This document shows positions 1 through 64,000 of a DNA stretch of 64,000 nucleotides, one piece after another; the stretch's first letter is position 1; each line of letters begins with the position of its first letter. This DNA comes from Nitrospira lenta (GTDB lineage: Bacteria > Nitrospirota > Nitrospiria > Nitrospirales > Nitrospiraceae). Location of the stretch: the NCBI GenBank assembly GCA_945865525.1, contig CAMBDY010000011.1, positions 1 through 64,000 on the forward strand. The letters run 5' to 3'. Position numbers and translations under genes: made by a program. The notes below the pieces were generated by a model. The model ran no database searches and was not told the DNA's origin. It worked only from the letters and a program-made list of their open reading frames with translations.

Positions 1-504
1 CGGTCCGCCGCGCTCTATCTCGATTTCTGTGGCAAATTTCACGTGGTCGGTAATGTCTGCATAGATGAAGGGCACCATTCGCTGTTGGCCGAAACTATTC
101 CGGCTGGGGTTATCGAGGTTCTGGCGTGACAGATTATTGTACATCACATCGACGTAGCCACCGATCGTGGCTTTCGGTGCACTCAAGAAGGGCTTGGCAT
201 AGATGAGTTTGCCTGATCCGGTCGCGCTGAATCCCAAGGGAACGTTTTCCTCTCCTTTTCGTTCCACTCTGATCTCGGTCATTGGCCCAGTCGGGGTGGG
301 ATACTGAGTGGCTCCCGGCGGCCCTTCTTTTTTCTCCAGGGTGCGCTCCATGGAACTTTCGCGCCGTTCATGCTCCTGCATCTTCTTGTTGACGGCGTCA
401 TCAACGAGTTTCTTAATGTCCTCAGGGGTCATGTTCTCAGCCAGGGCCGGCATGACCGGCAAGCTGGCAATGATGAGAGCTGCAATGATTGACCGGATCT
501 TCAT
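1..504 (-). CDS. Porin-like outer-membrane protein, C-terminus cut by window edge
   Basis: The visible 168 codons begin with a Sec signal peptide of about 22 residues ending in PALA. A short charged, coiled-coil-like stretch follows (MTPEDIKKLVDDAVNKK), then a linker, then aromatic/glycine-rich segments such as KATIGGYVDVMYNN that look like the first strands of a beta-barrel. This layout is typical of OprO/OprP-type porins, so I infer an outer-membrane channel; the barrel itself lies outside the window. The ATG is preceded by GGAG at a 7-base distance. A Fur-box-like site and a good promoter lie just upstream, so iron control is likely. The exact substrate cannot be told. Confidence 0.7.
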   Translation of the reverse strand, partial: MKIRSIIAALIIASLPVMPALAENMTPEDIKKLVDDAVNKKMQEHERRESSMERTLEKKEGPPGATQYPTPTGPMTEIRVERKGEENVPLGFSATGSGKLIYAKPFLSAPKATIGGYVDVMYNNLSRQNLDNPSRNSFGQQRMVPFIYADITDHVKFATEIEIERGGP

Positions 505-554
505 GAATATTCTCCATGGATGCATAAAATAGTGACGACGACAGCTTCTAAATG

Positions 555-577
555 AAATTGAGAACGATTATTAATAT
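555..577. promoter_or_regulatory. Fur-box-like operator
   Basis: TGAGAACGATTATTA at 559-573 matches the 7-1-7 Fur consensus TGANAATNATTNTCA at 10 of 12 fixed positions. It overlaps the -10 region and start point of the porin promoter, the position expected for repression by iron-loaded Fur. A fur-family gene lies at 7.7 kb. Confidence 0.6.
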
Positions 578-600
578 CTTAAATAGGGCAGGATTGTCAA
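573..600 (-). promoter_or_regulatory. Promoter of the porin-like gene
   Basis: On the minus strand TTGACA, a 16-base spacer and GATATT resemble a sigma-70 promoter. The predicted start point falls inside the Fur-box-like sequence at 555-577. Confidence 0.55.
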
Positions 601-658
601 GGGGGGTACAAACAATTTTTCGGGCGGCAGCGTGAATGCTTTCCTGCCGGATATCACA

Positions 659-664
659 TATAAT
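659..664 (+). promoter_or_regulatory. Candidate -10 element for apbE
   Basis: A perfect TATAAT lies about 150 bases before apbE in an otherwise empty gap. No good -35 hexamer is seen at 17-18 bases, so this is only a candidate. Confidence 0.3.
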
Positions 665-812
665 TCTGCTCTGTTATCTTCGTGGAGACGGGGATTGACG
701 AGGGAGAGTCTAACGCGCAGATTTCTTTGAGTCGTAGTGAATGCGAAGGAGCCATGGCCGTAGCACCGGCCACTTTCATGATGTTCGTGGCCTATCTGAC
801 GGGAGTTTGCTC

Positions 813-1865
813 ATGTGTATGATTCGAACTGTGGTGTGCGCATGGGGTCTTTTGCTCGTTCTGGCGATGGAGTCGGGGTGTGCAGGACTGACGCCTGCTG
901 TGCCAGGTGTGGTGGTGAAGCGGACACAGTTGCATATGGGGACGCTCGTTTCCGTCACGGCTGTGGCGCTAACCCCTGAAGATGCGAACCGGGCAATCAC
1001 TGCCGGGTTTATGGAAATCAAGCGGCTTGAGCAGCTGCTGAGCACGTGGATTCCAACGAGTGAAGTGTCGCGCGTCAATGCGTCGGCGGGAGTCATGCCG
1101 ATCCGTGTGAGCCCCGACACATTCACGGTTGTTCAACGCGCGATGCAGGTCGCGGAGATGACGGGTGGTGGATTCAATATTGCCATTGGGCCGGCAGTCG
1201 ATGCCTGGAGCGTGACCGAAGCTCAACGGATACCGGCGGTATCTGAGCTGGAGATCCTTCGTCCCGTGGTGGATCTGCAAGCGGTCCATGTGGACGAGTC
1301 GGGCCGGACGATCTATCTTGAGAAAGCAGGGATGAGGATCGATGTGGGAGGGATAGGCAAGGGCTATGCCGCCGATCAAGCCGTGACGGCCATGCAGAAG
1401 GCCGGAGCCGCTGCTGGCGTGGTGGCGCTTTCGGGGGATATCAAAACATTCGGCCGGTTGCCTGGGGGGAGGAAGTTTCCCGTCGGGATTCAGCATCCGC
1501 GCAAGGAGGGAGAGGTTTTTGCCAGTATCGACTTGGAAGATGAAGCGATCTCAACCGCCGGTGACTATGAACGATTTTTCGAGCGCGAGGGTGTCCGGTA
1601 TCATCATATTCTTGATCCGCGCACGCTCCAACCGGCGCGTACCTGCCAGAGTGTGACGGTTATTGCTAAAGAAGGGGTCTTGGCGGATGGCCTCGATACG
1701 GGCATTTTTGTGATGGGACCGGAGCGGGGGATGGAACTTGTCGAACAGTTGCCGGATGTGGAGGCCATCATTGTCGGGCACGACGGCCGCGTGTTGCTCT
1801 CATCTGGGCTAAAGACCCGCATGCGGTTTCCCTCCATCTCTGAGGCCAAAGGTGACGCACAATAA
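813..1865 (+). CDS. apbE: FAD:protein FMN transferase (ApbE family)
   Basis: About 350 residues. ApbE attaches FMN from FAD to a threonine of extracytoplasmic flavoproteins such as NqrC/RnfG. Family features are MGTLVSVTA near the start, the conserved DVGGIGKGYAADQ block mid-protein, SGDI, ISTAGDYERFF and the metal-site block HHILDPRTLQPA. I chose the ATG at 813 because a GGGAG sits about 8 bases upstream and the protein then begins with a hydrophobic leader ending in SGC, a near-lipobox; a start at 741 would add 24 unlikely residues. A small lipoprotein gene follows with stop and start overlapping as TAATG. No obvious FMN-acceptor protein is encoded in the window, so the target is unknown. 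Confidence 0.93.
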   Translation: MCMIRTVVCAWGLLLVLAMESGCAGLTPAVPGVVVKRTQLHMGTLVSVTAVALTPEDANRAITAGFMEIKRLEQLLSTWIPTSEVSRVNASAGVMPIRVSPDTFTVVQRAMQVAEMTGGGFNIAIGPAVDAWSVTEAQRIPAVSELEILRPVVDLQAVHVDESGRTIYLEKAGMRIDVGGIGKGYAADQAVTAMQKAGAAAGVVALSGDIKTFGRLPGGRKFPVGIQHPRKEGEVFASIDLEDEAISTAGDYERFFEREGVRYHHILDPRTLQPARTCQSVTVIAKEGVLADGLDTGIFVMGPERGMELVEQLPDVEAIIVGHDGRVLLSSGLKTRMRFPSISEAKGDAQ

Positions 1866-2170
1866 TGCGGATTCTTGAGCTATGCGTGTTTATCGTTGCC
1901 CTAGGGGCCGTCAGTGCCTGTTCGGACTTCGAAACCCGGTATTTTAAAGATCGTGTCAATGAAGCCACGACCGAGGGAGTCGCCAAGCGGTATGGTCTGC
2001 CCCATAAGGTTGAACAGCGTGAGGGGGGTCAAACGGTCTGGACGTACTTTGAGCGGGGGAGTGGCACTTCAAGCTATGCCGGTACGGCTCGTTCATCTTT
2101 TTGTCGCGCCTACGTGCTGATATTTGATCGACAGGAAACTTTGAGAAATTGGCAGCAGCAGGAGTGTTGA
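1865..2170 (+). CDS. Small lipoprotein of unknown function
   Basis: 101 residues with a clear lipoprotein signal: a hydrophobic leader ending AVSAC. The mature part has a VAKRYGLPHKVEQREGG segment followed by WTYFERG, which recalls the BamE/SmpA fold, and two further cysteines (SSFC and the C-terminal QQEC). The resemblance is only suggestive. The start codon overlaps the apbE stop, so it is co-translated with apbE and may assist it or share its target. Confidence 0.75.
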   Translation: MRILELCVFIVALGAVSACSDFETRYFKDRVNEATTEGVAKRYGLPHKVEQREGGQTVWTYFERGSGTSSYAGTARSSFCRAYVLIFDRQETLRNWQQQEC

Positions 2171-2210
2171 CCGTAGCAGGCTGAGTCTCGTTGTTGCGTT
2201 AGCCTACGGG
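2171..2210. terminator. Stem-loop between convergent genes
   Basis: CCGTAGcaGGCT pairs with AGCCTACGG across a loop of about 18 bases. It sits exactly between the convergent lipoprotein and tonB genes and could end transcription from both sides. There is no strong T-run. Confidence 0.4.
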
Positions 2211-2968
2211 TCTAATCGATAACTGATGGGAATCTTGATCGTCAGTCGCGGCCGACCGAGCGGATGAGGCAGGTGAAAAGGGGCTGCTTGTTGAATGGTT
2301 TCCATTGCAGCCTTGTCGAGGCTGGAGAATCCGGAACTCTGAACGACCTCGATCTCGCTGACCCCACCATCGGCGTTGATTACCGCTTTGACCACCACTT
2401 TTCCATCGGCTCGCTCGATTCGCGCGGCAGCGGGGTAGCGTTTCAATTCTTCCACACGCCGGACAATCACCTCAGAGAGCCATCCATAGTCTGGTTTCGT
2501 CGGTTCGGTGACGGGTCCAGGGGCGATTGCCGCAGTCTGCGCAGGGGGCGGCGTCTGTGCCGCAGATTCCGTAGGAACGGTCACCGGCGCTTCCGTTGGC
2601 TTCGCGATGGCTGGAGCCTCGGTGATGACCGGAGTGACGGTCCGCTCAGTAATCGATGGAGTAGTCTGTTGTGCTAGAGGCTGGGGCAACGTGTGTCGCG
2701 GTGTCGGTACTGTCTGCTGTAGGCGGGGCGAGGGAGCCGGCTGGGCGTGAGTCTGGTTTGGGGGTGATGCGTTCGGCGTCGCGCGCGCTGTCGGCGATAT
2801 CAGTGCGACGTTCCATTTGAAGGACTTTTCTTGTGGCGCGAGTTGGATCTCTCTCACAAGCAGGATTGCGGCGAGCACCACTGCTCCATGCAAGAGGAGC
2901 GAGGCGAGCCAACCCTGGACGTGAGAGCTTGCCCAATTTCCGGAGTGCTGTAGCTCAGTAGCGGTCAC
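2204..2968 (-). CDS. tonB: TonB energy-transducing protein
   Basis: 254 residues. TonB couples the proton-motive force to outer-membrane receptors. One N-terminal membrane helix (about residues 18-40) is followed by a long proline-, threonine- and alanine-rich periplasmic linker (about 55-165) and a C-terminal TonB domain containing RYPAAARIERADGKVVVKAVI and the SSGFSSLDKAAMETI block. It is last in an exbB-exbD-tonB run on the minus strand and overlaps the exbD end by 4 bases. No TonB-dependent receptor is visible in the window unless the truncated left-edge protein is one. Confidence 0.93.
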   Translation of the reverse strand: MTATELQHSGNWASSHVQGWLASLLLHGAVVLAAILLVREIQLAPQEKSFKWNVALISPTARATPNASPPNQTHAQPAPSPRLQQTVPTPRHTLPQPLAQQTTPSITERTVTPVITEAPAIAKPTEAPVTVPTESAAQTPPPAQTAAIAPGPVTEPTKPDYGWLSEVIVRRVEELKRYPAAARIERADGKVVVKAVINADGGVSEIEVVQSSGFSSLDKAAMETIQQAAPFHLPHPLGRPRLTIKIPISYRLDP

Positions 2969-3339
2969 AGCCGAATGACCTCCAGACTGACTTGTTGAAA
3001 TCCCAGCCCGCGTACTTCATCCACCACAGACACGAATCGTTCGAGCAGAATAACTTTATCCGCCCGCACGACAACTGCCGATTGTCGAGGCTCCGCCGCC
3101 AGAGCGACAGGCAGTCCTCCTTCAGGAATGGGGCGGTCGTTGAGGAAGAGTGCACCCTCGGCAGTCAAGGTGATTACGAGGGGGACATCCTTGCGGTCAC
3201 CAACTTCCTTCGCTTTAGCTAAATTCACGGGGATCTGGCCGCTGCTGATAAAGGTGGCGGTGGTCAGGACGATGACCAGGAGGACCAGCATGACGTCTAC
3301 GAGCGGGATGACGTTGATTTGATCAATGTCGCGCTGCAT
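2965..3339 (-). CDS. exbD: ExbD biopolymer transport protein
   Basis: 124 residues from the preferred ATG, with AAGGAG 5 bases upstream; an earlier in-frame start at 3369 adds 10 residues and has no such site. A single N-terminal membrane helix carries the conserved proton-path aspartate (Asp15 in NVIPLVDVMLVLL). The periplasmic domain contains NDRPIPEGGLP and VVVRADK. It works with ExbB as the proton-driven motor for TonB. The start lies inside the exbB 3' end, so translation is coupled. Confidence 0.95.
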   Translation of the reverse strand: MQRDIDQINVIPLVDVMLVLLVIVLTTATFISSGQIPVNLAKAKEVGDRKDVPLVITLTAEGALFLNDRPIPEGGLPVALAAEPRQSAVVVRADKVILLERFVSVVDEVRGLGFQQVSLEVIRL

Positions 3340-3754
3340 GCTGCTCCTTGTGTAGAGCGAGGAGCTCACTGACTTTTCGACGGAGCACGTTGTTCATGAC
3401 CACACAGGGAATCGCAACCAGTAGTCCGACCGCTGTCGCTTTTAGCGCAAGGCTAAGCCCGATCATGATGGCATTGACGGCCATGGTGCCGGATGTGCCC
3501 ATCGTATGGAAGGTGAGCATGATGCCGAGCACGGTGCCCAGCAGGCCGATGTAGGGGGCATTCGCCGCGACCGTCCCGATGATGACCAATCGTTTGGTCA
3601 GCACCATTTCCAATTCTAGGTTGCTGGGGTACTGGGCGAGATTGACGCGGCGGTAAAAGAGCCACCGCTCTACGGCAACGGCTACGCTCCAGAGGCTGAG
3701 CGCCACGAGAAGTCCGATGATGCCGTAGTCAACGACGTTTTGCAGCACGTTCAT
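3323..3754 (-). CDS. exbB: ExbB (MotA/TolQ/ExbB family), short form
   Basis: 143 residues with three membrane helices. The family core APYIGLLGTVLGIMLTF and the third-helix segment ALKATAVGLLVAIPCVV are present. It is shorter than the E. coli protein (about 244 residues) and resembles the compact epsilon-type ExbB. It is the first gene of the exbB-exbD-tonB run. It lies 130 bases downstream of the ferric-iron ATPase gene on the same strand, so read-through from the iron transporter operon is possible. Confidence 0.93.
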   Translation of the reverse strand: MNVLQNVVDYGIIGLLVALSLWSVAVAVERWLFYRRVNLAQYPSNLELEMVLTKRLVIIGTVAANAPYIGLLGTVLGIMLTFHTMGTSGTMAVNAIMIGLSLALKATAVGLLVAIPCVVMNNVLRRKVSELLALHKEQHAARH

Positions 3755-3884
3755 AGGCGAGGCCTCGCTTTCGTTGCATAATTTACGGTCCGGCGGAATC
3801 GGGACCTGCCGAGTGTGTCTATCAATGCCAGATCGTGAAAAAGCCTGTCAATGTTTTCGTGTGATTGGTCGAGCAGGCAGACGC

Positions 3885-4958
3885 CTAGCCGGATGATTTT
3901 TCGTGTCGGAAGAGTACGGTATGTGTTGCCAGAACACGCAGTTCCACCGCTGTCCCTATCTGATAGAGGCTCGTGGAGCTTTGACTGCTATGGACGATTT
4001 GACCGGAGGGAAGGCCGACCGCGTAGAGATTTTCCGAGCCACGGAATTGGCGGGAGAGGACGCGTGAGCTGGCGTTTTCAGCCGGGACGAGATGAATGTC
4101 GTCTGGCCGGATCATGACGACTACGGCTGTACCGTCTTGGGACTCGAGTGTGTCGGGAAACTCTCCCAGTTCTGTCTGAACCATGCCCTGCGATACGATT
4201 CCAGGAATAAAGTCTGCTTGCCCGACAAAGTCTGCCACGAAGGGTGTGGCCGGCATGTGGTACATCATTTCTGGTGTATCGAATTGCTCTAGGCGCCCTT
4301 CGTTAAGGACGGCAATACGATCCGCCATGGCAAAGGCTTCGTCATGGTCATGTGTCACGAGTATGGTTGTCGTCTTTGTCCGGCGTAACAGGTCGTGCAG
4401 TTCCTGGCGCATGCGTCCTGCCATATCGGGATCCAAATTACTGAAGGGCTCGTCGAGCAGCAGGACGACGGGATGCTGGACCAGGGCGCGCGCGAGCGCG
4501 ACCCGCTGTTGCTGGCCACCTGACAACTCATGCGGATATCGCCGTTCGAATCCCTCTAGCCCGGTGAGCTGCAGCATTTCCTGAACCCGTGCGGCGCGAA
4601 GGCTTCGCGTGAGTTGGCTGAGCCCAAAGGCGATGTTGTCCTGTACGCATAAGTGAGGAAAGAGGGCATATTCTTGAAAGACCATTCCGATGCGCCGGTT
4701 TTCAGTCGGGGTCATCACGGCTGGCGACGACACGAGTTGACCGGATAAGAAAATTTGCCCTGCGCGCGCCGGTTCAAACCCGGCGATCGCCCGAAGAATC
4801 GTTGTTTTTCCGCAGCCAGATGGGCCCAGCAGGCAGAGAATTTCCCCTTCCTTGGCCGCAAACGAAATGTTCTGCACGGCGGGCCGTCCTGTTTCATAAG
4901 AACAGGAGACTTGGCGCAGTTCCAAGACCGAGGAAGCCGGGTCAGTTTGGGGGCTCAT
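3885..4958 (-). CDS. fbpC: Ferric-iron ABC transporter, ATP-binding subunit
   Basis: 357 residues from the ATG at 4958; the open frame continues upstream but that part is a shadow of the permease gene. It powers iron import with the permease and binding protein encoded upstream. Walker A GPSGCGKTT is near residue 48, Q-loop VFQEYALFPH, signature LSGGQQQR, Walker B VVLLLDEPFSNLD and switch THDHDEAF. A C-terminal TOBE-like region of about 110 residues is typical of the Fbp/Fut/Pot group. Gene order is binding protein, permease, ATPase. Confidence 0.92.
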   Translation of the reverse strand: MSPQTDPASSVLELRQVSCSYETGRPAVQNISFAAKEGEILCLLGPSGCGKTTILRAIAGFEPARAGQIFLSGQLVSSPAVMTPTENRRIGMVFQEYALFPHLCVQDNIAFGLSQLTRSLRAARVQEMLQLTGLEGFERRYPHELSGGQQQRVALARALVQHPVVLLLDEPFSNLDPDMAGRMRQELHDLLRRTKTTTILVTHDHDEAFAMADRIAVLNEGRLEQFDTPEMMYHMPATPFVADFVGQADFIPGIVSQGMVQTELGEFPDTLESQDGTAVVVMIRPDDIHLVPAENASSRVLSRQFRGSENLYAVGLPSGQIVHSSQSSTSLYQIGTAVELRVLATHTVLFRHEKSSG

Positions 4959-5038
4959 GAGCCTGCTCTTCTCGGAGGAGCTTGGTGTGGTGGAATGGTT
5001 TGAAGTCACAGAATCACAATCCTTCCTGTCGCATCCTA

Positions 5039-6622
5039 TTAGGCGGCGCGCCAATCTTTCGAGACTAATAAGGCCAATGCCGGAAGACTCAGTAACACAA
5101 TGAGGAGGGCGGCGGGGGCCGCAAGTTGAAAATACTCCTCGCTCGCTTCCATCCAGACGCGAATGGCCAGAGTGTCGAATCCCACCGGCCGCAACAAGAG
5201 GGTTGCAGGCAATTCCTTCATCGTTTGCAGGAACATCAAAACCCAGGCGACGACAAAGCCATTCCGGACCAGCGGCAGAGTCACCCGCCGCCAGGTAGCG
5301 CGCATCCCAAAGCCCAGCGTGCGCGAGACTTCTTCCAGGTTCGGGGTAATTTGCTGAAGCGCCGGTTCCAGCGACTGGAGGCCGGCTGGGAGAAAGTGAA
5401 TCACGTAGGCCACGATGAGAATCAGGACTGAACCGTAGAACACTGGGGCCAGCTGGGTAAAGAGGACGAGGACAGCCAGCGCTGCCACTGGCCCCGGTAG
5501 CACATAGCCTGCATAGGCGACTTGCAGGCAGCCCACGTTCAGTAGAGTCGGGCGGCGGCTTGCCAGGTAGGCGAGCGGCAAACCGATCAAGACCCCGCCG
5601 GTGGCGGCGCTGGCGGCCAGGATGCCGCTGTTCCAGACGAACCCGAAGAACCGGCTGTCGAGCGTCATTTGTGCCTCGGGAGACAGGCTCCATTGGACCA
5701 AGAGAGTGGTTGGCAGTGCGAAGGCGACGCCGACGATCAGACCGAGATAGCTGGTGATGGCCATGGTGCCGAGCCAGCCATATTGATGTCGCTGTGGGGC
5801 TCTGTAACGGCCGGTGGTTTGGTAGAACCGACTTCGTTCCCGGAACCACCGTTCAGTAATTAGGAAAATCAGTGCGAGTCCAACCAGCAAGAGGCTCAAG
5901 ATACTCGCCGCGGTATTGTCTGACCGTCCGGTCATCTGTTGAAACACGGCATAGGTTAGGGTCTGGTAGCGAAGCAAGGAGACCGCACCGAAGTCCGATA
6001 CGACATACAAGATGACGAGGGCGACTCCTGCGGCAATCGAGGGGCGCATCAAGGGTAGGGTCACGCGCCAGAGGGTGGAGAGACGGGAAGCGCCGCTGGC
6101 CCGTGCCACCTCTTCGAATGAGACGTTCATGCTGAGGAGGGCGCTCCGACTGAGGAGGTAGACGAAGGGAAAGGTGTCTAGGGACATCACGAGCGTCGCA
6201 CCCCAATAACTATGGGGAGAGAAAATTCTGGCTTGAGGGCCTGCCATTAGTTGCCAGAGGTGCTCGATGGGGCCGCCAAATCCCAAAAGATAGGAATAAA
6301 CATAGGCGAGCACATAAGTTGGCATCGCCAGGGGAAGGACGAGGGCGCCCTCCCACAATCTCCGGCCTGGAAATTCCGTGCGAGTAACCAGCCACGCAGT
6401 CGAGATGCCCAGAAAGAGTGTGACGACCGCCACGCTGGCCGCTAAGGAGACGGTGTTGAACAGCAGCTCGGGAATGCGCGTGTTCCACAAACGGCTCCAG
6501 ACAGCGGGATCGGCTAAGAGGGCCTGTGCCGTGACATAGCCAAGTGGAAGCAGGATGATGCCCGCAGCGGTTAAGGCAAAGAGTTGCAGCGGCGACGTAA
6601 GCTGTTGGCGAATCGTACTCAC
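5039..6622 (-). CDS. fbpB: Ferric-iron ABC transporter, fused permease
   Basis: 527 residues with about 12 membrane helices in two homologous halves, each with an EAA loop that docks the ATPase (EVARASGASRLSTLWRVTLP in the first half and EVSRTLGFGMRATWRRVTLP in the second). This double permease is standard for Fbp/Sfu iron importers. The start is a GTG with AAGGAA 7 bases upstream. It follows the binding-protein gene by 16 bases. Confidence 0.93.
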   Translation of the reverse strand: MSTIRQQLTSPLQLFALTAAGIILLPLGYVTAQALLADPAVWSRLWNTRIPELLFNTVSLAASVAVVTLFLGISTAWLVTRTEFPGRRLWEGALVLPLAMPTYVLAYVYSYLLGFGGPIEHLWQLMAGPQARIFSPHSYWGATLVMSLDTFPFVYLLSRSALLSMNVSFEEVARASGASRLSTLWRVTLPLMRPSIAAGVALVILYVVSDFGAVSLLRYQTLTYAVFQQMTGRSDNTAASILSLLLVGLALIFLITERWFRERSRFYQTTGRYRAPQRHQYGWLGTMAITSYLGLIVGVAFALPTTLLVQWSLSPEAQMTLDSRFFGFVWNSGILAASAATGGVLIGLPLAYLASRRPTLLNVGCLQVAYAGYVLPGPVAALAVLVLFTQLAPVFYGSVLILIVAYVIHFLPAGLQSLEPALQQITPNLEEVSRTLGFGMRATWRRVTLPLVRNGFVVAWVLMFLQTMKELPATLLLRPVGFDTLAIRVWMEASEEYFQLAAPAALLIVLLSLPALALLVSKDWRAA

Positions 6623-6638
6623 GATGGGTTCCTTCGAG

Positions 6639-7679
6639 TTACCGGAGACCCACTTGTTCGATCAGCGTGAGAGTCGGCTCGCGCAATTCCGCTAGCTTAG
6701 TGAGGGGTACCAATGCGGCACGGAAAGTCTTCCTCTCCACGAGGGCCGGGTCTGCTTTGACGTCTGGGTGGAGAGGATATTCCTTGTCGAGGTCGGCAAA
6801 CAATTTCTGTCCCGCTTGTGCGACTAGAAACTCGATGAGCAGCTTCGCGCTATCCAGATGTTTGCTTGACTTGATGATGCCGATGCCGGCGACGTTCATG
6901 ATGGCCCCCATGCCACCTTCCTGTTGGTCCGACATCAAGGCGGCGATCGGGGCGTTGGGCTGCGTGGTGAGGTGGCGGTAGATGTAGTAGTGATTCACGA
7001 TCCCCAGCGCAACCTGTCCCTTGGCGACGGCATCCACGATCTGCGAGCTCTTCTGATAGACTTGGCCACCCGCATTGGTCTTGAGCCCCTGCAGGAACTG
7101 CCTGGTCTTTTCGTCTCCATGCATCGCACGAATCACCGATACGCCCGCTTGCAGATATTCGCTCCCGGAATTTGGAATGGCGATCTTATCTTTCCATTTG
7201 GGGTTGGCGAGATCGAGGAGCGACTTCACCTGATTCGGTTTAACCAGCGTGGTGTTGTAGACCACAATCCAGAATCTTCCAGAGAGTCCTACCCAGGCAT
7301 TGTCCGGTGCGCGGAATTGCGCTGGGATGGCTCGTTCGACTTCCCGCATATTCAAAGGATGGAGGAGACCGGCTGCCCTCGCCAGCTCCAAACTTCCTGC
7401 GTCGTTGGTGATTAGGAGGTCTGCCGAGGTGCGATTGCCTTCAGCCTTCAGCCGATTAACCAATTCCGTTGTGCCGGATGAGAGGAGTTCGATTTGAATG
7501 CCGGTGCTCGCTGTAAAGGCGTCGAGCACTGGCTTAATGAGACGTTCGCCGCGGCCCGAGTAGATCGTGAGTTTGTCCGTGGCGTGGGCGTGAGGCACCG
7601 CGCCCCCAGCGATAGCCCAGAGCATGAGCCCGAAGAGGATTGTCCGGCACAATGTTCGCCGGGAGCAGGTCAATAACAT
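6639..7679 (-). CDS. fbpA: Ferric-iron ABC transporter, periplasmic binding protein
   Basis: 346 residues with a Sec signal peptide ending in HAHA (about residue 33). The mature start KLTIYSGRGERLIKPVLDAF is characteristic of the FbpA/FutA iron-binding group, as are ADLLITNDAGSLELA and the PNSGSEYLQAGV region. Tyrosine clusters such as NHYYIYRHL fit iron coordination. First gene of the three-gene importer. An inverted repeat overlapping its promoter suggests metal-responsive control. Confidence 0.92.
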   Translation of the reverse strand: MLLTCSRRTLCRTILFGLMLWAIAGGAVPHAHATDKLTIYSGRGERLIKPVLDAFTASTGIQIELLSSGTTELVNRLKAEGNRTSADLLITNDAGSLELARAAGLLHPLNMREVERAIPAQFRAPDNAWVGLSGRFWIVVYNTTLVKPNQVKSLLDLANPKWKDKIAIPNSGSEYLQAGVSVIRAMHGDEKTRQFLQGLKTNAGGQVYQKSSQIVDAVAKGQVALGIVNHYYIYRHLTTQPNAPIAALMSDQQEGGMGAIMNVAGIGIIKSSKHLDSAKLLIEFLVAQAGQKLFADLDKEYPLHPDVKADPALVERKTFRAALVPLTKLAELREPTLTLIEQVGLR

Positions 7680-7703
7680 GGGGGAGTCCTCATATAATTG
7701 AAA

Positions 7704-7720
7704 TTGATAAACCGTATCAA
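7704..7720. promoter_or_regulatory. Inverted-repeat operator upstream of fbpA
   Basis: TTGATA-AACCG-TATCAA is a perfect 6-bp inverted repeat with a 5-base centre. It lies inside the probable promoter: read on the minus strand, TTGATA can serve as -35 with TTATAT 17 bases downstream. Match to the Fur 7-1-7 consensus is partial (about 9 of 12), so it may bind Fur or a related regulator. Confidence 0.5.
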
Positions 7721-7746
7721 TATCATACTAAAAAAAGCTCATTCCG

Positions 7747-8181
7747 TCAATGGCGGCAGCGGGAACAGAGGCCGTAGAGCTCAAGTCGGTGGGTAGTGAT
7801 AGTGAATCCGTTCTTTCTGGCGACGTCTTCTTGCAGCTGCTCGATTTCTTCGTTTTCAAACTCCACGATCTTCTGGCAATTGGTACAGATGAGGTGATCG
7901 TGATGGCCTTTGTGCGCGATATTGTCGTACTGCGTCTGGGAGCCGAAGTGGCGGGCCTGCGCTAAGCCGGCATCGCAAAAGAGGTTGAGTGTCCGGTAGA
8001 TGGTCGCAAGCCCCAAGTGGGGATCGGACTTGGCCAGCTGGTGATACATGGCTTCTGCCGTAATGTGCTCCTGTCGCAGGAACGCGCCCAGGATTAATTC
8101 TCGCTGGCGGGTGAGCTTGAGCTGATGTTTGCCCAGGTGCTCGGTGAGTGTCTTCATTTCTTTTACATGCGTAGTCGCCAT
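7747..8181 (-). CDS. fur: Fur-family metal-responsive repressor
   Basis: 144 residues from an ATG with GGAGG 8 bases upstream; a GTG 15 bases earlier is less likely. The N-terminal winged helix shows KLTRQRELILGAF and LATIYRTLNLFCDAGL, the usual recognition-helix region. The metal domain has the HKGHHDHLICTNC block and a second CxxC near the end (LCSRCRH), which would form a structural zinc site. Position beside a ferric-iron importer supports an iron-sensing role, although PerR or Zur cannot be excluded from sequence alone. Confidence 0.92.
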   Translation of the reverse strand: MATTHVKEMKTLTEHLGKHQLKLTRQRELILGAFLRQEHITAEAMYHQLAKSDPHLGLATIYRTLNLFCDAGLAQARHFGSQTQYDNIAHKGHHDHLICTNCQKIVEFENEEIEQLQEDVARKNGFTITTHRLELYGLCSRCRH

Positions 8182-8204
8182 GCAGGTAGCCTCCACCGGG
8201 GCTT

Positions 8205-8234
8205 ATTAAAGACGAAATTGGTCCAAGTGGTCAA
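8205..8234 (-). promoter_or_regulatory. Promoter of the fur-family gene
   Basis: On the minus strand TTGACC, an 18-base spacer and TTTAAT match sigma-70 at 5 of 6 positions in each hexamer. The predicted transcript would start about 17 bases before the ATG and include its GGAGG. Confidence 0.6.
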
Positions 8235-8339
8235 GGGGGTGCTGACCCGACGCGGAGACGACGACGCGGAATTGACGAAGATCTTCTGCGCTGTTTATAG
8301 TGCCCCGTTCCATACCCAGAATGCGCGAGGGATTATCGC

Positions 8340-8903
8340 ATGCGGAAACCAAATCAGATTACGGTCGACCGGGCTCTCCTGCTCTATGTGTTGCACCTCA
8401 TTGAACTCCACGGGCTGCTCAGTGATGTGAAGCTGCAGCAGCTCTGCTTTTTGTGCGAGCTGCAAATGTTCGGCAAAGGCTTCAAGGGCTTTCATTTCGA
8501 ATTCTTCCGATTTGCCTATGGGGCCTTCAGTAAGGATCTGGATAACGACCTGACTTCGCTGCGCCGGAAGGAGCGGGTGGAAAACTTCACCCTCTCGGAT
8601 CAGGCCAGGGAAGGGGTCATCCCGTTGCTGGAGAAACATATTGAAGGGGTCGAAACGAACGAGAAGATCGCGGAGATTTTGAAGGCGGTCGTGACGGTCT
8701 ACGGGCCGCAGGATAGTGGGCAGATCACCCAGTCGGTTGAGTCAGTCGAACTGAGTACCCCTCAGGATCCGGAGTTCAAGATTCCAATCCGCGATATCGT
8801 CTTCCATACGACGCTCTTGGTACCGTCCCGTATCGAGGCGCAGGCAGAGTTCATGCTCCCGACTCCAGTGCTCGCGAAGCTGAATATCGCGATGGGTTAT
8901 TGA
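8340..8903 (+). CDS. YwgA-like protein of unknown function
   Basis: 187 residues. The N-terminal half has the layout of the YwgA/Panacea-like group: LLLYVLHLIE, then VKLQQLCFLCELQMF and FRFAYGAFSKDLDNDLTSLRRKERV, equivalent to the family's KLQKL...YGPFS..L pattern. The C-terminal 70 residues are not recognised. Panacea-type domains can act as antitoxins or regulators, but no toxin gene adjoins this one, so no role is assigned. ATG with GAGGG 8 bases upstream. Divergent from fur. Confidence 0.75.
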   Translation: MRKPNQITVDRALLLYVLHLIELHGLLSDVKLQQLCFLCELQMFGKGFKGFHFEFFRFAYGAFSKDLDNDLTSLRRKERVENFTLSDQAREGVIPLLEKHIEGVETNEKIAEILKAVVTVYGPQDSGQITQSVESVELSTPQDPEFKIPIRDIVFHTTLLVPSRIEAQAEFMLPTPVLAKLNIAMGY

Positions 8904-8910
8904 AGAAGGT

Positions 8911-8994
8911 AAGGGGCGCAAGGCACGAGGGACTTCGCAATGGTTTGATGGGCTCTTACTCTTTGCTCGTAGTCCCTTGCCGTTTGCCTAGAGC
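8911..8994. repeat. Inverted heptad-repeat arrays between convergent genes
   Basis: Units AAGGGGC, GCAAGGC, ACGAGGG follow one another with a 7-base period, and a reverse-oriented set (CTCGTAG, TCCCTTG, CCGTTTG) lies about 30 bases on. The two arms can pair as AGGGACT/AGTCCCT, giving a possible stem-loop between the convergent genes. Confidence 0.45.
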
Positions 8995-10520
8995 TTGTAG
9001 ATTTCGCTGTATTTTTTCTCCACATAGGATAAGAACGGTTCAGGGTCGAGGCTCTTTCCTGTTACTCGTTGGGCCAGGTGATCCGGTGTAAACATCCGGC
9101 CCCAGCGATGAATTTTCTGCTCAAGCCAGCGCCGCAACTCTAACAGTTGTCCTGCCTCAATGCTCGCTTCCAGCTGTGGCATCTCTAATTTGGCCTGCTC
9201 GTAGAATTGTACGGAGTAGAGATTTCCCAGCGTGTAGGTGGGGAAGTAGCCGAAGGCCCCGAACGACCAATGCACGTCTTGTAGGACGCCTTCCCCATCG
9301 TTCGAGGGGACGATACCCAGATAATCCTGCATTTTTTGGTTCCAGATTCTTGGTAAGTTTTCGGGGCTCGTCCGGCCCTCGATGAGATCCTGCTCAATTT
9401 CGAATCGCAGCATAATGTGGAGATTGTAGGTGAGTTCATCGGCTTCGACACGAATCAATGAGGGCTTTACGCGATTGATGGCTGCATAGAATTGGTCCCC
9501 ATCAAGAGAGCCTAATTGCTGAGGAAAGGTTTGTTGCAGCAGGGGGTAAAAGAAGCGCCAGAAGGGTCGTGAGCGGCCCACGCAGTTCTCCCACATGCGC
9601 GACTGACTTTCATGAATGCCGAGCGAGACCGACTCGCCAATCGGCATACCGAAGTAGCGTGTATCGAGGCCCTGTTCGTAGAGGCCGTGACCTCCTTCAT
9701 GGATACAGCTGAATAAGCAGGATTGTAGGTCATGTTCGAAGACGCGTGTGGTGACGCGCACGTCCGTCGGATGGAAGGAGGTCGTGAAGGGGTGCGAGGA
9801 CAGGTCGAGGCGGCCTCGTTCGAAATCATAGCCCATGGCGACCAAGACCAACCGTCCGAACTCCATCTGCTGCGCTGTATCGTAGCTACGAAAGAGCGCG
9901 GAGTCGTCAACCAGCGTCTGACTGTTTTGAATTTTTTGTAGCAAGGGGACGAGCCGCGCCTTCACCTGAGCGAAGAGAAGGCGGAGCGTCGCGACGGTCG
10001 AGCCCGGTTCGTACGCATCCAGTAACGCATCGTAGGGCGAGTCCTTGTATCCGAGATAGTGGGCTTCCTGCTGTTTGAGCGACAGGATGGTGCGCAGGTT
10101 CGGCAGAAACAGGGCGAAGTTGCTCGCCTTCTTTGCCTCGGCCCATACTTGCTGTGCCAGCGAACATTCGCGGCTGAGCGTGATAACAAAGTCTGACGGG
10201 AGTTTTTTTGCGCGGCTGTAGTCCCGCCAGACTTCACGGAGTAGTGCGCGCGAGGGCGCATCCCAGGCATCCCCAGGGCTATCCTGGATGGCGCCGGTCT
10301 GGGGCGCGATCCAGGCTGCGAGCAGCCCTTCAATCTCCGGCGAAACCAGTTTCTGGTGGGCGATGCCTTGGAGCGTCGAAATTTGTTCGGCTCGGGCTTC
10401 GCCTCCGCCAGCCGGCATATAGGTTTCCTGGTCCCACGAGAGCAGTGAGGCGGCGCTGTTAATACGCTGGATCTCCAAGAGCCTGGTTGTCAAAGGTTCT
10501 ACGGTTTTAAGGGTTTTCAT
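8988..10520 (-). CDS. Carboxypeptidase Taq, metallopeptidase family M32
   Basis: 510 residues, the usual family length. It removes C-terminal residues from peptides in the cytoplasm. The zinc site is HEGGHGLYEQG (an HExxH variant with Gly-Gly, conserved in M32), with IHESQSRMWEN about 30 residues downstream providing the third ligand. Other family blocks are SWDQETYMPAGG near residue 30 and GYFPTYTLGNLYSVQ near 430. It stands alone, with no evident partner. Confidence 0.94.
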   Translation of the reverse strand: MKTLKTVEPLTTRLLEIQRINSAASLLSWDQETYMPAGGGEARAEQISTLQGIAHQKLVSPEIEGLLAAWIAPQTGAIQDSPGDAWDAPSRALLREVWRDYSRAKKLPSDFVITLSRECSLAQQVWAEAKKASNFALFLPNLRTILSLKQQEAHYLGYKDSPYDALLDAYEPGSTVATLRLLFAQVKARLVPLLQKIQNSQTLVDDSALFRSYDTAQQMEFGRLVLVAMGYDFERGRLDLSSHPFTTSFHPTDVRVTTRVFEHDLQSCLFSCIHEGGHGLYEQGLDTRYFGMPIGESVSLGIHESQSRMWENCVGRSRPFWRFFYPLLQQTFPQQLGSLDGDQFYAAINRVKPSLIRVEADELTYNLHIMLRFEIEQDLIEGRTSPENLPRIWNQKMQDYLGIVPSNDGEGVLQDVHWSFGAFGYFPTYTLGNLYSVQFYEQAKLEMPQLEASIEAGQLLELRRWLEQKIHRWGRMFTPDHLAQRVTGKSLDPEPFLSYVEKKYSEIYKL

Positions 10521-10671
10521 GGTAGGGGGTCGCCTCCTAGAATCGCCAGTCGATAATCATGTTTTGCTCTAGTCAGTCTGTAGTCTACGCAACGGACTGC
10601 CTTGTTTTCAAATTGGCTCACACAGCAATACCCCTTGACGGGAGCGACAAACGATTGTATGCCCATAGAGT

Positions 10672-11574
10672 ATGAGTCCTCCTTCCACCAGTTTGGCTTA
10701 CGGATCGGTTCTGCTCGCGGCGGCACTCTGGGGCGGCTCGATCGTGGCACAGAAAATGGCTCTCGGGTCTTTCTCTGCCGTCGAGGCATCGGTCCTGCGT
10801 GACATCGGTGGGTTGGCCATTCTGCTGACGATCTGGTGGTGGCAGGAAGGCACCTTGGCGAAGCTCACCAAGGCGGATGCGCGTCTGTTGGGGCTGCTCG
10901 GGCTCGGCGTGTTGGGCAACCATCTTCTCATTCTTATGGGCCTCAAATATGTGAGTGGGGCAGTGGGTGGGGTGATTATTGGAGCGAGTCCTGTGGTGAC
11001 ATCGCTGCTCTCGGCTCTTTTGATTCAGGACGTCCCGCTACGCGTTGTGTGGGCCGGTGGCCTCCTATCCTTTGCGGGGGTCACGTTGGTCTCAGTCGCC
11101 GGATTTCAAGCAATAGGGGATCAGCCTCTATTCGGCAGTCTGCTAGTCTTTCTCGGCGTGGTGAGCTGGGCGCTCTACAGCATTGGTAGCAGACAGCTTA
11201 TGGAGCGCCACTCGGCCCTGACCGTGAATTGGACGACCTTGCTGGTTGCTACCGTGTTGCAAATTCCTCTCGTGTGGACGGATCGTAAGATGCTGGATGC
11301 CGGACTCGGGTCCGTGACGCAGGTAGACTGGATGGCGCTGGGCTATCTGGTTTTGTTTGCTACCGCCATCGCACAACAGGCTTGGCTGTTCGGCGTGAAG
11401 GGCATCGGGCCTTCCCGCGCGTCTGTTTTGGGTAACCTGACTCCTGTGGCAGCCATTGTGCTGTCTGCGGTGCTCTTGAAAGAACCAGTAGGGACGAGTG
11501 AAATCCTCGGTATCGCGCTGATTCTTGGGGGAGTTTGGGTGGTCGATAGGCAAACCTCTCGACTCACAAAGTAG
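10672..11574 (+). CDS. DMT-family transporter with two EamA domains
   Basis: 300 residues with about ten membrane helices in two repeated halves. The first half has the typical LLAAALWGGSIVAQKMAL start, and the second begins near LFGSLLVFLGVVSWALYSIGSRQ. The family exports amino acids and small metabolites; the substrate cannot be read from the sequence. It is preceded by a 150-base gap with no clear promoter and transcribed away from the M32 peptidase. Confidence 0.88.
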   Translation: MSPPSTSLAYGSVLLAAALWGGSIVAQKMALGSFSAVEASVLRDIGGLAILLTIWWWQEGTLAKLTKADARLLGLLGLGVLGNHLLILMGLKYVSGAVGGVIIGASPVVTSLLSALLIQDVPLRVVWAGGLLSFAGVTLVSVAGFQAIGDQPLFGSLLVFLGVVSWALYSIGSRQLMERHSALTVNWTTLLVATVLQIPLVWTDRKMLDAGLGSVTQVDWMALGYLVLFATAIAQQAWLFGVKGIGPSRASVLGNLTPVAAIVLSAVLLKEPVGTSEILGIALILGGVWVVDRQTSRLTK

Positions 11575-11828
11575 CAGAGTGGCTAAGCGAGTTTAGTGGG
11601 ATGAGCGAGCGGGACAAGAGTTCAACGTCATCCGTTTGAGGTTTTCGGAACTGCGACTCCAGAACTTCGAACGCTGAATCGCGTCTTGCTCGCCTGTCTC
11701 GTGGTTCATGCGCCATGGTCTGTGGCGTACACTGCGAGCAAAAAAATAGCCTGCCTGGTTCGGTTCCTCTCGCCATTCCCGCTATGCCTACAGTATGATA
11801 CAGCATATTTTTCAGGCAAGGAGTCCTC
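11575..11828. other. Intergenic space without a supported gene
   Basis: No convincing gene. A TATGAT near 11797 could be the -10 of the next gene. A 93-codon minus-strand frame here has no ribosome site and no recognisable motif. Confidence 0.5.
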
Positions 11829-12221
11829 ATGCTGGAGCAGCGCATTGAAGAAGTGAATAAAGCAAATCAGGCGTTCTATGCCGCGTTTAGCAGCCTCGAT
11901 ATCAACGAGATGGACAAGGTCTGGGCACACCAGGAGTACGTGACCTGTATCCATCCCGGCTGGTCGTTGCGGTCGGACTGGCCGGCGGTTCGCGATTCCT
12001 GGGTCTTGATCTTTAATAATACATTTTCAATGACATTCGAGCTTAGTGACGTGACGGTGCAGGTGGCGGGCGATATGGCCTGGATCGTCTGTGTGGAGCA
12101 CATCACCACCCATCAATCTGAGGAGCCGCAGGAGGCGCAGGTATTGGCGACGAATCTTTTCGAACGGATCGGAGACGAGTGGTTGCTAATACATCATCAT
12201 GGTTCGGCGGTCATGAGGTAG
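11829..12221 (+). CDS. SnoaL-like (NTF2-fold) protein
   Basis: 130 residues. The N-terminal helix pair (EVNKANQAFYAAFSSLDINEMDKVWA) and the strands TCIHPGWSLRSDWPAVRDSW and WLLIHHHGS match the SnoaL_3/DUF4440 NTF2-like fold. Related proteins are small enzymes or binding proteins; no catalytic set can be assigned with certainty, although two histidines near the end could be functional. AAGGAG lies 7 bases before the ATG. Confidence 0.82.
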   Translation: MLEQRIEEVNKANQAFYAAFSSLDINEMDKVWAHQEYVTCIHPGWSLRSDWPAVRDSWVLIFNNTFSMTFELSDVTVQVAGDMAWIVCVEHITTHQSEEPQEAQVLATNLFERIGDEWLLIHHHGSAVMR

Positions 12222-12290
12222 GGCCTGAGGTGGATTCGAGCGTAAAGGAATACGACGGCAGGAGCTATGTCTTTGTTGGGTGGTGTGGCG

Positions 12291-12530
12291 CTAAGACTTT
12301 GGTGTTGGCGCGGTGGGGGCTTCCTTGATGCGGATGGTGCTGGCCCATTCGGCGACGAGGGGGTCACGTTCTTCCATCGTCGTCCCGGCATACTTCATGA
12401 ACATTTGCGGGCCTTTGCGGCGGCGCCAAGTGAGGTAAGCGAGGAAGTGCTCACGGCAGATGCTGTGCGTGCCGGCTGGGGCATAGACTCTGGCTTGGCA
12501 GCTTTTGATTATGCAGGTTAGATCGTGCAT
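12291..12530 (-). CDS. Small basic Cys/His protein, unknown
   Basis: 79 residues from an ATG preceded by GGAGG; the frame runs further upstream without support. A C-x4-C-x12-C-x2-H pattern in the first 30 residues (CIIKSC ... SICREH) could bind zinc. It is followed by a basic helix (LAYLTWRRRKG) and a proline/threonine tail. No family is recognised. A plausible promoter lies 25 bases upstream. Confidence 0.65.
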   Translation of the reverse strand: MHDLTCIIKSCQARVYAPAGTHSICREHFLAYLTWRRRKGPQMFMKYAGTTMEERDPLVAEWASTIRIKEAPTAPTPKS

Positions 12531-12554
12531 TCCATCCTCCGGTTCACGATCCAC

Positions 12555-12584
12555 AGTATGAAGGACGGACGGGCTGATTATCAA
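12555..12584 (-). promoter_or_regulatory. Candidate promoter of the small Cys/His gene
   Basis: On the minus strand TTGATA, an 18-base spacer and CATACT form a moderate sigma-70 match, 25 bases before the ATG at 12530. Confidence 0.42.
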
Positions 12585-12728
12585 CCTGGCCCCTCGCTGG
12601 CTCGAATTAGCAGGTTGTGGCGTACGTCTAAGTTTTTGTCGAGCTTGCAATCACGGCCTTCGCAAAAAGGCTCTTGAAATATGGGTTGGCGGCCAGTTAC
12701 GGTACGCGGTCGTCTATATGCGTAAATA

Positions 12729-12745
12729 AAGCCTCGGCGAGGCTT
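12729..12745. repeat. 17-bp palindrome
   Basis: AAGCCTCG-G-CGAGGCTT is a perfect 8-bp inverted repeat. On the minus strand it is followed by TTATTTA, as in a weak terminator, but no minus-strand gene reads into it. It may instead be an operator for the gene at 12839. Confidence 0.5.
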
Positions 12746-12838
12746 GCGTGGGCTGGCCTGAAATTGGTTGGCGCAGCTAGGGCCATAAAGGCTAGGCGTA
12801 AGGAGAGTTAACAGGGGTCAGATGAAAGGAATATACAC

Positions 12839-13321
12839 ATGGCGGGTTTGATGTCAGCGGACGAGATTTTTGAAAAGGCCCAGAATGCCGCAGCGGCGGC
12901 CACGAATCCTGATGAAAAGGCGATGCAGATTGATTATCCGGCGCTGAAGGAAAAGATCCGTGCCGCGTTAGGGAATCGCAAGGTTGCGCTCTGTCACATT
13001 AACAAGTTTTTGCCCGAGGGCTACGAAGATCAAGGGCGCTTCAATCTGTTGCTGCTGACTCCTGGGAGCGTGCTGTTCGATATGGTTATCGGTGATTCTT
13101 ATTTCCGTTACGATGTGGTCTCGGTCGGTCAGCTGGACAAAGTGCAGGTGATCGATGCGATGTGGGACAACAAGGAAAAACGCAAAGAAGAGCCGTTCCT
13201 GAGCCTCCGTCTGATGCATGCCGAAGAGGCGCACCTCTTATTGGCGATGGACGATGAGGAGCGGACGAGCCTTCTGGCTTTCGCCAGCGCGGTCTCATCC
13301 GTCAGAAACCCCGAAAAGTAG
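12839..13321 (+). CDS. Conserved-looking cytoplasmic protein, unknown
   Basis: 160 residues, no signal or membrane helix. An acidic/alanine-rich N-terminal helix (to about residue 40) precedes an alpha/beta region with alternating strands (VALCHINKFLP, NLLLLTPGSVLFDMVI, YFRYDVVSV, FLSLRLMH) and a C-terminal helix. The strand pattern resembles a PH-like fold but no motif is diagnostic. AAAGGAA lies 8 bases before the ATG. Convergent with the YgfZ-like gene. Confidence 0.78.
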   Translation: MAGLMSADEIFEKAQNAAAAATNPDEKAMQIDYPALKEKIRAALGNRKVALCHINKFLPEGYEDQGRFNLLLLTPGSVLFDMVIGDSYFRYDVVSVGQLDKVQVIDAMWDNKEKRKEEPFLSLRLMHAEEAHLLLAMDDEERTSLLAFASAVSSVRNPEK

Positions 13322-13343
13322 AGATTTGCAGAGTGCCGAGCGA

Positions 13344-13386
13344 GAGTTCGAGGTTCGAAGTTTCTATAACTTCGCACCTCGAGCTC
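13344..13386. terminator. Bidirectional stem-loop built of heptad repeats
   Basis: GAGTTCGAGGTTCGAAGTT pairs with AACTTCGCACCTCGAGCTC across CTAT with very few mismatches, followed by GGGGTTTT. It sits between two convergent genes. The left arm is itself a tandem of 7-base units (GTTCGAG, GTTCGAA). Confidence 0.6.
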
Positions 13387-13421
13387 GGGGTTTTACCGTG
13401 ACTTACAGCAGTCTTGAGAGA

Positions 13422-14513
13422 TCAGGCGAGACGATAGAAGGGGAGCGCCTGTACCGTTGCCTCATGGCGCGCGCCATTGATTTCAACGGTGAGGATTGTC
13501 CCGGGGGATGAGAAGTCTCGAAGCGAAAATGCCAGGGCGATCGGGGCCTTGAGCTGCGGTGATGGGGTCGCACTGCTGACCCAGCCGAGTTCACGGTCCC
13601 CGCTGAAGAGCTTGGCCCCTCGTGGCGGAAGGACCGATTCCTTCATGACCAACCCGACTAAGCGCCGCCGCACGTTGCCATAGGTATCCATCCGTGCCAC
13701 CACTTCTTGTCCCGGGTAGCAGCCCTTACTCAAACTGAAGGCTTTCCCTTCCAGATTCGCTTCTGGTGGGACGATCTCTTCATTGAGGTCTGCTCCTGCC
13801 TTAGGCAGGCCGGCTTCGATGCGGAGGGCCTCACGGGCATGACCGCCAACGGCTTTGATATCATATGCCGCCCCTGCCTTCATGAGTTGGTCCCAGGCCT
13901 TACTGAGGGCCTCGGCTGGCAATAATACTTCGATGTCAGTCTCTCCAGTTTCTTCTGTGCGCAGGACGAAAGAGGCCTGGCCGCCGATCTGGGCTGCGAT
14001 GGTGCTCACGGGTTTGGTGTCGCTCATCTCTACGCCGAAGGCGGCGCTAACGGTCGCACAGGCCTTAGGCCCGCTGACGAGCAAGAGTCCCCAGGACTCT
14101 GCACAGTTTTCCATCTTCGCTTTGATGCCGTAGAGCAGAAACTTTTTGAGCGCTTGGATAGTGGCGTCGCCGACTTCGCCGACATCTTCCACCCACAGGC
14201 TGTCTGCCAGGACATAGACCCGGAAATAGCCGAGCATCTTGCCCTTGTAGGTGAGGAAGCTCGAATAGTTTCCCTGGCCTGGCAGGAGCGGGAGAATGTC
14301 GTTGCTGATGAGCCCCTGCAGCCATTTTACGCGGTCATCGCCGGTGATGCGGATCTTACCACGAAGGGAGAGGTCTGAGAGGCCGACGGCCTGGCGCACC
14401 GCCTGATATTCCTCGACCCATTTGCCATAGTGAGCGGGCATATTCCAGCCCACGACCTCTTCAAAGGTGGCGCCGAGCTTTGCGTGGTGATCGTGGAGGC
14501 GGGACTGTTTCAT
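13422..14513 (-). CDS. ygfZ: YgfZ/GcvT-like folate-binding protein
   Basis: 363 residues with the GcvT fold. The decisive motif is KGCYPGQEVVARMDTYG near residue 275, the YgfZ signature whose cysteine is needed for function. YgfZ proteins use tetrahydrofolate in repair or assembly of iron-sulfur enzymes; a glycine-cleavage T protein would lack this KGC motif. Its start overlaps the stop of the degenerate receiver gene (ATGA), so the two are co-translated. Confidence 0.88.
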   Translation of the reverse strand: MKQSRLHDHHAKLGATFEEVVGWNMPAHYGKWVEEYQAVRQAVGLSDLSLRGKIRITGDDRVKWLQGLISNDILPLLPGQGNYSSFLTYKGKMLGYFRVYVLADSLWVEDVGEVGDATIQALKKFLLYGIKAKMENCAESWGLLLVSGPKACATVSAAFGVEMSDTKPVSTIAAQIGGQASFVLRTEETGETDIEVLLPAEALSKAWDQLMKAGAAYDIKAVGGHAREALRIEAGLPKAGADLNEEIVPPEANLEGKAFSLSKGCYPGQEVVARMDTYGNVRRRLVGLVMKESVLPPRGAKLFSGDRELGWVSSATPSPQLKAPIALAFSLRDFSSPGTILTVEINGARHEATVQALPFYRLA

Positions 14514-14905
14514 GCGTGACTCCCTACTACTTCTTCGACCAACTCTTTTAATCGCGCAGAGAACTCATTGCGCGAGACGATTTTGGTCACGCCCAGCGCT
14601 CTGGCCCGGTTAAAGGTATCAACTTCTTCATGATTGGCGAATGCAAGGATGGGAATGGTTTTGAGCTGCGCGTCGGTGGTGAGCGTTTCCAATGCCTGAA
14701 AGGCGTTCAGGGTTTCGTCGTTCATATTCAAGATTACCGCGGCCGGGTGGGTGGTGGAGGCCTTGTCGGCGATATCTTGCTGTGTACGGGCCCGCTCGAA
14801 CTTATAGCCCTTAGCCATCAGTGCATCGCGGACTTTGGTGTAAAAAAAGATGTCGGTGACGCCGACGAGAATGGTTTTCTGGTCTGTTGGATTTGCTTGG
14901 TTCAT
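14510..14905 (-). CDS. Degenerate response-regulator receiver domain
   Basis: 131 residues, a single CheY-like domain. Beta-1 is TILVGV, but the acidic pair after it is reduced to one aspartate. The phosphoacceptor position in AAVILNMND is asparagine (Asn60), and the usual LTA and KP positions read FAN and SRN. It therefore probably cannot be phosphorylated in the normal way and may act by protein contact. It overlaps the YgfZ-like gene by 4 bases. Confidence 0.78.
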   Translation of the reverse strand: MNQANPTDQKTILVGVTDIFFYTKVRDALMAKGYKFERARTQQDIADKASTTHPAAVILNMNDETLNAFQALETLTTDAQLKTIPILAFANHEEVDTFNRARALGVTKIVSRNEFSARLKELVEEVVGSHA

Positions 14906-15018
14906 CTGGCTGTTCAGTGTTTCGTGTGTATTTGGTGGAAGCAGGGAATCGTATGGTTCAACGGCATGGCCTTAATCGAGGCAAAACAATTAGACTAGGC
15001 AAATCAAAGAACCAAGTT

Positions 15019-15534
15019 TCAGTTCAACGAACTGATCAGCCGTCCCAGGGCTTTCTTCGCCAAGGAATAATTGGGGTTGAGGGCCAGAGCTTTCTTGTAG
15101 GAGTCGATGGCCTCGGTCCATCGGCCCTTGCGCTCATAGACGCGCCCTAGGTTGAGATGGGGAAAGGCCGGGCTTTCATACCGTCTCGCCTGCAGGGCCT
15201 TCTCGAACCAGATAATCGCTTCGTTCAGTTCGCCCTTTTCGATTAGATAGGCCCCGATATCATTATAGGGGTTACCGAAGTCCGGGTCCTGCGCGATGGC
15301 CTTGTGACATTCCTCGATCGCATCCTCGAGCCGCCCCATGAAGCTGTAGGTCCAGCCGAGGAAGGTATGGGCCTCGGCGGTCGGATGCGTTTCAAGCGAT
15401 TGCTTGTAGAGCGACACGGCTGCCTCCAGCTCGCCTTTCATCTGACGTTCATAGGCCTGTTGGAAAAGCTGCCAGGCTTCACGCTTGTCTTCTTCGCGGC
15501 CGCCACCCTGTATGAGAAAGTCTTGAACGTCCAT
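15019..15534 (-). CDS. TPR protein
   Basis: 171 residues from the ATG at 15534; a TTG nine bases earlier is possible and neither has a good ribosome site. Four tetratricopeptide repeats follow a short N-terminal segment (units start near AWQLFQQAYERQ, AEAHTFLGWTYSFMG, GNPYNDIGAYLIEKG and AFPHLNLGRVYERKG). No signal peptide, so it is probably a cytoplasmic scaffold. It precedes the degenerate receiver gene by 113 bases on the same strand. Confidence 0.85.
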   Translation of the reverse strand: MDVQDFLIQGGGREEDKREAWQLFQQAYERQMKGELEAAVSLYKQSLETHPTAEAHTFLGWTYSFMGRLEDAIEECHKAIAQDPDFGNPYNDIGAYLIEKGELNEAIIWFEKALQARRYESPAFPHLNLGRVYERKGRWTEAIDSYKKALALNPNYSLAKKALGRLISSLN

Positions 15535-15548
15535 GATCGTCAATTCTC

Positions 15549-15618
15549 AACGGCCATTCGTTATTCGCATCGGAATCAGGCCCCTACAAGTTCCCGATGG
15601 ACGCATGACGAATGACAG
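15549..15618. repeat. Inverted heptad-repeat arrays upstream of the TPR gene
   Basis: CATTCGT, TATTCGC on the left and GGACGCA, TGACGAA, TGACAGG on the right repeat with a 7-base period and are roughly reverse complements of each other. Confidence 0.42.
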
Positions 15619-15624
15619 GTGAGG

Positions 15625-16425
15625 TCACTCCTGTTTTAGTTTCTTCTTAATCAGTTCTGCTCCGTAGCGTCCTGAGAGTAACATCGAACCGAAAGCTGGG
15701 CCCATGCGGGGTGTTCCGTAGACTGCAGCCACGGCTAATCCGATCACGAAACAGTTGGGGTAGACTTCGCCGGTCCGGTCCATGATTTCCTGTTCCGATT
15801 GCGCGACCCACATCGCTCCGTTCCCTGGAACGGCCTTGTGGAGATTCCGTTTATGCAGGAGTTCCACGACGACGGCGTCGTGGCCTGTTGCATCCACGAT
15901 GATTTTGCTTTCGAGGGCGATCGGGTCCACATGGATGATGTCGTGGCCGGCCATTTCAGCCGTCGTGCTGTTGACCACGACCCCTTCGAGAGCCCCGTCG
16001 CCCCGGATGATCAGGTCCACGACTCGCGTGAGGTTCATGATCTTGGCCCCACCTCTGTAGGCTGCGGCGATCAATGCGCCGGTGGCGTGCGGGGGATCGA
16101 CCATGTACATGCCTGCGCATTCTGAGATCTTTTTGCAGGGTACACCGATCTCTTCCAGGATCTCATTGGCCGGTTCGCAGATCGTGGCCTTGTTCATGAG
16201 ATAGCCGCCTGACCAGAAGCCGCCGCCTAAGGCGAGGCTCTGTTCCACGATGACGGTCTTGAATCCCATTGCAGCCAGATCGTGAGCGCAGAGTAAGCCG
16301 GACGGTCCGGCTCCGACGATGATGACATCGCTCTCGATAAGTTGATCGAATTCTTTGTAATACTCCCGCGCAATCTGGCGCGTGATGTCTCGTTCGCGTA
16401 GTGGGGCTGGGTTTGGCTTTGCCAT
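15625..16425 (-). CDS. thi4: Thiamine thiazole synthase, Thi4 family (sulfide-dependent type)
   Basis: 266 residues. Thi4 makes the thiazole precursor of thiamine from NAD, glycine and sulfur. An N-terminal dinucleotide fold (VIIVGAGPSGLLCAHDL) and the block LALGGGFWSGGYLMNK are present. At the position where yeast Thi4 carries its sacrificial cysteine just before MDP, this protein has histidine (His165 in HDIIHVDP), as in archaeal Thi4 enzymes that take sulfide as donor and turn over repeatedly. GAGGAG lies 7 bases before the ATG. It follows thiC by 139 bases. Confidence 0.93.
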   Translation of the reverse strand: MAKPNPAPLRERDITRQIAREYYKEFDQLIESDVIIVGAGPSGLLCAHDLAAMGFKTVIVEQSLALGGGFWSGGYLMNKATICEPANEILEEIGVPCKKISECAGMYMVDPPHATGALIAAAYRGGAKIMNLTRVVDLIIRGDGALEGVVVNSTTAEMAGHDIIHVDPIALESKIIVDATGHDAVVVELLHKRNLHKAVPGNGAMWVAQSEQEIMDRTGEVYPNCFVIGLAVAAVYGTPRMGPAFGSMLLSGRYGAELIKKKLKQE

Positions 16426-16448
16426 CGAATGCTCCTCTTTCTGGGCTG

Positions 16449-16556
16449 CTGAAAATAGCTTCCAGCGTTGTTTTCGGCTCTACCAAATCCTGAACGTGCC
16501 CCTGTGGGTGCGCCTTTGGTTTGGTCTCGCCTACGGTCTTGCCGGAAAGCCAGCTT
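16449..16556. repeat. Dispersed intergenic element, copy A
   Basis: The thiC-thi4 gap holds a sequence that shares GCTTCCAGCGT, a CTxAACGTxCC...GGGTxCGC core and CTTGCxGGAA with the element after nadA. The middle is diverged and the ends are not perfectly inverted. Confidence 0.45.
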
Positions 16557-16564
16557 GGGCAGTC

Positions 16565-18671
<2,107 letters not shown>

Positions 18672-18680
18672 TGAGCCACA

Positions 18681-18709
18681 ATCCTATCGCTGGTCCCCCC
18701 CATTGTCAA
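18681..18709 (-). promoter_or_regulatory. thiC promoter
   Basis: A perfect TTGACA, 17-base spacer and TAGGAT on the minus strand. The predicted start lies just before the TPP aptamer. Confidence 0.72.
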
Positions 18710-18783
18710 CGGGGTATTCGGCCTATCGAGGGCGAACCAGGTGGACCATTGCCTGCGTAGGACTTTCTCACAGGGCTGGGTCA

Positions 18784-18812
18784 TTGATTGTGGGGGGGGC
18801 CTAACGTAAAAT
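18784..18812 (+). promoter_or_regulatory. nadA promoter
   Basis: TTGATT, a 17-base spacer and TAAAAT, with predicted start about 24 bases before the nadA ATG. Confidence 0.6.
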
Positions 18813-18842
18813 GACTCCCTATCTCATTTCGCTAGGGACGCT

Positions 18843-19946
18843 ATGCAAATTATCTCGACACTTCCGAAACTGATCACGGACTACCAGCAACTATCTGAGG
18901 AGGAACTCTTTCGCCGGACGGTTGAGGCGAAACGTGTGCTCGGCGACCGAGTCATGATCCTAGGCCATAATTATCAACGGGATGAAGTTATTGAGCATGC
19001 ACACTTTCGCGGGGACTCTCTTCTCTTGTCGAAGCTGGCAGCTGAGCGGTCAGAGCGACCCTACATCGTGTTTTGTGGGGTGCATTTTATGGCCGAGACT
19101 GCCGATATCCTGAGCCGCTCTAAGCAGACGGTGATCCTTCCTGACCTGGCGGCAGGCTGTTCCATGGCCGACATGGCCGCCATTGAGCAGGTTGATCAAT
19201 GTTGGGAGGAGTTGGGACGAATCCTTCCGGTAGAAGAGACGGTCATGCCGGCGGTCTATGTCAATTCTGCCGCGGTGCTCAAGGCCTTTTGCGGCGAACA
19301 TGGTGGGATTACCTGTACTTCCTCCAACGCGAGGGCGGTGATGGACTGGTGCTGGGCTAGGCGGGAGAAAATCCTCTTCTTCCCGGACGAGCACCTGGGC
19401 CGCAATACGGCCAATAAGAGGGGATTGCCGCGAGAAGAAATGATCGTCTGGGACCCCTATCAACCCTATGGGGGTAATAGCCGCGAGGCGATCAAGCGCG
19501 CCAAGCTCATTCTCTGGAAAGGCCATTGCAGTGTGCATCAGATGTTCCAGCCCGTGCACATCGATAATTTCCACAAACAGTATCCGGAGGGGACGGTCAT
19601 CGTTCATCCGGAATGCCATGAGGATGTTGTGAGCAAAGCGGACCTTTCAGGATCAACAGAGTTCATTATCAAGACGGTCATGGCGGCGCCGGCTGGGTCT
19701 GTCTGGGCGGTGGGAACGGAACTGAATCTGGTCAATCGATTGAAGCGGGATCTCACCGATAAGAAGGTTTTCTTTCTCTCCTCCACGGTCTGTCAATGTG
19801 CAACGATGTTCCGGATTAATGGAGCCCATCTCTGCTGGGCTCTGGAGAACCTTGTCGAGGGCCATGTTGTGAACCAGATCGTCGTGCCGGACGATGACAA
19901 GCGGTGGGCAAAAATCGCGCTCGATCGCATGCTGGCGGTCAGCTAG
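18843..19946 (+). CDS. nadA: Quinolinate synthase A
   Basis: 367 residues, the longer NadA form. It condenses iminoaspartate with dihydroxyacetone phosphate to quinolinate for NAD. The three cluster cysteines are visible in VFCGVHF, ITCTSSNA and VHPECHEDV. The start motif RVMILGHNYQRDEVI is family-typical. It is divergent from thiC. Its stop is directly followed by a small element with terminal inverted repeats. Confidence 0.96.
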   Translation: MQIISTLPKLITDYQQLSEEELFRRTVEAKRVLGDRVMILGHNYQRDEVIEHAHFRGDSLLLSKLAAERSERPYIVFCGVHFMAETADILSRSKQTVILPDLAAGCSMADMAAIEQVDQCWEELGRILPVEETVMPAVYVNSAAVLKAFCGEHGGITCTSSNARAVMDWCWARREKILFFPDEHLGRNTANKRGLPREEMIVWDPYQPYGGNSREAIKRAKLILWKGHCSVHQMFQPVHIDNFHKQYPEGTVIVHPECHEDVVSKADLSGSTEFIIKTVMAAPAGSVWAVGTELNLVNRLKRDLTDKKVFFLSSTVCQCATMFRINGAHLCWALENLVEGHVVNQIVVPDDDKRWAKIALDRMLAVS

Positions 19947-20069
19947 CGGGATCGTCAAAAGTGCTTCCAGCGTCGCGCTCGCGTCGCTTATATGCTCAAC
20001 GTACCACAAGGGTACGCTTCGCCTGTTCGCTTCCTGCAGCCTTGCAGGAAGACGTTGTTGACGATCCCG
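19947..20069. repeat. 123-bp MITE-like element with 12-bp terminal inverted repeats (copy B)
   Basis: CGGGATCGTCAA at 19947-19958 is perfectly inverted at 20058-20069. Inside are a hairpin CTTCCTGCA-gcct-TGCAGGAAG and CGTACC-acaag-GGTACG. It begins at the base after the nadA stop codon. No coding capacity. It may double as a terminator. Confidence 0.7.
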
Positions 20070-20168
20070 TATCAACCCTATGGGCTGGTGCGCTGGCTGC
20101 CATTCCGGTATATTCCTACTCCTGATTTCCATCACATGCGCAGATTCTCTAGAGAGACTAGATAGGCT

Positions 20169-22988
20169 ATGGATTACAAGGGCACGCTCAATCTTCCCAA
20201 AACCGATTTTCCCATGAAGGCGAACCTGCCGCAGCGAGAGCCTGAGCTCCTGGCCTTGTGGGAACAGGAACGGCTGTACGAACAGATTCAAGAAGCGGGG
20301 AAGGGCCGGCCCCTGTATGTGTTGCATGATGGCCCCCCTTACGCTAATGGCCGCATCCATATTGGCCACGCGCTGAACAAGATTCTTAAGGACATTATCA
20401 TTAAGTCTAAGACAATGGCCGGCTTTCAGGTGCCCTATATGCCGGGCTGGGATTGCCATGGTTTGCCGATCGAGCATCAAGTGCTCAAGGAGCTCGGCGA
20501 CAAGAAGAAAACGCTCGACACTCCGGCCATCCGCAAGCTCTGCCGAGAATATGCGGAGAAGTTTTATGCGATTCAGCGGGAAGAGTTTCAGCGGCTCGGC
20601 ATTTTAGGCGATTGGCAGCGGCCCTATCTCACCATGAATCCTGGCTATGAGGCCGCGATCATTCGCGAGTTCGGAAAGTTTGTGGAGCGGGGAGGCGTTT
20701 ACAAGGGACTGAAGCCGGTGCTTTGGTGCACGGCGGATCAAACGGCCCTGGCCGAGGCTGAAGTCGAATATGCAGACCACGCCTCTCCCTCGGTTTATGT
20801 AAAGTTTCCTTTGGTTACCTCGCCTACAGTGCTCAGTAAGACCTTCCCCAGTATTGCCTTTCCCGACGGCATCAAATTGGTCTCTGTCGTCATCTGGACG
20901 ACCACCCCCTGGACCCTTCCGGCCAATCAGGCGGTCTGTCTCCACCCTGATATCGACTATGCCTTCGTTCAAGTCGGCGACGAGGTCTTGATCGTGGCGG
21001 AGAAGCTGGTCGAGAGCGTGACAAAGAGCTGCAAGCTCGAAGGGGAGCGAGTATTTGGGGTGAAGAAGGGGAAAGAAGGATTCGAAGGAATTGAGACGCA
21101 ACGGCCGATGAGCACCGGCCTCTCGCCGATTCTGCTCGGTGATTTCGTGACCCTCGAGCAGGGAACCGGCTGCGTCCATATTGCGCCGGGCCACGGGGTG
21201 GAAGACTACATCCTCGTCCTGGGACATAATGCCAAGGCATCAGCCGGCGAAAAACTGGAGATCCTGGCGCCGGTCGATAATGGCGGGCGCTTTACCGAGA
21301 TCGTGAAGGAGTTTGCTGGTCAGCACGTATTGAAGGCGAATCCGAAGATCGTGGAGTTTCTCCAAGCCAATGGGCGGTTGCTAGGCCATGGCTTGCTCAA
21401 CCATTCCTATCCCCATTGTTGGCGTTGTAAAAATCCCGTCATCTTTCGGGCCACCGAGCAATGGTTCGTGTCGATGGAGACGAACGATCTCAGACAAGAA
21501 GCGTTGGCGGAAATCGAGAGGGTTCGTTGGATTCCCTCCTATGGCCGTGATCGGATCAATGGGATGATTCAGAATCGCCCCGATTGGTGTTTGTCGCGGC
21601 AGCGGGTCTGGGGTGTGCCAATCCCAGTCTTTACATGTACCCGTTGTCGGTCTGTCTTGGCAGACCCAACTGTGATGGAGCATTTGGCGACCTTGATCGA
21701 ATTCAAAGGAGCCGATGTTTGGTTTGAGCAAACGGCGGCCGATTTATTACCCAAGGGCACGGCCTGTTCGAAATGCGGCGAAACCGATTTCGAGAAGGAA
21801 CGCGATATTCTTGATGTCTGGTTCGAATCGGGAGTCAGTTATGCGGCGGTCTTGAAACCCCGCAAGTGGTGGCCAGCCGATCTTTACCTTGAAGGGTCGG
21901 ATCAGCATCGAGGCTGGTTCCACAGCGCTCTGCTGGCTGGGGTCGTGACGGATCGCCGCGCACCGTACAAGGCCGTGCTGACTCATGGTTTCGTCCTCGA
22001 TGGGCAGGGCAAGAAAATGTCCAAGTCGGCGGGGAACGTCGTCGCGCCGCAAGACGTAATCAAACAGTCCGGCGCGGAAATTCTGCGCTTGTGGGTCTCG
22101 GCACAGGACTATCGCGACGATCTTAGGATTTCCCCTGAAATCCTGACTCATATGGTCGAGGCCTATCGAAAGATCCGGAACACCAGCCGGTTTCTGCTGA
22201 GCAATTTGTACGACTTCGACTCTGAGAAGGATCGCATTCCCTATGAGCAGTTATCGGAGTTGGACCGCTGGGCCTTACATCGGCTGAGTGAGCTGATTCC
22301 GCGGGTTAGGAAATCCTATGACGACTTCGAATTCCACACGATCTTCCACGCGCTTAATAATTTCTGCTCGGTAGATCTGAGCTCCGTTTACCTTGATATT
22401 TTGAAAGATCGTCTCTATACCTTTCGGGCCGATTCGCCCTTGCGCCGTGGCTCGCAGACGGTGCTCTTCGAGATCCTTGTGGCCATGACGAAGCTGATGG
22501 CGCCAGTCTTGAGCTTTACAGCAGAAGAGATCTGGCGCACGTTGATAACTCAGCCAGGTGGTAACCAGAGGGTCAGCAGCGTCCATCTGAGTACATTCCC
22601 GGAGGTTCAGCCCCAATGGCCGGATGCAAAACTGGCGCTGCAGTGGGAGCAACTGCTTGAGGTGCGAGTAGTTGTGCAAGCTGCCTTAGAGGGGCAGCGC
22701 CGCGATAAGGTCATTGGTTCCTCCCTCGAGGCGGACTTACAGCTACAGGCAAATCCTGACAGGTATAAGCTTCTTCATCAGTATGTAAATGACTTACCCG
22801 CCATTTTCATTGTGTCACGGGTTCAGCTGCACGAAGTCACGAATCTTCCGCATAAGCCTGGTTTTTCGGTTATAGTTTCCAAGGCTAAGAGTGAAAAGTG
22901 TGAACGCTGTTGGAATTACCGTGAGGCGGTAGGGCAAGACGCGAGCCATGCTACCTTGTGCGAACGATGCGTAGAGGCAGTGCAGTAA
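20169..22988 (+). CDS. ileS: Isoleucyl-tRNA synthetase
   Basis: 939 residues. It charges tRNA-Ile in the cytoplasm and edits valine. HIGH motif as [10 protein letters not shown] (residues about 57-66), KMSKS as [10 protein letters not shown] (about 617), and an editing-domain segment [12 protein letters not shown]. The C-terminal zinc finger is CERCWNYR...CERC. It is followed by lspA with TAATG overlap, a common bacterial arrangement. Confidence 0.98.
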
Positions 22989-23512
22989 TGCGACGGTCCT
23001 TTCGCTATCTACTCCTAGGCCTGCTCGCCGGTACGATCATCGTGATCGATCAGGTGACGAAACTGTCCATCATGCAGTCCATGCGACTGCATGAGTCCAT
23101 TCCGATCGTTCAGGATTTCTTCAGCCTGACCTATATTCGCAACCCTGGAGCCGCTTTTGGTCTGCTCGCCGGCAGCAGCAATGCCTTTCGCATGGTGTTC
23201 TTCGGGGTGACCTCGCTGATTGCGCTGGCCCTGCTGGGGACGATTCTTTTCCGGTTACCAGAAAAAGATTGGGTAGGGCAGCTCAGTATTTCCGGAGTCC
23301 TGGGAGGGGCGATCGGGAACCTGATTGATCGGTTACGGTATGGGGAGGTGATCGACTTTCTTGATGTCTATGTGAATGCCTACCACTGGCCTGCCTTTAA
23401 TGTCGCAGATTCGGCGATCAGTGTGGGCGTGGTCTTTTTGATCATACATTTTGCGTTTGAGGAAAAAGAGCTGCCACTTTTTCCTCAAGAGCTCCCGCCC
23501 GCTTCCTCATAA
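22988..23512 (+). CDS. lspA: Lipoprotein signal peptidase (signal peptidase II)
   Basis: 174 residues from the ATG that overlaps the ileS stop; earlier in-frame codons lie inside ileS. Four membrane helices. Family blocks: VIDQVTKLSI, NPGAAFGLLAG, the catalytic-aspartate regions GNLIDRLRYGEVIDF and FNVADSAISVG. It cleaves prolipoproteins after lipid attachment, and several lipoproteins are encoded in this window. Confidence 0.97.
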   Translation: MRRSFRYLLLGLLAGTIIVIDQVTKLSIMQSMRLHESIPIVQDFFSLTYIRNPGAAFGLLAGSSNAFRMVFFGVTSLIALALLGTILFRLPEKDWVGQLSISGVLGGAIGNLIDRLRYGEVIDFLDVYVNAYHWPAFNVADSAISVGVVFLIIHFAFEEKELPLFPQELPPASS

Positions 23513-23535
23513 AGACCGTAAAAGGTCAGACGGGC

Positions 23536-23581
23536 AAGGTGAAGCAACGGGCCATCGGAAGGCTTCCCTTGTCACCTTTTT
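23536..23581 (+). terminator. Probable terminator after lspA
   Basis: AAGGTGA at the left pairs with TCACCTT at the right, and the hairpin ends in a TTTTT run. The inner stem is imperfect. Confidence 0.42.
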
Positions 23582-23692
23582 AGTTCACGCTCACGGATCG
23601 CTTTCTGAAACAGGGGGCGGTGCGGACTACGTAGCGGGTGCATATTCATAAAGTGGTGACGGTCCGTCAAGCCGGCCGAAAATTGGTTACAG

Positions 23693-23716
23693 TTTTCCAC
23701 GTCGATCTGTGGATTA
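23693..23716. promoter_or_regulatory. Pair of inverted DnaA-box-like sites
   Basis: TTTTCCACG and, inverted, TGTGGATTA each match TTWTNCACA at 8 of 9 positions and are 6 bases apart. They lie 18 bases before a TTGACA. Confidence 0.4.
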
Positions 23717-23733
23717 GCCAATGGGCAAAGCTG

Positions 23734-23762
23734 TTGACAAAATAAGGGGCTTGGCATACATC
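23734..23762 (+). promoter_or_regulatory. Candidate promoter of the coiled-coil lipoprotein gene
   Basis: A perfect TTGACA with a 17-base spacer and a weak TACATC. The leader would be about 105 bases long. The rest of the 360-base gap shows no gene. Confidence 0.4.
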
Positions 23763-23872
23763 AACACCGTGCCTATCGGTGCGGGGCGATCCTCTTTTTT
23801 CCATAGGCCTGTTGGGTGAGGGCGAGAGCCGGTGTCGGTTGCAGGTGCCACGTTTAGGGCATGGAGGTTTGC

Positions 23873-24577
23873 ATGAAATTAGGATGGATGGCGACGGTCG
23901 TGCTGATCGGCGCAGTATCGACCGTTGGGTGTGTGTCGCAAAAGAAATATGATGAAGCGGTGATTGAGGTCAATTCAGCCCGGTCTGAGCTAGACAAGTT
24001 TCGTGCGCAGAAGAACTCGCTGGAACAACAAGTTAAAACACTCAAGGATCTCAACTCGAAGTTCGGGAGTGAGACTCAGGCCGCCCACGACGAGCTGGAG
24101 CGTATTCAGCACGGGCGCGATACGGAGCGTGGCAGCACGGAGAGCCGGATTAAGGAACTCGAAGATCGCATTAGGCAAGGTGCCGTACAGAGCCGGTCGG
24201 TGCATCAGGAATATGAGGACCTGAAGCGGCACAATCAAGCGCTCAAGTCCCTGGTCGCCCGTTATCAGAAAGAGCTCAAGGACCACTCCCGCTCCGCACC
24301 ACGAACGCTTGAGTCCGCCGCTCCAACTCCGAGCGCCCCAGCGGTTGCTGCCCCTGCTGCTCCTGTGACGAGACTCCCTCCCGCCCCGTCGCCGTTTATC
24401 AATATCAATAAGGTCTCTGCCGGGGACATCGTACTGGAGCTTGGCCTCCCCAAGGACGTGGCTGATCGTATCGTGGCCGCCCGTCCCTACCGGGTAAAGG
24501 GCGAATTGGTGGCGAAGAACGTGATGACCAAAGATATTTTCGACATGATCAAGGACCGGATTAGCGTCGGCCCATAA
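23873..24577 (+). CDS. Lipoprotein with coiled coil and helix-hairpin-helix-like C-terminus
   Basis: 234 residues; the ATG at 23873 has GGAGG 6 bases upstream. A lipobox leader ends STVGC. A long heptad-rich coiled coil (about residues 20-145) is followed by an Ala/Pro linker. The C-terminal 60 residues FININKVSAGDIVLELGLP...IVAARPYRVKGELV resemble the ComEA/HhH motif found in periplasmic DNA-binding or adaptor proteins. Probably anchored to a membrane and facing the periplasm. Exact role unknown. Confidence 0.82.
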   Translation: MKLGWMATVVLIGAVSTVGCVSQKKYDEAVIEVNSARSELDKFRAQKNSLEQQVKTLKDLNSKFGSETQAAHDELERIQHGRDTERGSTESRIKELEDRIRQGAVQSRSVHQEYEDLKRHNQALKSLVARYQKELKDHSRSAPRTLESAAPTPSAPAVAAPAAPVTRLPPAPSPFININKVSAGDIVLELGLPKDVADRIVAARPYRVKGELVAKNVMTKDIFDMIKDRISVGP

Positions 24578-24600
24578 ATGACGTCGTCTCGTAATGAGAC

Positions 24601-24636
24601 AGACAGGCCGTCCGCCCGAGGGTGGACGGCCTGTCT
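24601..24636 (+). terminator. Strong stem-loop terminator
   Basis: AGACAGGCCGTCC pairs perfectly over 13 bp with GGACGGCCTGTCT across a 10-base loop, followed by GTTGTTG. It ends the lipoprotein transcript. Confidence 0.75.
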
Positions 24637-24670
24637 GTTGTTGGGGCCGTAGAAAAGTTGTTGCTACTAG

Positions 24671-24699
24671 ATGATTCCTGTCGGTTCTCTTGGTACAAT
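24671..24699 (+). promoter_or_regulatory. Extended -10 promoter of the macA-type operon
   Basis: TGGTACAAT gives an extended -10 with a weak ATGATT 17 bases upstream. Predicted start about 30 bases before the ATG at 24737. Confidence 0.52.
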
Positions 24700-24736
24700 A
24701 TCATTCAGGTAGACAGGGTAATTGGAGAATGAATTG

Positions 24737-26014
24737 ATGCGTCGTGCCATTCTGATCGTCGGGGTACTGTCCGTCGGAGCCGCCATTGGCGGTTATACCT
24801 TTTTCAATGGAGAGCGGAAAGCGCCGGTCCGGTACCGAAGCGCCGTGGTGGAGCGAGGCTCCGTTGTGTCGCTCGTGACGGCGACGGGCACCATCAATCC
24901 GGTCGTGTCGGTTCAGGTCGGGACCCAAGTGTCCGGTATGATCAAGAGCCTCCATGCTGACTTCAACTCGGTCGTCAAGGCCGGTGATATCGTGGCCCTG
25001 ATCGATCCGGAACCTTTCAAGGCCCGCCGCGATCAAGCCGTCAGCAATCTTGAAATGTCAAAAGCGAATGTCTTGCGGACCAAAACGGATCTGGCCCAGC
25101 GCAAACGGGAATCGGATCGGATGAAGTCGCTGGTGGCCCAGGAGTACGTGTCGCAGAACGACGTCGATGTGGCAACGACAAATTTCCAGTCGGCCGAAGC
25201 CCAAGTCAACGTGGCTGTGGCACAGGTCAAACAGGCAGAGGCCGCGTTGAATGCCGCAGAGCTAGACTTAAAGTATACCGTCATCCGGTCGCCAGTGAAT
25301 GGAATCGTCGTGGCGCGAACTGTGGAGGTTGGTCAAACGATTGCGGCCAGTTTCGCCACACCGAACCTGTTTCTGATTGCGCTCGATTTGACCAAGATGC
25401 AGGTCGATACGAACGTCAGCGAGTCCGATATCGGGGGGATCACCGAAGGGAAAGAGGCGACCTTTACAGTGGATGCGTATCCCAGCCATCAATTTTCGGG
25501 GACGATCCGTCAGGTCCGTCTTGCCCCGATCAATTTGCAAAATGTGGTGACCTATAACGTCGTGGTCAATGTTGGTAATCAGGATCTCCGCCTGAAGCCT
25601 GGAATGACAGCAAACGTCTCGATCGTGGTGGCGCAACGAGATGCCGTGCTCAAGGTGCCGAATGCCGCCTTGCGATTCATGCCTCCGACTACTGGTCTAG
25701 CCGATCATGCGGCGTCAGGCAGCAAACCGGCTAAGGTGAAGAGCGTAGAGTCTCAGGCAGGTCGCAGCAGAGGGGCCACGGCAGTCAAGCGAACCATCTG
25801 GAAGGAGGGACCGGCAGGAGAGCCGGAGCCCATTCAAGTTCAAACTGGCATTTCTGACGGAGTGGCCACGGAGATTGTGTCGGAGGAATTGTCCGAGGGG
25901 ACTCCGGTGATCGTGGGACTCGAGCGACCCAAAGGCGAGCGGGGCAAAAAGGATCTGCCTCCAGGATTCGGGAACGGCAGCCAGAGGGGCTCCTCGCGCA
26001 CCCGTGGCCAATAG
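24737..26014 (+). CDS. macA: MacA-type periplasmic adaptor of an ABC efflux system
   Basis: 425 residues; ATG preceded by GGAG 9 bases upstream. One N-terminal membrane helix, a lipoyl-like hairpin start (VVSVQVGTQVSGMIKSLHADF), a coiled-coil hairpin (about residues 95-170), then the second lipoyl half (LKYTVIRSPVNGIVVARTVEVGQTI) and beta-barrel. A less conserved, serine/lysine-rich insert near residue 320 interrupts the last domain. It bridges the inner-membrane ABC pump encoded next and an outer-membrane channel not seen here. Confidence 0.92.
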   Translation: MRRAILIVGVLSVGAAIGGYTFFNGERKAPVRYRSAVVERGSVVSLVTATGTINPVVSVQVGTQVSGMIKSLHADFNSVVKAGDIVALIDPEPFKARRDQAVSNLEMSKANVLRTKTDLAQRKRESDRMKSLVAQEYVSQNDVDVATTNFQSAEAQVNVAVAQVKQAEAALNAAELDLKYTVIRSPVNGIVVARTVEVGQTIAASFATPNLFLIALDLTKMQVDTNVSESDIGGITEGKEATFTVDAYPSHQFSGTIRQVRLAPINLQNVVTYNVVVNVGNQDLRLKPGMTANVSIVVAQRDAVLKVPNAALRFMPPTTGLADHAASGSKPAKVKSVESQAGRSRGATAVKRTIWKEGPAGEPEPIQVQTGISDGVATEIVSEELSEGTPVIVGLERPKGERGKKDLPPGFGNGSQRGSSRTRGQ

Positions 26015-26025
26015 CCACCTGCGAC

Positions 26026-26052
26026 ACGTTTCACCTCTCATGTTTCACGAGA
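26026..26052. repeat. Heptad-repeat array
   Basis: CGTTTCA, CCTCTCA, TGTTTCA, CGAGATA: four consecutive 7-base units with matching 3' ends, in the 45-base gap between macA and the ATPase gene. Confidence 0.45.
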
Positions 26053-26059
26053 TAGGCCA

Positions 26060-26788
26060 ATGACCTCGCTGATCGAATGCCAAGATATCTGGAAGGTCTA
26101 TTCCGTCGGCGACGTGGAGGTTCAGGCTCTACGGGGTCTGAGCCTGACGATCGAGCAGGGTGAGTTCGTTGCGATCATGGGCTCCTCGGGTTCTGGTAAA
26201 TCCACTCTCATGAACATGCTGGGCTGTCTCGATCAACCGACCAAAGGGTGCTATCGGCTGAATGGGGTCGAGGTTGGGGGGCTTCAGCACGATGAATTAG
26301 CTGGGATCCGTAATCAGCAGATCGGATTCGTCTTTCAGAGTTTCAATCTGATTCCTCGCACCAGCGCGCTCGAAAACGCCCAATTACCATTGTTCTACCG
26401 AGGCCTGTCGCTCAAAGATCAACGAGCGCAGGCGGCGGCAGCGTTAGCGCGCGTGGGGCTGCATGGGAGAGAAGACCATTATCCGACGCAGCTATCCGGG
26501 GGGCAGCAGCAGCGTGTAGCGATCGCGCGGGCGTTGGTCACGTCGCCATCGTTGCTCCTGGCCGACGAGCCAACGGGCAATCTCGACAGCCAGTCGAGCC
26601 ATGAGATTATGGAAATTCTGCAAGCGCTCAACCACGACGAAGGGATTACGATCATTCTGGTGACGCATGAGCTGAATGTCGCCGCCTATGCGGGGCGCGA
26701 GATCGTGATTCAGGACGGGCAGATCCTCAGCAATCGTCGGACCAAGGTTTTCCCGCCATCCAGCTCGGTCGAGGTTGCGCCGAGATGA
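26060..26788 (+). CDS. MacB/LolD-type ABC ATPase
   Basis: 242 residues. Walker [11 protein letters not shown]-loop [10 protein letters not shown], signature LSGGQQQR, Walker [14 protein letters not shown] and switch THE. It belongs to the MacB/LolD group that drives FtsX-type permeases by mechanotransmission. In E. coli MacB the ATPase and permease are one chain; here they are separate genes overlapping by ATGA, so they are co-translated. Confidence 0.93.
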
Positions 26789-28020
26789 CTGCGTTTGTTT
26801 GGCTCACGATTATGACGGCCTTGCGGGTTCTCAGACGGAACCGGCTGCGCGCCGGTCTCACGATGCTGGGGATCGTCATCGGTGTGGCGGCGGTCATTGC
26901 AATGGTGAGCATCGGCGAGGGGGCGAAGCGGGCCGTGCAGGAGCAGATTGCGACGATGGGTACGAATGTTATCATTATCTTTCCAGGAGTGACCTCTTCG
27001 AGCGGAGTCCGGGGCAGTCAGGGGAGCGCCATGACGCTGACCGTATCCGACGCCTTGGAGATGAGAAAGCGCATTCCCTTATTGACCGACACAGGCTGGG
27101 CCAGGCGTGATGTCATGCAAACCGTCTATGGGAATAAAAACTGGAACGGACCAATTAACGGCGTTTCACCGAGTTACATCACGATTCGAGATTGGTCTTT
27201 TACGAGCGGTGGTTCCTTCACTCAGACGGATTTAGATAGCGCGGCTAGGGTCGCGCTCATCGGCCAGACGATTGTGGAGAACCTGTTTGAGCTGGGTGAA
27301 GAGCCGGTGGGGGCAGTGATTCGCATCAAAAATGTACCGTTCCGCATCATCGGGGTCCTTGCGCCAAAAGGCCAGTCCTCTCAAGGCACCGATCAGGACG
27401 ATGTCATCTTCATCCCCTTCAGTACGGCAGAACGGAAAGTGTTCGGGACGTCGTTCATTGGGTCCGTCGGGGCTATGTTCGGCTCGACCGATCAGGTCGA
27501 GGATTTGTCTCAGGCGGTCGAGCAGATTCGGGAGGTCTTGCGGGGGCGGCATCGACTCCAGACGGAGCAGAGCGACGACTTCACCATTCGGACCCAGGTC
27601 GATATCGGAAAGGTGCAAGAGGGCACCAGTGAGACCTTGACGATGATGTTGTTTGCCATCGCCTCTGTGTCGCTGCTGGTCGGAGGGATCGGTATCATGA
27701 ATATCTTGCTTGTCTCCGTGACGGAACGGACGAGAGAGATTGGCGTCCGGATGGCAGTAGGAGCCAAGCGCCACCATATTATGATGCAGTTCCTGATCGA
27801 GGCCATGACCTTGAGCCTAGTGGGCGGCGTGTTGGGGATTGGGCTGGGGATCGCCGGAGCCAAGTTGACAACGGTCATCGCAGGCTGGCCGACGATCATT
27901 TCCGGCGATGTGATCACAATCGCCTTCTTTTTCTCGCTCGTCGTTGGGCTGTTCTTCGGATTATATCCTGCCAACAAGGCCGCCAGAATGAATCCTATCG
28001 AAGCTCTCCGGTACGAATAA
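26785..28020 (+). CDS. MacB-type ABC permease
   Basis: 411 residues with the MacB topology: one N-terminal helix, a large periplasmic domain of about 220 residues and three C-terminal helices (FtsX domain). Family blocks are LRRNRLRAGLTMLGIVIGVAAVI, GIMNILLVSVTERTREIGVRMA and GLYPANKAARMNPIEALRYE. Together with MacA and the ATPase it forms an efflux pump for peptides, siderophores or macrolides; the substrate is unknown. Confidence 0.94.
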   Translation: MTAFVWLTIMTALRVLRRNRLRAGLTMLGIVIGVAAVIAMVSIGEGAKRAVQEQIATMGTNVIIIFPGVTSSSGVRGSQGSAMTLTVSDALEMRKRIPLLTDTGWARRDVMQTVYGNKNWNGPINGVSPSYITIRDWSFTSGGSFTQTDLDSAARVALIGQTIVENLFELGEEPVGAVIRIKNVPFRIIGVLAPKGQSSQGTDQDDVIFIPFSTAERKVFGTSFIGSVGAMFGSTDQVEDLSQAVEQIREVLRGRHRLQTEQSDDFTIRTQVDIGKVQEGTSETLTMMLFAIASVSLLVGGIGIMNILLVSVTERTREIGVRMAVGAKRHHIMMQFLIEAMTLSLVGGVLGIGLGIAGAKLTTVIAGWPTIISGDVITIAFFFSLVVGLFFGLYPANKAARMNPIEALRYE

Positions 28021-28054
28021 ACAGGGCTATTTTAGTAAAAGCTCGTGCTGTCTG

Positions 28055-28606
28055 CTAGGGGGCCGACACCCGAGCTAAATGGACTTCGATACGGGGGTTA
28101 TCCTTATCGATGTATTTGTAGAGGTGGGTTTCGACGATGCGGTTGTCGTTGAGGCCGAGCCCCTCACAGAGGGCATCCTGCGCGATCTTGAGCCCCCCAT
28201 CCACGTCTCGTCGGAGGCCCGACGTAAAATAAAATCGGATAGAGAGGGCGAGCCACTCGGAGTGGAGCTCTGCCATCAGGGCTGCCTGGTTAGGCGATTG
28301 CACCAATTTCAGCCAGACGACTTGTCCCACGTGAACCTTATAGGCGCGCCCAGCAGCAGAGAGCAATCGTCGTCCGTTCACCGTGGCATATTGATGGTTT
28401 ACGCTGGGAGGAACCGGGAGGGTCAAGACTATCCCATAGTTTCCGGGTTGTGGCTGTGATGGCGGAGCTACTGGCATGAGGGAACGGGGCGCAGTTTTCG
28501 CGGTGGCGCGTGGGACAGTAGTTTTCCTGTCGGGGTTCCGGTAGGCGGTTACGCGAACGGCGCGGGGAGAAGAGAGCGGCCGAGTTTGGCGCCGGAAGGT
28601 TGGCAT
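28055..28606 (-). CDS. rusA: RusA-like Holliday-junction resolvase
   Basis: 183 residues from the ATG at 28606, or 140 from 28477; neither has a clear ribosome site. The RusA domain spans about the last 130 residues: VPPSVNHQYATVNGRR, RRDVDGGLKIAQDALCEGLGLNDNRIVE with the two aspartates that bind magnesium, and PRIEVHLA. The Arg/Ser/Pro-rich N-terminal 50 residues look disordered. RusA genes are often phage-derived; no other phage gene adjoins. Next to mraZ on the same strand. Confidence 0.85.
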   Translation of the reverse strand: MPTFRRQTRPLSSPRAVRVTAYRNPDRKTTVPRATAKTAPRSLMPVAPPSQPQPGNYGIVLTLPVPPSVNHQYATVNGRRLLSAAGRAYKVHVGQVVWLKLVQSPNQAALMAELHSEWLALSIRFYFTSGLRRDVDGGLKIAQDALCEGLGLNDNRIVETHLYKYIDKDNPRIEVHLARVSAP

Positions 28607-28616
28607 GGGCGCTAGG

Positions 28617-29057
28617 TTAGAGGAGGTTGAGGATTTTGGACATGTTCTGCTCGTACCGCTCTTCGGATCTGGCGAGGTAGCGACGCCATTCGCTGGGATT
28701 CCAGATCTCCATGCGATGGTACAAGCCGACAAGAATGATTTCCTGATCTTCATCCAACGGAATAAGTTTTCTGAGGCGGCTGGGAATTAAGATACGTCCG
28801 GCTTTGTCGAGCTCTGAGGTGCTGGCTTCCGAGACGATGTGGTGCATGAATAAACGGCTTTGGTCTTCATCGAGTGTGGCTTTCGTCCGTTCGAGGACTT
28901 TCTCCCACTCTCTCATCGAGTAGATGAGGGTCGATTCTTCTGGGCCTTTGAGAAAGACGACGGCCTGTCCATCAGACTCAACCTGCTCACGGATAGGAGA
29001 GGGGACGATAAACCGTCCCTTTTCATCCACTTTGCAGAGATACTCACCAGCAAACAT
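28617..29057 (-). CDS. mraZ: MraZ-family DNA-binding protein
   Basis: 146 residues from the ATG at 29057 (AGGA upstream). Two SpoVT/AbrB-like halves, each with the MraZ signature: VDEKGRFIVPSPIR near residue 14 and LDKAGRILIPSRLR near 88. MraZ normally opens the division and cell-wall cluster and represses it; here no mraW, ftsI or mur gene is nearby. The neighbours are an excisionase-type HTH gene (17 bases upstream) and rusA. Confidence 0.9.
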   Translation of the reverse strand: MFAGEYLCKVDEKGRFIVPSPIREQVESDGQAVVFLKGPEESTLIYSMREWEKVLERTKATLDEDQSRLFMHHIVSEASTSELDKAGRILIPSRLRKLIPLDEDQEIILVGLYHRMEIWNPSEWRRYLARSEERYEQNMSKILNLL

Positions 29058-29073
29058 CAATGGGTCCTGTTCG

Positions 29074-29271
29074 TTACGACGCCAACTGGGCTTTGGTACG
29101 ATCGCGAATCCACTGTTCCAGATCGGAACGTACGAAGCGCCATTCTTTTCCAAGTTTGAAGGCGGGAATCTGGCGACTTCGCAGATAACGATAGAGCGTG
29201 CGCGAAGTGATCTTGAGATAACGGCAGGTCTCCTCTGCCGTCATCAGCTCGCTCTTGGGCTCCTTGGCCAT
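29074..29271 (-). CDS. Excisionase-type helix-turn-helix protein
   Basis: 65 residues. The segment LMTAEETCRYLKITSRTLYRYLRSRQIPAFKLGKEWRF is a MerR-like winged HTH_17 domain, the fold of phage excisionases and of BldC-like regulators. AGG lies 8 bases before the ATG. It is the first gene of the HTH-mraZ-rusA run. A consensus-like promoter and a large palindrome lie upstream. Confidence 0.88.
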   Translation of the reverse strand: MAKEPKSELMTAEETCRYLKITSRTLYRYLRSRQIPAFKLGKEWRFVRSDLEQWIRDRTKAQLAS

Positions 29272-29329
29272 TCAAAAACCTGGTTCGATAGAGATACATA
29301 TGCCTCACGAGGCTTCGGATACTGTCACC

Positions 29330-29358
29330 AAGGTAGGTAAATTCGAATAGTCTGTCAA
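29330..29358 (-). promoter_or_regulatory. Promoter of the HTH-mraZ-rusA run
   Basis: A perfect TTGACA, 17-base spacer and a weak TACCTT on the minus strand, with a leader of about 50 bases. Confidence 0.5.
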
Positions 29359-29379
29359 GTGAAAATACATGACAGTGCC

Positions 29380-29400
29380 TGCCACTGGCTGCCAGTGGCA
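29380..29400. promoter_or_regulatory. 21-bp perfect palindrome upstream of the HTH promoter
   Basis: TGCCACTGGC, a single T, then the exact mirrored arm. It lies 22 bases upstream of the -35 and is a likely dimer-binding site, perhaps for the adjacent HTH protein or MraZ. Confidence 0.6.
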
Positions 29401-29795
29401 TCCGGAACTAGCAGGCTACTGAAAAGGTCCACCAGCGGGTAAAATGACGAGCACAGTCCTATAGCTCAAACATTCCACCGAGAAGAAAAACTAGAGAGCC
29501 TAGTGGCACCAGCCGATGAATTGATCCTTGGTGCATGTACGCAACCTCACGGGAGTTGCTTTCCTCAACGTTGTGCTGTTTTTCTTCCAAGCGAATAGGC
29601 CCAGCCAGTCAAGGTTGTTGCTCCATAAATGGTTATGATATACGAAGGCGGCAGGTTGAGGCGTGAGCGATACGCCACGAGCTGGAAAGGCGAGAAGCGC
29701 AAGGCTCAGTTTCGCGTATGTCACCTTTCCCTCCAGGCTCGCGTGTTGCGCTCGTCTATGTTGCTGAGCAGGGTAGGGTAGGGACCGAGAAGCAG
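29401..29795. other. Largely non-coding gap with a repeat fragment
   Basis: The only plausible gene is the 74-residue frame listed separately. GCAGGCTACTGAAAAGG at 29411 resembles the GGGCTGCTGAAAATAG start of the element in the thiC-thi4 gap, suggesting a partial dispersed repeat. No promoter for the ABC ATPase is obvious. Confidence 0.4.
29500..29724 (-). CDS. Possible small protein, doubtful
   Basis: A 74-residue frame starting at GTG with GGAGGG 5 bases upstream, which is a good ribosome site. The start (TYAKLSLALLAFPARG) is weakly signal-like, but the remainder has no recognisable motif, and its 3' end runs into unstructured intergenic sequence. It may be chance or the remnant of a secreted protein. 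Confidence 0.28.
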   Translation of the reverse strand: MTYAKLSLALLAFPARGVSLTPQPAAFVYHNHLWSNNLDWLGLFAWKKNSTTLRKATPVRLRTCTKDQFIGWCH

Positions 29796-30500
29796 ATGAC
29801 CATGGTGACATTCAAACAAGTGTCAAAAGTGTATAAGCGGGGTGGCGACATTATTACCGGACTCGATCGGGTCACGGTCGAAGTGGCGGAAGGAGACTTC
29901 TGCGCGTTCATCGGTCCCAGCGGCTGTGGGAAGAGTACCCTGCTCAACCTGGTTGCAGGATTGGATCTGCCGACTTCGGGAGAGCTCTTTCTTGAAGGCC
30001 GATCGACTAGCCGATTTACGAGCGATGACTGGACGGGAATCAGGCGGGACAAGATTGGCATCATCTTCCAGGCCTTTCATTTGATTCCAGGCCTGACGGC
30101 GGCGGAGAATGTTGCGTTTCCCCTATTGTTGCGTGGGGAACGAGGCGCATCAGTTCAAACCCGCGTCGAGGAGGTGCTGGAGTTGGTCTCGATGACGGCG
30201 CGCCGCCACCATCGCCCCAGTGAACTCTCGGGCGGGGAACAGCAGCGGGTGGCGATGGCACGCGCGATTGTGCATCGGCCACAGATCATTCTGGCGGACG
30301 AGCCGACCGGAAATTTGGATTCCCAGCATGGGGCGGAGATCATCCTCCTTCTCCGGTCGTTGGTGCAGCACTTTTGCCAAACGGTCCTATTAGTCACCCA
30401 CAGTGTCGCTGCGGCGGAGGCGGCCGATTATGTCTGGGCCATGAAGGATGGGCAGCTCGTGACGAAAACGTCGCAGCAGCCCCTCACAGTAGGAGGGTGA
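29796..30500 (+). CDS. LolD-type ABC ATPase
   Basis: 234 residues. Walker [10 protein letters not shown] near residue 40, Q-loop [10 protein letters not shown], signature LSGGEQQR, Walker [13 protein letters not shown] and switch THS. A second ATG two codons downstream is an alternative start. It belongs to the group that powers FtsX-like permeases. The matching permease is probably the 870-residue protein at 31.9 kb, from which it is now separated by pyrD, whose start overlaps this gene's stop (TGATG). Confidence 0.9.
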
Positions 30501-31426
30501 TGGATCTTTCGATTACGATTGCCGGCGTCCGATTCCCCAGTTGCATCATGAATGCATCTGGCGCCCTTTGCGTCACACGTGAGGAGCTGTTGGCTTTGGG
30601 GCGATCCCATATCGGAGCCATCGTTACGAAGTCGATGACAGTTGAGCCGCGCGACGGCAATCCTGAGCCACGGTATTATGGATTTCCCGGCGGCTCCATC
30701 AACTCCATGGGTCTGCCCAACCTTGGATACAAGGCCTACGCTGCACTCATTCCTGAGTTGAAGGCGATGGGAAATCCTGTCATTGCCAGTGTGGCGGGTC
30801 TTTGTGAAGACGATTTTCTCACGATCGCAGCCACGATTAATGCGGCGAAGCCGGACTTGATCGAGGTCAATCTCTCCTGTCCTAACATTCCCGGCAAGCC
30901 GCAGATCGGTTATGACGCAGAAGCCTCTGAGCGACTGTTGAAGCGGGTTCGCAAGGTGATCACGGTCCCAATGGGGGTCAAGCTACCTCCCTACTTCGAT
31001 CCGGCCCATCACACAATCATGGGCGATGTGATCGGCCGTTGCGGGGTCGATTTTCTGAATCTGATCAACTCGGTCGGTAATGGGCTTGTGGTCGATCCGG
31101 ATCGTGAAGAGGCCGTCATCAAGCCAAAGGGTGGGTTCGGCGGATTGGGTGGCACGATCATCAAGCCAGTCGCATTGGCCAATGTGCGGGCCTTTTGGAA
31201 GATCTTCGAAGGACGCATCCCAATTATTGGGACCGGTGGCGTGGTCAATGGCGTGGATGCCTTCGAGCATGTGCTCTGTGGTGCGTCGGCCGTGCAGATC
31301 GGGACGGTCCTAGTCGAAGAAGGACTTGGTGTGTTCGCCCGGTTGGAAGGAGAGCTGGTGGCCCAGCTCCGCAAGAAGGGCTATACGAAGCTGGAGGACT
31401 TCCGGGGCAAGCTGAAGGAATTGTAG
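30500..31426 (+). CDS. pyrD: Dihydroorotate dehydrogenase, class 1A
   Basis: 308 residues from the ATG with GGAGG directly upstream. It oxidises dihydroorotate to orotate in pyrimidine synthesis. Family marks along the whole length match the Lactococcus class 1A enzyme: MNASGALC, SINSMGLPNLG, VNLSCPNIPGKP with the class 1 catalytic cysteine (Cys127), KLPPYFD, GFGGLGG and the ending DFRGKLKEL. Class 1A enzymes are soluble and use fumarate as acceptor. No pyrK gene adjoins, which argues against class 1B. Confidence 0.95.
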   Translation: MDLSITIAGVRFPSCIMNASGALCVTREELLALGRSHIGAIVTKSMTVEPRDGNPEPRYYGFPGGSINSMGLPNLGYKAYAALIPELKAMGNPVIASVAGLCEDDFLTIAATINAAKPDLIEVNLSCPNIPGKPQIGYDAEASERLLKRVRKVITVPMGVKLPPYFDPAHHTIMGDVIGRCGVDFLNLINSVGNGLVVDPDREEAVIKPKGGFGGLGGTIIKPVALANVRAFWKIFEGRIPIIGTGGVVNGVDAFEHVLCGASAVQIGTVLVEEGLGVFARLEGELVAQLRKKGYTKLEDFRGKLKEL

Positions 31427-31498
31427 GGCTACTTGTTTCGAATGTCTTGCCCAGGAGGCTCAGCTGCAGCGCAGTTGCGCTACGTTCTTCACGTTTAA

Positions 31499-31702
31499 TC
31501 ATCGTATCAAGTTGAATCGGTGTGCTTCGACCGCGCGCCCGCTGATTTCGAGCACTTCCGCAATCTTACGGTTCGTCTGCCCACTCGCCACGAGACAGAG
31601 AATGTCACGCTGCCGTGGGATAGGAGGTCGGTATCCCTTTCCTCTTGAAGAGGATGGATTTTGTGGGTCAGGGCAGTTTTCAGCCTCATCATAAATCTCT
31701 TT
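31499..31702 (-). pseudogene. Remnant of a LuxR-type helix-turn-helix gene
   Basis: Reading the minus strand, 68 codons end with PPIPRQRDILCLVASGQTNR and then KIAEVLEISGRAVEAHR, a clear GerE/LuxR HTH. The frame has no ATG, GTG or TTG and is closed by TGA at 31703-31705, so the receiver or sensor half is missing. It looks like the 3' remnant of a response-regulator gene. Confidence 0.72.
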
Positions 31703-31854
31703 TCATCAACTCACGTAAGTCTAGTAAGGGTATGTATCGCTGTAAACGAAACGACTCATTTGTGTAGAACCCTGCGACCGTTCTATGTATTGTCATTTGT
31801 CCTCGCTCCTTGTCTGCCATGATTCGGGCGGTTGATCGCGTGTTTAGGCCCTAG

Positions 31855-34467
31855 ATGATTACACCATTCGCACTCCATATCGCTTTGATCCGCGCCCATA
31901 TAAGCCAGAGGCCATTTCGCACCCTGCTGAGCATTGCCGGGGTGGCCTTGGGGGTGTTGGCCTCGGTCGCCATCGGGACGGCGAACGTACAGGTCCTACG
32001 GTCCTTTGAGCAAACGGTTACAACGGTCGCCGGCTCTGCTTCACTGGAGATCGCTAGTCATGATCTCGGAGTGGATGAATCAGTCATGAGGTTAATCCGT
32101 GGGGTTGCGGGCGTGGTGAGCGCAGCTCCGGTCATTGAAGACGCGGTTGTGCTGACCCAGGGCGTGCAGCGAGGGCAGGCGCTTCAGATCGTGGGGTTGG
32201 ATCTCCTCGCGGAGGCCGGGACCAGTGGATTTCAGATCCAGTCTGATGCAGAAGAGGCGTTGGAGAGCTTGTTAGCTCCAGACTCGCTCTATCTTGGCCG
32301 CCAAGTTGCAGCCGATTTGAACCTGGGAGTCGGGAGTCTCGTCGAGGTGACGGTGGGAGGGCGTCTCGTGCAGCTGCAAGTTGCTGGGCTCCTTCACAAC
32401 GGCGAGTCTCGTTCGTTTCTTTGGGATCGGCTGGCCGTCATGGATATTGCAGCGGCGCAGCTGCTGTTCCACTCAGTCGGGAGGCTGGATCGGATCGAGC
32501 TGGTGACGCAGCCTGGTCGATCGCTCGATGAGATTACAGCTTTGGTGAGGGCTGTGCTCCCACCCCAGCTGGTCGTGCAACGGCCGGCGCAACGGACGAA
32601 GCAGGTTGAAAATATGGTGTGGGCCTTCCAACTCAATCTGATGGTCTTGAGCTGGATCGGGCTACTCGTCGGGATTTTTTTGATCTACAACACAATGGCC
32701 TTTACCGTAGCGCAGCGGAGGTGCGAGATCGGTATCTATCGTGCGTTCGGTATGACGGCGCGGCGCGTCGCAGGTCAGTTCCTCTTAGAGGCTGGGCTGC
32801 TCGGTCTTCTGGGGGGGCTGCTGGGAGGGCTTGGGGGGATCTGGTTGAGCAGAGGCCTGGTATCGCTGCTGAGCCGGACAATTTCAGATCTTTACGCACC
32901 GGTGACGTCAGGTGGGTCGATCCTGTCGTTTGATCTGGTAACCTTCTTGGTCGTGGCGAAGGGACTGTTGCTCGGGACCCTGGTTTCGATGGTGGGGGCT
33001 TTGGGTCCCAGCCTGGAGGCAGGCAGGACCGTGACGGTTCGTGCGTTGGCGCCAGGAGATTATGAAATTACGAATCAGCTGAGGGCCGGTTTCTTCTTGT
33101 GGATCAGCCTTACATTATTGTTGGTGGCAGGCCTTTGTTCCCTGATGGGGCCGGTCGGTGGCCTGCCGCTCTTCGGTTATCTCGCGGCAGCCTGTCTTCT
33201 GGGATCCCTCTCCTGTCTCGCGCCAATTTGCATCCAAGCGTTGGGGTGGCGCCCCCGCCGAGAGAGTCGGGCGATGGTGTTGGGAGGAAGCCTCAGGCTC
33301 ATTGCGGCCGACCAGGCTGCGCGCCATCCTGGCAGGAATGCGGTGACGGTATCGGCTTTGATGGTGAGCCTGTCGATTATGATTGGCGTGGCCGTTATGG
33401 TTCGCAGTTTTCGAGACACGGTCGAGGTCTGGGTGAATGAGACTGTGATGGCAGATCTCATCGTGGCTCCCCAATTCTGGCTCCAGGGAAAGCAGGCAGG
33501 GCAGGCGTCACGTTCCCTCCCTGGAACTTGGTTGGCGACCCTATCAGCAATCGAGGGAGTTGCTGCCGTCGATACCTACCGGGAGGTGCATGTGGAGGTT
33601 GAGGGCCAGAGGGTCTCGTTGGTCTCGCGCGATCTTCTCCTTCATGCGGAACGTAGCCGCTATCTGATGATCCATGGAGAGTCGACGCCCGTCCTCTTGA
33701 GAGCAGCTGAGACAGGAGGTGTTCTTCTGTCGGAAGTGTTGGCAGCTCGATTGGGGCTGCACGAGGGAAGCCAAGTTTCGGTTATAGCGCAGACTGGGCC
33801 GGTGATTCTTCCCGTCGAGGGAATCTTTTACGATTACGCGACCGATGGGGGAAAGATGGTGATGGATCGAACCTGGTATCAACGCCATTGGCAAGATGAC
33901 CGAGTGACGGTGTTCCCCCTCTATTTGGCTGCCGGGGCTGATACCAAACAAGTCAGGCAATCGATCGTGACGCAGGTGGTAGGATTGGACGGAGTGACGG
34001 TTCCGCCCTTGGTGATCAGAAACCATGAGCTCCGGAAAGAGATTCTTGTAATCTTCGACCGAACCTTCGTCCTGACCTATGTTCTAGAGATCATTGCCGT
34101 GTTGGTGGCGGTGCTAGGGATTGTGAACACATTAGTGACGGCCGTGTTGGAACGGCGCCGTGAGTTCGCAACCTTGCAGGCGATCGGCGCCAGTACGAGA
34201 CAAGTCGAGCGGTTGGTCTTGTGGGAAGCGGCCTACCTCGGGCTCATCGGGGCGGTGTTGGGTGTCGTGGGGGGGCTGCTACTGGCTCTGCTGCTTATCC
34301 AGGTGATTAACAAGCAGTCGTTCGGCTGGACGATTCAGATGACGGTTCCCGGCGGAGCCATTTTACAGGCCATCGTACTCGCACTCACTGCTGCCCTGGT
34401 GGCAGGCTATTGGCCAGCTCGCTGGGCTTCGAGGCAGTCACTAGTGGATGGATTGAGAGAGGAGTAG
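31855..34467 (+). CDS. Large FtsX-like ABC permease
   Basis: 870 residues with two FtsX/MacB-like modules: an N-terminal helix (LLSIAGVALGVLASVAIGTA), a periplasmic domain, a helix cluster near residues 255-400, a middle hydrophobic pair near 410-455, then a second start helix (NAVTVSALMVSLSIMIGVAV), second periplasmic domain and C-terminal helices. This double form resembles YbbP-type permeases. It probably partners with the ATPase at 29.8 kb. No strong ribosome site. Substrate unknown; lipoprotein or lipid extraction is the usual role. Confidence 0.87.
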   Translation: MITPFALHIALIRAHISQRPFRTLLSIAGVALGVLASVAIGTANVQVLRSFEQTVTTVAGSASLEIASHDLGVDESVMRLIRGVAGVVSAAPVIEDAVVLTQGVQRGQALQIVGLDLLAEAGTSGFQIQSDAEEALESLLAPDSLYLGRQVAADLNLGVGSLVEVTVGGRLVQLQVAGLLHNGESRSFLWDRLAVMDIAAAQLLFHSVGRLDRIELVTQPGRSLDEITALVRAVLPPQLVVQRPAQRTKQVENMVWAFQLNLMVLSWIGLLVGIFLIYNTMAFTVAQRRCEIGIYRAFGMTARRVAGQFLLEAGLLGLLGGLLGGLGGIWLSRGLVSLLSRTISDLYAPVTSGGSILSFDLVTFLVVAKGLLLGTLVSMVGALGPSLEAGRTVTVRALAPGDYEITNQLRAGFFLWISLTLLLVAGLCSLMGPVGGLPLFGYLAAACLLGSLSCLAPICIQALGWRPRRESRAMVLGGSLRLIAADQAARHPGRNAVTVSALMVSLSIMIGVAVMVRSFRDTVEVWVNETVMADLIVAPQFWLQGKQAGQASRSLPGTWLATLSAIEGVAAVDTYREVHVEVEGQRVSLVSRDLLLHAERSRYLMIHGESTPVLLRAAETGGVLLSEVLAARLGLHEGSQVSVIAQTGPVILPVEGIFYDYATDGGKMVMDRTWYQRHWQDDRVTVFPLYLAAGADTKQVRQSIVTQVVGLDGVTVPPLVIRNHELRKEILVIFDRTFVLTYVLEIIAVLVAVLGIVNTLVTAVLERRREFATLQAIGASTRQVERLVLWEAAYLGLIGAVLGVVGGLLLALLLIQVINKQSFGWTIQMTVPGGAILQAIVLALTAALVAGYWPARWASRQSLVDGLREE

Positions 34468-34482
34468 AGAGATGGCCGCCTG

Positions 34483-35478
34483 TTAGTTCGCGACCGGCTG
34501 CTGATACTCGACCTCGATTTTGAAGCCGAGATCTTCGATCATGCTCCAGACTTCTGGAGCGGGAGTGCCTGGAGTCGTGAGGTAGCCGTTTACAAAGATG
34601 GAGTCGGCTGGATAGAGGGCCAAGGGCTGGAGGCTTCGTAGATTATGCTCGCGGCCACCGGCCACCCGAAGTTCAGTGCGTGGGTGCAGGAAGCGGAAGA
34701 GGCAGAGCACTTTCAAGCAGCGCTGTGGCGTCAAATTGTCACAGTTCTCTAGGGGCGTGCCAGCGGCCGGATGGAGCATATTGAGTGGAATCGAATCCGG
34801 CTTCACGTCGATGAGGGCCATGGCCAGATCGATGAGGTCCTCGTCATTTTCTCCCATACCCACGATCCCGCCTGAGCAGATTTCCAATCCTGCCGCTCGC
34901 GCGTTTTGAATGGTGTTGAGCCGGTCTTGGAACGTGTGCGTGCTGCAGATAGCGGCGTGAAAGGCCTCGCTTGTATTCAAGTTGTGGTTTACCCGATCGA
35001 CGCCCGCCGCTTTCAGTCGTTTGGCCTGTCCTTCGTTCATGAGGCCTAAGGAGCAGCAAATCTGAATGGGAATCTCCTGTTTGATCAAGCGAACAGCTCC
35101 TGCGATTTCGTCGATTTCCCGATCCAGAGGACTCCGGCCACTAATGACGATGCAATAGCGTTGGGCCTTCGAGGCGGCCGCTTGTCTAGCTCCGTCGATC
35201 ATCTGCTGTTGGGGTAGGAGGTTGTAGCGCTCAATGGGGGCAGTGGAGATCGCCGATTGTGAGCAGTAGTGACAATCTTCTTGGCAGGCTCCGCTCTTGG
35301 CGTTTTGTAACATCTGGAGGCGCACGGTCTTACCAAAGTAGTGGAAGCGAACGGTAAAGGCGGCTTGGAGGAGTTCCAACAATCGCTCATCGGGAGCGTC
35401 GAGTACCGTTTGGCATTCGCTTTTGGTCAGCGTTTCATCACGCAAGGCTTTGGCAGCGAAATCCTGATAATCGACCAT
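34483..35478 (-). CDS. bioB: Biotin synthase
   Basis: 331 residues from the ATG with GGAG 6 bases upstream. A radical SAM enzyme that inserts sulfur into dethiobiotin. The cluster motif GACQEDCHYCSQ (CxxxCxxC) is near residue 60. Other blocks are CSLGLMNEGQAKRLKAAGVDRVNHNLNT and GIVGMGE. It lies 83 bases downstream of lapB on the same strand. No other bio gene is in the window. Confidence 0.97.
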   Translation of the reverse strand: MVDYQDFAAKALRDETLTKSECQTVLDAPDERLLELLQAAFTVRFHYFGKTVRLQMLQNAKSGACQEDCHYCSQSAISTAPIERYNLLPQQQMIDGARQAAASKAQRYCIVISGRSPLDREIDEIAGAVRLIKQEIPIQICCSLGLMNEGQAKRLKAAGVDRVNHNLNTSEAFHAAICSTHTFQDRLNTIQNARAAGLEICSGGIVGMGENDEDLIDLAMALIDVKPDSIPLNMLHPAAGTPLENCDNLTPQRCLKVLCLFRFLHPRTELRVAGGREHNLRSLQPLALYPADSIFVNGYLTTPGTPAPEVWSMIEDLGFKIEVEYQQPVAN

Positions 35479-35561
35479 GGGACACTCCATTATCTGTCGA
35501 AGTTGAATTGATTGTGATGTGATGGCTGCGCCTCTATTAGGCCGACAGAGTGGCTGAAAAC

Positions 35562-36953
35562 CTACACGGTTTCGAAGGGAGAAGCAATGCCCTGATAGGG
35601 GACTGCAGGGGACTCGCTGTCTTGACCGGAGACCGTTTGGCCGGCATTCTTCCAGGGCAATGCTTGGAAGGTATTCCAGCTTCCGCAACGACGACAGCGC
35701 CCGGTCCATTCGGTCGATTCCTGCTGGCAGGCAGTACAGACATAGGGAACGACAACGCGTTTCTTGAAGTGGAGGGCTTTCTTGAATTCCACGACAGCCT
35801 GCGCCATGTGCTGCTTGCGCAGAAAGAGATTGGCCATGATTTTGTGGTAATCGATCAGCTGGTCTTGGACTCCTTCGACGGTTGAGAGCATGTCAAAAGC
35901 TTCATCGACCATTTCGAGCCGATAATAGAGCTTGCCCAAATAAAACTGTAGGGCCGGATTGTTTGGCTCGTGTCGAAGAGCCTCTTGGTAGACTCGGATA
36001 ATTTCGCTGGGCTCGCCCTGTTCGAGAAAGAGTTCCTCGAGTCGGTGCAGAATGATGATGCTGTGGGTCTTGGCATAGACTTTTTTGAGAATTTCGACGG
36101 CCTGCTTGGTTTTGCCTTCCTGGATGAGGATTTCGCCGATGCCGATGTAGGCAGGAAGAAAGGTCCGGTCTTTCTTGATGGCGCCACGGAAGTAGCGCCG
36201 CGCCTTGTCCGGATTGCCCCGTTCTAGCAGTTGTCGACCTACTTCATAGGTGTAGCCGGTAAGAAGCTGAGCCTCGGCCCGCCGCTCTGGTTCAGGCAGG
36301 TTGGCCTTGAGGAGCCGGTGCTGGATTTCAAGCGCGTCACTCCATTTTTCAAGCCGGACTAGAAGATCACGCTGGCGGATGAGCGCCGTCAGGTTGTCCG
36401 GTTCGATTCGAAGTATCTTGTGCAGCACCTGGAGAGCGTCTTCATACCGTTTGGCCCCTTCCAAGTCCTTTGCCATTTCCAACAGGATTTCGAAGTTGCG
36501 ATCGTCGACCCGATTGGCTTGCTGATGGAGTCGGATCGCCTCCGCAAAGTTGCCTTCTGCGCGATAAATGTTCCCCAACCAGAGCAGCGAGTCCACGCGA
36601 TTCGGGTCCATAGCCAGAGCCTTCTCGAAGAGGCCGATGGCTTCGAGGGTGCGCTTGGACATGAAGGCATGGGTGCCTTCACGATGAAACGCATCGATCT
36701 TTTCCTTGCGCCGCAACAGCCGTGCGCTGCGCCAGTTGCCGATAGCATAGGCGGTTTGCCTCATGCCCACAGCCAGGGTGACAAGCACGGCGCCAAGGGC
36801 CATGGCGAAGACCACGAGGGTGACGAGGCTTAATTGAAACTGGATGGAGGGACTGGTTTTGATCTCGACCGTCCCAGGGTTTAACTCGCGGAAATAGCTG
36901 TAGAGGAAGATGCCGAGGCAGATGAGGAAAATAGTGGTGAGCAGTCGGAGCAT
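35562..36953 (-). CDS. lapB: LapB/YciM-like TPR protein with LapA-like N-terminus
   Basis: 463 residues. Two N-terminal membrane helices (residues about 2-20 and 42-64) resemble the separate LapA protein. Seven or more TPR units fill residues 90-390. The C-terminal rubredoxin-like metal site is VCTACQQ...CRRCGSW. In enterobacteria LapB controls LPS synthesis by guiding LpxC to FtsH. Here LapA- and LapB-like parts appear in one chain. It sits at the end of the rplU...rsfS run. Confidence 0.9.
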   Translation of the reverse strand: MLRLLTTIFLICLGIFLYSYFRELNPGTVEIKTSPSIQFQLSLVTLVVFAMALGAVLVTLAVGMRQTAYAIGNWRSARLLRRKEKIDAFHREGTHAFMSKRTLEAIGLFEKALAMDPNRVDSLLWLGNIYRAEGNFAEAIRLHQQANRVDDRNFEILLEMAKDLEGAKRYEDALQVLHKILRIEPDNLTALIRQRDLLVRLEKWSDALEIQHRLLKANLPEPERRAEAQLLTGYTYEVGRQLLERGNPDKARRYFRGAIKKDRTFLPAYIGIGEILIQEGKTKQAVEILKKVYAKTHSIIILHRLEELFLEQGEPSEIIRVYQEALRHEPNNPALQFYLGKLYYRLEMVDEAFDMLSTVEGVQDQLIDYHKIMANLFLRKQHMAQAVVEFKKALHFKKRVVVPYVCTACQQESTEWTGRCRRCGSWNTFQALPWKNAGQTVSGQDSESPAVPYQGIASPFETV

Positions 36954-36974
36954 CGGGCTAGGCCCTTTTCTTCG

Positions 36975-37400
36975 TTAGCGTTTTTTTGCCGTACTTTTTT
37001 TCGCCGGGACCTTTTTGGCTGACGTTTTTTTTACCGGACTTTTTTTCGACTTCTTTTTAGGCTCTGGGGTTGACGCCTGCTCGATGACCGGCAATTGGTC
37101 TGACACGGGGATGCGTTTTGCGTCGGCCCATAATCGTTCGAGAGCGTAATGAGCACGGATATCTTGCCGAAAAATATGGGCGATGACGTCGCCGAAGTCC
37201 ATCAGGACCCATTGGGAGTTCCGTGCACCTTCGATGCTGCGCGCTTTGGATCCGGAGCGCGCGAGGACGCCGTTGACGTGATCGGCGATGGCGCTGGCCT
37301 GGCGATCCGAATCGGCAGAGCCGATGACCAGGTAATCGGCAACGGAGGTCAGAGGCGCAACCTGGAGGAGGATGACGTCGGCGGCTTTCTTGTCAAGCAT
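36975..37400 (-). CDS. rsfS: Ribosomal silencing factor RsfS
   Basis: 141 residues from the first ATG. RsfS binds L14 and blocks subunit joining in starvation. The core ADYLVIGSADSDRQASAIADHV and the block WVLMDFGDVIAHIF are diagnostic. The family's first helix lies upstream of this ATG, in the same frame (residues reading STAIAIARG), but that stretch has no ATG, GTG or TTG; an ATC at 37445 follows AAGAGGA. The true start is therefore uncertain. The C-terminal 30 residues are a lysine-rich tail (KKKSKKSPVKKTSAKK). Confidence 0.9.
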   Translation of the reverse strand: MLDKKAADVILLQVAPLTSVADYLVIGSADSDRQASAIADHVNGVLARSGSKARSIEGARNSQWVLMDFGDVIAHIFRQDIRAHYALERLWADAKRIPVSDQLPVIEQASTPEPKKKSKKSPVKKTSAKKVPAKKSTAKKR

Positions 37401-37428
37401 CCCCCGTGCAATGGCGATGGCCGTGGAT

Positions 37429-38118
37429 CTAGCTGTTCGTGTGATCGCGGTCCTCTTGGTAGAGATGATGCCGGAGTATATAAGATTCCACTAGGGGCGG
37501 CAACAGATTTGCGACCGGGAGTCCTTGTCTGGTACGCGCGCGAATGTCCGATGCGGAGATCGGGCAGGGAGGCAGTTTGAGGCAGATCAGGCCTTGCGTC
37601 CGAATCGGCGTTTTGATTTGGGAAATCCGCTCTGCATCTAGGTCCGCCAGGGAGGAGTAGGGAATCGGCGGAAGCAGCCGGACGGTGGAAAGGGAGCGAA
37701 ACGATTGACCTGGCCTGGAGAGGATGACGAATTGGCAGAGCTCCAGCAAGGCTTGCGGGTCTTGCCAGGAGGGGAAGTCTAGAAAGGCATCGAGCCCGAT
37801 CAGGAAGAAGAGCTGGGTTTGCGCACCATATTCCTGTTGCAGCAGGCGCACGGTGTCAATGGTGTAGGACTTGCCAGGCCGGCGGAGTTCGACATCCGAG
37901 ACAGCCAGCGTGAGGTCTGAGGCGATGGCTAAGCGGACCATTTCGTATCGGTCTTGGGCTGGGGCCAGGCTGCTGTTGTGTTTATGGGGAGGCTGACCCG
38001 TGGGAATGAAGAGAATTTGATCGAGCTCGAGAGCCTCGCGCGTTTGGCGCACAATGGCCAGGTGGCCGTTGTGTATGGGGTTGAAGCTGCCGCCGAGGAT
38101 TCCTAGCCGAAGGGGCAT
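37429..38118 (-). CDS. nadD: Nicotinate-nucleotide adenylyltransferase
   Basis: 229 residues. It adenylates nicotinate mononucleotide in NAD synthesis. The nucleotidyl-transferase motif GGSFNPIHNGHL is at the start, and PISASDIRAR near the end is the ISxSxIR motif. The frame is open upstream to 38244, but the added codons read through a tandem heptad repeat and lack a ribosome site, so I prefer the ATG at 38118. It is followed by rsfS, as in many bacteria. Confidence 0.94.
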   Translation of the reverse strand: MPLRLGILGGSFNPIHNGHLAIVRQTREALELDQILFIPTGQPPHKHNSSLAPAQDRYEMVRLAIASDLTLAVSDVELRRPGKSYTIDTVRLLQQEYGAQTQLFFLIGLDAFLDFPSWQDPQALLELCQFVILSRPGQSFRSLSTVRLLPPIPYSSLADLDAERISQIKTPIRTQGLICLKLPPCPISASDIRARTRQGLPVANLLPPLVESYILRHHLYQEDRDHTNS

Positions 38119-38121
38119 AGA

Positions 38122-38149
38122 GTGCTGAGTCCTGAGTGCTGAGGACGGA
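38122..38149. repeat. Heptad-repeat array upstream of nadD
   Basis: GTGCTGA, GTCCTGA, GTGCTGA, GGACGGA: four contiguous 7-base units. It lies just before the nadD start. Confidence 0.6.
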
Positions 38150-38203
38150 GATTCAGAATCGGGTGACATCATAATCTCAGCCCTCGGATCCCGGCCCTCC
38201 TGT

Positions 38204-39325
38204 TTAGAGTATGACCAAGTTATCCCGGTGTATGACTTCCTCATACTCCTGGGGGCCGAGTTGCTGCTGGATTTCGGTTGTCTTGAGCCCTTTGATTTTT
38301 GCGGTCAGGTCGGACGAGAAGTTCACGAGCCCTTTCGCAAACTCTTTGCCGTCCTGATCAAGGCACCGGACCGCATCGCCCGCTTCGAACGGACCAATGA
38401 CTTCCAGAATGCCGGAGGCCAGGAGGCTCTTGCCTCGCTTCGTAAGGGCTTCGACTGCCCCTGCGTCGAGTGTTAGCGCACCTCGCGGCCTGAGGGTGAA
38501 GGCGATCCAATGTTTGCGGTTGGTGAAGCGGCGTTCCTTTGCGAGAAACAGACTGCCGCCAGGGCCGCCGGCCAAGACTGTCGTGAGGAGGCCGGTCTCT
38601 TGCCCGTTCATGATCAGTGTGGCTACGCCATACTCGCTGATTTTCTTGGCAGCCTGGACTTTCGTGGCCATACCCCCGGTCCCCTCGAAAGTGCTGGAGA
38701 CGCCGGCCCGCTGTTCAATATCTTCGGTAATGCCCTGGATCAAAGGAATCAGGGTGGCAGCAGGATTTTTTCGTGGGTCTTCCGTGAATAGGCCGTCGAT
38801 ATCGGACAGGATAATCAACAGCTCCGCGTCGACCAGATGGGCCACTTCTGCTGCTAAGGTGTCGTTGTCCCCCACACGGATTTCATCCACGGCCACGGTA
38901 TCGTTTTCGTTGATAACGGGGATGACGCCGAATCCGATCAGGGCATTTAGGGTATGGCGGGCATTGAGGAAGCGCCGTCGATCGGCCAGGTCCTGATGCG
39001 TCAGGAGGATCTGTGCCACTTTGATATCGAGCCGTTCGAACGACTTCTCGTAAGCCCACATGAGCTGGCTCTGGCCGACTGCAGCGGCTGCCTGTTTCAC
39101 GGGGAGACTCTTAGGATATTCCGTCAGGCCCAGCTTTTTGATGCCGGAAACGATCGCGCCGGAGGAAACGATCAGGACTTCACGACCGCTGGACCGAAGG
39201 GCCGCGATTTCATCCGCGAGCCGATCGATCCGTTCTGGGCGCAACCCAGTTTCTCGGGACGCAACGAGACTGCTCCCGATTTTGATGACGATGCGGGTGG
39301 CGTGCTTTAGGAGCTGATCTCGCAT
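38204..39325 (-). CDS. proB: Glutamate 5-kinase
   Basis: 373 residues from the ATG at 39325; the longer frame overlaps obg. It makes glutamyl phosphate for proline synthesis. The kinase part has RIVIKIGSSLV, VSSGAIVSGIKKLG, NENDTVAVDEIRVGDNDTL and TGGMATKVQAA. A C-terminal PUA domain (about residues 280-370) is present. Overlaps the end of obg by 19 bases. No proA gene is in the window. Confidence 0.96.
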   Translation of the reverse strand: MRDQLLKHATRIVIKIGSSLVASRETGLRPERIDRLADEIAALRSSGREVLIVSSGAIVSGIKKLGLTEYPKSLPVKQAAAAVGQSQLMWAYEKSFERLDIKVAQILLTHQDLADRRRFLNARHTLNALIGFGVIPVINENDTVAVDEIRVGDNDTLAAEVAHLVDAELLIILSDIDGLFTEDPRKNPAATLIPLIQGITEDIEQRAGVSSTFEGTGGMATKVQAAKKISEYGVATLIMNGQETGLLTTVLAGGPGGSLFLAKERRFTNRKHWIAFTLRPRGALTLDAGAVEALTKRGKSLLASGILEVIGPFEAGDAVRCLDQDGKEFAKGLVNFSSDLTAKIKGLKTTEIQQQLGPQEYEEVIHRDNLVIL

Positions 39326-40332
39326 GGTGCGGCTCGCAGCTGCGTAACCTGTTGCCCTACATAGTTGACGAGTTCTGTCAGCCCGTCTCGCGTGGCGGCA
39401 GAGATCGCGAGACAGGGGTAGCAATGGCGCTTACAATATTTCTGCAACTCGCGCAGACGCGTACCGTCTCCCGCCGTATCGATTTTCGTTGCGACCACGG
39501 CAAAGGGGCGTGCCGTGATCGGCTCGTCGTAGGCGGCGAGTTCTTGCCGCATGACCTCGAAATTCTTGACTGGCTCTTCAGGGGCCCATTCCGAGACGTC
39601 GACCATGTATAGCAAAAACGACGTTCGTTCGATGTGCCGGAGGAATCGGAGTCCGAGCCCCTTGCCTTCATGGGCGCCTTCAATGATTCCAGGGATGTCT
39701 GCAACCGCGAAGCTGCTCTTTTCCCCCCAGCGCACGATCCCGAGATTCGGGACCAGTGTGGTGAAGGGGTAGTCGGCGATCTTGGGTCTGGCTGCCGAGA
39801 TGACAGAGATGAGCGTTGATTTTCCGGCATTGGGGAAGCCCACCAGTCCAACATCAGCCAGTAGTTTCAACTCAAGCCGATGGGATTTCACTTCGCCTTC
39901 TGTGCCGAGTTCAAACTCTGTGGGCGTACGGTTAGTCGGAGTTGCGAAGTGGTTATTTCCACGGCCTCCGCGGCCTCCACGGGCTGCTACAAAGCGTTGT
40001 CCAGCCGTGACCAGGTCAGCCAATACTTCGCCGGTTTCATCGTCATAGATGACGGTACCGACAGGCAGAATCACCACTACATCTTCTCCAGTTCTTCCGG
40101 AACAGTTAGCTGCGCCCCCCTGGCGACCAACTTCGGCTTCGTAATGTTTTTGGTACCGGAGGTCGAGGAGCGTCGTCATGCGGGGCGACGCTTCAAACAC
40201 AACATTGCCGCCGTGGCCTCCGTCGCCGCCGTCAGGCCCGCCTCGGGGCACGAACTTTTCTCGTCGAAAACTGCATGAGCCGTCGCCGCCACGGCCGGCA
40301 GTGATGCGGATACGGACTTCATCAACGAACAT
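39307..40332 (-). CDS. obgE: Obg GTPase (CgtA)
   Basis: 341 residues. The glycine-rich Obg domain (residues 1-158, with GGDGGHGGNV and ARGGRGGRGN) precedes the G domain: G1 GFPNAGKST near residue 165, G2/G3 region DYPFTTLVPN and DIPGIIEGAHEG, G4 ATKID. The usual C-terminal OCT domain is missing, as in many species. Binds the 50S subunit during assembly. Lies in the normal rplU-rpmA-obg order. Confidence 0.97.
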   Translation of the reverse strand: MFVDEVRIRITAGRGGDGSCSFRREKFVPRGGPDGGDGGHGGNVVFEASPRMTTLLDLRYQKHYEAEVGRQGGAANCSGRTGEDVVVILPVGTVIYDDETGEVLADLVTAGQRFVAARGGRGGRGNNHFATPTNRTPTEFELGTEGEVKSHRLELKLLADVGLVGFPNAGKSTLISVISAARPKIADYPFTTLVPNLGIVRWGEKSSFAVADIPGIIEGAHEGKGLGLRFLRHIERTSFLLYMVDVSEWAPEEPVKNFEVMRQELAAYDEPITARPFAVVATKIDTAGDGTRLRELQKYCKRHCYPCLAISAATRDGLTELVNYVGQQVTQLRAAPCEISS

Positions 40333-40460
40333 CGGTGCCCCATTTCTTCAATCTGAAGGCTGAGGGATCGCTGCCCACGAGGAGTATCCCGCTGCACGTA
40401 CAGTCATGCCGGGATTCTTCGCTGGTACGAAGCTGTGACGAGAAAAGAGGAAAGAATACG

Positions 40461-40730
40461 CTAGGAAACCGCCGTCATGGATTCAGCATAGACGCTGATC
40501 TTCTTCCGTCCACGGCCGCGTTCGAACTTCACGATCCCCGTGATGAGGGCGAAGAGGGTATGGTCTTTGCCGAGGCCCACGTTGAAGCCGGGGAAGAATC
40601 TCGTTCCGCGCTGACGGATTAGAATGGATCCGGCCGTGACGGTCTCCCCAGCATAGGCCTTGACGCCAAGGTACTGTGGGTTACTGTCGCGCCCATTTCG
40701 TGTTGATCCACCGCCTTTATTTGTTGCCAT
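40461..40730 (-). CDS. rpmA: Ribosomal protein L27
   Basis: 89 residues. Starts [18 protein letters not shown] and contains [23 protein letters not shown], the normal L27 core. The N-terminus begins directly with the mature tail that reaches the peptidyl-transferase centre, with no cleavable extension. Twelve bases downstream of rplU. Confidence 0.97.
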
Positions 40731-40742
40731 GACTGATCCTTG

Positions 40743-41057
40743 TTAAGCTGTTTCGATACCGGTAATACGTAGCTTGGTGAAGCCCTGGCGATGACCACGA
40801 GTCCGCCGATAGTTCTTGCGTCGTTGTTTCTTGAAGATGGTGATGGATCGAGTCCTGTCCTGATCGATAATTTCGGCTTTGACGATGGCCCCTTTGACCA
40901 GCGGCTGTCCGACGACCATGCCTTTTTCACCGTGAACCAGTCTGACTTCCCCGATTTCGATCGTCCCCCCGACTTCGCCGGGAAGAGACTCCACCTGGAC
41001 CAACGATCCAGTTTCCACCCGATACTGCTTGCCGCCCGTTTCAATGATTGCGTACAT
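40743..41057 (-). CDS. rplU: Ribosomal protein L21
   Basis: 104 residues. Starts MYAIIETGGKQYRV and has FKKQRRKNYRRTRGHRQGF near the end, both typical of L21. GGAGG precedes the ATG. It is the first gene of a long minus-strand operon that continues through rpmA, obg, proB, nadD, rsfS, lapB and possibly bioB. Confidence 0.97.
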   Translation of the reverse strand: MYAIIETGGKQYRVETGSLVQVESLPGEVGGTIEIGEVRLVHGEKGMVVGQPLVKGAIVKAEIIDQDRTRSITIFKKQRRKNYRRTRGHRQGFTKLRITGIETA

Positions 41058-41086
41058 ACACTCCTGCCTCCGTTACAGATGATGAT

Positions 41087-41116
41087 TTTGTAGCATAAGG
41101 GCTGAAGGCCTGTCAA
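41087..41116 (-). promoter_or_regulatory. rplU operon promoter
   Basis: On the minus strand TTGACA, 18-base spacer and an extended -10 TGCTACAAA. Predicted leader about 23 bases. Confidence 0.65.
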
Positions 41117-41230
41117 GGCAAGGCGGATGCTCCCTACGGGTCTTGTTCCGCGTCTTTATTGAGGCTAGCAGTTTCGTGCCTCTCAGGGGCCTGCCAGACG
41201 CCTTTCCTTCGCTCGTTCGCGCCTGTTTGC

Positions 41231-41260
41231 TTGACGCTTCTTCCTGCCCGCTGCTATATT
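41231..41260 (+). promoter_or_regulatory. ilvE promoter
   Basis: TTGACG, an 18-base spacer and TATATT. Predicted start about 38 bases before the ATG at 41305. Confidence 0.6.
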
Positions 41261-41304
41261 TCTCCCCCGGCACTCGCATCATTCATCGGTTCGCCTTTGT
41301 TGCC

Positions 41305-42219
41305 ATGCTTGAACCACAAGGAAAAATTTGGATGGACGGGTCGTTCGTCAATTGGGCGGACGCGCAGGTCCATGTGATGACTCATTCGCTCCATTATGGT
41401 TTGGCGGCGTTTGAGGGGATTCGTTGCTACAAGGGAAAGTCTGGCTCAGCGATTTTTCGGCTGCAGGAGCATGTCGATCGGCTGTTCGACTCCTCCCATA
41501 TCGGCATGATGCAACTACCCTTCAATCGGAAGCAGGTGGCTGAGGCCATCGTGGAGACGGTTAAGGTCAATAAGCTAGATGCCTGCTATATCCGCCCGCT
41601 CGTCTATATCGGGCATGGCGCGATGGGGGTCTATCCGGGTGATAATCCGATCAAGTTGGCCATCGCGGCCTGGGCTTGGGGTGCCTATCTCGGGGACGAT
41701 GCCCTGGCGAACGGGATGAGGGCCCGCGTGTCGTCATTTACCCGTCATCATGTTAACGCGTCGATGACGAGGGGAAAGATCTCTGGTTATTACGTAAATT
41801 CGATTCTCGCGAAGCGGGAAGCAAAAATCGACGGCTACGATGAAGCTATCCTGCTTGATACCGAGGGTTATGTGTCTGAAGGAACAGGGGAGAATATCTT
41901 CATCGTGCGGAAGGGGCGGATCAAGACCACGCCGCTCACCTCGATTCTCGAGGGTATCACCAGAAGTTCCGTGATCGATCTGGCGCGGGAACAGGGGATC
42001 ACCGTGGCCGAGGAGCGATTCACACGCGATGACATGTATATTGCCGATGAAGTGTTCGTAACCGGGACGGCGGCAGAGTTAACTCCGGTGCGGGAGATCG
42101 ACAATCGCCGCATTGGAACTGGGAAGCCTGGTCCCATCACCCAAGCCCTGCAAAAGAAGTTCTTTGCCATTGTGCGCGGGGAGGAGCCTTCCCACGTAGC
42201 CTGGCTCACCCGCATTTAG
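41305..42219 (+). CDS. ilvE: Branched-chain amino-acid aminotransferase
   Basis: 304 residues from the ATG at 41305; earlier in-frame codons lie upstream of the family start. A PLP fold-type IV enzyme that transaminates leucine, isoleucine and valine. Blocks: IWMDGSFVNWADAQVHVMTHSLHYG, FEGIRCYKG, YIRPLVYIGHGAMGVYP, GYDEAILLDTEGYVSEGTGENIFIV and VTGTAAELTPV. Divergent from rplU. Confidence 0.95.
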   Translation: MLEPQGKIWMDGSFVNWADAQVHVMTHSLHYGLAAFEGIRCYKGKSGSAIFRLQEHVDRLFDSSHIGMMQLPFNRKQVAEAIVETVKVNKLDACYIRPLVYIGHGAMGVYPGDNPIKLAIAAWAWGAYLGDDALANGMRARVSSFTRHHVNASMTRGKISGYYVNSILAKREAKIDGYDEAILLDTEGYVSEGTGENIFIVRKGRIKTTPLTSILEGITRSSVIDLAREQGITVAEERFTRDDMYIADEVFVTGTAAELTPVREIDNRRIGTGKPGPITQALQKKFFAIVRGEEPSHVAWLTRI

Positions 42220-42315
42220 GAAGACGCGAAGCGAGTTCTGCCCTCACCCGTCGTTTCCACCCGGCACTCTCGATATCCGTGAATCGTCGTTTGTACCTCG
42301 TGAGGGATACGACTG

Positions 42316-42350
42316 CATGGCTCATGGCTTATAGCTATTCGCCATATGCT
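42316..42350. repeat. Heptad-repeat array
   Basis: CATGGCT, CATGGCT, TATAGCT, ATTCGCC, ATATGCT: five successive 7-base units, the first two identical, in the 180-base gap between the convergent ilvE and secG genes. Confidence 0.55.
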
Positions 42351-42400
42351 TTTGTCTTAGGCGAGATCTTAATGGCGAGAACAGATTTTTCAGCGTTCGG

Positions 42401-42760
42401 TTAATGAGCGGGGGCGGTGTCGGTAGGCGCGTGGCTTTCAGCAGCGGGAGCTGCCGGATTCGTGGCCGTAGTTGCGGGAGCAGTTTGAGAGGTTGCTTTC
42501 TTCTTAAGATCGATGACTGTGGAGGAGAAGGTCCGCTCTTTGGCCATGATAGCGAGGCTGAAGGACGTCAGCATGAAGATGGCGGCGACGGCGACCGTGA
42601 ATTTACTCAAGAAGTTGGCGGGGCCACGGCTTCCAAACACAGTCTGGCTAGAGCCGCCGAACGATGCGCCGATTTCAGCGCCCTTACCGGATTGTAAGAG
42701 GATTGCGCCGATCATGAGAAAACAAATGAGCACATGGATGACGATGAGCAACGTATACAT
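42401..42760 (-). CDS. secG: Protein-export membrane protein SecG
   Basis: 119 residues from the ATG with GGAG just upstream. Two membrane helices (residues about 2-22 and 52-72) flank the conserved QSGKGAEIGASFGGSSQTVFGSRGPANFLSK-type loop. An Ala/Thr/Pro-rich tail of about 35 residues follows. Part of the SecYEG channel. Last gene of the gap-pgk-tpiA-secG run, a common arrangement. Confidence 0.95.
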   Translation of the reverse strand: MYTLLIVIHVLICFLMIGAILLQSGKGAEIGASFGGSSQTVFGSRGPANFLSKFTVAVAAIFMLTSFSLAIMAKERTFSSTVIDLKKKATSQTAPATTATNPAAPAAESHAPTDTAPAH

Positions 42761-42774
42761 GGCACTCCGATCAG

Positions 42775-43581
42775 TTAAGCGCGTCGTGTCTGAGCAATGC
42801 GCACGATTGTAGCAAAGGAATCGGGATTGAGACAAGCCCCGCCTACTAATGCCCCATCGATCGCCTCCGAGGCGAGCAGCGACTCAGCATTCTGAGGCGT
42901 GACGCTTCCCCCATAGAGGATTCTTATGGCAGCGGCGGTTGTGCTGTTCCAGCCAGCTTCCACGAATGAGCGGATCGATTGATGGACTGCCACGGCCTGC
43001 TCTGTGGTGGCGGCGCGTCCTGTGCCGATGGCCCAGACCGGCTCATAGGCGATGATGACACTCGCGAGTTCCTGCTGGGCCAGCCCTGCTAAATTGACGT
43101 CTAGTTGGGCCGTGACGGCCGATGTTGCCTTGCCAGCTTCCCGTTCAGCTAGGGATTCTCCCACACAGAGGATTGGCGCAAGTCCCTGTACCAGGGCGGC
43201 TCGGACTTTTTTTTGAATCGTCTCGTCCCGTTCGCCGAAGAGCATGCGGCGCTCAGAATGACCAACGATCACATAGCGGCAGTTTAGCTCGCGCAACATT
43301 GACGCAGACACCTCTCCTGTGAAGGCGCCCTGCTGCTCCCAATGGAGGTTCTGGGCGCCGAGGTTGATCCAGGAGGAGGGACCGAGGGCCTTACTGGCCG
43401 ATTCGAGGGAGGTAAAGGGCGGTGTCAGGACGACATCAGTTTTCGGGGATGGGGTCAATCGCTCCAAGAGGTCGCGAATGAAGGCTGCGGCCTCTGAGGG
43501 CGTTTTGTTCATCTTCCAGTTGCCGACGATGAGGGGTATGCGCACAGGTTTCTCGATATGGATGGTGTCGCGGGCGTGCAT
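42775..43581 (-). CDS. tpiA: Triosephosphate isomerase
   Basis: 268 residues from the first ATG; a GTG just before RIPLIVGNWKMN would give the more usual length of about 252. Catalytic residues are visible: Lys in GNWKMN, His in VIVGHSERR and Glu in AYEPVWAIGTG. The loop LYGGSVTPQN is typical. It lies 14 bases after pgk. Confidence 0.97.
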   Translation of the reverse strand: MHARDTIHIEKPVRIPLIVGNWKMNKTPSEAAAFIRDLLERLTPSPKTDVVLTPPFTSLESASKALGPSSWINLGAQNLHWEQQGAFTGEVSASMLRELNCRYVIVGHSERRMLFGERDETIQKKVRAALVQGLAPILCVGESLAEREAGKATSAVTAQLDVNLAGLAQQELASVIIAYEPVWAIGTGRAATTEQAVAVHQSIRSFVEAGWNSTTAAAIRILYGGSVTPQNAESLLASEAIDGALVGGACLNPDSFATIVRIAQTRRA

Positions 43582-43595
43582 TCACGACGCGGCGA

Positions 43596-44795
43596 TTAGT
43601 TGACTCGATCCGGGAGGGCGGTCAAACCCGGTAGTTGTTTGCCTTCGAGCAATTCCAATGCGGCGCCGCCGCCGGTCGAGATGAATGACATATTTTCTGA
43701 TTCGCCGGCTTGATGGACGGCTAGGGCCGTTTCGCCGCCACCGACGATCGTGAGGGCATAGGCATTGGCCACCGTGTGGGCCATGGTGAGCGTTCCGCGG
43801 GCATAGGCATCGATTTCAAAGACGCCCATCGGTCCGTTCCAGAGGATCGTCTTCGCGTTCTGAACCGCTTCGTTGAACAGCTTGACGGAAGCAGGGCCAA
43901 TGTCAAGGGCATACCAGCCTTTCGGAATTTCCTGGACCGGTACGATCTTTGACTCTGCGCCAGGTTCGTGGCTGGCCGCGACAACACAATCCACTGGGAG
44001 ATAGAACTTCACGCCGCGGGAGAGGGCATGTTCCTCGATGCCTTTGGCGAAGTCCAACATGTCGTTTTCGACCAGCGAGTTACCGATTTCCATCCCCTTT
44101 GCCTTGAGGAAGGTAAAGGCCATACCGCCGCCGATAATGACTTTGTCGACGCGCTTGCCAAGATTTTCGATGATGCCGATTTTGCCCGACACTTTTGCTC
44201 CCCCGAGAATGGCGACGAAGGGCCGAACGGGGTTTTCGACGGCCCCCTCTAAGTATTCGATTTCCTTCTTGAGGAGGAAGCCGGCGGCCGAAACGTGAAT
44301 GAACTTGGTGATGCCGACGGTGGAGGCATGGGCCCGGTGCACGGTACCGAAGGCGTCGTTGATGTAGACGTCACCGAGGGAGGCCAGTGCTTTGGAGAAG
44401 GCTTCGTCGTTTTTCTCTTCACCTTTATGGAACCGGAGGTTCTCCAAGAGCATGACGTCGCCGGGCTTCATCTTGGCGACGAGCCCTTCCACCACCGGAC
44501 CGATGCAGTCAGGGGCAAATAGAATCTCTTTGCCCAAGAGCCGCCCTAGGCGCTTGGCCACCGGGGCTAGGCTGTATTTGGCGTTGAACTTCCCGTTCGG
44601 GCGGCCTAGGTGCGAACAGAGAATCACCGTGGCTCCGTCGTCCACGGCGCGATTGATCGTTAACAAGGTGGAACGAATGCGGGTGTCGTCGGTGATTTGG
44701 AGCGAGTCGTCCAAGGGGACGTTGAAGTCGGCCCGGATAATGACCCGTTTGCCCTTCAGCGAGATATCATCGATCGTTTGCTTGCGCAGGTTCAT
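43596..44795 (-). CDS. pgk: Phosphoglycerate kinase
   Basis: 399 residues. Blocks: RVIIRADFNVPLD, LCSHLGRPNGKF, LENLRFHKGEEKND, NDAFGTVHRAHAST, AILGGAKVSGKIG, and the nucleotide end FISTGGGAALELLEGK. In an autotroph it would serve mainly in gluconeogenic carbon flow. Sits between gap and tpiA. Confidence 0.98.
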   Translation of the reverse strand: MNLRKQTIDDISLKGKRVIIRADFNVPLDDSLQITDDTRIRSTLLTINRAVDDGATVILCSHLGRPNGKFNAKYSLAPVAKRLGRLLGKEILFAPDCIGPVVEGLVAKMKPGDVMLLENLRFHKGEEKNDEAFSKALASLGDVYINDAFGTVHRAHASTVGITKFIHVSAAGFLLKKEIEYLEGAVENPVRPFVAILGGAKVSGKIGIIENLGKRVDKVIIGGGMAFTFLKAKGMEIGNSLVENDMLDFAKGIEEHALSRGVKFYLPVDCVVAASHEPGAESKIVPVQEIPKGWYALDIGPASVKLFNEAVQNAKTILWNGPMGVFEIDAYARGTLTMAHTVANAYALTIVGGGETALAVHQAGESENMSFISTGGGAALELLEGKQLPGLTALPDRVN

Positions 44796-44817
44796 TCAGC
44801 GATCTGTCCGCTAACTC

Positions 44818-45919
<1,102 letters not shown>

Positions 45920-46078
45920 GCCATGGAGAGGGGTAACTCCGCGTCGGATCACAGGAGTTTCGTTGCAGCCCGCAACGGATGCCGACAGAATTGGCACAGG
46001 GCTTGTGCCTTGCGTCTCTGTTAATGGTTCGTTAGAGTTTGGCGGTCGCAGTCCGAGACATTTTTTCATGAGGTATTA

Positions 46079-48490
46079 GTGAATCTGTTCGAAAAGACGA
46101 CGCAGGTGTTGGAATGGCCAAGATTGTTGGAAGCCCTATCCTGTCATGCCCAATCCACGATGGGAGCGGCGCGTTGCCGCGCCCTCGACTTAGCGCTAGA
46201 TCTGGAGGAGGCGCAACGGCGCCAACAGGAAACCACGGAGATGAGGCGGCTGCACGACGCAGGCGAGGAGTTGCCTGCTTTAGCCTTCCCGGATATTCGG
46301 GATCCGCTTACCCGGGCGAGCAAAGGAGCTTCGTTAGAGATATTGGAACTTCGCGATTGCGCGATCGTGCTGGAGTTGCTGGAGGAGAGTGGCTGTTTTG
46401 TGGAGCGGCATCAGCTGGTCGCTCCCGCGTTGGCATCCGTTGCGCAGTCTTTGCGAGCGGTCGTGGAGCTGTACTCGGTGAAGACCGCGCTGAATGACGC
46501 AATTCGCCAGGATGGTTCAATCAAGGAGTCGGCAACACTAGAATTGCGGCGCTTGACACATCAGGCTCATTCGCTCAAACAGCAGATCCGGCATCAACTC
46601 GATCAGATGCTCCATTCTCGCCGTTTCGAGGAGATTCTTCAGGAGCAGTACTTCGCCCAGCGGGAAGGCCGCTATGTCATCCCGGTGAAAGTCGACATGA
46701 AGGGCAGGGTGCCGGGGATTGTGCATGACGTGTCAGCTAGCGGCGCCACGGTCTTTATCGAGCCGCGCGAACTGGTGGAGCTGAACAATTCTATTAAGGT
46801 GGCAGACTTAGAGATCGAGCGGGAAGTGCGGCGCATCCTTCGGAAACTATCCGCTCTCGTGGCAGCCCAAGCAGAGCTTATTCTAGCGGGGCTTGATGCT
46901 TTGGCCCGGTTGGACGGGATTGCCGCGCGGGCTTCGTTCGGCCGCCAATTGAAGGCTCATGCCGTTGGGCTCAACGATGAAGGGCGGGTGAAGTTGCTAC
47001 AGGCCAGACATCCCTTGCTCGTGTTGTCGAAAGGGCAGGTGGTGGCTAACGATATTTACTTGGATGAGTCCATTCAGGTGCTGGTCATCTCCGGTCCCAA
47101 TACGGGAGGCAAGACCGTTACCCTGAAGATCGTCGGGCTCTTCGCTCTGATGGCCCGGGCAGGATTGCACCTGCCTTGCAATGAAGAATCGGAGATGGCT
47201 TTCTTCTCCGACGTCTATGCCGATATCGGCGACGCTCAAGATTTGGCCCGAGACCTTTCCAGCTTCTCCGCTCACATGATTCAGATCATTCAGTTGTTCG
47301 ATGAAACGGAGCAACAGCGGAACGGTGCTGACCAGGCTGATATGCGGCAATGGCTGGTCCTCCTCGATGAACCAGTCACCTCGACGGATCCGTCAGAGGG
47401 AGCGGCTCTGGCCGAAGCCGTGCTCTGTCGGTTAGCTACGCGGGGGATGAAAGTCGTCGCAACCACCCACTACGGATCGCTGAAGGCCCTGGCTCACACA
47501 ATGGCTGGCTTCGCGAACGCCAGTGTGGAATTCGACGTGGCCACTCTTTCGCCGACCTATCGGCTCTTTATGGGGGTGCCGGGTGGCTCTTCCGCGCTGG
47601 AGATTGCCGGCCGCTTAGGGATGGACCGGGCTTTGTTGGATGAGGCGAGGTTAAAGCTCCACAAAGACGAGCGGGCCATGGAGACGATGTTGCACGATCT
47701 GCAAGCGACACAGAGGCAGTTGTCCGACGATCTAGCCCGCGCCGTCGAGGCTAGATATGAAGCGGAACAGGCAGAGCAGCGGGCGAAAGCCCAACTGGCT
47801 CACATGGAAGAGACAGAAAAGGAAGCGCAGAGAAGCCTGAAGCGAAAATTGAGTGAACAGTTCACTCGTGTGCGCGCTGAAGTGCAGGCCACGGTTGATA
47901 CCATTAAGGGCGAGCAGAAGCTGATCAAGGCCAAAGCGGCAAAGCAACGGTTGTTCGAATTAGAGGTGCGGACGAAAGCAGAATTGACTCCAGCCGATCA
48001 GCCGATTTCCCTTGAAGAGTTGGGGGTGGGGGATCAGGTGGAGATCAGCGGGCTCGGCCTGATCGGCACGCTTCTCGAAGCACCGCAGAGAAAGAAGCGA
48101 GTGAGGGTAAAGGTGGGGGCGGGGGAACTACTGGCCACCGTGGAAAATCTCGTCGGCCTCGCAAAGGGGCAGACAGCATCATCGAAGCCGGTACCAGCGC
48201 TATCGACTCCTCGCTGGGTTCAGTCAAACGGGGGGATGGAGCTGGCTGAGCAAACCGTTGTGGATGTGCGAGGGAGGGCGGCGGACGAGGCGCTGGACCA
48301 AGTAGTGGTGGCGCTGGATCGCGCGACGGTGGCTGCCGTGCCGTTTCTCCGCATCATTCATGGCCATGGGACAGGGAAGTTGAAAGTGTCATTGCGAGAC
48401 TATTTGAAAGATTCCCCCTATGTCGCGGGTACCAGACCTGGTGATCGGGCGGAGGGTGGGGATGGCGTCACGATTGTAACCTTGCGTTGA
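46079..48490 (+). CDS. mutS2: Endonuclease MutS2
   Basis: 803 residues, GTG start with GAGG 7 bases upstream. MutS2 lacks the mismatch-binding domain and acts on branched DNA and collided ribosomes. The ATPase has Walker A SGPNTGGKTVT near residue 343 and Walker B LLDEPVTSTDPSEG. A coiled-coil region follows (about 530-640). The C-terminal Smr nuclease domain has VDVRGRAADEAL and IIHGHGTGKLK. Divergent from gap. Confidence 0.96.
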   Translation: MNLFEKTTQVLEWPRLLEALSCHAQSTMGAARCRALDLALDLEEAQRRQQETTEMRRLHDAGEELPALAFPDIRDPLTRASKGASLEILELRDCAIVLELLEESGCFVERHQLVAPALASVAQSLRAVVELYSVKTALNDAIRQDGSIKESATLELRRLTHQAHSLKQQIRHQLDQMLHSRRFEEILQEQYFAQREGRYVIPVKVDMKGRVPGIVHDVSASGATVFIEPRELVELNNSIKVADLEIEREVRRILRKLSALVAAQAELILAGLDALARLDGIAARASFGRQLKAHAVGLNDEGRVKLLQARHPLLVLSKGQVVANDIYLDESIQVLVISGPNTGGKTVTLKIVGLFALMARAGLHLPCNEESEMAFFSDVYADIGDAQDLARDLSSFSAHMIQIIQLFDETEQQRNGADQADMRQWLVLLDEPVTSTDPSEGAALAEAVLCRLATRGMKVVATTHYGSLKALAHTMAGFANASVEFDVATLSPTYRLFMGVPGGSSALEIAGRLGMDRALLDEARLKLHKDERAMETMLHDLQATQRQLSDDLARAVEARYEAEQAEQRAKAQLAHMEETEKEAQRSLKRKLSEQFTRVRAEVQATVDTIKGEQKLIKAKAAKQRLFELEVRTKAELTPADQPISLEELGVGDQVEISGLGLIGTLLEAPQRKKRVRVKVGAGELLATVENLVGLAKGQTASSKPVPALSTPRWVQSNGGMELAEQTVVDVRGRAADEALDQVVVALDRATVAAVPFLRIIHGHGTGKLKVSLRDYLKDSPYVAGTRPGDRAEGGDGVTIVTLR

Positions 48491-48518
48491 AAGGGAATTA
48501 GCCGGAAGAGCCGACCCC

Positions 48519-49496
48519 CTATCTATTTTCGAGGTTCTCCTGTGCAATCGCCACGTTGCGAAGGAGGCCGCTCCGCTTAGCTCGCTTGAGGGGACTCTCT
48601 TTGAATGTGGCCGAAAAGTTCTCGTCACTGATTTGAGCCAAAGTTTGGAGGTTGGGTGCGAGGGTCACGGGGGTGGGGGCAAAGGCTGGTTCACTAGTTG
48701 CGTCTGCTCGCAGATTAAAAGGGCAGACGTCCAGGCAATCGTCGCAGCCGAAGATGCGATTGCCCATTTGCGTGGTGAGCTCGTCGGAAATAACCTCTCG
48801 TTCCCCACGCAGTTCGATGGTGAGGTAGGAGATGCAGCGTCTGGCATCGACGACATAAGGTTCAACGATGGCGCCGGTCGGACAGGCTTGAATACAGAGG
48901 GTGCAGCTTCCACAGAGATCTGTGGCCGGTTCATCTGGTGCCAGATCCAGGGATGTCAGAATTTCTCCGAGCAGAAGCCAGGAGCCGGATTCGGCCGAGA
49001 CGAGGTTGGAATGTTTGCCGATCCAGCCGAGGCCTGATTGCTGCGCCCAGGCCTTTTCCATAATGGGGCCTGTATCGACGTAGGATCGGGTAGAGGCGTC
49101 CGGCGCCAGGGCTGTGATCTTTGCTTCCAGTTGCGAGAGCCGCTGGCCCATGACCACATGGTAATCCTTTCCCCAGGCATAGCGAGCAATGCGGCCCATC
49201 CCTGGCTGCTCGTTCGCGCGGTTGTTTGTGTAATAGTTCATTCCAACCGAGATCATTGAGCGGCAGCCTGGCAAGACCAGCTGCGGATCGCTTCGCCGTG
49301 AAGGATCGCGAGTCATCCAAGCCATCGTGCCGTAGTAGCCTAGGTTGAGCCATTTCGTGAGACGACTGAATAGGAGATGGGACAGCGGGGCAGAGAGTTC
49401 AGCTGAAGGCTGATTGCTGGACGCGATTCGGCTGATACCGACCGCGTTGAAGCCCAGCGATAGGGCTTCGCGTTTGATGGCGTCAGCCAAAGACAT
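48519..49496 (-). CDS. queG: Epoxyqueuosine reductase
   Basis: 325 residues from the ATG at 49496. Last step of queuosine synthesis in tRNA; B12-dependent. Two 4Fe-4S motifs: CGSCTLCIQACPTGAI and CDDCLDVCPFN. The probable general-acid aspartate is in YVDTGPIMEKAWAQQSGLGWIGKH. Three bases upstream ends a small Cys-rich secreted protein gene on the same strand. Confidence 0.95.
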   Translation of the reverse strand: MSLADAIKREALSLGFNAVGISRIASSNQPSAELSAPLSHLLFSRLTKWLNLGYYGTMAWMTRDPSRRSDPQLVLPGCRSMISVGMNYYTNNRANEQPGMGRIARYAWGKDYHVVMGQRLSQLEAKITALAPDASTRSYVDTGPIMEKAWAQQSGLGWIGKHSNLVSAESGSWLLLGEILTSLDLAPDEPATDLCGSCTLCIQACPTGAIVEPYVVDARRCISYLTIELRGEREVISDELTTQMGNRIFGCDDCLDVCPFNLRADATSEPAFAPTPVTLAPNLQTLAQISDENFSATFKESPLKRAKRSGLLRNVAIAQENLENR

Positions 49497-49498
49497 AA

Positions 49499-49864
49499 CT
49501 AGTGGGATTGTTGGGAACAATCAAAACGGACAATGAACTGGGCTGAGCAATGGTCAGATTTACAGCGGCCACAGGCGCCGGTGATTTTGGTTTTCCAGTT
49601 CGTGGTTTTGTCGTCGAATCGGCAGAGCGTTTTACCACCCTTGGAGATGGTCGTCCAGGGTTTGTCTGTATCAGGGGTATTGGCCACCAGACAGCCGGCG
49701 GGGAAGGGGACGTGACAGCTCTGCGAGGCCTCACCTTTGGCCATGCCGAAACTGCAAGACTGTTCGGTGGTGGCGGTTGATTCGGAGAGGGATTGAGCCT
49801 GAGCCTCTGCAGAGAGGCTCCAGAAGCCAATGAACATCAATAGCATGAGGAGCCAGCGTACCAT
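49499..49864 (-). CDS. Small secreted protein with eight cysteines, unknown
   Basis: 121 residues from the ATG with AGGA 8 bases upstream; another ATG three codons earlier is possible. A signal peptide ends near AEAQA (residue 24). The mature part has eight cysteines (SCSFG, SCHVP, GCLVA, LCRFD, ACGRC, HCSAQ, DCSQQ), enough for four disulfides. No family recognised. It ends two bases before the queG start, which may just be packing. Confidence 0.72.
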   Translation of the reverse strand: MVRWLLMLLMFIGFWSLSAEAQAQSLSESTATTEQSCSFGMAKGEASQSCHVPFPAGCLVANTPDTDKPWTTISKGGKTLCRFDDKTTNWKTKITGACGRCKSDHCSAQFIVRFDCSQQSH

Positions 49865-49954
49865 AGCTCGCATCCTAGCACAGAGGTGTTTAGACGAGTC
49901 AATCCAGTTTCGCCGCTGTAGGATGCTGAAACAAACCGCCAGCTGCGTTCTCAT

Positions 49955-50035
49955 CTTGAAAGTATCTTCAACGTCTCTCTGAGGGTACGCCTCCGGTGCT
50001 TTCCTCGGCTGTGGCCTTGCTAGACGGCCTGGTAC
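49955..50035. repeat. Dispersed intergenic element, copy C (weak)
   Basis: CTTCAACGTCTCTCTGAGGG followed by TACGCCTCCGG and GGCCTTGCTAGACGGCC resembles the core of the element after nadA (CTCAACGTACC...GGGTACGC...CCTTGC). Ends not clearly inverted. Confidence 0.4.
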
Positions 50036-50111
50036 ATTTTCCGAAACATTTCATGCTTGGCGTCTCACGGAGTGTTGTTTGTCCCGCCTGACTCTCATAT
50101 ATAATCGTTTC

Positions 50112-50672
50112 ATGCTGTGGCGCGCACTGATTCTCATCTGTTGTTTCATTCTCGGCTGGCCAGGCTGGAGCTACGCGGCTGAGCCGATTCTGTTGGATGT
50201 TCGGGCAGAACCGACCGGTGGTGTGAAGGCGATAGCCACCGTCCTCTTTTCCGCTCCGGTTTCAGTAATCCAGTCGATCCTCACCGATTATGCGCATTGG
50301 CCCTCACTATTCGATGTGCGGATGAGGATTGCCGACTTGAGTGTCCAGGATGGAGTCACCAGGCTGGATGTACGGATCGCACATGCTTTGTTATTGGGGG
50401 AGCGCCGGTTAGTGACGGAATCGCAGACGCTACCAAACGGAGAGTTGTTGTCCGATCTGAAAGGTGGAGATTTCACTAGCTATCATCGTCGGTGGAAATT
50501 GACGCCGGCCGAGGGAGAGGCGCAGACCCATGCTGAATTCGAATTGTTCGTCGAGATCGAGACCATGGCGCCTGATTGGCTTGTCGCGATGGCAATGAAA
50601 CGAGACTTGGCCGCACATTTTCGAATCGTGCAGGATAGGGCGCTTGGGCAGATGCAGCAGCTGCGGAGATGA
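50112..50672 (+). CDS. Secreted START/SRPBCC-fold protein
   Basis: 186 residues from the ATG at 50112. The signal peptide ends SYAAE (about residue 23). The rest matches the polyketide-cyclase/START fold: an ATVLFSAPVSVIQSILTDYAHWPSLF start, strands in the middle and a long C-terminal helix (MKRDLAAHFRIVQDRAL). Probably binds a hydrophobic ligand in the periplasm. TATAAT lies 7 bases before the ATG with no ribosome site, so the message may be leaderless. Convergent with thiI. Confidence 0.8.
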   Translation: MLWRALILICCFILGWPGWSYAAEPILLDVRAEPTGGVKAIATVLFSAPVSVIQSILTDYAHWPSLFDVRMRIADLSVQDGVTRLDVRIAHALLLGERRLVTESQTLPNGELLSDLKGGDFTSYHRRWKLTPAEGEAQTHAEFELFVEIETMAPDWLVAMAMKRDLAAHFRIVQDRALGQMQQLRR

Positions 50673-50678
50673 GTGAGG

Positions 50679-50705
50679 GGTTCGAGGTGTTCAAAACGTC
50701 GAACT
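50679..50705. repeat. Short heptad-type inverted repeat
   Basis: GGTTCGA, GGTGTTC then AAAACGTCGAAC: two 7-base units followed by a partial mirror. Between the convergent START-like gene and thiI. Confidence 0.35.
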
Positions 50706-50771
50706 TATGGAGGCGCTTTTCTCGCATGCCTCGCGTTTCACAAACTACGGCTGGCCGTTCTGGGCCGTCTG

Positions 50772-51950
50772 CTACTGAGGGAAGGTGAATTGGGAGAGCT
50801 CAGCATTATTGAGCCCCTGCTTCACCAGCGTGTTTATGTCAAACATTTGTTCGATTCTCAAAATGTCCTCAAGTTTGGCCTTCGTGCTTGGGTGTGATGG
50901 GGTGAAGAGCGAGCAGCAATCTTGATCGGGCTCGATCGAGATGGCGAAGCTGCCGATCTGCTCAGCTTGGTCACTGATCTCCAGCTTGTCCATGCCGATG
51001 AGTGGGCGCAGGAGCGGTAGCTCCGCTACCGCTTCGATGACCGTCAGGTTCTCTGGCGTCTGCGATGCCACCTGCCCCAAACTCTCGCCCGTGACCAATC
51101 CCCAGCAATGTTCTTTTTTGGCTAATTCTTGCGCAATGCGGATCATGAGGCGCCGGTAGAGCACCACGCGATAGGGGGCGGGGGCGCTGGCCACGATGTC
51201 TCGTTGAATCTCTCCGAACGGAATGACGTAGAGCTTGGACTTGTATTGATAGGCCGTGAGGAGCTGCACCAGCTCACGGACCTTTTCTTCTGAAGCGCGG
51301 CTTACGAGCGGCCGGCCAGAGAAGTGGACGAAGATGGCTCGGCTTCCACGCTTCATCATGCGATAGGCTGCGACCGGCGAATCGATTCCTCCAGAGATCA
51401 AACAGGCGACCTTTCCACTGACCCCCAGTGGCATTCCTCCAGGACCCTGAATCTTACGGATCGAGTAGTAGGCCTTCTTGGAGAGCAGTTCAAGATAGAC
51501 CGTGAGGTCGGGATCTTTCAGGCTGACGTTCTTGCCGGTTGCGTCACAGACCGCAGTGCCGACGTCCCGTGCGACTTCCATTGAGGTCAGGGTCAAACGT
51601 TTGTCAGCCCGCTTCACTGAGACGCGAAAGGTGGCAAAGGCTTCTGACCGAATCGATTCAATGACCGCCTGGCTGAGCGTTCCAAGGTCTGGGTGGGCCA
51701 GGTCGAGGGGCAACCCATGGGCCAGTGAAAAGTTAGCGATCCCGAAGATTCTGGTGAGTCGGTTGATGATGGTCTGGTCCGGAATCTCATCGGGTAGTAG
51801 CACATGAATACGGCTGCGGGGATTCTCGACGCATTTGACGCCGAGGTCTTTCAGCATCCATCGGATATTGCCCACGAGCCGCTCTTCGAAATGTTTCCGG
51901 TTACGGCCTTTGAGGGCGATTTCGTGGTAATGGACGATAGCGCAGCGCAT
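50772..51950 (-). CDS. thiI: tRNA 4-thiouridine synthetase
   Basis: 392 residues. N-terminal ferredoxin-like and THUMP domains (HYHEIALKGRNRKHFEERL; VSVKRADKRLTLTSMEVARDVG), then the PP-loop domain with CLISGGIDSPVAAYRMMKRG near residue 187. No C-terminal rhodanese domain, as in most bacteria other than enterics. It thiolates uridine 8 of tRNA; in this organism thiazole is made by Thi4, so a thiamine role is unlikely. Third in a coaE-trxB-thiI run. Confidence 0.95.
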   Translation of the reverse strand: MRCAIVHYHEIALKGRNRKHFEERLVGNIRWMLKDLGVKCVENPRSRIHVLLPDEIPDQTIINRLTRIFGIANFSLAHGLPLDLAHPDLGTLSQAVIESIRSEAFATFRVSVKRADKRLTLTSMEVARDVGTAVCDATGKNVSLKDPDLTVYLELLSKKAYYSIRKIQGPGGMPLGVSGKVACLISGGIDSPVAAYRMMKRGSRAIFVHFSGRPLVSRASEEKVRELVQLLTAYQYKSKLYVIPFGEIQRDIVASAPAPYRVVLYRRLMIRIAQELAKKEHCWGLVTGESLGQVASQTPENLTVIEAVAELPLLRPLIGMDKLEISDQAEQIGSFAISIEPDQDCCSLFTPSHPSTKAKLEDILRIEQMFDINTLVKQGLNNAELSQFTFPQ

Positions 51951-51961
51951 AACTAATGATG

Positions 51962-51989
51962 GGTGAGCGGTGTTCGGTGAAGTGTGCGA
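51962..51989. repeat. Heptad-repeat array
   Basis: GGTGAGC, GGTGTTC, GGTGAAG, TGTGCGA: four consecutive 7-base units, three starting GGTG, between trxB and thiI. Confidence 0.55.
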
Positions 51990-52030
51990 CGTAAGCTACC
52001 GTATCCCGGGTTGTTACTGTTCATCACTGA

Positions 52031-52957
52031 TTACGCCGTACGCTGCACTGTCTCCAGAAACCGCTCGGCATCGATCGCGGCCATGCAACCTGAGCCAGCG
52101 GCGGTGACGGCTTGGCGGTAGACCGAGTCCTGCACATCGCCGGCGGCGAAAACTCCGTGTACGCTTGTGGCGCTGCCCTCTGTCGTGCGGATGTAGCCTT
52201 TGGCATCTAGGGTTACTTGGCCTTTGAATAGTGCGGTGTTGGGGCGGTGCCCAATCGCCACGAAGACACCGGCGCAGGCTACTTCTGAAACTTTGCCGGT
52301 CACAAGGTTTTTTATGCGCACCCCTGCCACTAGATCGGCGCCCAGAATATCCTCGACGGTGGAGTTCCAGAGGAAAGTAATCTTTTCGTTTTTCATCGCG
52401 CGATCCTGAAGGACCTTTGACGCGCGAAGTTTATCACGGCGATGGACCACGGTGAGTTTGCTGGCGAACTTCGTGAGGAAGATTGCTTCTTCCATCGCAC
52501 TATCGCCTCCGCCGACGACGATCAGCTCTTTATTTTTAAAGAAGAACCCGTCGCAGGTGGCGCAGGTTGAGACGCCGTGCCCCGTGAGGCGCGCTTCGTT
52601 CTTCAGCCCGATTTGAATAGCCGACGCACCTGTCGCAATGATGAGGGTCTTGGTCTGCAGGGTCTGTTCAGCGTTGATCGTGAGGGTGAAGGGCCTTTGC
52701 GCGAGTTCAACCGCTGTGACGTCGCCAGTCAGAAACTCCGTTCCAAACCGTTCTGCCTGTGTCCGCATCTCTTTCATCAGTTCTGGGCCCATGATGCCCC
52801 TGGCGAACCCGGGGTAGTTTTCGACATCGGTCGTGGTAGTCAGTTGTCCTCCCGATTGCCCACCCTCGATGAGTAGAGGCGAGAGATTTGCCCGCGCTGC
52901 ATAGATTGCGGCGGTGAGTCCGGCAGGCCCTGAGCCAATGATGACGACGTTGTGCAT
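52031..52957 (-). CDS. trxB: Thioredoxin reductase
   Basis: 308 residues from the ATG at 52957. FAD fold VVIIGSGPAGLTAAIYAARA, redox pair CATCDGFFF, NADPH fold VVGGGDSAMEEAIFLTKFA and C-terminal GVFAAGDVQDSVYRQAVTAAGSGCMAA. Reduces thioredoxin with NADPH. Confidence 0.97.
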   Translation of the reverse strand: MHNVVIIGSGPAGLTAAIYAARANLSPLLIEGGQSGGQLTTTTDVENYPGFARGIMGPELMKEMRTQAERFGTEFLTGDVTAVELAQRPFTLTINAEQTLQTKTLIIATGASAIQIGLKNEARLTGHGVSTCATCDGFFFKNKELIVVGGGDSAMEEAIFLTKFASKLTVVHRRDKLRASKVLQDRAMKNEKITFLWNSTVEDILGADLVAGVRIKNLVTGKVSEVACAGVFVAIGHRPNTALFKGQVTLDAKGYIRTTEGSATSVHGVFAAGDVQDSVYRQAVTAAGSGCMAAIDAERFLETVQRTA

Positions 52958-53007
52958 GCGAAAACTTAACACAGGGGGCGGAGGGAATGCACGGAGCCGG
53001 AGGGACG

Positions 53008-53610
53008 TTATGCGAGCAGGCGCAAACGTGTGAATAGCTGGCCGACGTGCTTGCGGAGCGTCGGCCGAGGGAGGGTTCCGTTCAGGACATGGTCCGCTCG
53101 CCGGACCTTCTTGGCCAAGGACATTTGGCTGTTGATGCGATGCAGGGCTTCGGCGCGGGTGAGGCCATTTCGTTTTTTGAGACGGGAAATCTGAGTGGTT
53201 CGGTCTGCGGTGACGACTATCGTCTGATCGAGGCGCTTGTCGATGCCGGCCTCGAAGAGCAACGGTACATCATACAACACCACGGCATGAGGGTCTTGTC
53301 GTGCGGCCTGCTTCGTCAGTCTGGCTTGTTCGCGGGCGACGCGGGGGTGGATGATGGATTCCAGCGCCCGGCGTTTTGCTGGATGACGAAAGACGATGAT
53401 GCCGAGCATGTGGCGATTGAGGCTGCGGTCAGGATTGAGGATGTTCCTGCCGAATGTGTTGACGATGGCTTGCCAGGCCGGTTTGCCGGGCTCGACAACG
53501 TGCCGCCCCAACAGATCGGCATCGATCACGACCGCGCCACATTGCTGGAATATCTTAGCGACGGTGCTTTTGCCTGTCGCGACGCCGCCTGTGAGGCCAA
53601 CTAGAATCAT
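53008..53610 (-). CDS. coaE: Dephospho-CoA kinase
   Basis: 200 residues from the ATG at 53610; a GTG 18 bases earlier is possible. Last step of CoA synthesis. P-loop GLTGGVATGKST at the start, VIDADLLGRHVV, and YDVPLLFEAGIDKRLD. First in the coaE-trxB-thiI run. Confidence 0.96.
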   Translation of the reverse strand: MILVGLTGGVATGKSTVAKIFQQCGAVVIDADLLGRHVVEPGKPAWQAIVNTFGRNILNPDRSLNRHMLGIIVFRHPAKRRALESIIHPRVAREQARLTKQAARQDPHAVVLYDVPLLFEAGIDKRLDQTIVVTADRTTQISRLKKRNGLTRAEALHRINSQMSLAKKVRRADHVLNGTLPRPTLRKHVGQLFTRLRLLA

Positions 53611-53672
53611 AGGGGCGAAGCATAGCACGCAAATGTATGCCTCACAATTGACTTCGCACGAGGGGGGCCTGT

Positions 53673-54716
53673 ATGACTTTCTCCATGATTAAACAGATTA
53701 TAGTCGCGGGGCTTATTATAGTGATTGGCTTGACGGGCGTTGGTTTGGCGTGGGCCGATGAGGGGCCGCCGCTTGGCCCCAGGACCATTGTCGTGGCGCT
53801 CGACGGGACAGGAGATTTCCAGTCTCTTCAAGAAGCGGTGGATGCAGCCAGGAAAGGCGACACCGTTTTTGTGAAGGCCGGCCAATATGCTCAGGATGTG
53901 ACCATTCACAGTAAAGAGAGGATTAAGTTCGTCGGGGCCGGCGTCGATCAGGTAACAATCTTGGGGCGCGATATCGTCGTGGGTGCGCTCCATGTGGGGA
54001 AGTGGCCTTATGGGGCGACAGACATTGAAATCAGCGACATGACTATCAATGACCATGGCGGCCATGCGGTCGGTCTGTTCAATGGGCAAGGGTTGGTCTT
54101 GCGCCGGCTTACCATCAACGGGATGTTGTTCAGCCAGCAGGTCCACGATGTGCGGATCGAAGACTGCCGCATCGGCGGGAGCGAAACGACCGGCGTCCAG
54201 TTTGCCGATTCAGAGGCGGTCATGGTCGGGAATGTGATCCATGATAACGACCATGGGGTCTCGATTGCCGGCAAGTCTAACGTGCGGTTGGAGCGGAATG
54301 TCATTACTCGGAGCCTTTTTGAAGCGGTGGTTGTGAGCGGCCATGCCCGAGCCACGATCGTGAGTAATACGCTAGTCAAGAACGGTGGAGGGGTGGCGTT
54401 TCTTGGGCAATCCCAGAGCGACGTTACCGGCAACGTCGTCGGGCTCAACGGAGTAGGCTTTCTAATCGCGCCCTCCAGTCAGACCACCACGTCGTTTAAT
54501 TCGTTCTACAACAGGGATGGAGATTATCTTCGGCCTGGGAACCCAAACCAGCCGGCTCCAGAGCTCAGGGCCCTGTCAGATATTACCGGGGACCCCTCAT
54601 TCATTGACCCAGCACATGACGATTTCCGCCTGCGCCTGGATACGCCGCTTCTCAAGATTGGTCGGTTTCCCTACCTTGGCGCCCTGGCCCCCGCTGCCAG
54701 CGCTGTCAGGAGATAG
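53673..54716 (+). CDS. Secreted right-handed beta-helix protein
   Basis: 347 residues. Signal peptide ends GLAWA (about residue 28). The start TIVVALDGTGDFQSLQEAVDAARKGDTVFVKAGQY is the classic opening of pectin-esterase/NosD-type beta-helices. Irregular repeats with N-ladder positions follow (HVGISIAG-like: NDHGVSIAGKSNVRLERNVI, NTLVKNGGGVAFLGQS). GAGGGG lies 6 bases before the ATG. It opens a plus-strand run with a GlcG/HbpS-like gene and a lipoprotein gene. No catalytic residues are evident. Confidence 0.87.
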   Translation: MTFSMIKQIIVAGLIIVIGLTGVGLAWADEGPPLGPRTIVVALDGTGDFQSLQEAVDAARKGDTVFVKAGQYAQDVTIHSKERIKFVGAGVDQVTILGRDIVVGALHVGKWPYGATDIEISDMTINDHGGHAVGLFNGQGLVLRRLTINGMLFSQQVHDVRIEDCRIGGSETTGVQFADSEAVMVGNVIHDNDHGVSIAGKSNVRLERNVITRSLFEAVVVSGHARATIVSNTLVKNGGGVAFLGQSQSDVTGNVVGLNGVGFLIAPSSQTTTSFNSFYNRDGDYLRPGNPNQPAPELRALSDITGDPSFIDPAHDDFRLRLDTPLLKIGRFPYLGALAPAASAVRR

Positions 54717-54719
54717 ACC

Positions 54720-55268
54720 ATGGCCTACGTTTATTTGCATCATGCGTTTTCTATGACTGTGGCCTGCCGAGTCATGATCGTGGCATCGCTTGTGTTGTTG
54801 CCTGCTGTGGCGTCAGCTACCGATGAATTGCTGAAAGAGTCGGTTTTATCGGCAGGGATGGCTGGCAAGGCGATCCAAGCATCGTTAGAGGCCTGCAGAA
54901 AAGATGGCTATCACGTCAGTGTGTCGGTTGTAGATCAAGCCGGCGTGCTGCGCGCCATGGTCAGAGCCGATGGGGCCGGGCCCCATACGATCGATAGCAG
55001 CAGAAAGAAGGCCTACGCTGCTGCCAGTTTGCACCGTCCGACGACCGAGTTAGCGGAGTTGATTAATAAGGTGCCAACGCTGCAGGCCCTTCGCGAGGTG
55101 AACGATCAGATGTTGATTCTGGGGGGCGGCTTGCCGATCGAGATTGGTGGTGAGGTGGTCGGAGGGATCGGTGTCGGCGGAGCACCCGGGGCGCATCTGG
55201 ACGATGCCTGTGCTCAGGCGGGGCTGGATGCGATTGGCGCTGCCCCGAAAATTCGGACCACCAAGTGA
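54720..55268 (+). CDS. Secreted GlcG/HbpS-family protein
   Basis: 182 residues; an internal ATG at 54753 gives a more compact signal peptide ending PAVASA. The mature part matches the GlcG/HbpS fold: a helix LSAGMAGKAIQASLEACRKDGY, VSVSVVDQAGVLRAMVRADGA, then KKAYAAASL and LILGGGLPIEIGGEVVGGIGVGGA. HbpS binds haem and iron outside the cytoplasm; whether this one does is not shown by sequence. Three bases after the beta-helix gene and overlapping the lipoprotein gene. Confidence 0.88.
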   Translation: MAYVYLHHAFSMTVACRVMIVASLVLLPAVASATDELLKESVLSAGMAGKAIQASLEACRKDGYHVSVSVVDQAGVLRAMVRADGAGPHTIDSSRKKAYAAASLHRPTTELAELINKVPTLQALREVNDQMLILGGGLPIEIGGEVVGGIGVGGAPGAHLDDACAQAGLDAIGAAPKIRTTK

Positions 55269-55723
55269 CCAAGACTTCTTCAGTGAGGGGGCTGGCGAGT
55301 CTCCTCCTAATTATGCTGACTGCCTGCAATAGCGATGTACCGGTACCGGCTTCTGTAGAGTTTTCGGCAGATCAGATTCGGCTGACAATCATCAGACTCG
55401 CCACCAATCCATTTTTGTCTCGGCACGACCTTCATCTTGCACTCGTTGGACCTGGAGGGTGCTCCATCGAGGAGGAGCTGTTTCCCAATACCGGTTATGC
55501 GAGCCGACGGAACCTCTATGTCACGCGAACGGGTTTGCTCTATGTGGTGGGTCAGTTCGATGCCCGCGTTATCGATGCGCAGCATTGCACGATCACGCTG
55601 GCTGAGTTTCGTACTCTTGATCGCTCCGTCACGTTTCTCGGCAGCTTCGATGAAAACGAGGAGAAGCGGTGGACCTATTTCCCTGCCAGTCAGAGGCCAG
55701 AACTCTCCTTTGAGAAACGGTGA
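55265..55723 (+). CDS. Lipoprotein of unknown function
   Basis: 152 residues, GTG start overlapping the previous stop. The leader ends MLTAC, a good lipobox. The mature part is rich in beta-type segments with two cysteines (GGCSIEE and AQHCTITL) that could pair. No family recognised. Co-translated with the GlcG/HbpS gene, which suggests a shared envelope task. Confidence 0.75.
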   Translation: MTKTSSVRGLASLLLIMLTACNSDVPVPASVEFSADQIRLTIIRLATNPFLSRHDLHLALVGPGGCSIEEELFPNTGYASRRNLYVTRTGLLYVVGQFDARVIDAQHCTITLAEFRTLDRSVTFLGSFDENEEKRWTYFPASQRPELSFEKR

Positions 55724-55728
55724 CTCAG

Positions 55729-55944
55729 ATGCATCAGCTCATTATCGGGTTTCATCTGGACGAATATGGGGATTGGGTAGCAGATCTGCACTGTGGTCAT
55801 GGGCAACATGTGCGCCACCAGCCGCCAATGACGAATCGCCCCTGGGTCCTCACAGAGGCAGGTAGGAGGCAACATTTCGGAGAGATCTTGAACTGCAAGA
55901 AGTGCGACGAGGTAGCGGCCCAGAACGTCACGCCCCTCGGCTAG
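55729..55944 (+). CDS. DUF3565-like small protein
   Basis: 71 residues from the ATG at 55729; a GTG at 55720 overlaps the lipoprotein stop and is an alternative. The sequence IIGFHLDEYGDWVADLHCGHGQHVRHQPP, then RPWVLTE and LNCKKCDE, matches DUF3565. Conserved Cys and His residues (CGHGQHVRH, CKKC) suggest metal binding. Function unknown. Confidence 0.85.
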   Translation: MHQLIIGFHLDEYGDWVADLHCGHGQHVRHQPPMTNRPWVLTEAGRRQHFGEILNCKKCDEVAAQNVTPLG

Positions 55945-55962
55945 GGATCCCGACTAACCACT

Positions 55963-56607
55963 TCATCCGTGCCGATCGTTTTTCCAGGGGAAGGCTGTGT
56001 TTGAGTAGCCCCGCACCTCCCAGAAACCTTTCTCGTCTTTTTCCGAAAATGTAATCTCCTTCACCCACTTGGCGCCTTTCCAGGCATAGCGTTTCGGGAC
56101 AATCACCCGCACCGGACCTCCGTGCTCCTTCGTGAGGGGTTTGCCGTTCCATTTGTAGGTCAGGAGCACGTCCTGGTCGTCGCAGGCTTCGATCGGTAAA
56201 TTGGTCGTGTAGTCATCGAACGATTTGAAGAGGACGAACTTGGCTGATGGCAGCGGCTTCACCGTGGCGATGATGTGTTTGAAGCTAACCCCTTCCCATT
56301 CGTTGTCGAACCGGCTCCAGCTCGTGACGCAGTGGAAATCAGAAATATTTTTAAGTTGGGGTTGGGCGAGAAATTCTTCCCATGGCCAGGTGACTGGATT
56401 GGAGACTGTTCCACCGATCACAAGTTGCCAGTCCGAGAGGGGGATGTCCGGCTTAAACCCGAGATCGAGCACAGGCCAGGTTTCAACGAGATGTTGCCCT
56501 GGAGGTAGGCGATCGTCTCCTTCGTAAAACACTTCGCGTTCTTCGCCACCTCGGCGCGCCTTGGCCCATTGTTCCTTGGTTTTGATGAGTCGGTCGTTGT
56601 GGTCCAT
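55963..56607 (-). CDS. Small sulfite-oxidase-fold molybdopterin protein
   Basis: 214 residues from the ATG with GAAGG 6 bases upstream. It matches the oxidoreductase molybdopterin-binding domain: the molybdenum-ligand cysteine in DFHCVTSWSRFDNEWEG, the block LPIEACDDQDVLLTYKWNGKPL and HGGPVRVIVPKRYAWKGAKWV. There is no signal peptide or twin-arginine motif and no C-terminal dimerisation or haem domain, so it is probably cytoplasmic. Substrate unknown. Convergent with DUF3565. Confidence 0.88.
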   Translation of the reverse strand: MDHNDRLIKTKEQWAKARRGGEEREVFYEGDDRLPPGQHLVETWPVLDLGFKPDIPLSDWQLVIGGTVSNPVTWPWEEFLAQPQLKNISDFHCVTSWSRFDNEWEGVSFKHIIATVKPLPSAKFVLFKSFDDYTTNLPIEACDDQDVLLTYKWNGKPLTKEHGGPVRVIVPKRYAWKGAKWVKEITFSEKDEKGFWEVRGYSNTAFPWKNDRHG

Positions 56608-56732
56608 TGTTGCCTTCACTTATTAGGGTATGGGAGTGGTAGCAGTCCTAATACGCTGCCCATTCGACCTGTTAGCTCATCGCCCCGATTGACACCCATG
56701 CGAGGACACCCCATGATATTACACACAGAACC

Positions 56733-57449
56733 ATGAAGAATTCCATGATAACGACTATTCCTGCATACAGGTCAAGCCGTGGTAAGGTCCTGACCGTGGC
56801 GGCCCTTGCCTTCGCGATCGGTGTGTTCTTGTATCTTGATCTCGGACGGTTTCTCTCGCTGGAGTCCTTGCAAGAGCATCGCGATCAGTTGACGACCTTT
56901 ACGAACGCACATTATGTGATTGCGGCGGGACTATTTATCGTGACCTATAGTGCGGTTGTCGGCCTGTCCCTTCCTGGTGCGGCGATCATGACTCTCGTCA
57001 GCGGGTTTCTCTTCGGTAGTCTGTGGGGGACCCTCTTTGCAAACCTAGGCGCCACGACTGGCGCGACCTTGTCTTTTCTGTCCTCGCGCTACCTTCTACA
57101 CGATTGGGTAGAACGAAAATTCGGAGGACTGCTCGGCCCGATCCAAGAGGGATTTTCGAAGAACGCTTTCCATTACTTGATGACTCTTCGCTTGATCCCT
57201 CTGTTTCCTTTCTTTCTCGTCAACATGGTCTCAGGACTCACACGTGTCAGCCTGAGCACCTACGTAACCGCGACGGCTCTTGGTATCATTCCTGGGAGTT
57301 TTGTCTTTGCCTATGCAGGCCGACAGCTCGGATCGATTAATTCGTTGCGCGAGATTGCTTCGTCGAATGTGTTGATGGCGTTCACGTTGCTCGGGCTCCT
57401 GGCACTGGTGCCCGTCCTCTACAAAAATTTCACCGCTAAGCCACTATGA
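56733..57449 (+). CDS. TVP38/TMEM64 family membrane protein
   Basis: 238 residues with about six membrane helices. The SNARE-associated (DedA-like) core is SLPGAAIMTLVSGFLFGSLWGTLFANLGATTGA followed by MTLRLIPLFPFFLVNMVSGLTRVSL. Members may scramble or export lipids. It is directly followed by a MerA-like flavoprotein gene, a pairing found in several phyla. Confidence 0.9.
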   Translation: MKNSMITTIPAYRSSRGKVLTVAALAFAIGVFLYLDLGRFLSLESLQEHRDQLTTFTNAHYVIAAGLFIVTYSAVVGLSLPGAAIMTLVSGFLFGSLWGTLFANLGATTGATLSFLSSRYLLHDWVERKFGGLLGPIQEGFSKNAFHYLMTLRLIPLFPFFLVNMVSGLTRVSLSTYVTATALGIIPGSFVFAYAGRQLGSINSLREIASSNVLMAFTLLGLLALVPVLYKNFTAKPL

Positions 57450-57459
57450 CCATAACTTT

Positions 57460-57487
57460 GTGAAGTGTGAGGCGTGAACGTGAAATG
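57460..57487. repeat. Heptad-repeat array
   Basis: GTGAAGT, GTGAGGC, GTGAACG, TGAAATG: four 7-base units between the TVP38 and flavoprotein genes. Confidence 0.55.
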
Positions 57488-57511
57488 TAAAAGAACATGG
57501 GGATCGCTACG

Positions 57512-59068
57512 ATGAGTCGTCAGGAAAAACCTTTGATGCTCCCGGACGATGAGCACAACCGGATGCTTCTTGGTAACGTCCATCCTGCCACCTGGGTGAA
57601 TCCTGACCCTGCCAACCGCTACAATCTCGTGGTGATTGGGGCTGGACCGGCTGGGCTGATTACGGCAGTCGTAGCGGCAGGCCTCGGGGCGAAGGTCGCC
57701 TTGATCGAGCGGCGTTTAATGGGCGGTGATTGTCTGAACGCTGGCTGCGTACCTTCTAAAGCTCTGATTCGGGCGGCGAAAGCGTGGTCCGATCTCAGGC
57801 GAGCAGAAGAATTCGGAATTCATATACCTCCTGGCGTGACCTATGACTTTGGGGCAGTGATGGCACGGATGCGAAAGCTGCGCGCGAGAATTAGCCACCA
57901 TGATTCCGCCCACCGGTACAAGTCGCTCGGAGTGGATGTCTATATCGGTGAGGCTAGGTTTGCCAATGCAGAGGCGGTGGAGGTTGTAGGCCCAGCCGGC
58001 GACCGGATTGTAAGGTTTGCGAAGGCCGCCATCTGTACTGGGGCGAGGGCTTCCGCTCCGCCTATTCCAGGTCTCCCAGAAGCCGGCTACCTGACGAACG
58101 AAACGGTTTTTTCATTGACCGAGCGTCCATCCCGTTTAGCAGTTATTGGAGCTGGGCCGGTCGGATGCGAATTAGCGCAGGCCTTTGCGCGTTTCGGCAG
58201 CCAGGTCTATCTGGTTGAGCGGCGGCACGGGGTGATGCCAAATGAAGACCGGGACGCAGCGCAGATCATTGAGCAGTCCCTCCTTCGAGACGGTGTCCAG
58301 CTGCTCTGCTGTGGCAGCGATCTCCATGTGGCCAGCACGGAGAGGGGCAAGCGGTTGATGGTCGATTCCCATGGCCAGAGGTATGATGTGATGGTGGATG
58401 AAATCCTCGTCGGCACCGGGCGTACGCCGAATGTGGAGGGGCTTGGGTTGGAGGCGGCTAGGGTCGAATACGATACGACCGGTGTGAGGGTGAATAATCG
58501 ATTACAGACGACGAGTCCTCGTATCTTCGCTGCCGGAGACATTTGCTCCAAGTATAAGTTCACCCATGCGGCTGATGCGATGGCGCAGGTCCTCATCCAG
58601 AATGCCCTCTTCCCTCATCCCTTTGGTTTGGCCTATGCGAATGTGGATTCGTTGATCATGCCTTGGTGTACCTTTACGGAGCCGGAGATTGCCCATGTGG
58701 GTCTGTACCCAAATAATGGGAAGGCTCAGGGTCTGGAGGTGGAAACCTATACGGCCAAGTTGGATGAAGTGGATCGCGCGATCCTCGACGGAGAAGAGTC
58801 GGGGTTTGCGCGTGTACATATTCAGAAAGGCTATGACAGGATATTGGGAGCAACAATCGTGGCAGCCCATGCGGGGGAGATGATCAACGAATTCTCCGTG
58901 CTGATGAAAGCGGGAGCCGGAGCCAAGGTGGTTGCTGGGACGATCCATCCCTATCCGACGCAGGCTGAGGTGAATAAGAAGGCAGTAAACCTCTGGCGAA
59001 AGGCGCATTTTACTCCGCGTACGAAGGCCCTGCTGGTGAAGTTGTTTGCCTGGCTGAGGAGGGGATGA
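57512..59068 (+). CDS. MerA-like pyridine-nucleotide-disulfide oxidoreductase
   Basis: 518 residues from the ATG at 57512; an ATG at 57497 is possible. FAD fold NLVVIGAGPAGLITAVVAAGLGAKVALIERR, redox pair GGDCLNAGCVPSK near residue 75, NAD fold RLAVIGAGPVGCELAQAFARFG and catalytic HPYPTQAE near the end. It lacks the N-terminal metal-binding domain and the C-terminal Cys pair of true mercuric reductase, so its substrate is something else. Follows the TVP38 gene. Confidence 0.9.
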   Translation: MSRQEKPLMLPDDEHNRMLLGNVHPATWVNPDPANRYNLVVIGAGPAGLITAVVAAGLGAKVALIERRLMGGDCLNAGCVPSKALIRAAKAWSDLRRAEEFGIHIPPGVTYDFGAVMARMRKLRARISHHDSAHRYKSLGVDVYIGEARFANAEAVEVVGPAGDRIVRFAKAAICTGARASAPPIPGLPEAGYLTNETVFSLTERPSRLAVIGAGPVGCELAQAFARFGSQVYLVERRHGVMPNEDRDAAQIIEQSLLRDGVQLLCCGSDLHVASTERGKRLMVDSHGQRYDVMVDEILVGTGRTPNVEGLGLEAARVEYDTTGVRVNNRLQTTSPRIFAAGDICSKYKFTHAADAMAQVLIQNALFPHPFGLAYANVDSLIMPWCTFTEPEIAHVGLYPNNGKAQGLEVETYTAKLDEVDRAILDGEESGFARVHIQKGYDRILGATIVAAHAGEMINEFSVLMKAGAGAKVVAGTIHPYPTQAEVNKKAVNLWRKAHFTPRTKALLVKLFAWLRRG

Positions 59069-59928
59069 GAAAGGAACAGGTATCCCAGGGCGCGTGCAAC
59101 GCGTGGCCTCAGACGGCCCTCGTTGAATGGGCGCACGCACGACTGGCCGTCTTGTGGATGTGGGAAGCAAGAGAGGCGTGGTCATCTGTGCTTGTGGTGA
59201 TAGGGTTGCTGATTGCGCCTATGGCTGTGCGGGCGGAGTCGCCATCCGTGATCGAGGTGGGGAAGTTTTCTAGTGGAACGGCGGGGCAGGCGTTATCGTT
59301 GCTGGAGGGCTGGAAACCGCTCACGTTTAAGAAGATCCCCAAACAGACTCATTATGAATTGGTGAAGGACGGAGAGAGCGTTGTAGTCAAAGCCACGAGC
59401 GATGCCTCTGCTTCCGGTCTAACAAAAGAGGTTAGGATCGATCCTAAGGACTATCCAATCATTCGCTGGCGCTGGAGGGTGGAGAACGTCTTGGCAGGGA
59501 GCGATGTGGGCCGAAAAGACGGAGACGACTATCCCGCTAGGCTCTATGTCACCTTTGCCTATGATCCGGAGAAGACTAGTTTCTCTAAGAAGCTGACCTA
59601 TAAGGCGGGACGTGCGCTTTTCGGGGAGATTCCCATTGGGGCGCTCAATTATATCTGGGACAGGAAGGCGTCAATCGGCACGATCGTCGAGAATGCCTAC
59701 ACGAGTTTTGCTCAGATGATCGTGGTGGAGAGCGGACCGCAGAAAATTGGAGTCTGGGTCGAAGAGGAACGGAACATCTATGAGGATTATAAGCGCGCGT
59801 TCAGCGAGGAGCCCCCGATGATCAATGGGGTGGCGATTATGACGGATACGGATAATACCAAGGAGCGGGCCACGGCCTATTACGGCGATATTGTTTTTCT
59901 GAAATCGGTGAAGGAGTCGTCCCAGTGA
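59065..59928 (+). CDS. Secreted DUF3047 protein
   Basis: 287 residues from the ATG that overlaps the previous stop (ATGA). The first 31 residues look unlike coding sequence and a start at 59158 would give a normal signal peptide ending MAVRA; I cannot decide. The mature part has the DUF3047 hallmarks: IRWRWRVENVLAGSDV, DDYPARLYVTFAYD, GALNYIWD and VVESGPQKIGVWVEEERNIYEDYKRAF. Probably periplasmic. Confidence 0.84.
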   Translation: MRKEQVSQGACNAWPQTALVEWAHARLAVLWMWEAREAWSSVLVVIGLLIAPMAVRAESPSVIEVGKFSSGTAGQALSLLEGWKPLTFKKIPKQTHYELVKDGESVVVKATSDASASGLTKEVRIDPKDYPIIRWRWRVENVLAGSDVGRKDGDDYPARLYVTFAYDPEKTSFSKKLTYKAGRALFGEIPIGALNYIWDRKASIGTIVENAYTSFAQMIVVESGPQKIGVWVEEERNIYEDYKRAFSEEPPMINGVAIMTDTDNTKERATAYYGDIVFLKSVKESSQ

Positions 59929-60053
59929 GCCTGTGTCGTCGGGTGCCCCAGTTGTCCCTCACTCTTTCAAATCGACTCCCGTTGGTTCGCATAGAAAGCG
60001 GGGTTGCTACAATGCGGCCATGCGAGTGAATCATTGTGCGAGCCTCTAGCCTC

Positions 60054-61454
60054 ATGGCACAGAAGACACGTCACTCGGCCAAGCTTGACCAGCTTCCTGT
60101 CCGGATCGTAGGACTGTTGCGCGAGATTGGGGTGCTAGGGGATCAACGGGGCTGTCACGTCTATGTTGTCGGTGGTGCGGTTCGTGACCTTTTGCTCGGG
60201 CAGATGACGCTAGATCTTGATTTGGCCGTGGAAGGGGATGGTATCGCCTTTGCGCGGGCGGTAGCCGATCGATACCGAGCGGGGCTGGTGGTGTTTGAGC
60301 GGTTTGCGACGGCGCGGCTGGTCTTCCCGGACGGCCTCAAAATGGATATTGCGACGACCAGGCGGGAGTCCTACGCAGAGCCCGCTTTCCTGCCGACGGT
60401 TCAGCGTGCGTCGATTGAGGAAGACCTTTATCGGCGCGACTTTACCATCAATGCCATCGCGATGCATCTCAATCCCGGGGAGTTTGGGCGGCGGCTCGAT
60501 GTCTACGGAGGCCGTCACGATCTTCGCGCGGGCAGGATCCGCGTACTGCATGTTGGCAGTTTTCAGGATGATCCCACTCGTATCTTCAGGGCTATCCGGT
60601 TCGAACAACGGTTCAGGTTTCACCTTGAGTCTAGTACCTTGCGTCTACTCAGGCAAGCGGCCTCGATGAATCTGATTCAGCAGCTCTCCGGTCCGCGCTT
60701 ACAGAACGAAATTCTGGTGCTGTTCGCCGAGCGCGATCCGGTACGCGCGATTGCGCGCCTGGCAGGGCTGAAATTGCTTCGGTTTCTCCATGGCCGTCTG
60801 CGCTATACGGCGGATGTGAAGCGCGTAGTTCTGGCCCTTCCCAAGGCGCTTGCTTGGTGGGGTAAGCAATTCCCTGATGTGGTGATTGATCGCACAAGTG
60901 TCTATCTTATGGCCCTATCGAGCGCGTCCAGTCCGGTTGTGATCGCTGCGATCATCAAGCGGCTGGCCTGTTCACGCGAGCAGTCGAGGAAGCTGAGCGC
61001 CGGTGGGAAGCAGGCCGATCGTATCCTGAAGAGACTTACCGATCGCGGAGCCCTACGACCATCGCAGGTTTATCGTCTGTTGGTCGATCTCCCGAGCGAA
61101 GCCCTTGTCTTGCTTCTTGCGAAGCAGATGAGTCGTCAGCAGGCGACGCGATTGAGCCTGTTGAGGAGATATCTGATGGTCTATGAGAAGAGTAGGGCGG
61201 TCACGACGGTATTGACGGGGAAAAATCTTCAGGCCATGAGGCTCAAGCCTGGACCCCAGTACGGGATCATTTTGGGAAAATTACTGGATGCGCGGATTGA
61301 TGGACTGATCACCAGCGAGGTGGAAGAACGAGCCTTTGTTCAGGAAGGGCTTGGCGCTTGGAGTGATTGTCGGGCAGCCAGTAGGATGCTCGACAAGTTT
61401 CTCAGGACAAAAACGGCGAAGCGGCCTTCGTCAATGGTATCTCGTGAGGGATAA
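60054..61454 (+). CDS. tRNA nucleotidyltransferase/poly(A) polymerase family protein
   Basis: 466 residues from the ATG at 60054. Class II nucleotidyltransferase motifs: GGAVRDLLLG, DLDLAVEGDG with the metal aspartates, RRDFTINAIA and DPTRIFRAIRFEQRF. The long helical C-terminal part (residues 230-466) is not strongly conserved. The EGDG form occurs in Aquifex-type enzymes where CC- and A-addition are split, so it may add only part of CCA. No partner gene is in the window. Confidence 0.88.
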   Translation: MAQKTRHSAKLDQLPVRIVGLLREIGVLGDQRGCHVYVVGGAVRDLLLGQMTLDLDLAVEGDGIAFARAVADRYRAGLVVFERFATARLVFPDGLKMDIATTRRESYAEPAFLPTVQRASIEEDLYRRDFTINAIAMHLNPGEFGRRLDVYGGRHDLRAGRIRVLHVGSFQDDPTRIFRAIRFEQRFRFHLESSTLRLLRQAASMNLIQQLSGPRLQNEILVLFAERDPVRAIARLAGLKLLRFLHGRLRYTADVKRVVLALPKALAWWGKQFPDVVIDRTSVYLMALSSASSPVVIAAIIKRLACSREQSRKLSAGGKQADRILKRLTDRGALRPSQVYRLLVDLPSEALVLLLAKQMSRQQATRLSLLRRYLMVYEKSRAVTTVLTGKNLQAMRLKPGPQYGIILGKLLDARIDGLITSEVEERAFVQEGLGAWSDCRAASRMLDKFLRTKTAKRPSSMVSREG

Positions 61455-61459
61455 GAGGG

Positions 61460-61503
61460 TATAGCGGGCAGCGTATCGCTGGAATAAAATTGCCCGCGCT
61501 ATT
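61460..61503. terminator. Stem-loop between convergent genes
   Basis: TATAGCGGGCA pairs with TGCCCGCgCTAT with a 2-base bulge and a loop of about 20 bases, then TTTGG. Ends the nucleotidyltransferase gene. Confidence 0.5.
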
Positions 61504-61602
61504 TGGACTATACGCTATTAGGAATAGGCTCGATGCTTTTCGTGAGGAGACACAAACAACGTTTTACGAGCGACGCCTCACTGATGGTAGAAGCGGCGTC
61601 CG

Positions 61603-62268
61603 TCAGTTCAATGAGCTGATGGAGAGCGACACTTCATTTGGCAGCAAGAGCGTTACGCTCATTTGGTGCGTCGGGTCCGGTTGAATGAGAGCAAACAGCG
61701 GCATGGGCTGAGGGACGCTGCTCGGAGGCCAGGCCAGTAGGACGGGAAAGTCGAGTAACGGAGAAACCGTTGTCAGGCTAGACAGGCGCAGGCGAAAGGC
61801 CATCAAGATGTCGCGCAGCCGTCCGGTTTGGTCTTCTTCGGAAAGAGAGTGGCTCGTGGCAATCCCAGATTCCCAGAGGGGTCTAGTGATTGTAACCGGG
61901 AACGTAATGCCGAGTTGTAAGGCGGTCGGTGTGACATCGATCAAGATTCCGGCCTGAATCGCCGCGGTCCGGTCGAGAAGGTTGAGCGGGACGTTTGTTG
62001 CTCCCGCCACTTCATATCCATCGGCAGATTTTTCTTTCACAGGCTCTTGGAGCTCGAACGCTTGGCGCTGTCCAGTCAGAGTCTCTGCGACTGCTTCGGC
62101 CTGGTCTGGCACCTTGGTCGCTGTCTGCGGCAAGGCCTTCATGATTCCGTCATAGACCGCACGCGCCGATATAGACCATGCATCATTGAAAGGACGGCCT
62201 GCGAAGGCGGCATCGGCCGCCTTCTTTTCGTCGCAGGTCAGAGATTTTGGTGGTGGCGTATTGGTCAT
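61603..62268 (-). CDS. Unknown protein
   Basis: 221 residues, no signal or membrane helix. An N-terminal helical segment (CDEKKAADAAFAGRPFNDAWSISARAVYDGIMKAL) precedes a beta-rich C-terminal part with proline-rich strands (LLAWPPSSVPQPMPLFALIQ). No family recognised. No clear ribosome site, but length and composition support a gene. Divergent from the J-domain gene. Confidence 0.65.
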   Translation of the reverse strand: MTNTPPPKSLTCDEKKAADAAFAGRPFNDAWSISARAVYDGIMKALPQTATKVPDQAEAVAETLTGQRQAFELQEPVKEKSADGYEVAGATNVPLNLLDRTAAIQAGILIDVTPTALQLGITFPVTITRPLWESGIATSHSLSEEDQTGRLRDILMAFRLRLSSLTTVSPLLDFPVLLAWPPSSVPQPMPLFALIQPDPTHQMSVTLLLPNEVSLSISSLN

Positions 62269-62405
62269 GCCATTAGTGTAAGTTGCTTTGGGAGGAAGTC
62301 AAGGGCTGGCGTGTTTGATATTGATTCGACAGCGATTATTTGGGTAGAGGCATATCGTTGGCGGTCTAGGTGCGTTGCTCCAAGGTGCATGGTATAGTCG
62401 CCACT

Positions 62406-63047
62406 ATGGCACGAGTCGACTTTTATCAGGTGCTGGGGGTTTCGCGCGATGCGTCGGACGACGCGATCAAGAAAGCCTACCGGAAGCTAGTTTTCCAGCA
62501 CCATCCTGATCGCCATCCCGCCAGTACGTCGGCTGAATCCAAAATCCGTGAAATCAATGCAGCCTATGAAATCATTGGTGATTCGGAGAAGCGTCGGAAC
62601 TATGACCGGCTCAATTGGGGGGAGGAAGTAGCGCGGGATGAAGCGGCCGATCCGCTCGTTATCCTCGAGGAGATGGAGCAGAAGCTCTTCGATGAGGGGC
62701 GCAAGGAAGTGTTTGCAGTCCTGATGAAAGACGTGATGCGGATTAGGTTCGAGCTCGCCGTGATTCGTGAGCGGACGGTGGCGGATCAAGGGTATGACAC
62801 GTTCAAAGATGCCATGCTGCAGGCTCGGGCATCAGAGATCATGGATGAGCTGGTGACTCCGGAGATGGAGGGGCGCAAGCAGCGGCTTATCGAAGTGGCC
62901 TTGGAAATGCTCCTGTCTCAGGGGGCGGCTAAGCGAGGTGATCCGGGAGGTGTCCAAGCGTTATGCGGGCAGCTCGAGGAGGTGTTTCGCAAGGGCCGGA
63001 AGAAGGGCTACGCCGCTGCGCTGGAGCTGTTTTATGAAAGAAGATAA
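62406..63047 (+). CDS. J-domain co-chaperone-like protein
   Basis: 213 residues from the ATG at 62406. A complete J domain occupies residues 4-66, with HPD at 33-35 (FQHHPDRHP). There is no Gly/Phe or zinc region. The remaining 145 residues are helical and charged ([38 protein letters not shown]) and not recognised. It likely directs DnaK to a specific client. Confidence 0.88.
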
Positions 63048-63101
63048 CGATGAATGCAGCGCGCTGAGCCATGAGTGTCGGCGATAAATTTCAGATAGCG
63101 G

Positions 63102-64000
63102 TCATTGTTTATCATTGATCGTTTTCTTGAGAAGCCCCGCCACGAACCGTCCTGCCTGGATGACCCCCACCATTCTATCCCGGTCGTGGAGTTGTTCGAT
63201 GTGGCGCAACGGATTCCCTTTAAAGAGTAGCAGGTCCGCGAGTTTCCCCTTCTCGATGGTTCCCACCTGGTCCTGGATTCCGATCAAGCGTGCGGCAGAG
63301 GAAGTCGAGGCGAGGATCGCCTGCATTGGGCTCATTCCGAAGGCGACCATCCGTTCAAGCTCCTGGGCGTTCTCGCCATGGAAATTAAAAGGTGTTCCCG
63401 CGTCCGTGCCCATCGCAATCTGGATTCCATCCCGCAAGGCCTTCTTGAAGCTCACGGCATGACGTTTCGTCATGGCTGCGGCCTTGTCACGCACGCTGTC
63501 CGGGACGCCGCACCCGAGTCGGCAGGAGGCGGTGGTCGCGAGCGCAGTGAGGGTCGGCACCATGAAGACGCCGTGCTGCTTCATGAGGGTGGCCGCTTCT
63601 TCGTCCATGAGCGTGGCATGTTCGATCGAGTGGACACCGGCGAGGATCGCATTCTTCATTCCCGACGATCCATGGGCATGGGCAGCGACTTTCCGCCCAG
63701 CCAGCTGCGCCTCTTCGACGGCGGCCCGGAGTTCTTCAATCGTCATTTGCGCTTGGTCCGGTGAGGTCCGAGGGGTGAGGACCCCGCCCGAGGCAATGAC
63801 TTTAATGACGTCGGCCCCTGCGGCGATTTGTTCGCGTACGGCGGAACGGACCTGTTTGACCCCTTGTACTTCCTGCCCGATAAAACGGGCATGACCGCCG
63901 ATCATGCAAATCGCAAGGCCAGCGCCGATAATGCGCGGCCCTTGCACGAGGCCGGTTTTAATGGCCTGTTGCAGCGTGAAGATGGAATGGTCTCGCGCTC
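63102..64000 (-). CDS. Imidazolonepropionase-like amidohydrolase, N-terminus cut by window edge
   Basis: The visible part is about 299 codons and continues past the right edge. The metal-binding barrel is clear: IKVIASGGVL with the bridging lysine region, VAAHAHGSSGMKNAI, GVHSIEHATLMDEE and IAMGTDAGTPFNFHG with the catalytic aspartate. The end ASTSSAARLIGIQDQVGTIEKGKLADLLLFKGNPL is typical of the family. The N-terminal HxH is outside the window. Probably a metal-dependent dipeptidase or lactonase; substrate unknown. Confidence 0.9.
   Translation of the reverse strand, partial: ARDHSIFTLQQAIKTGLVQGPRIIGAGLAICMIGGHARFIGQEVQGVKQVRSAVREQIAAGADVIKVIASGGVLTPRTSPDQAQMTIEELRAAVEEAQLAGRKVAAHAHGSSGMKNAILAGVHSIEHATLMDEEAATLMKQHGVFMVPTLTALATTASCRLGCGVPDSVRDKAAAMTKRHAVSFKKALRDGIQIAMGTDAGTPFNFHGENAQELERMVAFGMSPMQAILASTSSAARLIGIQDQVGTIEKGKLADLLLFKGNPLRHIEQLHDRDRMVGVIQAGRFVAGLLKKTINDKQ

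Follow-up and report, generated by a model that had tools for sequence, protein, structure and literature searches.

The 6.3 kb block between positions 53673 and 59928 of the window (the whole 64,000-nucleotide stretch of Nitrospira lenta DNA that was analysed) consists of several neighbouring units, not one pathway. Within it, genes encoding a VTT/TVP38 membrane protein, a flavoprotein and a DUF3047 protein constitute a real, conserved three-gene module. ORF calling identified eight genes in the block, here named A to H. A previous sequence-only reading counted nine, but its own list held eight. The ORFs do lie where it placed them, and profile searches agree with its family names: a beta-helix with NosD-type repeats, an HbpS-like protein, a lipoprotein of no family, DUF3565, Oxidored_molyb, VTT, a pyridine-nucleotide disulphide oxidoreductase and DUF3047.

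The VTT-flavoprotein-DUF3047 module

Gene F (56733..57449, plus strand) encodes a VTT/TVP38 membrane protein of 238 residues, a DedA protein of the COG0398 type (PF09335, 84.7 bits against a cut-off of 33.9). It scores below the cut-off for the undecaprenyl-phosphate transporter UptA (NF052604, 30.3 against 250). Gene G (57497..59068, plus strand) encodes an NAD(P)H-dependent flavoprotein disulphide oxidoreductase of 523 residues, and belongs to the FAD-containing oxidoreductases of model NF004991 (PRK06370.1-3; 758.3 against a cut-off of 620). Gene H encodes a secreted DUF3047 protein (PF11249, 264.8 bits against 27). Its longest ORF begins at ATG 59065, but the likely start is M32, giving coordinates of 59158..59928 (plus strand). 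Projecting the full window protein onto relatives generates overlaps with G of about 100 bases and, as we read the sequence, ATG 59158 yields the better signal peptide. Note that the overlap of G and H previously described exists only with ATG 59065, which looks over-extended.

The three genes travel together. F adjoins G in 49 of 50 loci. G and H lie no more than 5 kb apart, on one strand, in 62 of the 80 relatives with both, and in 62 of 64 where both are on one contig. Outside Nitrospirales the order is permuted, for example to VTT-DUF3047-G in locus L092 and DUF3047-VTT-G in locus L095. The same two domains found in F and G also occur in proteins that NCBI names 'bifunctional TVP38/TMEM64 family protein/FAD-dependent oxidoreductase'. 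Such fusions are present in locus L209 and in plasmid records, and proteins that join VTT to this oxidoreductase fold were already known (PMC10127716). In the window, by contrast, F and G are two separate genes, and DUF3047 is a third partner. Our literature search did not find DUF3047 as a partner of the TVP38-oxidoreductase pair and, among the titles and abstract starts of the matches listed, nothing concerned a VTT-flavoprotein-DUF3047 module. Where we found DUF3047 mentioned, in PMC3597751, it is treated as a family without known function.

To place G, we compared it with mercuric reductase. The hallmarks of MerA are a redox CxxxxC motif, an active-site tyrosine in place of histidine, and a C-terminal cysteine pair. 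G resembles MerA in fold, redox pair and tyrosine column. C79/C84 and Y486 are invariant in 102 of 102 sequences. In an alignment with MerA chains and 1ebd, Y486 occupies the column of the MerA tyrosine, where dihydrolipoamide dehydrogenase has its histidine. However, the C-terminal cysteine pair occurs in 0 of the 102 sequences, and G scores 366.6 with the MerA model TIGR02053, below the cut-off of 454.45. Lacking that pair, G is not a mercuric reductase.

The predicted structure of H is a jelly-roll (pLDDT 89). VIA matched the model to 6i02 (Z 14.4, 149 residues, rmsd 2.6) and to CBM4/CBM11 (Z about 11). The modelled fold is like that of carbohydrate-binding jelly rolls (CBM4, CBM11, the glucuronyl C5-epimerase domain and CIA30), with identity of 10-16%; fold alone shows no function.

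Linkage to arsenosugar-type genes

We counted genes within 8 kb of DUF3047 outside Nitrospirales, at 39 loci of other Nitrospirota and 30 of other phyla. The former derive from 36 of the 48 matching genomes outside the order, and are not independent. The latter come from the best 80 of at least 572 matches, and were assigned by record title. Flanks often end before 8 kb, and loci that supplied a query were omitted from their own counts (hence totals of 68 or 69). Locus L172, titled Nitrosospira although its F, G and H are highly identical to those of Nitrospira, was left out. With the other-phylum part drawn from that best 80 of at least 572, ArsS was found at 7/39 and 4/29 loci (11/68), TIGR04283-type genes at 10/39 and 7/29 (17/68), TIGR04282-type genes at 7/39 and 6/29 (13/68), VTT at 11/39 and 4/30, and G-type genes at 10/39 and 4/30. 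At the same loci, similarly limited to the best 80 of at least 572 for other phyla, six housekeeping genes were each found at 0/69, dnaJ was found at 1/69, and ArsS was absent from 57/68. NCBI names the ArsS, TIGR04283 and TIGR04282 neighbours as arsenosugar biosynthesis genes. Among 60 loci in Nitrospirales, none carries ArsS within 8 kb of H. This result, like the 57/68 loci elsewhere that lack ArsS, weighs against the explanation favoured below.

Homologues of F, G or H sit inside runs of arsenosugar-type genes (ArsM, ArsS of TIGR04167, TIGR04282 and TIGR04283) at loci L202, L209, L105 and L175. In L202 there is a single run, ArsM-ArsS-PHO4-G-VTT-DUF3047-GT-GT; in L209 the VTT-G fusion adjoins both GTs and DUF3047. 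The window genome has all four arsenosugar-type genes, ArsM and TIGR04282 being detected by tblastn only. The two gene sets are on different contigs and so are not adjacent: F-G-H is on C11, while C4 carries GT4283 and GT4282, with ArsM-ArsS about 12 kb further on beside arsC- and ACR3-like genes. A tree was built from 24 rows of Nitrospirales, the window among them, with 31 rows from other Nitrospirota and 30 others. It groups the ArsS-linked locus L169 and the window protein in a clade of 17 rows (100/98). Across relatives, absence of ArsS tracks absence of H (p 0.006) no better than absence of A (0.003) or B (0.0008). Since these control genes behave alike, co-occurrence of ArsS and H is uninformative.

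Candidate roles of the module

Our best guess is that F-G-H is a module of thiol redox and the envelope that serves the chemistry of organoarsenicals or of related glycoconjugates. In full, the explanation that we tentatively favour is that the block comprises separate, compacted units, and that F-G-H works with an organoarsenical sugar, or related glycoconjugate, pathway of the ArsM/ArsS/TIGR04283/TIGR04282 type. This builds on the genes, their order and linkage, the invariant residues and the predicted fold, from which we infer, as the most likely arrangement, a direction of electron flow, a substrate, a transport role and a cellular function. Briefly, F would be an inner-membrane VTT protein, G a disulphide oxidoreductase of the cytoplasm that uses NAD(P)H and FAD, and H a secreted jelly-roll. 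Electrons from NAD(P)H would pass via FAD to C79/C84 of G and on to the substrate, either a dithiol or a metalloid-thiolate, at F in the inner membrane. F may move a lipid or a product linked to lipid. In the periplasm, DUF3047 could bind the glycosylated product. The sequence-only reading spoke of metal handling or redox; this part of it is partly supported, for F-G-H alone, by the linkage to ArsS, ArsM, TIGR04282 and TIGR04283 elsewhere and the MerA-like tyrosine of G.

Where Nitrospirales genomes are larger, the additional genes usually seen near G and H are DUF547 (within 10 kb of either gene in 35 of the 47 genomes holding it), a diiron-like gene and a GT. We counted these against the favoured explanation, since they suggest that the module works on lipids or glycans, not on arsenic. 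They suit a possible, though less probable, role in maintenance of envelope lipids or glycolipids. Here, VTT would be a phospholipid or carrier-lipid flippase, G would reduce a membrane thiol or quinone-type partner, and DUF3047 would bind glycan or lipid; the arsenosugar links would amount to shared glycosyltransferases. Consistent with this, and likewise counted against the favoured explanation, VTT-G fusions on two plasmids adjoin genes for ABC transporters, a CDP-alcohol phosphatidyltransferase and a sterol desaturase. Genes for a patatin and a fatty-acid hydroxylase occur in L095 and L179. The predicted CBM-like jelly-roll of DUF3047 would also fit, and COG0398 DedA proteins are discussed as candidate phospholipid flippases in PMC10127716. 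However, such a role leaves ArsS itself unexplained (11/68 loci against 0/69 for controls, the other-phylum part again from the best 80 of at least 572), as it does the MerA-type tyrosine of G.

A narrower form of the favoured explanation is unlikely, but would provide the first function for DUF3047. In this, the three proteins would supply the membrane and redox functions of an arsenosugar, or arsenosugar-lipid, pathway in bacteria related to nitrite oxidisers. G would keep methylarsenicals or dithiol carriers reduced, VTT would flip the lipid-linked product, and DUF3047 would be a periplasmic binder. More doubtful still is a module for thiol stress caused by metals or metalloids in general, with no arsenosugar tie, where G reduces metal-thiolates or low-molecular-weight disulphides. 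The tyrosine and redox pair of G would suit this, as would a DUF3047 in a copper-type island with glutaredoxin, DsbD and DsbA. Against it are the missing C-terminal cysteines and sub-threshold MerA score of G, and the copper-island protein is distant (about 27% identical). Both that protein and another DUF3047, which adjoins exopolysaccharide genes, also count against the favoured explanation.

The tie between DUF3047, the VTT-flavoprotein pair and ArsS-type neighbours allows a concrete test in culturable bacteria. It also suggests a candidate role for TVP38-oxidoreductase fusions and, for nitrifiers, prompts us to ask whether Nitrospira methylates arsenic and makes organoarsenicals.

The remaining units of the block

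Synteny in up to 100 relatives divides the block into units. For this, 60 regions were extracted, mostly centred on the best H match. Gene-pair distances used strong placements only, in 85 of the 97 genomes where H was matched (E-value limits of 1e-30 for A, 1e-15 for B, 1e-60 for E and 1e-150 for G). Weak matches to B (G040, G063, G064, G069 and G079) or H, fragments, and second copies of B (G012 and G055) and D (G068) were excluded. Gene order is maintained across the genus and in some of the family. Only inside the family do A, D and E lie close to the rest of the block; beyond it they are scattered. In groups f2-f4, where the genes are present, pairs within 15 kb number 0/31 for A-G, 0/26 for B-G, 0/25 for D-G and 0/25 for E-G.

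The sequence-only reading proposed one periplasmic redox or metal pathway for A to H, to be abandoned if the neighbourhood was conserved in no other genome and its genes were not co-transcribed. The neighbourhood is kept within the family, so the proposal survives that check. Even so, a single co-functioning pathway is very improbable, the kept order notwithstanding: in groups f2-f4, none of A, B, D and E comes within 15 kb of either G or H; coaE and cca, which are unrelated, flank the block to a similar degree; sister genome G016 is without B at an otherwise intact locus; and E is, by its sequence, cytosolic and is encoded on the opposite strand. The only modules that persist are F-G-H and B-C. 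Furthermore, because E is divergent from F, the block cannot be one operon. Under the favoured explanation, and with the same tentativeness, the block reflects synteny at the level of the clade, made compact by genome reduction, and comprises B-C, loosely attached A and D, divergent E, and F-G-H.

When a genome is reduced, closely packed genes can look like an operon. The reported 3-base gap between A and B is present here (stop 54716, start 54720), but spans 446-459 bases in 5/5 other mapped loci; relatives have an 85-aa ORF in between. C and D overlap when D is read from GTG 55720, but not when it is read from the likely ATG 55729. In relatives a dehydrogenase-like gene separates C and D (median gap about 1,008 bases, 12 loci). 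Hence, gene loss accounts for both arrangements. Conversely, the 4-base B/C overlap is kept in 8/8 loci (gap -10 to 2). A promoter-like site, TTGACA-17-CATGAT, lies between E and F (56689..56717, plus strand). Since promoter and terminator sites in the block were no commoner than in shuffles, we give them no weight.

Gene A (53673..54716, plus strand) encodes a secreted right-handed beta-helix protein of 347 residues with NosD-type repeats (PF13229, 70.9 bits; PF05048, 49 bits; both above cut-off). It is not NosD itself (TIGR04247, 38.4 against 300). Gene B (54720..55268, plus strand) encodes a secreted HbpS/GlcG-like protein of 182 residues (PF03928, 112.6 bits against 25), matching HbpS structures 4bmw and 3fpv. 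B shares these features with heme-binding HbpS/GlcG proteins, and heme binding by B is putative. It differs in being paired with C (55265..55723, plus strand), a 152-residue lipoprotein recognised by its lipobox, LTAC-N; the two form a tight pair in 34/34 genomes with both. Profile searches assigned C to no Pfam or NCBIfam family. Its predicted model is all-beta (pLDDT 82), with no confident match in the PDB (best Foldseek E 0.1, best VIA Z 6.2).

Gene D (55729..55944, plus strand) encodes a DUF3565 protein of about 71 residues (PF12088, 107 bits). Homologues begin at residue 4 of the longer ORF, indicating ATG 55729. The motifs C-x-H-x2-H-x2-H and CxxC (C25, H27, H30, H33, C59 and C62) are invariant in 27 sequences, and the literature search found no match to DUF3565.

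Gene E (55963..56619, minus strand) is its own divergent unit, encoding a short SUOX-fold (Oxidored_molyb) protein of 218 residues (PF00174, 136 bits against 24). Having no signal peptide, the protein is predicted to be cytosolic. It falls below equivalog cut-offs for MsrP or sulfite dehydrogenase (NF003767, 74.4 against 207; TIGR04555, 48.4 against 420), and those for SorA (43.6 against 600) and SorT (36.7 against 570). E had been described as truncated-looking. Instead, it is full length for its kind: 34 orthologues align across almost all 218 residues, and the majority of 75 matches run from residues 2-5 to 217-218. C97, presumably the molybdenum-ligand cysteine of SUOX-fold proteins, is invariant in 35 of 35 sequences.

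Genes of the block

The genome containing the window comprises 1.80 Mb in 39 contigs, with a listed completeness of 99.74%, and the window is on contig C11. Judged by DUF3047, its nearest named relatives are Nitrospira and Nitrospirae MAGs (among the best 80 of 572 matches). The sequence-only reading counted nine genes at 53673-59928 and proposed a single periplasmic redox or metal pathway. We found eight ORFs, at the claimed positions, encoding a beta-helix protein, an HbpS-like protein, a lipoprotein, DUF3565, a SUOX-fold protein (minus strand), a VTT/TVP38 protein, a flavoprotein and DUF3047. Pfam and NCBIfam bear out these families, except for the lipoprotein, which matches neither database. 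The flanking genes are thiI-trxB-coaE and cca; a DnaJ-domain gene lies further out (names from ORF reading). Between cca and the latter is a minus-strand gene (61603-62268), kept in position in many relatives, with only a sub-threshold DUF6573 match (25 versus 27 bits).

The HbpS-like protein matches HbpS structures. The lipoprotein carries two more conserved cysteines, and its all-beta predicted model (pLDDT 82) has no confident match in the PDB. In DUF3565, a C-x-H-x2-H-x2-H...CxxC set, invariant in 27 sequences, is probably a metal site. The SUOX-fold protein, described as truncated-looking in the sequence-only reading, belongs to a full-length short family; 34 aligned orthologues match along its whole length and C97 is invariant. 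The protein shows no apparent signal peptide, and its gene is divergent from that for VTT.

The flavoprotein scores 758 against NF004991 (cut-off 620); as MerA it was rejected (367, cut-off 454). Across 102 sequences, C79, C84 and Y486 are invariant, H484 occurs in 96, and a C-terminal CC is absent from all. In PDB alignments, Y486 shares a column with the MerA tyrosine and the catalytic histidine of dihydrolipoamide dehydrogenase 1ebd. The DUF3047 structure predicted from 41 sequences (pLDDT 89) is a jelly roll. Nearest is the glucuronyl C5-epimerase beta domain (Z 14.4, 149 residues, rmsd 2.6), other neighbours being CIA30-type proteins and CBM4/CBM11. The model suggests a fold common to all of these, from which function does not follow.

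Linkage and spacing in Nitrospirales

DUF3047 was sought in 100 relatives, including the window's genome, and matched in 97. The beta-helix, HbpS-like, lipoprotein, DUF3565, SUOX-fold and flavoprotein families were searched for in the same set. Sixty regions around DUF3047 were mapped using window proteins; pairwise counts leave out the window genome. In 62 of the 80 genomes holding both flavoprotein and DUF3047 genes, the two share a strand and lie no more than 5 kb apart (62/64 with both on one contig). This linkage spans three Nitrospirales families (f1 45/48, f2 4/5, f3 13/25; f4 0/2). The VTT gene adjoins the flavoprotein gene in 49/50 loci. HbpS-like and lipoprotein genes are linked in 34/34 genomes, the lipoprotein being confined to f1. 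Beta-helix and HbpS-like genes are linked throughout the genus (23/23), in 3/20 from other f1 genera, and in 0/25 from f2 and f3. Outside f1, no surveyed relative has DUF3565 or SUOX-fold genes within 15 kb of flavoprotein or DUF3047. Across Nitrospirales, plain housekeeping genes stay close to a comparable degree: cca lies no more than 8 kb from DUF3047 in 20/60 loci, and coaE adjoins the beta-helix gene in 8/8 loci where both mapped. Hence, synteny at family level is weak evidence by itself. Read as a new pathway cluster, the block is ordinary; interest rests with the VTT-flavoprotein-DUF3047 module.

Tight spacing had been read as linking most of these genes. It holds for HbpS-like and lipoprotein genes (-10 to 2 bases across 8 loci). 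The beta-helix to HbpS-like gap is 3 bases in the window versus 446-459 bases in five other measured loci, and relatives have an 85-aa ORF directly after the beta-helix gene that the window lacks. Similarly, many genus members have an opposite-strand dehydrogenase-like gene between lipoprotein and DUF3565 genes (median gap ~1,008). Short gaps or overlaps at these two junctions are therefore by-products of gene loss. The flavoprotein-DUF3047 overlap is doubtful, since the DUF3047 ORF appears to begin too far upstream. In sister genome G016 (1.7 Mb) the small ORF after the beta-helix gene is still there but HbpS is gone, the locus being otherwise intact; the two reduced genomes have eroded the block in different ways. 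The VTT-flavoprotein gap is -31 to 96 in 49/50 loci. By spacing, only this pair and HbpS-lipoprotein look like old couplings.

Several rearrangements were apparent. Tandem duplication is seen at L069 and L080: G055 has two DUF3047 genes, and G019 two flavoprotein-DUF3047 pairs. A second flavoprotein, ~30% identical, is right beside the module in f3 genomes (L051, L052, L054, L056-L058, L060-L063), several with a second VTT gene too. Beta-helix and SUOX-fold genes are same-strand neighbours, away from the module, in three f3 genomes belonging to a single genus (G074:C2:3183148-3185270, G084:C70:61222-63409, G086:C19:32751-34631).

Partners of DUF3047 beyond Nitrospirales

DUF3047 occurs in 104/198 genomes across the phylum and 0/14 control genomes. 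From other Nitrospirota, 39 places were fetched from 36/48 non-order genomes, leaving out L131, which is a second, divergent copy from a member of the genus. A further 80 loci, taken from other genomes, are the best 80 of 572 matches. Neighbours within 8 kb were counted for the 39 other-Nitrospirota loci plus 29 or 30 other-phylum loci from those best 80: ArsS 7 + 4, TIGR04283-type glycosyltransferases (GTs) 10 + 7, TIGR04282-type 7 + 6, VTT 11 + 4 and flavoprotein-type 10 + 4. In the same loci, controls thiI, trxB, coaE, cca, mutS2 and gapdh gave 0 and dnaJ 1; from the block, beta-helix, lipoprotein and DUF3565 gave 0, HbpS-like 2 and SUOX-fold 1. Module gene order is permuted, with linkage retained, and L209 has a natural VTT-flavoprotein fusion beside DUF3047. 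By NCBIfam, ArsS in L175 scores 445 (cut-off 300); TIGR04283 is above cut-off in L175, L202, L189 and L203, and TIGR04282 in L202, L179 and L203. The longest run, in L202, is ArsM-ArsS-PHO4-flavoprotein-VTT-DUF3047-GT-GT (named by tblastn; both GTs also by NCBIfam). ArsS- or GT-linked members are scattered in the DUF3047 tree. ArsS-linked L169 (Gammaproteobacteria) joins the window's genus in a 100/98 clade, several inner forks being weak. Small ORFs of 75-79 aa adjoin DUF3047 in two other-class Nitrospirota loci (L098 10545-10781, L100 240-464).

Arsenic, lipid or glycan chemistry

On contig C4 of the window's genome, TIGR04283 and TIGR04282 genes are neighbours at 6001-7464 (L222). ArsM and ArsS follow ~12 kb beyond, and after them, on the opposite strand, arsC-like and ACR3-like genes (both named from ORF reading). 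All these genes lie within ~18 kb (L222 6001-7464 and L212 7812-11589), a candidate island for arsenic methylation and organoarsenicals in a Nitrospira-type genome of small size. ArsS occurs in 89/100 relatives. Larger Nitrospirales genomes have DUF547, a diiron-like gene and a second TIGR04283-like GT as extra neighbours of DUF3047. DUF547, absent from the window's genome, is within 10 kb of flavoprotein or DUF3047 in 35/47 genomes carrying it.

Our best reading ties the module to organoarsenical sugar chemistry. Against this, ArsS is within 8 kb of DUF3047 in none of the 60 Nitrospirales loci, and among relatives it co-occurs with DUF3047 no more closely than with the control beta-helix and HbpS-like genes. 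Moreover, 57/68 outside loci have no ArsS within 8 kb. One annotated plasmid has a VTT-flavoprotein fusion with DUF547, ABC transporter, CDP-alcohol phosphatidyltransferase and sterol desaturase genes; a further one has the fusion with ABC and CDP-alcohol phosphatidyltransferase genes. One plasmid fusion has TIGR04282/TIGR04283 and methylthioadenosine phosphorylase nearby. DUF3047 copies also occur beside polysaccharide genes and in a copper-type island. On this evidence, a lipid or glycan role is almost as likely as the organoarsenical one.

The VTT-oxidoreductase pairing was already known, as fusions (PMC10127716). Neither DUF3047 as the pair's third member nor its association with ArsS-type genes appeared among the titles and opening abstract lines listed for literature on the module's families and arsenosugar genes. 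Any functional role for the module is putative. The copper-type island (L231) is on a Dinoroseobacter shibae plasmid; alongside its distant DUF3047 are genes for CueR, a P-type ATPase, glutaredoxin, and DsbD and DsbA family members. DUF3047 is also carried by further plasmids of the Roseobacter group.
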